DNA from: a virus
Reading direction: 5' to 3' (one strand)
Virus record (IMG/VR): IMGVR_UViG_3300022072_000178
Location: 1-20,530 of that record
DNA length: 20,530 bases
Each line of letters starts with the position of its first letter. The first letter of the stretch is position 1. The position numbers were made by a program, and so were the translations under genes. Shown piece by piece: positions 1 through 20,530 of the stretch. The notes under the pieces are model-generated. The model saw only the letters and a list, made by a program, of their open reading frames with translations, was not told the DNA's origin and did not search any database.

Positions 1-683
1 TTGGTAGCTGAAGTAGCTGATTCGGATGCTTTGGTGGTTGCTGTAGATGCTGATGAAGCCGCCCCCGTAGCTGAGTTAGCAGATGCTGTGGCTGAGTTAG
101 CCGAGTTAGTTGCACTTGTAGCTGCATTGGTAGCTGAGGTACTGGCTTCAGAAGCTTTGGTAGTTGCTGTGCCAGCCTGAGTGGTGGCTAAAGTAACCTG
201 TGCTTGTCCGTTAGTTGTAGCTAAGGAAGCTTGTGTAGTGGCTGTAGAGGCACTGTTAGCACTTGCTGTAGCTGAGTTAGCTGAAGCAGTGGCGCTATTA
301 GCAGATGCAGTGGCACTGTTAGCTGAAGCAGTAGCAGAGTTAGCCGAGTTAGTGGCTGAGGTACTTGCTTCTGAGGCTTTAGTGCTTGCCGTAGTTGCAG
401 AAGCAGCCGAATCAGTAGCTGAACTAGCTGATGCCGTTGCTGAATTATTTGATGCTGTAGCTGAGTTAGCAGAGGATGTAGCTGATGTAGCTGAGTTAGT
501 TTCATTTACAGAAGCTGCGGCTGCGCTTGATACTACAGTATTGTATTTATCTATGTAGTCTTGAGTGGAAGCACCATCGTCTCCCTTTGGGCCCTGAGCG
601 CCCCTTGTCGTTGCTGTATAGTCATCATCATCAATCCCTAACGGATTAGTGGATGACGAGTTCAAGCCTCTATCTAGTCCCAT
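1..683 (-). CDS. Tail fibre-like repetitive protein, N-terminal part (runs off left edge)
   Basis: Reading leftward from an ATG at 683, the frame stays open to base 1, giving about 227 residues with no stop. An SD-like AAGG lies about 9 nt upstream. The first 50 residues are non-repetitive and include a short collagen-like GAQGPKGDDGAS stretch. After residue 60 the protein becomes a low-complexity array of Ala/Ser/Asn/Thr, such as ASANSATASANSAT, with KASEAST interruptions. Such Ala/Ser/Asn arrays after a short head are common in the shafts of phage tail fibres and appendages, where they are thought to form extended trimeric rods; the receptor-binding C-terminus would lie outside this window. 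It sits 23 nt after the holin-like gene in the structural operon. The fibre call is by composition and position only. Confidence 0.75.
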   Translation of the reverse strand, partial: MGLDRGLNSSSTNPLGIDDDDYTATTRGAQGPKGDDGASTQDYIDKYNTVVSSAAAASVNETNSATSATSSANSATASNNSATASASSATDSAASATTASTKASEASTSATNSANSATASANSATASANSATASANSATASANSASTATTQASLATTNGQAQVTLATTQAGTATTKASEASTSATNAATSATNSANSATASANSATGAASSASTATTKASESATSAT

Positions 684-706
684 GAGTCTTTACCTTGTGT
701 TAAAAT

Positions 707-1111
707 TTATTTACGTGAAACTATCGACTGACCAAAATACATACCTACGACAGCCATAATTGCATGAGGAAGCCACTCAGGAGTAACCATTCCTTGTAGT
801 GATCGCCACTCTGTCACTGTATTAGTAAAGTCTAAAAATAAGAACTTAAACCCACTCGTTACTTCTACAGGAACTACTGTATCGAATCCCAATACAGGAG
901 CAATAAGAATAAAACAAGCCATCCCCATAAAGGATACAACTAGAAAACGTCTAATCCACTGGGCATTTGGGTTCTGGTAAGCCCTAGCAGACTGTACACT
1001 GTCCTCAGAGGCCGAGAATCGCTGTATGAGAGCTTTTTGCTGGTCAGCCTTATCAGACTGTCCCTGCGACCACATCTTCATTACACCGCCACCTATGACG
1101 CTCATAATCAT
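707..1111 (-). CDS. Holin-like membrane protein (3-TM type)
   Basis: 134 aa. Visible are a Gly/Met-rich hydrophobic N-terminus (IMSVIGGGVMKMW), a charged middle, a clear membrane segment at about residues 55-76 (FLVVSFMGMACFILIAPVLGF) and a C-terminal hydrophobic segment ending in MYFGQSIVSRK. This arrangement and the YFG-x-S/R ending resemble the three-TM holin family described for gene transfer agents and many podophages; such proteins permeabilise the inner membrane at lysis. It lies between the zinc-ribbon gene and the fibre. The chosen ATG (1111) has no good SD. The frame continues upstream to a stop at 1145-1147 with the hydrophobic residues PIFGFPIEAIT, and a strong SD (GGGAGG, 1155-1150) lies 7 nt before an in-frame ATC (1141), so a non-ATG start is possible. 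No endolysin is nearby to confirm a lysis role. Confidence 0.6.
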   Translation of the reverse strand: MIMSVIGGGVMKMWSQGQSDKADQQKALIQRFSASEDSVQSARAYQNPNAQWIRRFLVVSFMGMACFILIAPVLGFDTVVPVEVTSGFKFLFLDFTNTVTEWRSLQGMVTPEWLPHAIMAVVGMYFGQSIVSRK

Positions 1112-1144
1112 GGTAATAGCTTCTATAGGAAATCCAAAGATAGG

Positions 1145-1390
1145 TTATCCCTCCCTTTTTTTCTCTAATCGTAATTCTTGTTTCATTTGTTTAGCCCTGT
1201 TACGTTCCCAAGTCATCCAAGTACCAGCAAAGGCTGGATCAGACGGATCTAAGGATACTTTAACAGGGGTGATAATCATATAAGCATCGGCTCTACAAAC
1301 CTTACATAATTTTGTATTATTACGGTCTGAGATAGGACATAAGTGATCTGTTACGTGATCGTCTTCGCACTTATAAGAGTAGATGGGCAT
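1145..1390 (-). CDS. FmdB-like zinc-ribbon protein
   Basis: 81 aa, beginning MPIYSYKC, the typical opening of the FmdB-type putative regulatory zinc-ribbon family. Cysteines at residues 8, 18, 29 and 32 (the last two as CKVC) can bind one zinc; the C-terminal third is charged and helical. An in-frame ATG 13 codons upstream (1429) exists, but the ATG at 1390 has an AGGA about 8 nt upstream and gives the family's normal N-terminus, so it was preferred. Phages often carry such a gene next to head genes. Its role there is unknown; DNA or protein binding is only an inference. It ends immediately before the holin-like frame. Confidence 0.7.
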   Translation of the reverse strand: MPIYSYKCEDDHVTDHLCPISDRNNTKLCKVCRADAYMIITPVKVSLDPSDPAFAGTWMTWERNRAKQMKQELRLEKKREG

Positions 1391-1418
1391 ATAATTTCCT
1401 AGATACTTTAAGTAAGTA

Positions 1419-1444
1419 GAAGCCCTCACCGTAGCAAGGGCCTC
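1419..1444 (-). terminator. Stem-loop between capsid and zinc-ribbon genes (possible partial terminator)
   Basis: On the minus strand GAGGCCCT (1444-1437) pairs with AGGGCTTC (1426-1419): 8 bp including one G-T pair, with a 10-nt loop. It follows the capsid gene, where a leaky terminator or mRNA-stabilising hairpin is often found so that capsid message exceeds downstream messages. The T-run after it on the minus strand is weak (TACTTACTT), so full termination is unlikely. Confidence 0.4.
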
Positions 1445-1456
1445 TTTTGTCAGCTA

Positions 1457-1471
1457 CTTAACTAAGTTAAG
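1457..1471. repeat. 15-bp near-perfect palindrome
   Basis: CTTAACT-A-AGTTAAG is a perfect dyad around one base, just downstream of the capsid stop codon and beside the stem-loop at 1419-1444. It is too tight for a full hairpin (only about 5 bp could pair) but could be a protein-binding dyad. Function unknown. Confidence 0.4.
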
Positions 1472-1501
1472 CTTGTGAAAGATCAATGCGCCTCGCACTG
1501 A

Positions 1502-2362
1502 TTAGGTTGATGGAACAAGAATGCTAACACCAGCGTTATCACGCAACTCTTTAACACCGTAGATAGTATCCGCAGTGAACAAGTCACCAAGATACTGCTG
1601 CTGGTATTGAGTCTGTGAACGAACACTCTGTTGCTCTGCGAGTACCAAAGCATCTTTGTGCAACATAACAGCTACACGGTTACTACTGGCGGTAGGGCAA
1701 GCAGAAGATACAAATACTTCTACACCATACACATTACCAATCATACCCGTCTTAATAGCGTCACCGCTACCAACAAAAGCTTGCTCAGTGAAACGTGCAA
1801 TACCCAACAAGTCACTCTTAGCGACAGGTGGAATTACCAAAGAACGACCCGTCATAGGTACGTCATTGTTGTCCAAAACAAGCATAAACTTACGAATACC
1901 AGCATCAGTCATGTCAGCAGCAGAACTACCGCCATCACCACCTAACTGAGTACCACCATTTAAGGCAGGAACTAGACCGAAAAGATCAGCGTCTACTTGA
2001 GTAGCTAGGGCATAACCTGCGTCATCAGTGTAGAACCTACGTAGAGAGGATAATGCTTGCTTCTCTACAATGTCTTCAATCAAAGTTGAATATTCATAGT
2101 GCTTGTTGATTAGAACTTGAATGTCTGCGGTTGCAGGAGAGTTAAGCACTACTTGGGTGCTTGCAGCTTTTGCGTTTGCAGCGCCACGACTAGGTGAAGG
2201 AATGTGAATTGAATCACCTTTCTTACCTACGTGACTCATACGAGTTACTAGATTAGCTAGTACAAGATTCTTCTTGTATCCAGCGATTACTTCATCCGAC
2301 CATAATTCGGGGATAAAGGCGGCTGCTGTTGAGCCTGTTACGTGATTAGTACCTAATGCCAT
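1502..2362 (-). CDS. Major capsid protein
   Basis: 286 aa, starting MALGTNHVTGSTAAAFIPELWSDE. The N-terminal pattern (FIPELWSDEV, then NLVLANLVTRMSHVGKKGDSIHIPS) is typical of HK97-fold major capsid proteins of podophages: an N-arm, then a spine helix, then a basic loop. The C-terminal part has the hydrophobic beta-rich composition (RVAVMLHKDALVLAEQQSV) of the A-domain. It forms the icosahedral shell on the scaffold. The ATG at 2362 has GGAG 9 nt upstream. Position right after the scaffold gene in a terS-terL-portal-scaffold-capsid order strongly supports the call. No internal protease motif is seen, so maturation probably does not use a fused protease. Confidence 0.9.
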   Translation of the reverse strand: MALGTNHVTGSTAAAFIPELWSDEVIAGYKKNLVLANLVTRMSHVGKKGDSIHIPSPSRGAANAKAASTQVVLNSPATADIQVLINKHYEYSTLIEDIVEKQALSSLRRFYTDDAGYALATQVDADLFGLVPALNGGTQLGGDGGSSAADMTDAGIRKFMLVLDNNDVPMTGRSLVIPPVAKSDLLGIARFTEQAFVGSGDAIKTGMIGNVYGVEVFVSSACPTASSNRVAVMLHKDALVLAEQQSVRSQTQYQQQYLGDLFTADTIYGVKELRDNAGVSILVPST

Positions 2363-2391
2363 GTGAATTAACTCCAGTGTTAATTATAATA

Positions 2392-3177
2392 TTATTTAAC
2401 GCGTCCTTCTGCGTATGCCCGATAGATTTCATCTCCGAGAGATTCATAACGTGAAGGATCACTATTTTTTAAACGTATGAGGTCAGCCCTACGGTAAATT
2501 TTCTTACCTCCAACAGAGTCCCCAGACGACCTACTCTCCGCTTTACCTGCCGTTAGAGCCCTTGCTTTCGATTGTCCTTGAGCAGTTTTAACTTCTTGAG
2601 TCTTGGAGATCATTGCACGTTCCTTCCATGTACTAAGTAGTTCATCGGCTGCCTCAAAGTCGTAAGCATTGGCATCTTGAAACAGACGCTGGCGAATCTT
2701 ACTCTGGGAAATCCATTCCTGAAACTCAGGTGACGCTACGGTCTGTTGAGCCTCTGGATGTTTTGAAGCAATCGCTTGTACAGCCGCGTCATTGCGACTC
2801 TTTGTATTGATTGCTTCTGCTTCCTTTATCTTAGGATGATTGTCTATTTCTCTTCGGATTGCCGCTTGAGGGTCTTCGTAGAAATCAGGTGCTTCATCTG
2901 TAGATTCAGGATTATTTTGTTGATTGGCCTTTATTTGAGTTTTAAGAAATTCGTCTGAGAGTTTACGTAATTCACCGATTTCTTGCCCCTTACGACCTAA
3001 CTCTTTTTCGAGTTCTGAATAGGAGTTAACAACTTCTTCGATGGATTTGCCTTGAAACTTACTAGGCATTTCGTATACTTGTTCTTCTCCTGTGTCCCCT
3101 TGCTCAAGGGAGGAAAAATCTTCAGTTACGGTTTCTTGTAAATCCTCAATAGGATCAACTACAATGTTGTTTACCAT
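2392..3177 (-). CDS. Capsid assembly scaffolding protein
   Basis: 261 aa. The N-terminal 35 residues are acidic (IEDLQETVTEDFSSLEQGDTGEE). A predicted coiled-coil helix follows at about residues 48-82 (SYSELEKELGRKGQEIGEL), then a polar, Gln/Ala-rich helical middle. The C-terminus is basic (RRADLIRLKNSDPSRYESL...YAEGRVK), as expected for the capsid-binding helix of scaffolding proteins such as T7 gp9 or P22 gp8. Scaffold copies direct shell assembly and then leave the procapsid. The gene ends 29 nt before the capsid start; ATG 3177 has GGAG 9 nt upstream. The call rests on composition plus operon position. Confidence 0.8.
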   Translation of the reverse strand: MVNNIVVDPIEDLQETVTEDFSSLEQGDTGEEQVYEMPSKFQGKSIEEVVNSYSELEKELGRKGQEIGELRKLSDEFLKTQIKANQQNNPESTDEAPDFYEDPQAAIRREIDNHPKIKEAEAINTKSRNDAAVQAIASKHPEAQQTVASPEFQEWISQSKIRQRLFQDANAYDFEAADELLSTWKERAMISKTQEVKTAQGQSKARALTAGKAESRSSGDSVGGKKIYRRADLIRLKNSDPSRYESLGDEIYRAYAEGRVK

Positions 3178-3233
3178 AGTGGTACTCTCCGTCTATCGAA
3201 TAGATTGTGGAGTTAATAAAAATGACACAGGCC

Positions 3234-3464
3234 CTATGTAATAGAGTTGTCCGTGTCGATGAGTTTTGTCTGTTCCTCTAATGTGATCAGCATATTGAGG
3301 ATAGACAGTTGCCCTTGTACTTCGTATAGGGACTTTTCATCTTTAATGGTTGATACTTGATTTAAAGATTCAGACATGACTACAAGTTCTTTTATTAAGT
3401 CTTGCCAGCCATCTGTCTCAAATAGTCTGTATCGACCATCAAAAAATTCCTTATCTTCTTTCAT
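3234..3464 (-). CDS. Small acidic phage protein between portal and scaffold
   Basis: 76 aa, not recognised by family. Its start codon directly abuts the portal stop (TAG-ATG), so it is almost certainly translationally coupled to the portal gene. The sequence begins MKEDKEFFDGRYRLFETDGWQDLIKEL and continues as amphipathic helices rich in Glu/Leu/Ile, with no membrane segment and no cysteine. Many podophages carry a small helical gene in this slot; a head-assembly accessory role is an inference from location. Confidence 0.75.
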   Translation of the reverse strand: MKEDKEFFDGRYRLFETDGWQDLIKELVVMSESLNQVSTIKDEKSLYEVQGQLSILNMLITLEEQTKLIDTDNSIT

Positions 3465-5417
3465 CTAGTTTAATGCCTGTGACGCTTTAGCTAAGTTAAG
3501 CATTGTTTCAGATTCAAGATGTTTCATCTCAGGGATGTTACGTACTACCTGAGTCTCTAGTGTAGACACTTCCATTTGCTTCTTCTGTAGATCAATGGCT
3601 TTCTTCTGTAGATCCAAGATACGCTCTTGTGCATCAGTGTCGTTAGGAACCTTCAGGGCAGCGTCTGCTTGCTTGTTGTAGGCTGAAGCTAATGTTTCTT
3701 GTGTCTTAGCCCCTACTAACTCTGTATCTGCTTGTTTAGCTGCCATTTCCATCTGAATTGCTTGCTGTTGCATCTCTTTTTCTTCTGGATTAGGCTGCAT
3801 CATCTGCTGTACGGCTTGCATCATCTCTTCGCGGTTATTTAAGCTAGAGTTCTCAAATACTGATAGCAATAACATATTAAATGCTTGTGATTCAGGAGGT
3901 AACATAGACATTAACTGTACAGTCTGTGTTGTCTCTAGTTCTTTAGCCATGATACCCATCGTAGAGTAAGGCGTAAACTGGTAATCTAGTACAGGATAAC
4001 GCTCTTCATCAAATTGCATCTTGCGATATACTGATTTCTTGATGAAAGGGATCATAAAGTCAGATTGAAAGTTACATAAAGTACGTTTCTGACGTTTAAT
4101 GGAGGCTGCTTGCATCATAGACATACCAGATGCAGTCCCGTTACGGGCATTTCCTGCCATACTGGTCGCTGAGTCCATAGCGCCTGTCGCCATCTGAATC
4201 ATACGCTCTAATTCAGCAGATTCTTGGAATGTATGCTGTTGTAACTGTCCAAAATTGAATGGCTGGATGATTGCGCGAGGATCACCGTTAGTTAGGATGG
4301 TTTTACCAGCCCGAATGTCTAACTTAGTGCCGCGAGGAATGCGTGTAGCGTCCATAGCCATCATTGGGTGTGTCGTTAGGGCCAAAGCGTCTATACGACC
4401 ACGTAATTCAGCGTCTAATGCTTTCTGTGGGTTATATCCTTTTTCACATACACCACGACCCCAGAACTTATTAGGTACACGGTCATGCTGATAGGAGATA
4501 AACGGACGATCTTTCATTAAGTAGGGATTTTCTTCTGCCCGTAGTACGATGTCATCGTTAGCCAACGTGACTACAGCCTCTACTAACTCGTCTGTGTCGT
4601 AATCAAACTCTTCACCTGAATCAGCATCCTTAGATAAGTAACGCTTTGGGACTAGGCCCCAATATTCTGTGATCTTAACACGATCATCTTCTGCACCAGC
4701 ATTCTCTTCTGGATCAAATCCAAAGTCATGTATACCAGTGCTACTTGCTCCTAATGGAACATCACGATAAGTTCCTGCTTCAATGCCCTTGACAACATGG
4801 TAACGGGGTTTAATAACCTCCTGCGCCACTCCTAATGCTGAATCAATAGACAAGGCAGCAGGATCAATTATAAATTCTTTTGGAGATACTGCCTCCAGTG
4901 GGACTGCCATCCTAATTACTTCGACTACCCTACGCTCTGTAGTTCCGTCTAAGGTTCCTTCTACTTGTGTCTCTACTATGACACGCTCTGTCTTCTCTTC
5001 TACGCAGACTTTAGCGATTCCTGTACCGTAGATAGCTCCATTTAAGAACACCTCATTGATGGCCTGTTTAGCGCCATCTAACTCTAGGTCTTCTTGTAGT
5101 ACCTTACGTAGGTAAGCTATGTCTGAAGGATCTTCATCTAAGACATCATCTCTAATATCAAACCATTTCTCACGACCAAAGGTTGCTTCTTCTAATTCAG
5201 ATACAGTAGACTCAACCGCTTGCTGTAGAGCAGGGTTAATTAGACGAGAAGATTCAGAGTCACGTAACTTATCAGACTCTGCCCAGATACCACGCCACAG
5301 GCGATAGTATTCATCCCATTTTTTTTGGTAGTTCTGATCTCGGTGGTTCTTCCACGTATCCAGACGTTCAGACAACCAAGAGGCTAGTCCTTTAAACTGG
5401 TCTTCTTCGTTCATCAT
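3465..5417 (-). CDS. Portal (head-to-tail connector) protein
   Basis: 650 aa. The N-terminal part (WLSERLDTWKNHRDQNYQKKWDEYYRLWRGIWAE), followed by RLINPALQQAVESTVSELEEATFG and a beta-rich region with INEVFLNGAIYGTGIAKV, is the pattern of large podophage portals. The core continues through YWGLVPKRYLS and RPFISYQHDRVPNKFWGRG to GMSMMQAASIKRQKRTLCNFQ. The last 120 residues are Gln/Met/Ala-rich and helical (MMQAVQQMMQPNPEEKEMQQQ), fitting the crown/barrel. Twelve copies would form the vertex through which DNA enters. It starts 3 nt after the terL stop, with AGGA 9 nt before the ATG; a second ATG is the very next codon. Confidence 0.9.
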   Translation of the reverse strand: MMNEEDQFKGLASWLSERLDTWKNHRDQNYQKKWDEYYRLWRGIWAESDKLRDSESSRLINPALQQAVESTVSELEEATFGREKWFDIRDDVLDEDPSDIAYLRKVLQEDLELDGAKQAINEVFLNGAIYGTGIAKVCVEEKTERVIVETQVEGTLDGTTERRVVEVIRMAVPLEAVSPKEFIIDPAALSIDSALGVAQEVIKPRYHVVKGIEAGTYRDVPLGASSTGIHDFGFDPEENAGAEDDRVKITEYWGLVPKRYLSKDADSGEEFDYDTDELVEAVVTLANDDIVLRAEENPYLMKDRPFISYQHDRVPNKFWGRGVCEKGYNPQKALDAELRGRIDALALTTHPMMAMDATRIPRGTKLDIRAGKTILTNGDPRAIIQPFNFGQLQQHTFQESAELERMIQMATGAMDSATSMAGNARNGTASGMSMMQAASIKRQKRTLCNFQSDFMIPFIKKSVYRKMQFDEERYPVLDYQFTPYSTMGIMAKELETTQTVQLMSMLPPESQAFNMLLLSVFENSSLNNREEMMQAVQQMMQPNPEEKEMQQQAIQMEMAAKQADTELVGAKTQETLASAYNKQADAALKVPNDTDAQERILDLQKKAIDLQKKQMEVSTLETQVVRNIPEMKHLESETMLNLAKASQALN

Positions 5418-5420
5418 AAT

Positions 5421-6668
5421 TTAATATCCTGCCTCTAAATCCATTGGTTCCCACTCTTCTACTTCGATAGAGTTGGTAAAGTCTGCTACTGATACTTGGT
5501 CAATGTACGCTAAGGCATCTAGTAGGTCATCATGTACTTGTGAACTAGGGAAAGACATCATTTGATCTTCAAAGTGCTTCCAATCCCTATCTGAATTAAA
5601 TTTAATCTTGCTGTGTTCCATACGCCCCTGTAGGGCCCATGTGATACGGTCAGTCTTCTTCTTACCACCGTGAGTAACATCAGTGATAACAACCCATCGA
5701 CCTTGTGTTCTCATTAGGTCTTCTAGATAGGGCATGATTGCATTCTTCAATGCCCCTGCCTCTACACCTACTGTAGATGCTTCGTTATCTATGGCAGAGT
5801 TAAGTATATTCTCTGCGGTCTTCTTTATGTTCCATCTGCCGTGTAGGATGTCTTTTACCCACCACGTATCACCACAGATTTTAACTATTGCTATTGCAGT
5901 TTCATCTAACTTAGATCCAGACTTACCTCTATCTTTAGAGGATTGTTCAAAGCCAGCAGGGTCAACCGATACTATGTAGTGTCCGTAGTCTGGTTCTTTT
6001 GAAGTTTCAAACCATTCATCCTTAAAGATACCACCTGAGAATGATTCAAATGAAGCCTCAAACTCCTGACGGAATGCCTGTGAAGACATAGACCTTCTAG
6101 CTACTTCTATCTCTTTAGGGTCTATCAGTGGATTATCAGTAGAGTTAAAACTAAATACTTCCCACTCGTCATCGTCTTGTGCAGCTACGTATAGATCATA
6201 GAAGTGGTTACGCCCTTCGGGTGTTCCGATAAATAGGGCTTCACCTTTAACGTCAGCTAAGGTAGGACGGATGATCTGTTCAAAGACAGAGGGCTTCATA
6301 AAAGCATATTCATCCATCACTACATAGGCCAGACCTACACCTCGTAGAGTATCTGGTCTATCCGAACCCTTCAGGTATATCTTCCTACCATTTATTAGGG
6401 TTATTGTAGCGGTATTCTCGTGAGTAGACTTTATCACATCTCTACCCAAATCTTTCAACAGTCCCCATAAGATGTCTTTTGCCTGTTGAAAGGTAGGGGC
6501 TATATAGAATATATCCTTGCTTTGTGACTCTAGACCTTTAATCAATAACGTCCACGCTGCAAGGTAACTCTTTCCGAAACGTCTACCACACGCTGCTACT
6601 TTAAAACGAGCAGGTGAGTTGAATATCTCCATTTGTGCAGGAGTCAGACTTACCTGTATATCACTCAT
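5421..6668 (-). CDS. terL: Terminase large subunit (packaging ATPase/nuclease)
   Basis: 415 aa. The ATPase domain shows Walker A GRRFGKS at residues 28-34, Walker B VVMDEYA at 116-122 (D119, E120) and the coupling motif IGTPEG at about 147-152. The C-terminal RNase H-like nuclease shows SVDPAG (D236), GVEAG (E303) and HDDLLDALAY (D380/D381/D384), the usual three acidic clusters. The enzyme pumps DNA into the procapsid and cuts the concatemer. At 415 aa it is on the short side but complete. Its start overlaps the terS end by 8 nt, implying coupled translation, and the portal follows after 3 nt. Confidence 0.95.
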   Translation of the reverse strand: MSDIQVSLTPAQMEIFNSPARFKVAACGRRFGKSYLAAWTLLIKGLESQSKDIFYIAPTFQQAKDILWGLLKDLGRDVIKSTHENTATITLINGRKIYLKGSDRPDTLRGVGLAYVVMDEYAFMKPSVFEQIIRPTLADVKGEALFIGTPEGRNHFYDLYVAAQDDDEWEVFSFNSTDNPLIDPKEIEVARRSMSSQAFRQEFEASFESFSGGIFKDEWFETSKEPDYGHYIVSVDPAGFEQSSKDRGKSGSKLDETAIAIVKICGDTWWVKDILHGRWNIKKTAENILNSAIDNEASTVGVEAGALKNAIMPYLEDLMRTQGRWVVITDVTHGGKKKTDRITWALQGRMEHSKIKFNSDRDWKHFEDQMMSFPSSQVHDDLLDALAYIDQVSVADFTNSIEVEEWEPMDLEAGY

Positions 6669-7125
6669 CTTCTTCTAGAACAGACACTACGATAGCATCG
6701 TATGCCTTGTCCTCTTCCTTCTTACTCTTAGCGATAGACTTAGATAGGCTGTGTTCTATAACTTGACCGCCTACGTGTTCTATTGCATCCTGAGCTTGAT
6801 TACCTAACTGAGCTACAGTGATGTTGATAGCCTGACCACCTTCATGTTTAACTTCAACATCCCTCTTAGGGGGTAGTATTCGATCCAGACACATCTTCAG
6901 GCAAGTCGTATCTCCTTCCATAGCCAATTCAATTACCTTGTTGACTATATCAGGCCCTCTCTCAGACATTAATTCTCTAGAGAGTTGGGTGTACTTACCG
7001 ACACTTCCTTTAGGTCTTCCTGCTGGATTTAAAGGAGGCATACCCTTATAGAGTAATGGACTACCTTTATGTTTAGTCTTCTTCTTTCCAGTACGAGGAC
7101 TTAATTCTTCTGTTGATTTACTCAT
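6661..7125 (-). CDS. terS: Terminase small subunit-like DNA recognition protein
   Basis: 154 aa. A basic N-terminus (TGKKKTKHKGS) leads into PPLNPAGRPKGSVGKYTQLSRELM, the NP-x-GRPKG pattern of DUF5681-like terminase small subunits, then a helical segment (DIVNKVIELAMEGDTTCLKMCLDRILPPKRD). The tail is Lys- then Glu/Asp-rich. Small subunits bind the packaging start site and hand DNA to the large subunit. Support is mostly its position directly ahead of and overlapping terL. It is the first gene after the sigma-70 promoter, with a leader of about 190 nt. AGG lies about 8 nt before the ATG. Confidence 0.8.
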   Translation of the reverse strand: MSKSTEELSPRTGKKKTKHKGSPLLYKGMPPLNPAGRPKGSVGKYTQLSRELMSERGPDIVNKVIELAMEGDTTCLKMCLDRILPPKRDVEVKHEGGQAINITVAQLGNQAQDAIEHVGGQVIEHSLSKSIAKSKKEEDKAYDAIVVSVLEEDE

Positions 7126-7202
7126 TAGATGACCTAGATTCTTGACCGCCTAAACGGGGATTCTAATAGTTACAGACATACACTTTAGGTAGTTGCGATT
7201 TA

Positions 7203-7215
7203 TCACTTTTAGTGA
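7203..7215. repeat. Small dyad in terS leader
   Basis: TCACT-TTT-AGTGA is a perfect 5-bp dyad with a 3-nt centre in the untranslated leader of the structural operon, about 80 nt before the terS start. It shares the TCAC/GTGA half-sites of the palindromes at 7551-7698 but with a different centre. It could be a small hairpin or a weak operator. Confidence 0.3.
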
Positions 7216-7325
7216 CATAGCTCGACCCGTGTGATACTTACCGTTGGAGTTTGGTTATTATATTTATTATTATTGTAAACTCTTAAAGGATTACTCTAAA
7301 GCGTCCCTGAGACACTAAGGTACTT

Positions 7326-7354
7326 ATTATAACATATTTCTTATCATAAGTCAA
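7326..7354 (-). promoter_or_regulatory. Sigma-70 promoter for the structural operon
   Basis: On the minus strand: -35 TTGACT (7354-7349), a 17-nt spacer (7348-7332), and a perfect -10 TATAAT (7331-7326) preceded by TGT, forming an extended -10 (TGnTATAAT). Transcription would start near 7319 and run into terS about 195 nt later. It is the best promoter in the window and implies that the host RNA polymerase can transcribe the head and packaging genes. Confidence 0.85.
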
Positions 7355-7527
7355 GTCTAATCTAGTCTTCCCCTTCAATACAGTCCATTTGGTCTACGAG
7401 ATGATACTTCTGGGCTATTAAATATTCACTTAATGCTTGACTTCCTAATTATACCCCTCTCCCTTATTTCTCCATTTTCCCTCCCATGTGCCTATGAGCC
7501 TGTATACATTATTACTCTCTAGCCACA

Positions 7528-7537
7528 GGGGGCCCCC
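7528..7537. repeat. GGGGGCCCCC palindrome
   Basis: A perfect 10-bp G5C5 palindrome (followed by two more C) stands out in otherwise A+T-rich intergenic DNA, 13 bp left of the palindrome array. It contains one of 13 GGGCCC hexamers in the window. Function unknown. Confidence 0.5.
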
Positions 7538-7550
7538 CCATGACCTGTGA

Positions 7551-7717
7551 GTCATAATATGACCAGAGAGTGCCGAATAGTCACGGAATGACCAAAGGCA
7601 GCCCAATAGTCACAATGTGACCATAGTGTGTCTGATAGTCACGGTCTGACCAGTGCGTCATAAGGTGACTAAAGCCAGCCCAATAGTCACGGCCTGACTC
7701 ACGGGTCACAAATGTAC
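7551..7717. repeat. Array of GTCA-N5-TGAC palindromes (iteron/operator-like)
   Basis: Six exact GTCA-N5-TGAC sites start at 7551, 7580, 7609, 7638, 7657 and 7686. A seventh, degenerate one (GTCA-N5-GTAC) starts at 7705. Start-to-start distances are 29, 29, 29, 19, 29 and 19 bp, so spacing is either 29 or 29 minus one helical turn. Four copies share the flank ATAGTCAC, and several are followed by CCA. The centres vary (CGGAA, CAATG, CGGTC, TAAGG, CGGCC) while the arms do not, the mark of a dimeric DNA-binding protein's sites rather than of simple duplication. A replication initiator or a master regulator of the divergent operons are the two natural readings. Confidence 0.85.
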
Positions 7718-7748
7718 CCAGAATTGACAAAAGAAAGAACCTATGGCC

Positions 7749-8109
7749 CACGTATTTAGACCCCTTTATGGGTATGATTATTGTCTGTCTATTGTTGGCA
7801 TGGTTGTTGCTAGGTATGCAATATCTATACCAAGTCGTGTTTAGACAAGTGTCGATTTTAGGATAGTATTGTTATCTAGTGTCTATATATATCCATCAAG
7901 GGCCCTAGATTGTCTTGTGAGGGGTTTTAGCTTAGGTCTATATCTTAGGATAGACTAGCTTATTTTATTCGTTAGAGAGCATTTCCATACTTTTATCATT
8001 TATCTAGTTATATTTTTATCATTTAGTTAATTGGGTATTGTGTCTATATAAGTGGGGCTAATGTATTTTATACCTATGTCGCGTTTAGGTCTGTAAGGGT
8101 CGTATTTAG
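7749..8109 (+). repeat. Five GTCGYRTTTAG-like motifs, same orientation
   Basis: GTCGTGTTTAG (7834), GTCGATTTTAG (7851), GTCGCGTTTAG (8078), GTCGTATTTAG (8099) and the weaker CACGTATTTAG (7749) all point rightward. Two close pairs are spaced 17 and 21 bp. Short, oriented, repeated motifs upstream of early genes can be promoters for a non-host polymerase, activator sites or origin elements. No polymerase gene is in this window to decide. Confidence 0.45.
7991..8025. repeat. 12-bp direct repeats in A+T-rich tract
   Basis: TTTTATCATTTA occurs at 7991-8002 and again at 8014-8025, 23 bp apart, inside the most A+T-rich stretch of the intergenic region. Easily melted DNA with short direct repeats beside a palindrome array is what a DNA-unwinding element looks like; that role is inferred. 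Confidence 0.5.
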
Positions 8110-8271
8110 AATTCTTTAATTATCAGACCTGTTAATCTATCTGTATGGGAGTTAACCGACCCATCTAGAGCCCCTAAAGATTGGATCTAGTCTGATTTCA
8201 TCGGTGAATCAAAACGGCTTTAATAGTCGGGTGCTGGAGGTAAACGAGAAGCGCAGAATTAAATTTTGTTA

Positions 8272-8319
8272 GTTTATATAGCGGCTCTTTAGATCCCCCT
8301 TTAGAGTCGCTATATAAAC
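8272..8319 (+). promoter_or_regulatory. Long hairpin in the leader of the first rightward gene
   Basis: GTTTATATAGCGGCTCT (8272-8288) pairs with AGAGTCGCTATATAAAC (8303-8319): 17 bp with a single G-T pair and a 14-nt loop (TTAGATCCCCCTTT). It ends 26 nt before the ATG at 8346 and is not followed by a T-run, so it is not a classic terminator. A 5' mRNA-protecting hairpin, an RNase III processing site or a palindromic binding site are possible. Confidence 0.75.
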
Positions 8320-8345
8320 CAACAAACCAAAGAGAGTAAATTAAG

Positions 8346-8729
8346 ATGACTAAAATAATTATGAGTACAGACCGACCAAACAAAACCCAATTAGAACTAC
8401 ATCGGGCCCGTAAAGAGTTTGAGTATTATCTAGAGTTAAAGGGGTTTAAATATGAGGTCTGCGAGGGGTCATGGGAAGGGGAGCGAGAGCAATCCTATAT
8501 GATCACTTTACGGGATGCTGGCATGGGCTTTACTAGCCTTAAACGTCTGGCTTTTGATCTATATGATCAGGATGCAGTATTAAGAATAACCGCGTATGGT
8601 GGCGCTCGTTTATTTAATTCTGATAATACTAAGGTAGACATAGGCGAGTTTAAACAAGTCGATTCTATCCCTTCAAATCAGTGTTATACGCAGTCTTTTA
8701 AGACGGGCAACATATACGCCACTGTTTAA
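8346..8729 (+). CDS. First rightward early protein, unknown function
   Basis: 127 aa, no family recognised with confidence. Soluble, mixed charge: a basic helical start (KTQLELHRARKEFEYYLELKG), then YEVCEGSWEGEREQSYMITL, a beta-like stretch that loosely resembles DUF3293-type phage proteins, then FTSLKRLAFDLYDQDAVL and a polar C-terminus. As the first gene after the control region and the long hairpin it is likely expressed earliest, the usual slot for host-takeover or anti-defence proteins; this is inference. A second in-frame ATG (8361) is also possible because the SD (AGAGAG) before 8346 is weak. Confidence 0.75.
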   Translation: MTKIIMSTDRPNKTQLELHRARKEFEYYLELKGFKYEVCEGSWEGEREQSYMITLRDAGMGFTSLKRLAFDLYDQDAVLRITAYGGARLFNSDNTKVDIGEFKQVDSIPSNQCYTQSFKTGNIYATV

Positions 8730-8745
8730 CCTTTAAACCTTATAC

Positions 8746-8761
8746 GGGCCCAAATGGGCCC
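8746..8761 (+). other. GGGCCC-AAAT-GGGCCC hairpin
   Basis: A 6-bp all-GC stem with a 4-nt loop fills most of the 49-nt gap between the first two rightward genes and ends just before the GGAGAG ribosome-binding site of the next. A short CTTTGG follows, so termination is doubtful; a translation-modulating or mRNA-processing hairpin is as likely. Confidence 0.55.
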
Positions 8762-8778
8762 CTTTGGAGAGTATTAAA

Positions 8779-9009
8779 ATGCATAATCTAGAACTAGGAA
8801 CGTGCGCCACTGCGGTAGTGGATGGCATTAATTATAGAGTAGAATTTCACGGTGATGATTTTTCCGTATGCTGCGCTGATGGCTGTGGTCATAGATGGTA
8901 TTCTGCACATAGGGCCTTAACCATTAAAGAGGATATTGCTTTCGCATTGTCTGGTTATTTAAATGCAGATATTTTACCGTGTAACATTAATTATTTAGGA
9001 GAGTATTAA
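8779..9009 (+). CDS. Small early protein with Cys/His cluster, unknown
   Basis: 76 aa from the ATG at 8779, which has GGAGAG 8 nt upstream (the in-frame TTG at 8764 overlaps that SD and was rejected). The middle carries CCADGCGHRWYSAHRAL, with Cys and His residues that could bind a metal; flanking parts are beta-like (CATAVVDGINYRVEFHGDDFSV). No family recognised. The leader GGAGAGTATTAAAATG is identical to that of the next gene, suggesting matched expression or an old leader duplication. Confidence 0.7.
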   Translation: MHNLELGTCATAVVDGINYRVEFHGDDFSVCCADGCGHRWYSAHRALTIKEDIAFALSGYLNADILPCNINYLGEY

Positions 9010-9010
9010 A

Positions 9011-9277
9011 ATGAAAACTACATACGATAAAATTACAGAAAATGTAAAATTAAACGGTGCTGATTTACTGATGACTAGTTCATTTTGTGATGGGGTCATT
9101 TGGGTCGTTTTAGTCCATACCTACACTCGTAAATACGCCACTTGGGTTTATATTCGCGGTAGTAAAGTGGATTCAATACCGAAGTATTTCGATGACTATA
9201 ATGACGCTTTTGAGTCATTTTGGGATCGCGGTAAAGTTATGAGTGGGCCCTCGCATAAACTTTACCAGAGTGCATAA
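9011..9277 (+). CDS. Small early protein, unknown
   Basis: 88 aa, starting 1 nt after the previous stop, with the leader GGAGAGTATTAAAATG. The sequence is aromatic-rich (FCDGVIWVVLVHTYTRKYATWVYIRG), probably a compact beta fold, followed by a helical YFDDYNDAFESFWDRGKV. No membrane segment or catalytic motif is evident. Tight spacing shows it belongs to the same operon. Function not recognised. Confidence 0.75.
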   Translation: MKTTYDKITENVKLNGADLLMTSSFCDGVIWVVLVHTYTRKYATWVYIRGSKVDSIPKYFDDYNDAFESFWDRGKVMSGPSHKLYQSA

Positions 9278-9308
9278 ACTTGTGACCCTGTAGGGTATTG
9301 ACCCCAAA

Positions 9309-9351
9309 CCATTTAAAGGGCTCTGAGGGCCATTGTAGGCCCTTTAAATGG
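9309..9351 (+). other. Strong intergenic hairpin with alternative fold
   Basis: CCATTTAAAGGGC (9309-9321) pairs perfectly with GCCCTTTAAATGG (9339-9351); AAA/TTT could extend it past a bulge. Inside, AGGGCC (9326-9331) can instead pair with GGCCCT (9338-9343) around ATTGTA, excluding the inner part of the first stem. It lies in the 153-nt gap after the gene ending at 9277. A terminator is possible for the alternative stem (followed by TTTAAA), but the tail is short. Confidence 0.65.
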
Positions 9352-9395
9352 GTTTATTAGATAGCATTGCAAGTCGCAGTGTCATGTAATAAACC
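9351..9395 (+). other. Two-tier stem-loop next to the previous hairpin
   Basis: GGTTTATTA (9351-9359) pairs with TAATAAACC (9387-9395). A symmetric 5x5 internal loop (GATAG/TCATG) follows, then CATTGC (9365-9370) pairs with GCAGTG (9376-9381, one G-T) around AAGTC. It ends 35 nt before the next start codon. Together with the hairpin at 9309-9351 it makes an almost fully structured, non-coding 87-nt block. A processing site or riboregulator is the likely role. Confidence 0.6.
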
Positions 9396-9430
9396 GAAGT
9401 AAACTTAAAACTAAAGCAAGGAATAAAATT

Positions 9431-9733
9431 ATGCGTTTAATCGAAAAGCAAATGTGGAAAGCAATAGAGTGTCAGGATCGTGTATGGTCTAAAGACAATA
9501 CAGGGGTCGAGTATCGGGCCAATTATGATGAGGCTCTAATCTACCTACACGGTCATCATATAGCCACCTATGACTATGAAACCGAGATGGCACGGGCAAA
9601 TGTAACGACTCTGCGTAAATGGCCCACTAGAACCACTATGAGCCGTTTGAGGGCTTTAGGTATTGATGTATATACTCGAAAAGGGGCTGTATATTTAAAC
9701 GATGGTTTAGAGATTAAGTTAATAAATCCGTAA
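9431..9733 (+). CDS. Conserved small phage protein, unknown
   Basis: 100 aa, with AAGGA about 7 nt upstream of the ATG. It contains NTGVEYRANYDEALIYLHGHHIATY, then TTLRKWPTRTTMSRLRALGIDVYTRKGAVYLND. From memory this layout (NT-x-V..., hLHG-x-xIA, W-[PN]-T-x-T-x-SRLRALG, then a hYLN ending) recurs in small hypothetical proteins of podophages and coliphages, without assigned function. The basic TTMSRLRALG segment could touch nucleic acid, but that is speculation. It is preceded by the structured block 9309-9395 and followed by tightly packed small genes. Confidence 0.75.
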   Translation: MRLIEKQMWKAIECQDRVWSKDNTGVEYRANYDEALIYLHGHHIATYDYETEMARANVTTLRKWPTRTTMSRLRALGIDVYTRKGAVYLNDGLEIKLINP

Positions 9734-9785
9734 AGTAACTAAAGCATTTTATGAAACAATAAACTAATTAAAAGGATCAAATAAG

Positions 9786-9893
9786 ATGATAGAAACACTA
9801 GCATTTACTGCGCTTATTTTGAGCGCACCAATTATCTGTTTTTCGGTTTGTGTTTGGATCGTTAAACAGGCTCCTAAGCTAAAAAGAGGATAA
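9786..9893 (+). CDS. 35-aa single-TM peptide
   Basis: Short gene read directly: MIETLAFTALILSAPIICFS, then VCVWIVKQAPKLKRG and stop. One hydrophobic segment (about residues 5-26) is followed by a basic tail, predicting a small inner-membrane protein with its C-terminus in the cytoplasm. An AGGA lies 9 nt before the ATG, and the stop leads straight into the next gene's leader (GAGGATAAAATAAAATG). Small membrane peptides in early phage operons are sometimes involved in superinfection exclusion or membrane takeover; nothing here proves it. Confidence 0.65.
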   Translation: MIETLAFTALILSAPIICFSVCVWIVKQAPKLKRG

Positions 9894-9899
9894 AATAAA

Positions 9900-10106
9900 A
9901 TGAGCAATCACGATTTAAAAGCTCTACAGGATATTTTACAGGGGCATTATTATCTGGAGTCCGTTTTATTACGGGCTCTAGAGTACAGCACGGGCCCTAA
10001 AGTAACTAAAGCATTAAGAGACTATATAACGGGTATACGCTCGTTTGATGATCGTATGTTATTACAGCATTTTGTATGCGATTTAACACTAGCTAACAAA
10101 GGATAA
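9900..10106 (+). CDS. Small early helical protein, unknown
   Basis: 68 aa, mostly predicted helix (DLKALQDILQGHYYLESVLLRALEY... KALRDYITGI... RMLLQHFVCDLTLANKG). No recognised domain. It starts 6 nt after the stop of the 35-aa membrane peptide with a good GAGGA site, so it is in the same operon. Confidence 0.7.
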   Translation: MSNHDLKALQDILQGHYYLESVLLRALEYSTGPKVTKALRDYITGIRSFDDRMLLQHFVCDLTLANKG

Positions 10107-10114
10107 AATAAAAA

Positions 10115-10351
10115 ATGAAAACTGTATTTTTAATATCGTCTAGTGACGGAAAAACTGAAGTGGCTAGCAGTATAAAAGCCGCATATCGTTTGATGTATGA
10201 TATTGTCGGGCCTGAATATGCCCCTATTAAACAGAATGTTAAACAGGCTATTATTAATCACAATTTTTACCTATATGATGAGGGGCCCATTTTAGTCGGC
10301 ATATACGCTAAAACATTACATACTCACAATCTAACAAAAAAAGAGGTATAA
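10115..10351 (+). CDS. Small early protein, unknown
   Basis: 78 aa: a beta-like start (MKTVFLISSSDGKTEVASS), an Ala-rich helix (IKAAYRLMYDIVG), then IKQNVKQAIINHNFYLY and a hydrophobic strand (GPILVGIYAKTL). It resembles the size and layout of small phage proteins with one alpha/beta fold, but no family is recognised. It follows the previous gene after 8 nt with the GGATAAAATAAAAAATG leader. Confidence 0.7.
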   Translation: MKTVFLISSSDGKTEVASSIKAAYRLMYDIVGPEYAPIKQNVKQAIINHNFYLYDEGPILVGIYAKTLHTHNLTKKEV

Positions 10352-10354
10352 AAA

Positions 10355-10528
10355 ATGACAATATCAGACTATAAAGAATTGCTAACAAAACATGACTGGC
10401 ACTATGAAAAAAGCAATGACCCTTTGCGTTTAGAGAGGGGTGAACGGTCATTAAGGCAAATTGTCAAATACCGTAATTTAACGCCTAAACATACTGAAAC
10501 GTATATCAATTATAGGATACCATCATAA
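10355..10528 (+). CDS. 57-aa early protein, unknown
   Basis: Read directly: MTISDYKELLTKHDWHYEKS continuing to YINYRIPS. It is basic and hydrophilic (PLRLERGERSLRQIVKYRNL), with no cysteine and no membrane segment; small size and many Arg/Lys would suit nucleic acid or host protein binding, but this is a guess. Its stop codon overlaps the next start by 1 nt (TAATG), and it begins 3 nt after the previous stop with AAAGAGG as SD, so operon membership is firm. Confidence 0.7.
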   Translation: MTISDYKELLTKHDWHYEKSNDPLRLERGERSLRQIVKYRNLTPKHTETYINYRIPS

Positions 10529-10752
10529 TGCCCTCTATAATGACCTTAGAAGCGTTTAACGAGTTAGCCGCTACCCTATCCATTACCTCTAAAAACGAAG
10601 TCTACATCGGCCTTAATGGAGGTCGAGGGCCTAGTCAGTATTATAAGCTAGACCCCTTAACGTCCAACTTAATTTATATAGAGGGGCCCATGCCTGAACT
10701 AGAAAAAGAAATGGCACAATATCAATTTAAAGAAAAGGTGAATTCACAATGA
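10528..10752 (+). CDS. Small early protein, unknown
   Basis: 74 aa (MPSIMTLEAFNELAATLSIT... EVYIGLNGGRGPSQYYKLDP... IEGPMPELEKEMAQYQFKEK). A helical N-terminus is followed by a Gly-rich beta-like centre. No family recognised. It has a TAATG coupling with the gene before and a 4-nt ATGA overlap with the gene after, so it is translated within the polycistron. Confidence 0.7.
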   Translation: MPSIMTLEAFNELAATLSITSKNEVYIGLNGGRGPSQYYKLDPLTSNLIYIEGPMPELEKEMAQYQFKEKVNSQ

Positions 10753-10931
10753 AAAATCACAATTTAAACGACTATAGCGCAGGTGATGTAGTCAAATTAG
10801 AATACGGTAGTAATCCCTATGGTATAATAGGGTCGATAAACAGAGACACGGGGCAAGTGCTAGTTAGATTTTCTAGTGGCCCTAAAGTCTATAAATTCAC
10901 AAGCTTAGAAGTGGTGGTAAAAAATGCTTAA
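10749..10931 (+). CDS. Small beta-barrel-like (KOW/SH3-like) protein
   Basis: 60 aa. The pattern YSAGDVVKLEYGSNPYGIIGSINRDTGQVLVRFSSGPKVYKF has the turn-rich, alternating Val/Ile look of small SH3-like or KOW-like barrels (GD-x-V near the start, G-x-I then G-x-V-x-V-x-F), which often bind nucleic acid or proteins. This is a resemblance by eye only. It is coupled to its neighbours by a 4-nt overlap upstream and an 8-nt overlap downstream. Confidence 0.65.
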   Translation: MKNHNLNDYSAGDVVKLEYGSNPYGIIGSINRDTGQVLVRFSSGPKVYKFTSLEVVVKNA

Positions 10932-11043
10932 AATTAAACAATGGATTAAGACAATAGATCCTGAAGAGGTATTATTGTTTCTTACTGGTGGCGTACTTTG
11001 GTTCGCCTTAATTACAGGCGTATTAATGGGGTGGTCGATATGA
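10924..11043 (+). CDS. 39-aa single-TM peptide
   Basis: Read directly: MLKIKQWIKTIDPEEVLLF, then LTGGVLWFALITGVLMGWSI and stop. A basic amphipathic N-terminus is followed by one membrane helix ending at the C-terminus, a tail-anchored layout. The start overlaps the previous gene by 8 nt, and its TGA overlaps the next ATG by 4 nt. Function unknown; it is the second tiny membrane peptide of the early block. Confidence 0.6.
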   Translation: MLKIKQWIKTIDPEEVLLFLTGGVLWFALITGVLMGWSI

Positions 11044-11234
11044 AAAAAACCATATTAAAAGACAGTGCGTTTAGACGCTTAATAAAGCCCTCTAATGAGG
11101 ATTCGTTTTACTGGTATATAGCAGGTCTACTAGACTCCAAAGTCTACTCCAGCACCGACTATATCGCCTTGTGCCGCTATCAGAGCATAGGGTATAAGAA
11201 ACGTATGAAATTAAGACAAGGAATGGGGTATTAA
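11040..11234 (+). CDS. Small basic early protein, unknown
   Basis: 64 aa from the ATG at 11040, which overlaps the preceding TGA in an ATGA arrangement; a longer in-frame extension upstream would lie wholly over the membrane peptide and was rejected. The protein is basic (DSAFRRLIKPSNEDSFYWYIAGLL... GYKKRMKLRQGMGY) and aromatic-rich. No family recognised. Confidence 0.65.
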   Translation: MKKTILKDSAFRRLIKPSNEDSFYWYIAGLLDSKVYSSTDYIALCRYQSIGYKKRMKLRQGMGY

Positions 11235-11235
11235 A

Positions 11236-11445
11236 ATGGTCATAAAAAAAGAGGTAATTAAAGAATATTCATATCAGGCTCTAGACCTATTAAGGGTCAG
11301 TTATTGGCGCACTGAACGTAAGTTAAAAGCATCACCTGAAGACAAGGCCATTGCAGATGAGTTACTACAAATAACCAAAGCTATTGACCTTGCTGCAAAA
11401 TTAGTAGACCAGATAGAACGTATACCAACTGAGAGGATAGAATAA
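11236..11445 (+). CDS. Small helical early protein, unknown
   Basis: 69 aa, almost entirely helical with heptad-like Leu/Ile spacing (YSYQALDLLRVSYWRTERKL ... ADELLQITKAIDLAAKLVDQIERI), probably a coiled-coil hairpin or dimer. It starts 1 nt after the previous stop. Function unknown. Confidence 0.7.
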   Translation: MVIKKEVIKEYSYQALDLLRVSYWRTERKLKASPEDKAIADELLQITKAIDLAAKLVDQIERIPTERIE

Positions 11446-11446
11446 A

Positions 11447-11794
11447 ATGTTAAAATTTAAAATTGATCGTGAAACGGGCGATGTTATATTAGTTTCAGAG
11501 CAAGGTAAAATAGTAATAGATGAGCAGGAAAGGGATTACTTACTAGACCAGTTGAGGTACGCTAGACAGGACGAAACACAAGGTCAGAGTAGTGATATAT
11601 ACGAGACTAAAGAGGCTCTAAAGAGTAAATTAGCATTACATGAGCTATATCAGGATCAGGAATACTGGTCTAATAAATGGTACAATACAAATGCAAAATC
11701 CATGTATGAGTATGTAAATTTCCATACCGCAGATAAGGCTAGGGATGCTGCTATTAAGTCGGGCTTAGATTTAGACGACTTATTATTGTTCTAA
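11447..11794 (+). CDS. Early protein, unknown
   Basis: 115 aa. The N-terminal third looks beta-like (MLKFKIDRETGDVILVSEQGKIVI), then a charged helical region (ERDYLLDQLRYARQ... EALKSKLALHELYQDQEYW) and an acidic end (KSGLDLDDLLLF). No family recognised. GAGAGGATAGAATAAAATG precedes it, and it starts 1 nt after the previous stop. Confidence 0.7.
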   Translation: MLKFKIDRETGDVILVSEQGKIVIDEQERDYLLDQLRYARQDETQGQSSDIYETKEALKSKLALHELYQDQEYWSNKWYNTNAKSMYEYVNFHTADKARDAAIKSGLDLDDLLLF

Positions 11795-11815
11795 ACCATT
11801 AGAGGTAAATACACT

Positions 11816-12007
11816 ATGAAATGCAAATCATGTGACAGGCTATTACTAGATGATGAGGATATTGAATTGTGCAGAAAATGTCTAAAACAAGACGCACAAT
11901 TTTATGACGATGATGACAGTATTGATGAGGATGAAATGCTAGACGATAATATTGAAATAGAACTTTACACCGAAATTACAGAATCAGACTATTTATTAAT
12001 GGAATGA
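11816..12007 (+). CDS. Acidic zinc-ribbon protein
   Basis: 63 aa with two CxxC knuckles at Cys3/Cys6 and Cys19/Cys22, enough for one zinc. They are followed by a strongly acidic tail (DAQFYDDDDSIDEDEMLDDN, then IEIELYTEITESDYLL). A tiny zinc knuckle joined to an Asp/Glu-rich tail is a plausible DNA mimic or inhibitor of a host DNA- or RNA-polymerase-associated protein. That is inference; no family is recognised. It is the last gene before the second promoter, with GAGGTAAATACAC as leader (a 13-mer found again at 12608). Confidence 0.75.
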   Translation: MKCKSCDRLLLDDEDIELCRKCLKQDAQFYDDDDSIDEDEMLDDNIEIELYTEITESDYLLME

Positions 12008-12046
12008 TATATGCTAAACTCAAAATAGTTCCTTAGCACTTAGGCA

Positions 12047-12107
12047 CTCTTCAGTATTAAACTTTATTATAATCCTTAAATAATTATAAATAAGTTTCAC
12101 TGAAGAG
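12047..12107 (+). other. Long imperfect hairpin, about 22 bp
   Basis: CTCTTCAGT (12047-12055) pairs with ACTGAAGAG (12099-12107), AAACTT (12059-12064) with AAGTTT (12092-12097), and TTATAAT (12067-12073) with ATTATAA (12083-12089), with small internal loops and a 9-nt apical loop. It lies between the early block and the promoter at 12121. There is no T-run after it. The irregular long duplex is the shape cut by RNase III in T7-like early transcripts, which is one possible role. Confidence 0.7.
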
Positions 12108-12120
12108 CAGCTAGGGCCTA

Positions 12121-12149
12121 TTGTATGGTAGATACCCATACGGTATAAT
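12121..12149 (+). promoter_or_regulatory. Sigma-70-like promoter with operator-like dyad
   Basis: TTGTAT (12121-12126), a 17-nt spacer and a perfect TATAAT (12144-12149) face the ssDNA-binding protein gene 54 nt downstream. An inverted repeat GTATGG-N7-CCATAC (12123-12141) covers the end of the -35 and most of the spacer, where a bound dimer would block or bend the promoter. Predicted start is near 12156. Confidence 0.7.
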
Positions 12150-12154
12150 AAATC

Positions 12155-12172
12155 ATAGGTTTTCAGACCTAT
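12155..12172 (+). promoter_or_regulatory. Hairpin at predicted 5' end of the replication transcript
   Basis: ATAGGT-TTTCAG-ACCTAT forms a 6-bp stem with a 6-nt loop starting at the predicted transcription start of the promoter at 12121-12149. A hairpin at the very 5' end protects mRNA from 5'-dependent decay, so a stabilising role is likely. Confidence 0.5.
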
Positions 12173-12202
12173 AAAACGTAATCTAAAAAAGAGTAATTAA
12201 TT

Positions 12203-12604
12203 ATGAGTCTATCAGTAACAGAAGGTTATATCGCATTTAGTCATGTCTTAACAGAAGACCAGTATCAGGGTCAGGACGTTGGATATAATGTTACATTGTG
12301 TATGGATGCAGAAGAGGCCGCTAAGTTATCGGCTTTAGACGTTATCATTAAAGACTATCAGGGTGTAGCACAACGAAAGTTTAAGTCTGGATATAGTATT
12401 GATGTCTTAGATGATAACGGTCAGGCTATGTCTATGACTGAAGAGTTACCGCGAGGTACTAAAGTAAGAGTGCAGTGGAAACATGGTAATATCCACCCTC
12501 AGCACGGTTTAGCTACATACGCTAATCGAATTAAAGTGCTGGAGATGGGGACAGGTGATATTCCATTGGCATTTGACAACGCTGAAGAGACTACCGACTT
12601 CTAG
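12203..12604 (+). CDS. Single-stranded DNA-binding protein (short gp2.5-like)
   Basis: 133 aa. The body is beta-rich (EGYIAFSHVLTEDQ... GYNVTLCM... SGYSIDVLDDNG... RGTKVRVQWKHGNIHPQHGLATYANRIKVLEM), compatible with an OB fold. The C-terminus is acidic and ends in EETTDF; an acidic tail with terminal Phe is the hallmark of T7 gp2.5 and bacterial SSB and docks helicase and polymerase. It is much shorter than T7 gp2.5 (232 aa). As the first gene after the promoter at 12121 and head of the replication block, the role fits well. Alternative: another small phage protein with a chance acidic tail. Confidence 0.7.
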   Translation: MSLSVTEGYIAFSHVLTEDQYQGQDVGYNVTLCMDAEEAAKLSALDVIIKDYQGVAQRKFKSGYSIDVLDDNGQAMSMTEELPRGTKVRVQWKHGNIHPQHGLATYANRIKVLEMGTGDIPLAFDNAEETTDF

Positions 12605-12609
12605 CGTGA

Positions 12610-12644
12610 GGTAAATACACGATTTACGGTCGTGTGGAGTTACC
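12610..12644 (+). other. Intergenic stem-loop after the SSB gene
   Basis: GGTAA (12610-12614) pairs with TTACC (12640-12644) and ACACGA (12617-12622) with TCGTGT (12630-12635). An alternative stem GTAAAT (12611-12616)/ATTTAC (12622-12627) excludes the second. A T8 run follows at 12677-12684, after another weak stem ACATC/GATGT (12651-12655/12664-12668). This could be a leaky terminator, but the T-run stands 8 nt from the nearest stem. Confidence 0.45.
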
Positions 12645-12704
12645 CGACAAACATCCTGAGTAAGATGTAAAACTGCTTTTTTTTGTCTCTAAAGGAAAGT
12701 GAAA

Positions 12705-13184
12705 ATGCAAACAATCATAACAACTAAAGAACAAATAAAACGGGCACAAGATATGTCTGAAGAGATGGGTGTCTTAAAGAACTCTATAACGCGAGGCAAG
12801 GGCAATGTAATCGGTTTTCTAGGAGAGGTGGTACTATCAGACCACTTAGGCTGGAAACAGGCTAATACCTACGATTACGACCTCATAATGCAAGACGGAT
12901 CTACAGTGGATGTTAAGTCTAAACAATGTAGGTCTATTCCACAGCCCCATTACGAATGCTCAGTAAATGCAATCAACACAAAACAGAATTGTGACTATTA
13001 CGCATTTACCCGTATAAAGAGTGACTTGTCAGTTCTATACTTTGCAGGGGTTATCCCTAAAGAGTTATATTACACATTAGCAGTTAAGAAGTTTAAAGAT
13101 GATGTAGATCCATCAAACGGGTTTATGTTTAGAAGTGACTGCTACAACTTAGCATTGTCACAATTAGATGATTTAAAGGAGTAA
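12705..13184 (+). CDS. PD-(D/E)XK-fold nuclease-like protein
   Basis: 159 aa from the ATG at 12705 (AAAGGAAA spaced about 8 nt; the in-frame GTG at 12699 is too close to that SD). Motifs: an N-terminal helix with E41 (GFLGEVVLSDHLG), D59 (YDYDLI) and D69-V-K71 (STVDVKSK), the spacing and D...(D/E)xK signature of PD-(D/E)XK nucleases. The rest is beta-rich with several Cys. Similar small nuclease-like proteins occur in marine T4- and T7-like phages. Substrate unknown: host DNA degradation or a restriction/repair-like step are options. It sits between SSB and small acidic proteins in the replication operon. Confidence 0.65.
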   Translation: MQTIITTKEQIKRAQDMSEEMGVLKNSITRGKGNVIGFLGEVVLSDHLGWKQANTYDYDLIMQDGSTVDVKSKQCRSIPQPHYECSVNAINTKQNCDYYAFTRIKSDLSVLYFAGVIPKELYYTLAVKKFKDDVDPSNGFMFRSDCYNLALSQLDDLKE

Positions 13185-13190
13185 GTAATT

Positions 13191-13433
13191 ATGGTTAGTC
13201 AATACACGTTTGATTTAGAAGTCGAGTCATGGGAACTGAGGGTCGTTGTTTCTGTAAGTGGTGGCTATATTCCAGCTAGTATGGAAGAGCCAGCCGAGTG
13301 TCCTGAAGTAGAATGGTACATCGAAAAAGTATTGAGCATAGGGTCGTTTGATGATATTGATGATGATGATATTCTGACCGCAGTATGCAATGAATTAGAT
13401 GAACTAAATGAACTAGCGGAAATTGACGTATGA
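13191..13433 (+). CDS. Small acidic protein, unknown
   Basis: 80 aa, beta-like at the start (YTFDLEVESWELRVVVSVSGGY), then very acidic (FDDIDDDDILTAVCNELDEL). Net charge is strongly negative. No family recognised. It starts 6 nt after the nuclease-like gene, with AAAGGAG in that gene's last codons, and overlaps the next gene by 4 nt (ATGA). Confidence 0.75.
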   Translation: MVSQYTFDLEVESWELRVVVSVSGGYIPASMEEPAECPEVEWYIEKVLSIGSFDDIDDDDILTAVCNELDELNELAEIDV

Positions 13434-13573
13434 TGCCCCTAGCGAGGTTCGGGGCTGGTGCGTTTATAGGTCTGGTACTTACATCTGTATTTACCAATGA
13501 TGCGCGTATAGCTATGGTCGTTGCCGTAGTCTGTGGTGTAGCTGTAGATAAATTATTAAGAAATAAGGAGTAG
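13430..13573 (+). CDS. 47-aa two-TM membrane protein
   Basis: Read directly: MMPLARFGAGAFIGLVLTSV, then FTNDARIAMVVAVVCGVAVD and KLLRNKE. Two hydrophobic segments (about residues 8-21 and 26-39) are separated by a short polar turn, with a basic C-terminus, so both ends probably lie on the same side of the membrane. This is a shape seen in small holins and other phage membrane proteins. ATGA overlap with the previous gene. Its place in the replication block argues against a lysis role, but the function is open. Confidence 0.65.
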   Translation: MMPLARFGAGAFIGLVLTSVFTNDARIAMVVAVVCGVAVDKLLRNKE

Positions 13574-13576
13574 GTT

Positions 13577-13774
13577 ATGTTTATAGGTATGATGTTAATG
13601 AGTGCAATGTTCACGTTAGATAATCCTGAGTTTGTCAGTGCTGTTAAGGCTGACTTGGCAGCAGGTAAATCATGGACGTATGTAGGTTCACAGCCACCAC
13701 CTGAAAATGGTGTAGCTATCCCAGTGTCTAGCCTAACGACAGGTGAAGACATCGTATTGTTTGTAACTAAGTAG
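13577..13774 (+). CDS. Small phage protein, unknown
   Basis: 65 aa with a Met-rich hydrophobic start (MFIGMMLMSAMFTL), then DNPEFVSAVKADLAAGKSWTYVG and a Pro-rich turn before IPVSSLTTGEDIVLFVTK. The short N-terminal hydrophobic stretch is not a convincing signal peptide. AAGGAG 6 nt upstream supports the start. No family recognised. Confidence 0.7.
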   Translation: MFIGMMLMSAMFTLDNPEFVSAVKADLAAGKSWTYVGSQPPPENGVAIPVSSLTTGEDIVLFVTK

Positions 13775-13785
13775 AGGATAATAAA

Positions 13786-13986
13786 ATGAATATATATGAT
13801 TTAAGAGATGTAGTAATAGACGGTATTTGCATGGATGATTATCCAGACTTTGTAGATGCTTATATTTCAGAAGCAACAGACGCTAACGGAAATCTATTAT
13901 CAGATGAACAGTTAGAAGAGTTAACCAATGACAACTCAGAGTTTGTACAGCAAATGGCACACGATGAAGTCATGGGGAGGGTATAA
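13786..13986 (+). CDS. Conserved small phage acidic protein, unknown
   Basis: 66 aa: VVIDGICMDDYPDFVDAYISEATDANGNLLSDEQLEELTNDNSEFVQQM. From memory this pattern (IDGI-x-x-x-DYPDF-x-DAYI, then LTDEEL-x-EL, then FV) recurs as a small hypothetical protein in many unrelated phages; no function is known. GAGGATAATAAAATG gives a strong start. Confidence 0.75.
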   Translation: MNIYDLRDVVIDGICMDDYPDFVDAYISEATDANGNLLSDEQLEELTNDNSEFVQQMAHDEVMGRV

Positions 13987-13987
13987 A

Positions 13988-14161
13988 ATGAAACGATTAT
14001 TGACATTACTTATGGTAGTCTATTTAGCTGGCTGTGGCACACTGCCTCAGAACGATTATAAGCAAGTGTGGTGTGATGAGTTATACACTCACAACGAAGC
14101 TACATGGGGCCCTGAAGAGGTACAGGCAGCAGCCCTATGTGCCAAAGAGGATATGATATGA
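13988..14161 (+). CDS. Small lipoprotein
   Basis: 57 aa from the ATG at 13988, which has GGGAGGG 9 nt upstream (an earlier in-frame ATG at 13928 lies inside the previous gene and lacks an SD). A classic lipoprotein signal peptide is visible: MKRLLTLLMVVYLAGC with lipobox LAGC, so Cys16 would be lipidated. The mature part is about 42 aa with two further Cys (29 and 51). Gly17 after the lipid Cys suggests outer-membrane sorting in a Gram-negative host. Phage lipoproteins of this size can block receptors (superinfection exclusion) or be Rz1-like spanins; the replication-block location and lack of Pro-richness disfavour Rz1. It overlaps the next gene by 4 nt. Confidence 0.75.
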   Translation: MKRLLTLLMVVYLAGCGTLPQNDYKQVWCDELYTHNEATWGPEEVQAAALCAKEDMI

Positions 14162-14355
14162 ATACAATCAAAGATGATCCCGTAGAGGATGCTCGCATTA
14201 AGTATGAAAAAGCCTACAGGAAAAGCACTATCGAACCTAAAGAGATGGACGCTAACCTCAACCTATTATATGAAGACTATATGAACAAAGTATTGGAGCA
14301 ATTAGATTATGAGCTTAATATTCAAACCAAAGATTCCTGCAAGTTTCAGAACTGA
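14158..14355 (+). CDS. Small helical protein, unknown
   Basis: 65 aa from the ATG at 14158 (ATGA overlap with the lipoprotein stop). Charged and helical: DPVEDARIKYEKAYRKS, then LNLLYEDYMNKVLEQLDYEL. No family recognised. It overlaps the following helix-turn-helix gene by 47 nt in a different frame, an unusually long overlap for this genome. Confidence 0.65.
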   Translation: MNTIKDDPVEDARIKYEKAYRKSTIEPKEMDANLNLLYEDYMNKVLEQLDYELNIQTKDSCKFQN

Positions 14356-14593
14356 AGAAATCAAACCTAAAGAAGAGAATAAAAAATGTAGGGGCCCTCA
14401 AGTGTACTGGTCGTCTTATGAATTAGACAAACTGGTAGCACTACGAGTCTTAGGAGTTTCTTACTTAAACTGCGCCAAGTTATTACATAGGGGCCAGAGT
14501 GCTATCGTTTCAGCTATCGCATACAATGATTTGTACGGTAAAATTGATAGTCAAAGAAAAGAAAAAATAACCCAAATAATGAGAGCCTCATAA
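14309..14593 (+). CDS. Helix-turn-helix DNA-binding protein (GcrA/Myb-like)
   Basis: 94 aa. Residues 33-72 (YWSSYELDKLVALRVLGVSY, then LNCAKLLHRGQSAIVSAIAYN) match the layout of a homeodomain-like HTH: W-x-x-x-E-x-x-x-L, GVS-x-x-x-x-A-x-x-L, then a recognition helix. GcrA and many phage regulators share it. Flanks are basic (KPKEENKKCRGP and DSQRKEKITQIM). The start has GGAG 9 nt upstream inside the preceding gene. It is the only recognisable DNA-binding regulator in the window and so a candidate reader of the palindromes at 7551-7698 or the dyad at 12123; that link is untested inference. Confidence 0.65.
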   Translation: MSLIFKPKIPASFRTEEIKPKEENKKCRGPQVYWSSYELDKLVALRVLGVSYLNCAKLLHRGQSAIVSAIAYNDLYGKIDSQRKEKITQIMRAS

Positions 14594-14595
14594 AC

Positions 14596-14784
14596 ATGAC
14601 TGAACTAATGATTAAGACACTGAAAAATAAATCACTAAAGGAAAAGATTGCAGCGTCTAAAGCCCGTACTAAGATCGAAACGGAAATAACAAACTATGAA
14701 GAGGGTGTTAGAAGAGGTGGTCAGTTTGTAGCATACAATGAGAATATGATAACTAAGTTAAAGCTTAGGCTGGAGGATCTATGA
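14596..14784 (+). CDS. Small helical protein, unknown
   Basis: 62 aa, basic N-terminal half (LKNKSLKEKIAASKARTKIE), overall helical with a Leu-rich end (MITKLKLRLEDL). It begins 2 nt after the HTH gene and overlaps the following gene by 4 nt. No family recognised. Confidence 0.65.
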   Translation: MTELMIKTLKNKSLKEKIAASKARTKIETEITNYEEGVRRGGQFVAYNENMITKLKLRLEDL

Positions 14785-15008
14785 CCCTAACAGATCAGGA
14801 GATTGAAGAGTTGGTAATATCTGAGTTAAAGAATTACTATAACGTCCTAGACCATGCGGTAGAGGATAGAGGGTGGTATCCGACCACTAGGGAAAGGGAT
14901 AACGACAGAGTTACCCTAGCAGCAATCATTAACTTATTGACACACTACCTAACAAAAGAGGATCACGATAAATGGCTATCAACTATTCGGCAGGTAACTC
15001 AGAAGTAG
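14781..15008 (+). CDS. Small acidic helical protein, unknown
   Basis: 75 aa: LTDQEIEELVISELKNYYNVLDHAVEDRGWYPTTRERDNDRVTLAAIINLLTHYLT. Helical and acidic, no motif recognised. ATGA overlap upstream, and it overlaps the primase-helicase start by 37 nt, so translation of the two is likely linked. Confidence 0.7.
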   Translation: MTLTDQEIEELVISELKNYYNVLDHAVEDRGWYPTTRERDNDRVTLAAIINLLTHYLTKEDHDKWLSTIRQVTQK

Positions 15009-16642
15009 ACAGTAGAGGCCCATGCTCTAAGTGTGGATCTAAAGATAATTTAGTTAAGTATAAAGATGGTCACGCTACCTGCTACTCTGTAGGCTGTGGT
15101 CACTTCATTAAAGCAGGGGAATCAATGCACAATCAATCAACAGTAGTTCCTACACCTCCGCGTAAAGAGGTAAAGCAGGAGGATCTAATCAAAGGCACTA
15201 GGGGCTCTATACCAGACCGCAGGTTATCCCAAGATATTCTAGACAAGTTTGGCGTTACGATAGAGTATGACGCTAAAGGAGATATCACTAAACATCACTA
15301 CCCGTACTACAACAGCGACAATAAGATTGTGGCCTTGAAGACAAGGGTAACTAAGTATAAGCAATTCTTTTGCAGTGGTAATCTAGGGGACGCAGGACTG
15401 TTCGGTCAGAATGTATTTGAGGGCCGTGCTGGTGGACGCTATATAACGGTCACTGAAGGTGAGTTAGATGCCCTAGCAGTTAGTTCTATGTTTCACGGTA
15501 AATGGCCTGTAGTAAGCTTAAAGAACGGCTCAGGTAGTGCGGTGAAGGGAATCAAAGAATCACTTGAGTTTCTGGAGTCGTTTGATAGTGTCATACTGTG
15601 TATGGATCAAGATGAAGCAGGTAAAAATGCAGCCAAGAATGTAGTAGATTTATTCTCACCTAATAAGGTTAAGGTGATGCAGATGCCTCTAAAGGATGCG
15701 TCTGAGATGTTGATGAAGGGTAAGGTTAAAGAGTTTACCGAGTGCTGGTGGTCTGCTAAACCTCATCGACCTGCTGGTGTAGTCTCTTTGTCTGATCCTA
15801 GTAGTTGGGAATTATTTGTTAAACGAGGTACTGAGGAAGTAATACCGTTACCAGAAGCTTTTGGAGCTTTAAATTTAATGATGAATGGAGGCATAGCTGC
15901 TGGTGAGATTACTGTATTAGGTGCGTTAACGTCTATCGGTAAGAGTACCGTAGTTTATAACCTAGTATACGGAATGTGGGGCGAGTCTGACAAGAGGATA
16001 GGGTGTGTTTTCTTAGAAGCTAACGTAGGCGAGGCTATTGAGAAGTTAATGTCTATACACGTAGGCAAAAACCTATCTAACACCCCTAATGAGGATAAAG
16101 ATTACGATGTCTTACATAAGCAGTATTTAGAATTAACGTCTTCTGATAAACTCCATGTATTAGATCATCATGGTTCTTTAGATGCTGAAGAACTGTTCTC
16201 TAAGATGCGTTACATGGTCAAAGGGCTAGACTGTGATGTTCTCATACTAGATCCTCTACAGGCTGCTGTTATCTCCAATGAGAATGGTATTATTGATACC
16301 TTTATGGATAAATGCCTTAAACTAGCTAAGGAAACTGGAGTTAGTATTATTGTAGTTAGTCACATGAGGAAACCTAGTGCTAAGGATGCACACGATGTAA
16401 ACGAATATGATATGAAGGGATCAGGATCTATTAACCAGATTGCATTCAACACTATCCTATTAAGCCGTGACAAATTAGCTGAAGATGAGTATGCTAGGAA
16501 CTGTACTAAGATCCAGCTAGTTAAATGTCGTAGGACAGGTAATACAGGCGTAGGTGGTTGGTTGTTCTATAACTCAGATACTAGCCGATTAGAGGCTGGT
16601 CAGGCCCCGATAATACAGGAAACAAGTAATTATGACTTCTAA
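14972..16642 (+). CDS. T7 gp4-like primase-helicase
   Basis: 556 aa (T7 gp4 is 566). An N-terminal zinc ribbon has C18, C21, C37 and C42 (CSKC...CYSVGC). The TOPRIM primase core shows TEGELDAL (E162) and MDQDEAG (D212, D214). The RecA-like helicase has Walker A GALTSIGKST (317-326), Walker B LILDPLQ (D427), SHMRKP (463-468) and RTGNTG (521-526). It unwinds DNA at the fork as a hexamer and lays RNA primers. The C-terminus ends SNYDF, an aromatic tail as in gp4, whose tail contacts the polymerase. It overlaps the polymerase start by 11 nt. All parts are present, so both activities are expected. Confidence 0.93.
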   Translation: MAINYSAGNSEVDSRGPCSKCGSKDNLVKYKDGHATCYSVGCGHFIKAGESMHNQSTVVPTPPRKEVKQEDLIKGTRGSIPDRRLSQDILDKFGVTIEYDAKGDITKHHYPYYNSDNKIVALKTRVTKYKQFFCSGNLGDAGLFGQNVFEGRAGGRYITVTEGELDALAVSSMFHGKWPVVSLKNGSGSAVKGIKESLEFLESFDSVILCMDQDEAGKNAAKNVVDLFSPNKVKVMQMPLKDASEMLMKGKVKEFTECWWSAKPHRPAGVVSLSDPSSWELFVKRGTEEVIPLPEAFGALNLMMNGGIAAGEITVLGALTSIGKSTVVYNLVYGMWGESDKRIGCVFLEANVGEAIEKLMSIHVGKNLSNTPNEDKDYDVLHKQYLELTSSDKLHVLDHHGSLDAEELFSKMRYMVKGLDCDVLILDPLQAAVISNENGIIDTFMDKCLKLAKETGVSIIVVSHMRKPSAKDAHDVNEYDMKGSGSINQIAFNTILLSRDKLAEDEYARNCTKIQLVKCRRTGNTGVGGWLFYNSDTSRLEAGQAPIIQETSNYDF

Positions 16643-18365
16643 ATCTATAGTTCTGGACATCGAAGCTAATGGCTTTAATCCAGACAAGATATGGTGTGTA
16701 GTCACCTTAGACATCAATACTAAAACGTCTACCCAGTACGTCAATAATCTAGCCCAGTTAAAGACTGATCTGTTAGACGTTACTGAGATCATAGGCCACA
16801 ACATACTAGGTTATGATATACCTGTATTGGAACGTCTATTAGGTATTGACTTCAGCAACATCAAACTAACCGATACTTTAGTCTTGTCTAGACTTGCAGA
16901 TCCAGCGCGTCAGGGTGGGCATTCTCTAGCATCATGGGGACAGCGTTTAGGTTATCCAAAAGGTAAGTTCACTGACTTCAGTTATTATAGTGATGAGATG
17001 TTAGAGTATTGTATTACCGATACTGAAGTAAACTTATTTACCTATCGTAAGTTACTAAAAGAAGTTAAGGATTTTTCTGTAGAGTCTATCCAACTAGAGA
17101 TGGACGTACATAAAATCATAGCTGAACAGACCCGTAGTGGTTGGTTACTGGACGAAAAGAAAGCCTTTATATTGTTAGCTGAACTCAAAGAGAGCATGAT
17201 GAATGCAGAAGCTACAGTCCGTAAACGCTTTACACCTTTACCAGTATGGGTAGAAAAGAACTACCCTAAGAACCCACTAAAGAAAGATGGTACTGAGGCA
17301 GCCATCATGGGTAAGCATAGAGATCAAGGCTTTCATCATAACTCACAAGGCAGTTATGGTGTCTTTGAATACCCTATCTTTAACTTAGGTAGTCGCCAAC
17401 AGATAGGACGTTACTTGATCCACTTTGGTTGGAAGCCTACTGAGTTTACTGAGACAGGCTTACCTAAGATAGACGAGAAAGTATTAGAAGATGTAAACAT
17501 ACCTGAAGCAGTGATGATCAAAGAGTTTCTATTACTCCAGAAGCGCGTAGGAATGGTTCTGAGTTGGGTAGAGTCTGTAGCAGACGATGGCAGAGTACAC
17601 GGCTACGTTAATGCTATAGGCGCTCAAACAAACCGTATGACCCATAGCAGCCCTAATGTTGCCCAAGTCCCTGCATCATACAGCCCTTATGGTAAAGAGT
17701 GCCGTGAGTGCTGGATAGTGCCCAAAGGGTATAAGCTAGTTGGTTGTGACGCTTCTGGCCTAGAATTGAGAATGCTCGCCCACTACATGAATGATGAAGA
17801 GTACATCAATCAGATTATAGACGGTGATATACATTCCTACAATCAGGAGATGGCTGGACTACCTTCTAGAGATCAGGCCAAAACGATGATTTATGCTCTC
17901 TGCTATGGGGCTGGTGACGTTAAGATGGGCACTATAATCAATGGATCTGCCGCAGAAGGTAAGCAGCTAAAGGCCACTCTATTCAATAACATTCCTTCAC
18001 TAGCTGACTTAATTACTAAGATTAAGAAAGCTTCTAACAGGGGATATTTGAAGGGCTTGGACGGTCGTAAAATCTGGGTTAGGTCTGAACACTCAGCCCC
18101 TAATTTTCTCTTACAGTCAGCAGGAGCGATTGTTATGAAAAAGGCACTTGTGTTATTATACAACAGTGCTAGAGAAGAAAAGCTAGACTTTACTTTTGTA
18201 GGTAACATCCACGATGAGTATCAGACTCAAGTGCTGGAGGCACACTCAGAACGCTTTGGTGTATTGGCTGTAGAAGCTATCGTTAATGCTGGTATAGAGT
18301 TAAACATGAACTGTCCATTGGACGGAGAATCTAAGATAGGGAATAATTGGTATGAGTGCCACTAA
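16632..18365 (+). CDS. T7-type family A DNA polymerase with 3'-5' exonuclease
   Basis: 577 aa. Exonuclease: D9/E11 (LDIEANG), HN-x-x-GYD (N57, D62), and Y126-C-I-T-D130. Polymerase: motif A CDASGLELR (D373), motif B RDQAKTMIY (R413, K417, Y421), motif C HDE (527-529). It ends NNWYECH, like the T7 enzyme, whose last residue is His. It replicates phage DNA with the helicase and SSB. The thumb segment where T7 carries its roughly 76-aa thioredoxin-binding loop (here about residues 200-248) is clearly shorter, so clamp use may differ. It is also shorter than T7 gp5 (704 aa). The HNH gene begins inside its last codons. Confidence 0.95.
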   Translation: MTSKSIVLDIEANGFNPDKIWCVVTLDINTKTSTQYVNNLAQLKTDLLDVTEIIGHNILGYDIPVLERLLGIDFSNIKLTDTLVLSRLADPARQGGHSLASWGQRLGYPKGKFTDFSYYSDEMLEYCITDTEVNLFTYRKLLKEVKDFSVESIQLEMDVHKIIAEQTRSGWLLDEKKAFILLAELKESMMNAEATVRKRFTPLPVWVEKNYPKNPLKKDGTEAAIMGKHRDQGFHHNSQGSYGVFEYPIFNLGSRQQIGRYLIHFGWKPTEFTETGLPKIDEKVLEDVNIPEAVMIKEFLLLQKRVGMVLSWVESVADDGRVHGYVNAIGAQTNRMTHSSPNVAQVPASYSPYGKECRECWIVPKGYKLVGCDASGLELRMLAHYMNDEEYINQIIDGDIHSYNQEMAGLPSRDQAKTMIYALCYGAGDVKMGTIINGSAAEGKQLKATLFNNIPSLADLITKIKKASNRGYLKGLDGRKIWVRSEHSAPNFLLQSAGAIVMKKALVLLYNSAREEKLDFTFVGNIHDEYQTQVLEAHSERFGVLAVEAIVNAGIELNMNCPLDGESKIGNNWYECH

Positions 18366-18822
18366 TAGAGAATGTATAGGATGTAAAAATGTATTAAAAG
18401 AAGGATCTAACTGGTTATCTAGTTGTGTAAGGAATCATAAATATAGATGTATTGAATGTAAAAGAATAGAAAATAGAATATATGAAAGAGATTCCAGAAA
18501 AAAACCCAGAGTTAATACAAAAAAAGAACAACTAAGAAAAATAAAATGGAAAAAAGAAAACAAAGGGTATGTTAACTACATCAATTCAAAACGAGCCGCC
18601 TCTAAAATACAGAGAACTCCTAAATGGGCAAATTTGTTTTTGATCAGAAAGATATATGAAGAGTGTTCTAAATTAATTAGTAAGTACGGCCCTAATTCCT
18701 ACCATGTTGACCATATTATACCCTTACAAGGTAAGAAAGTATCGGGGTTCCATGTAGAGAATAACTTACAAATTTTAAAAGCAAAAGATAATCTATCAAA
18801 AGGTAATAAATATAATGAATAA
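18352..18822 (+). CDS. HNH endonuclease (probable homing-type)
   Basis: 156 aa. N-terminal zinc ribbon with C8/C11 and C33/C36; a Lys/Arg-rich linker (ERDSRKKPRVNTKKEQLRK); then HNH motif HVDHIIPLQG (H118, D120, H121), HVENNLQIL (N138) and DNLSKGNK. Codons are noticeably A-rich (AAA, AGA, ATA), unlike the flanking polymerase and exonuclease genes, suggesting a separate origin. The start lies in the last 14 nt of the polymerase gene and the end overlaps the exonuclease gene by 8 nt, so it fits without harming either. HNH genes beside polymerase genes are commonly free-standing homing endonucleases. RBS AGGG is about 10 nt upstream. Confidence 0.85.
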   Translation: MSATNRECIGCKNVLKEGSNWLSSCVRNHKYRCIECKRIENRIYERDSRKKPRVNTKKEQLRKIKWKKENKGYVNYINSKRAASKIQRTPKWANLFLIRKIYEECSKLISKYGPNSYHVDHIIPLQGKKVSGFHVENNLQILKAKDNLSKGNKYNE

Positions 18823-19657
18823 AACATTAGACACATTAATAGAAGATGTTTATTCGGTAGTCAAGAATAGCAAAGCAGATCCAGACGTAGATGTTGATGC
18901 GATATTTGATCTGTTCGGGACTAACGTAAAGGAGGCTGTATTTAAGTCATTGTTTGAAGAGCGCGGAGACTCCACACGCTTGCGTATGTCGTCCGTAGGC
19001 AAACCTGATAGACAGGTATGGCTTAACTCCAAAGACTACCCTAAAGAGGAATTAGAGCCCTCTACGTTGATTAAGTTCCTGTACGGTCATGTAATAGAAG
19101 AGTTAGTCTTATTGTTAGTACGTCTAGGTGGTCACACTGTAGCTAATGAACAAGGTAAGGTAGAGGTTAATGGAGTCAAGGGCTCTATGGACTGTACTAT
19201 TGATGGTAAACTTATTGATGTTAAATCAGCCTCCAGCTACGCCTTTAAAAAGTTCAAGGATAACACTGTAGAGTTTGACGATCCCTTTGGTTATGTAGAT
19301 CAGTTAAAAGGCTATGGTGCAGGGCTTGGAGTTAAAGAAGGTGGTTGGCTTGCTATGGACAAAGGCAATGGACATTTAGCCTTAGCAATGATAGACTTGA
19401 CTGAAGGTGAAAGCATTGAGGACAGGATCACTCACTTAAAAGATATTGTATCTAAAGATGAAATGCCTGAGCCATGTAGCTACCCAGTACCAGATGGTAA
19501 AAGTGGGAATATGAAGTTATCTACACAATGCTCTTACTGTCCTTATAAGCATACTTGCTACCCTGAATTAAGGACTTTCTTGTATAGTACAGGCCCTAAG
19601 TTCCTAACGGAAGTTTGGAGTTTACCTAGAGTAATTGAAATAACCGAGACTAAGTAA
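18815..19657 (+). CDS. Cas4/RecB-like PD-(D/E)XK exonuclease
   Basis: 280 aa. Motifs in order: RMSSVGKPDRQVW (residues 57-69), GHVIEEL (E95/E96), GSMDCTID (D126), IDVKSAS (D135, K137), and DQLKGYGAG (Q163, Y167), the RecB-family order E...D...(D/E)xK...QxxxY. The C-terminal cluster C221...C239-x2-C242-x5-C248 resembles the Fe-S cysteine set of Cas4/AddB-type nucleases, though the usual separate N-terminal cysteine was not found. In T7-like phages an exonuclease here (gp6 role) degrades host DNA and removes primers. Placement next to endonuclease I fits. Confidence 0.85.
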   Translation: MNKTLDTLIEDVYSVVKNSKADPDVDVDAIFDLFGTNVKEAVFKSLFEERGDSTRLRMSSVGKPDRQVWLNSKDYPKEELEPSTLIKFLYGHVIEELVLLLVRLGGHTVANEQGKVEVNGVKGSMDCTIDGKLIDVKSASSYAFKKFKDNTVEFDDPFGYVDQLKGYGAGLGVKEGGWLAMDKGNGHLALAMIDLTEGESIEDRITHLKDIVSKDEMPEPCSYPVPDGKSGNMKLSTQCSYCPYKHTCYPELRTFLYSTGPKFLTEVWSLPRVIEITETK

Positions 19658-19658
19658 T

Positions 19659-19847
19659 ATGAGTGTAAAATTTAAAGTAGTACAGACTCCCCGATCTGAG
19701 CGTTTTGAAGAGCAGATCAACATACTATTGAATCTAGGATGGGCACTACACGGCAGTCCTTTTATTGATGGTACAGGTCAAATGGTACAGGCGTTATTAA
19801 AGGATATTCCAGATGTCAAAAAAGCAACTGCCAAAGTACCGAAGTAA
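19659..19847 (+). CDS. DUF1737-like small protein
   Basis: 62 aa. The pattern FKVVQTPRSERFEEQINILLNLGWALHGSPFIDGTGQMVQALLK matches the layout of the DUF1737 family (hVV..., helix with LN-x-x-LN-x-GW, G, then h-QALhK), whose function is unknown. It starts 1 nt after the exonuclease stop and overlaps endonuclease I by 35 nt, so it probably modulates or merely accompanies these nucleases. Confidence 0.7.
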   Translation: MSVKFKVVQTPRSERFEEQINILLNLGWALHGSPFIDGTGQMVQALLKDIPDVKKATAKVPK

Positions 19848-20193
19848 ACTAGAAGCTAGGGTAGCTTTAGGTTTATCTGAATGGGAGTACGAATCTGAAA
19901 AGATAGGGTACATAATCCATAAGACCTATAATCCAGACTTCATTAAGGGTAATATCTTTATTGAAGTCAAAGGATTCTTTAGGTCTGGAGACACCCAGAA
20001 GTATAAAGCTATCCACGACCAGATGCTAAAAGAGAATAAGATACTTGTCTTTGTCTGGTCTAAGCCTCATCAGAAACTACGGAAAGGATCTAAACTAACT
20101 AACGCTGGCTGGTGTGATAAGCACGACATTAAATGGTTCTCACAAGATGATATGAAAGCCCTTAATAAGTGGAGTAAGACAGCTAATGGCTAA
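19813..20193 (+). CDS. T7 endonuclease I-like Holliday junction resolvase
   Basis: 126 aa (T7 gp3 is 149). Catalytic residues align: E14 (RSKLEARVA), D42 (YNPDF), E51 and K53 (FIEVKGFF), matching T7 E20/D55/E65/K67. The downstream RSGDTQKYKAIHDQ and LVFVWSKPHQKLRKGS are typical of the family. The enzyme works as a swapped dimer to cut branched DNA before packaging and to break down host DNA. The start has AGGA 8 nt upstream and overlaps the DUF1737-like gene by 35 nt. Confidence 0.9.
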   Translation: MSKKQLPKYRSKLEARVALGLSEWEYESEKIGYIIHKTYNPDFIKGNIFIEVKGFFRSGDTQKYKAIHDQMLKENKILVFVWSKPHQKLRKGSKLTNAGWCDKHDIKWFSQDDMKALNKWSKTANG

Positions 20194-20347
20194 GACAGTA
20201 GAGGAACTAATCGAAGACATAACCAGAGACTACGATGTAGACCTGTTAGTTGAGATATTATGTATTTCTGCTGAAGAGTTGTTAGAGAGGTTTGACGATA
20301 AATTAATGATTGCTATAGAGCGAGGGGATTTTGAAGATGGAACCTAA
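20186..20347 (+). CDS. 53-aa acidic protein, unknown
   Basis: Read directly: MAKTVEELIEDITRDYDVDL, then LVEILCISAEELLERFDDKL and MIAIERGDFEDGT. Acidic and helical; the L-V-E-I-L-x-I-S-A-E-E-L-L segment looks like a short HTH-type helix pair found in small phage proteins, without a firm family. It overlaps endonuclease I by 8 nt and the DUF3310 gene by 11 nt. Confidence 0.7.
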   Translation: MAKTVEELIEDITRDYDVDLLVEILCISAEELLERFDDKLMIAIERGDFEDGT

Positions 20348-20530
20348 TTCATCACTAGACACTCAAGTAGGAGGTAGTCACTATCAGATGGGAGGCATTC
20401 AGCCTATTGAATACATTCACGCTAACAACCTGTCCTTTATTGAAGGTAGTATTGTAAAGTACATATCTAGGTGGCGTAATAAGAATGGTGTGGAGGATCT
20501 AGAGAAGATCAAACATTACATAGACCTTCT
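20337..20530 (+). CDS. DUF3310 (SaV-like) protein, partial at right edge
   Basis: 64 codons are visible: TQVGGSHYQMGGIQPIEYIHANNLSFIEGSIVKYISRWRNKNGVEDLEKIKHYIDLL. This is the conserved DUF3310 signature (GGSHY, then QP-[IVW]-[ED]-[YV]-I, N-x-L-[SD]-F, EG-x-[IV]-VKYI-x-R...K[NG]G-x-[ED]DL-x-K, HYID). Some members have been linked to phage nucleotide metabolism, but function is not settled. The start overlaps the previous gene by 11 nt. The C-terminus lies beyond the window. Confidence 0.85.
   Translation, partial: MEPNSSLDTQVGGSHYQMGGIQPIEYIHANNLSFIEGSIVKYISRWRNKNGVEDLEKIKHYIDL

Follow-up and report, generated by a model that had tools for sequence, protein, structure and literature searches.

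The window, i.e. the whole stretch of DNA analysed here, is a complete contig (G000) of 20,530 bases from a marine bacterial virus (IMG/VR record IMGVR_UViG_3300022072_000178). A gap of about 1.2 kb separates terS from the first early gene, and the gene blocks on either side of it diverge (Table 1). Left of the gap, the minus strand carries terS (DUF5681), terL, portal, scaffold, and capsid genes. The plus strand on its right encodes an S-adenosylmethionine lyase, many small ORFs, an SSB-like protein, and a T7-type primase-helicase, followed by a family-A DNA polymerase, HNH, a Cas4-type exonuclease, and endonuclease I. A nucleotide search of cultured phages with the window gave no match, and neither did an Rfam search; the closest named DNA polymerases are those of HTVC115P-type pelagiphages (~50% identity). 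An earlier note on this DNA had called the phage T7-like, which holds for the replication genes only: a six-frame search of five long relatives (G001, G002, G005, G011, and G023) found no T7-type RNA polymerase (PF00940), with two control phages positive.

Table 1. Features in and around the gap between terS and the early genes (window coordinates; "." denotes no strand)
Feature	Position	Strand	Remarks
Terminase large subunit	5421..6668	-	
terS-like gene (DUF5681)	6661..7125	-	
sigma70 promoter TTGACT-N17-TATAAT for terS/structural operon	7326..7354	-	in 11 of 13 records examined
GC box GGGGGCCCCCCC	7528..7539	.	abuts array on terS side in most array phages
TGAC half-site	7541..7544	.	6 bp left of first palindrome (TGAC-N6-GTCA); kept in close relatives
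Six exact GTCA-N5-TGAC palindromes	7551..7698	.	steps 29, 29, 29, 19, 29
Degenerate right-hand site GTCACAAATGTAC	7704..7716	.	2 mismatches
Conserved AGAATTGACA-type element right of array	7720..7739	+	without matching -10 at normal spacing
sigma54-type -24/-12 element TTGGCATGGTTGTTGCT	7795..7811	+	97 bp past last palindrome, towards early genes
Strong hairpin directly before first early gene	8265..8326	+	-31.7 kcal/mol, z -8.7
First early gene, S-adenosylmethionine lyase family	8346..8729	+	PF23780
SSB-like protein	12203..12604	+	assigned by position and acidic tail; without profile match
T7-type primase-helicase	14972..16642	+	
Family-A DNA polymerase	16632..18365	+	

The gap holds six exact GTCA-N5-TGAC palindromes starting at 7551, 7580, 7609, 7638, 7657, and 7686, precisely where the earlier note had located them and with the 29 and 19 bp steps it gave. 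That note had set down beforehand that a high density of the motif elsewhere would speak against it; the 20.5 kb record contains no further exact site (0.18 expected from shuffles), and none of 100 shuffles reached six. In a scan for clustered 4-base palindromes (at least three different letters, gaps of 2–8), the GTCA-N5 array was the sole clustered array in the window and again the top match in close relatives. Degenerate sites lengthen the row on both flanks (TGAC at 7541 and GTCACAAATGTAC at 7704). The spacers in the window resemble each other and were recognised by Tandem Repeats Finder as a 29 bp tandem repeat with 68% match. This similarity at the 29 bp period makes it probable that the row expanded as a 29 bp unit was duplicated, contrary to the initial proposal that recent duplication was not involved. 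Single-stranded folding of the array region resulted in a z of -3.1, a value to be read with the caveat that repeated palindromic arms give such pairing anyway.

Comparison with TerL relatives in IMG/VR revealed the same array in the same gap, and in many uncultured relatives it lies between the leftward terS/terL and the rightward early/replication genes. A pattern scan without protein requirement identified distant members (L082, L104, L114, L119, L084, and others), to which a second scan for 19 bp steps added L133, L139, L140, L143, L148, L150, L151, and L141. All array-bearing relatives are uncultured contigs. In the distant members the spacers are unrelated and the array is found near terS/terL or SSB-primase-polymerase genes; in L082 and L104 it lies directly between the two, and in L084 inside the early operon. 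The possibility that the array is missing from close relatives was thus not borne out. Across 18 members, counting sites with at most one mismatch, the steps amount to 29 (28 times), 19 (11 times), 30 (twice), 57 = 3 x 19 (three times), and 15 bp (once), and the site consensus is A-GTCAY-N3-RTGAC-Y. Accordingly, the constant arms proposed in the earlier note persist while the supposedly free centres are partly constrained. Across relatives the arms and the 19/29 grid alone are kept, as predicted for a row of dimer sites, and an array that is unique in the genome and conserved in this manner is well explained as a constrained row of dimer-binding sites. A different phage (L106, G014) shows a dense row of GTCA/TGAC half-sites with a 29 bp period at ~690–880, in a convergent gap and adjoining an 838-aa primase-polymerase-like ORF.

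Next to the array, the gap contains promoter-like sequences. TTGACT-N17-TATAAT on the terS side represents a near-perfect sigma70 promoter. Towards the early genes, no consensus sigma70 promoter was found in the gap of window-clade members, and TTGGCATGGTTGTTGCTA at 7795–7812 displays the GG-N10-GC core with TGGCAY-N5-TTGCW by which sigma54 promoters are recognised. The plain expression TGGCAY-N5-TTGC was counted in ~31 contigs and loci, with positions within 1 kb of an array or C-box (see below) taken as inside. This gave 24 matches in 57.2 kb near array or C-box versus none in the other 462.7 kb, and the spacing controls N3, N4, N6, and N7 gave none inside this zone. A rough matrix modelled on the published consensus provided a similar result at a score of at least 15 (12 matches within 30 kb, compared with 1 in 382 kb); the plain-expression count is independent of this matrix. 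Some of the 24 matches are homologous copies (window, G001, L002, and L009), and different element cores occur in at least eight lineages (G005, G024, G028, L025, L058, L104, L133, and L143), including the full consensus TTGGCACG-N4-TTGCA in L058 and L143. The distance between last palindrome and element is 94–139 bp in the window clade and 166–550 bp in more distant members. The stretch between array and early genes also carries a repeated GTCGYRTWTAG motif (7834, 8078, and 8099), confined to this gap and the matching gap of close relatives.

Enhancer-dependent sigma54 promoters, which require host RpoN and an enhancer-binding protein, classically combine a -24/-12 element with an inverted-repeat row placed ~100 bp before it. 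In the window, the row ends 97 bp upstream of the element. We tentatively attribute the array to an upstream activating (enhancer) function, by which a host regulator would control sigma54-dependent early transcription, and put the probability of this reading at roughly 0.4. Each palindrome would bind one regulator dimer, and the fixed 19/29 bp steps would align several dimers at regular intervals. This regulator would most likely be an enhancer-binding protein of the bacterial host; its bound oligomer would reach by DNA looping a sigma54-RNA polymerase poised at the -24/-12 element ~100 bp downstream, and this contact would switch the early operon on. The structural operon would rely on the separate sigma70 promoter on the terS side of the array. 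From sequence, we infer that the -24/-12 element is a working sigma54 promoter and that the array serves it. The earlier note had proposed a phage origin or a master operator; an enhancer of a sigma54-type early promoter suits the window better.

The identity of the putative regulator was addressed by a six-frame search of long relatives, in which no Sigma54_activat (PF00158), Fis-type HTH_8 (PF02954), or TetR_N (PF00440) domain was detected while the controls were positive. The array binder could therefore be a host protein, and the enhancer reading must assume a host activator; a host-derived binder is what we infer. Among the phage proteins, a helix-turn-helix-looking ORF at 14309–14593 (94 aa, without profile match, present in some close relatives only) was rejected as binder as it was not found in several array-bearing relatives.

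Still, the pairing of array and element is incomplete. In eight lineages the array is kept and the element absent (G002, G003, G004, G006, G011, G018, G023, and G033), this being the case for about half of the array-bearing lineages. Four of the eight have a sigma70-like TATACTTAACC near or before the first early gene instead, and the two promoter types never occur together in the set examined. Conversely, the array-less relatives G028 and L058 have the element, which in G028 points towards terS. The array-proximal element of L104 and G019 is oriented towards the array itself. Consequently, the regulator would have to serve both kinds of promoter, unless the array has a different function, for which a replication origin is the strongest rival. 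Consensus-grade sigma54-type elements (e.g., TTGGCACGATTTTTGCA) were also observed in the gap upstream of terS in the array-less L058, L056, and L041.

As an iteron-type origin, the palindromes would be bound by an initiator dimer that opens adjacent DNA, where the T7-type primase-helicase and polymerase would then enter; such an origin would take the place of the one in T7, which depends on RNA polymerase. This explanation is the main rival, albeit a less likely one. T7 replication starts at promoters of the phage RNA polymerase, so that a T7-like origin would be unavailable to phages lacking this enzyme. Each genome has a single array, which occupies a long non-coding gap, with tandem initiator-type sites at a single locus as in iteron origins, and the window has an AT-rich stretch at 7950–8049 (24% GC). 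The position within the early operon of L084 and the related-looking 29 bp array beside the primase-polymerase-like gene of G014 point in the same direction. Moreover, the array requires at least three changes on the TerL tree, and the two main array-bearing groups share 59–61% identity in the primase versus 46–47% in TerL, with array-less TerL clades between them. From these comparisons, the array goes with the early/replication side more than with the packaging genes. On the other hand, no initiator candidate conserved with the array was found: a shared 63-aa zinc-ribbon-like protein, also considered and rejected as the array binder, is likewise present in DNA polymerase relatives for which no nearby array was detected. 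The array is missing from polymerase relatives of ~50% identity, HTVC115P among them, and from the records of HTVC115P-type pelagiphages, and no AT-rich unwinding element common to all members was demonstrated. If the array were an origin, a T7-type replisome would here start from an origin of the initiator type.

Palindromic dimer sites located between divergent operons would also suit an operator row, to which a phage or host repressor or silencer binds cooperatively and so keeps the early and/or structural promoters down. Two bacterial contigs of Salinivenus type carry a three-site GTCA-N5-TGAC row (19/19 steps) located at the beginning of a TetR-family gene or immediately before it, with a TolC-like gene following (L272 331–381 and L289 221–271). 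This arrangement suggests that a regulator can use a row of this kind as operator of its own gene. Seven bacterial loci among the matches listed keep a 19 or 29 bp step, two of them before a TetR gene; other periods, mostly 22, dominate the three-site rows of bacterial genomes among these matches. However, no promoter could be recognised within the phage row, as the sigma70 promoter lies ~200 bp to its left and the -24/-12 element 97 bp to its right, no TetR domain was found in the long relatives, and the phages are lytic-looking, with no integrase met in passing. We consider repression distinctly less probable than an origin.

The least probable explanation, and an improbable one, is a packaging site in which the terminase would cut at the GC box (cosN-like) and its small subunit would bind the array (cosB-like). 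In most members the array directly adjoins GGGGGCCCCCCC or a C5-N(1-2)-C5 box, terS is next to the gap, and C-rich boxes lie near terS whether or not a phage has the array. A few contigs end at the box, among them two from the same sample ending on opposite sides, but contig ends may also reflect a GC run that is hard to sequence. The distribution of the array does not follow TerS: L030/L031 have no array although their TerS is 60% identical to that of the window, as close as in L022 with its six exact sites; L032/L033 (44%) have none either; and G011 and L104, whose TerS is barely detectable, carry it. As array presence does not track TerS similarity, TerS is unlikely to be the binder. Furthermore, the GC box stands between terS and the array, which is not the arrangement of lambda cosB. 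A packaging role for the GC box is possible and is a question separate from the array.

Several observations concern the box itself. The contig ends L006/L269, L011/L271, and L192 cluster there (window 7526–7543), and the two contigs ending on either side of it stem from sample 3300025237. C-rich boxes of the type CCCCC-N1-2-CCCCC or G5C7 were found at 7528–7539 of the window and in L041, L042, L058, L066, L071, L079, L224, L239, L247, and L255; they are rare elsewhere in the close relatives of the window and occupy a non-coding gap, often near terS, with or without an array. G027 and L058 show G6AG6-like forms, which we take to be reminiscent of mitochondrial CSB II. The C-rich box is a candidate packaging site or R-loop element, conceivably acting as a G-quadruplex or R-loop primer. 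In the array-less L247 and L255, other recurring elements (TTTATAAAG and AGCCCTATAAAG) accompany the C box and are perhaps the counterpart of the GTCA array.

Returning to the enhancer reading, its wider form is slightly more doubtful than the function of the array as such. A broad uncultured phage group with T7-type replication genes and no RNA polymerase of its own may have wired its early genes to host sigma54 via a multi-dimer enhancer array, infection proceeding only when a particular host activator is active. If true, infection would depend on a switch in the physiology of the host (its nitrogen status, its flagellar programme, or stress), which would explain how these phages manage without their own RNA polymerase. 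A literature search found no described phage using sigma54 early promoters, which is not proof of absence.

Compared with known systems, the window phage shares with T7 the type of primase-helicase, DNA polymerase, and endonuclease I, whereas the single-subunit RNA polymerase that with its promoters defines a T7 origin was not found in long relatives. Lambda ori has four iterons of ~19 bp. The array resembles lambda ori and plasmid iteron origins in its near-identical tandem sites, regular spacing, and single locus, and differs in its short, perfectly symmetric arms and in that no initiator gene was recognised. Lambda cos (cosN-cosB) likewise combines a GC-rich box with a row of protein sites near terS, but there array and TerS type go together, whereas the presence of the phage row does not track TerS, and the row is located on the opposite flank of the box. 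Unlike bacterial sigma54 systems, the array belongs to a phage that looks lytic and for which no activator gene was detected, comprises six or more sites on a 19/29 bp grid, and is accompanied by the element in about half of the relatives. Sites of FlrA/FleQ-type enhancer-binding proteins read yGTCA-N6-TGACr (PMC4641369), and as the phage gap is N5 throughout, membership in this class is not claimed. Still, the array shares the GTCA/TGAC half-sites of the FlrA/FleQ type. As in bacterial promoters of the FleQ/FlrA and NorR type, an inverted-repeat row precedes TGGCAY-N5-TTGCW by ~100 bp. The 94–139 bp measured in the window clade agree with the location of upstream activating sequences "100 bp or more upstream" of the promoter (PMC4641369).
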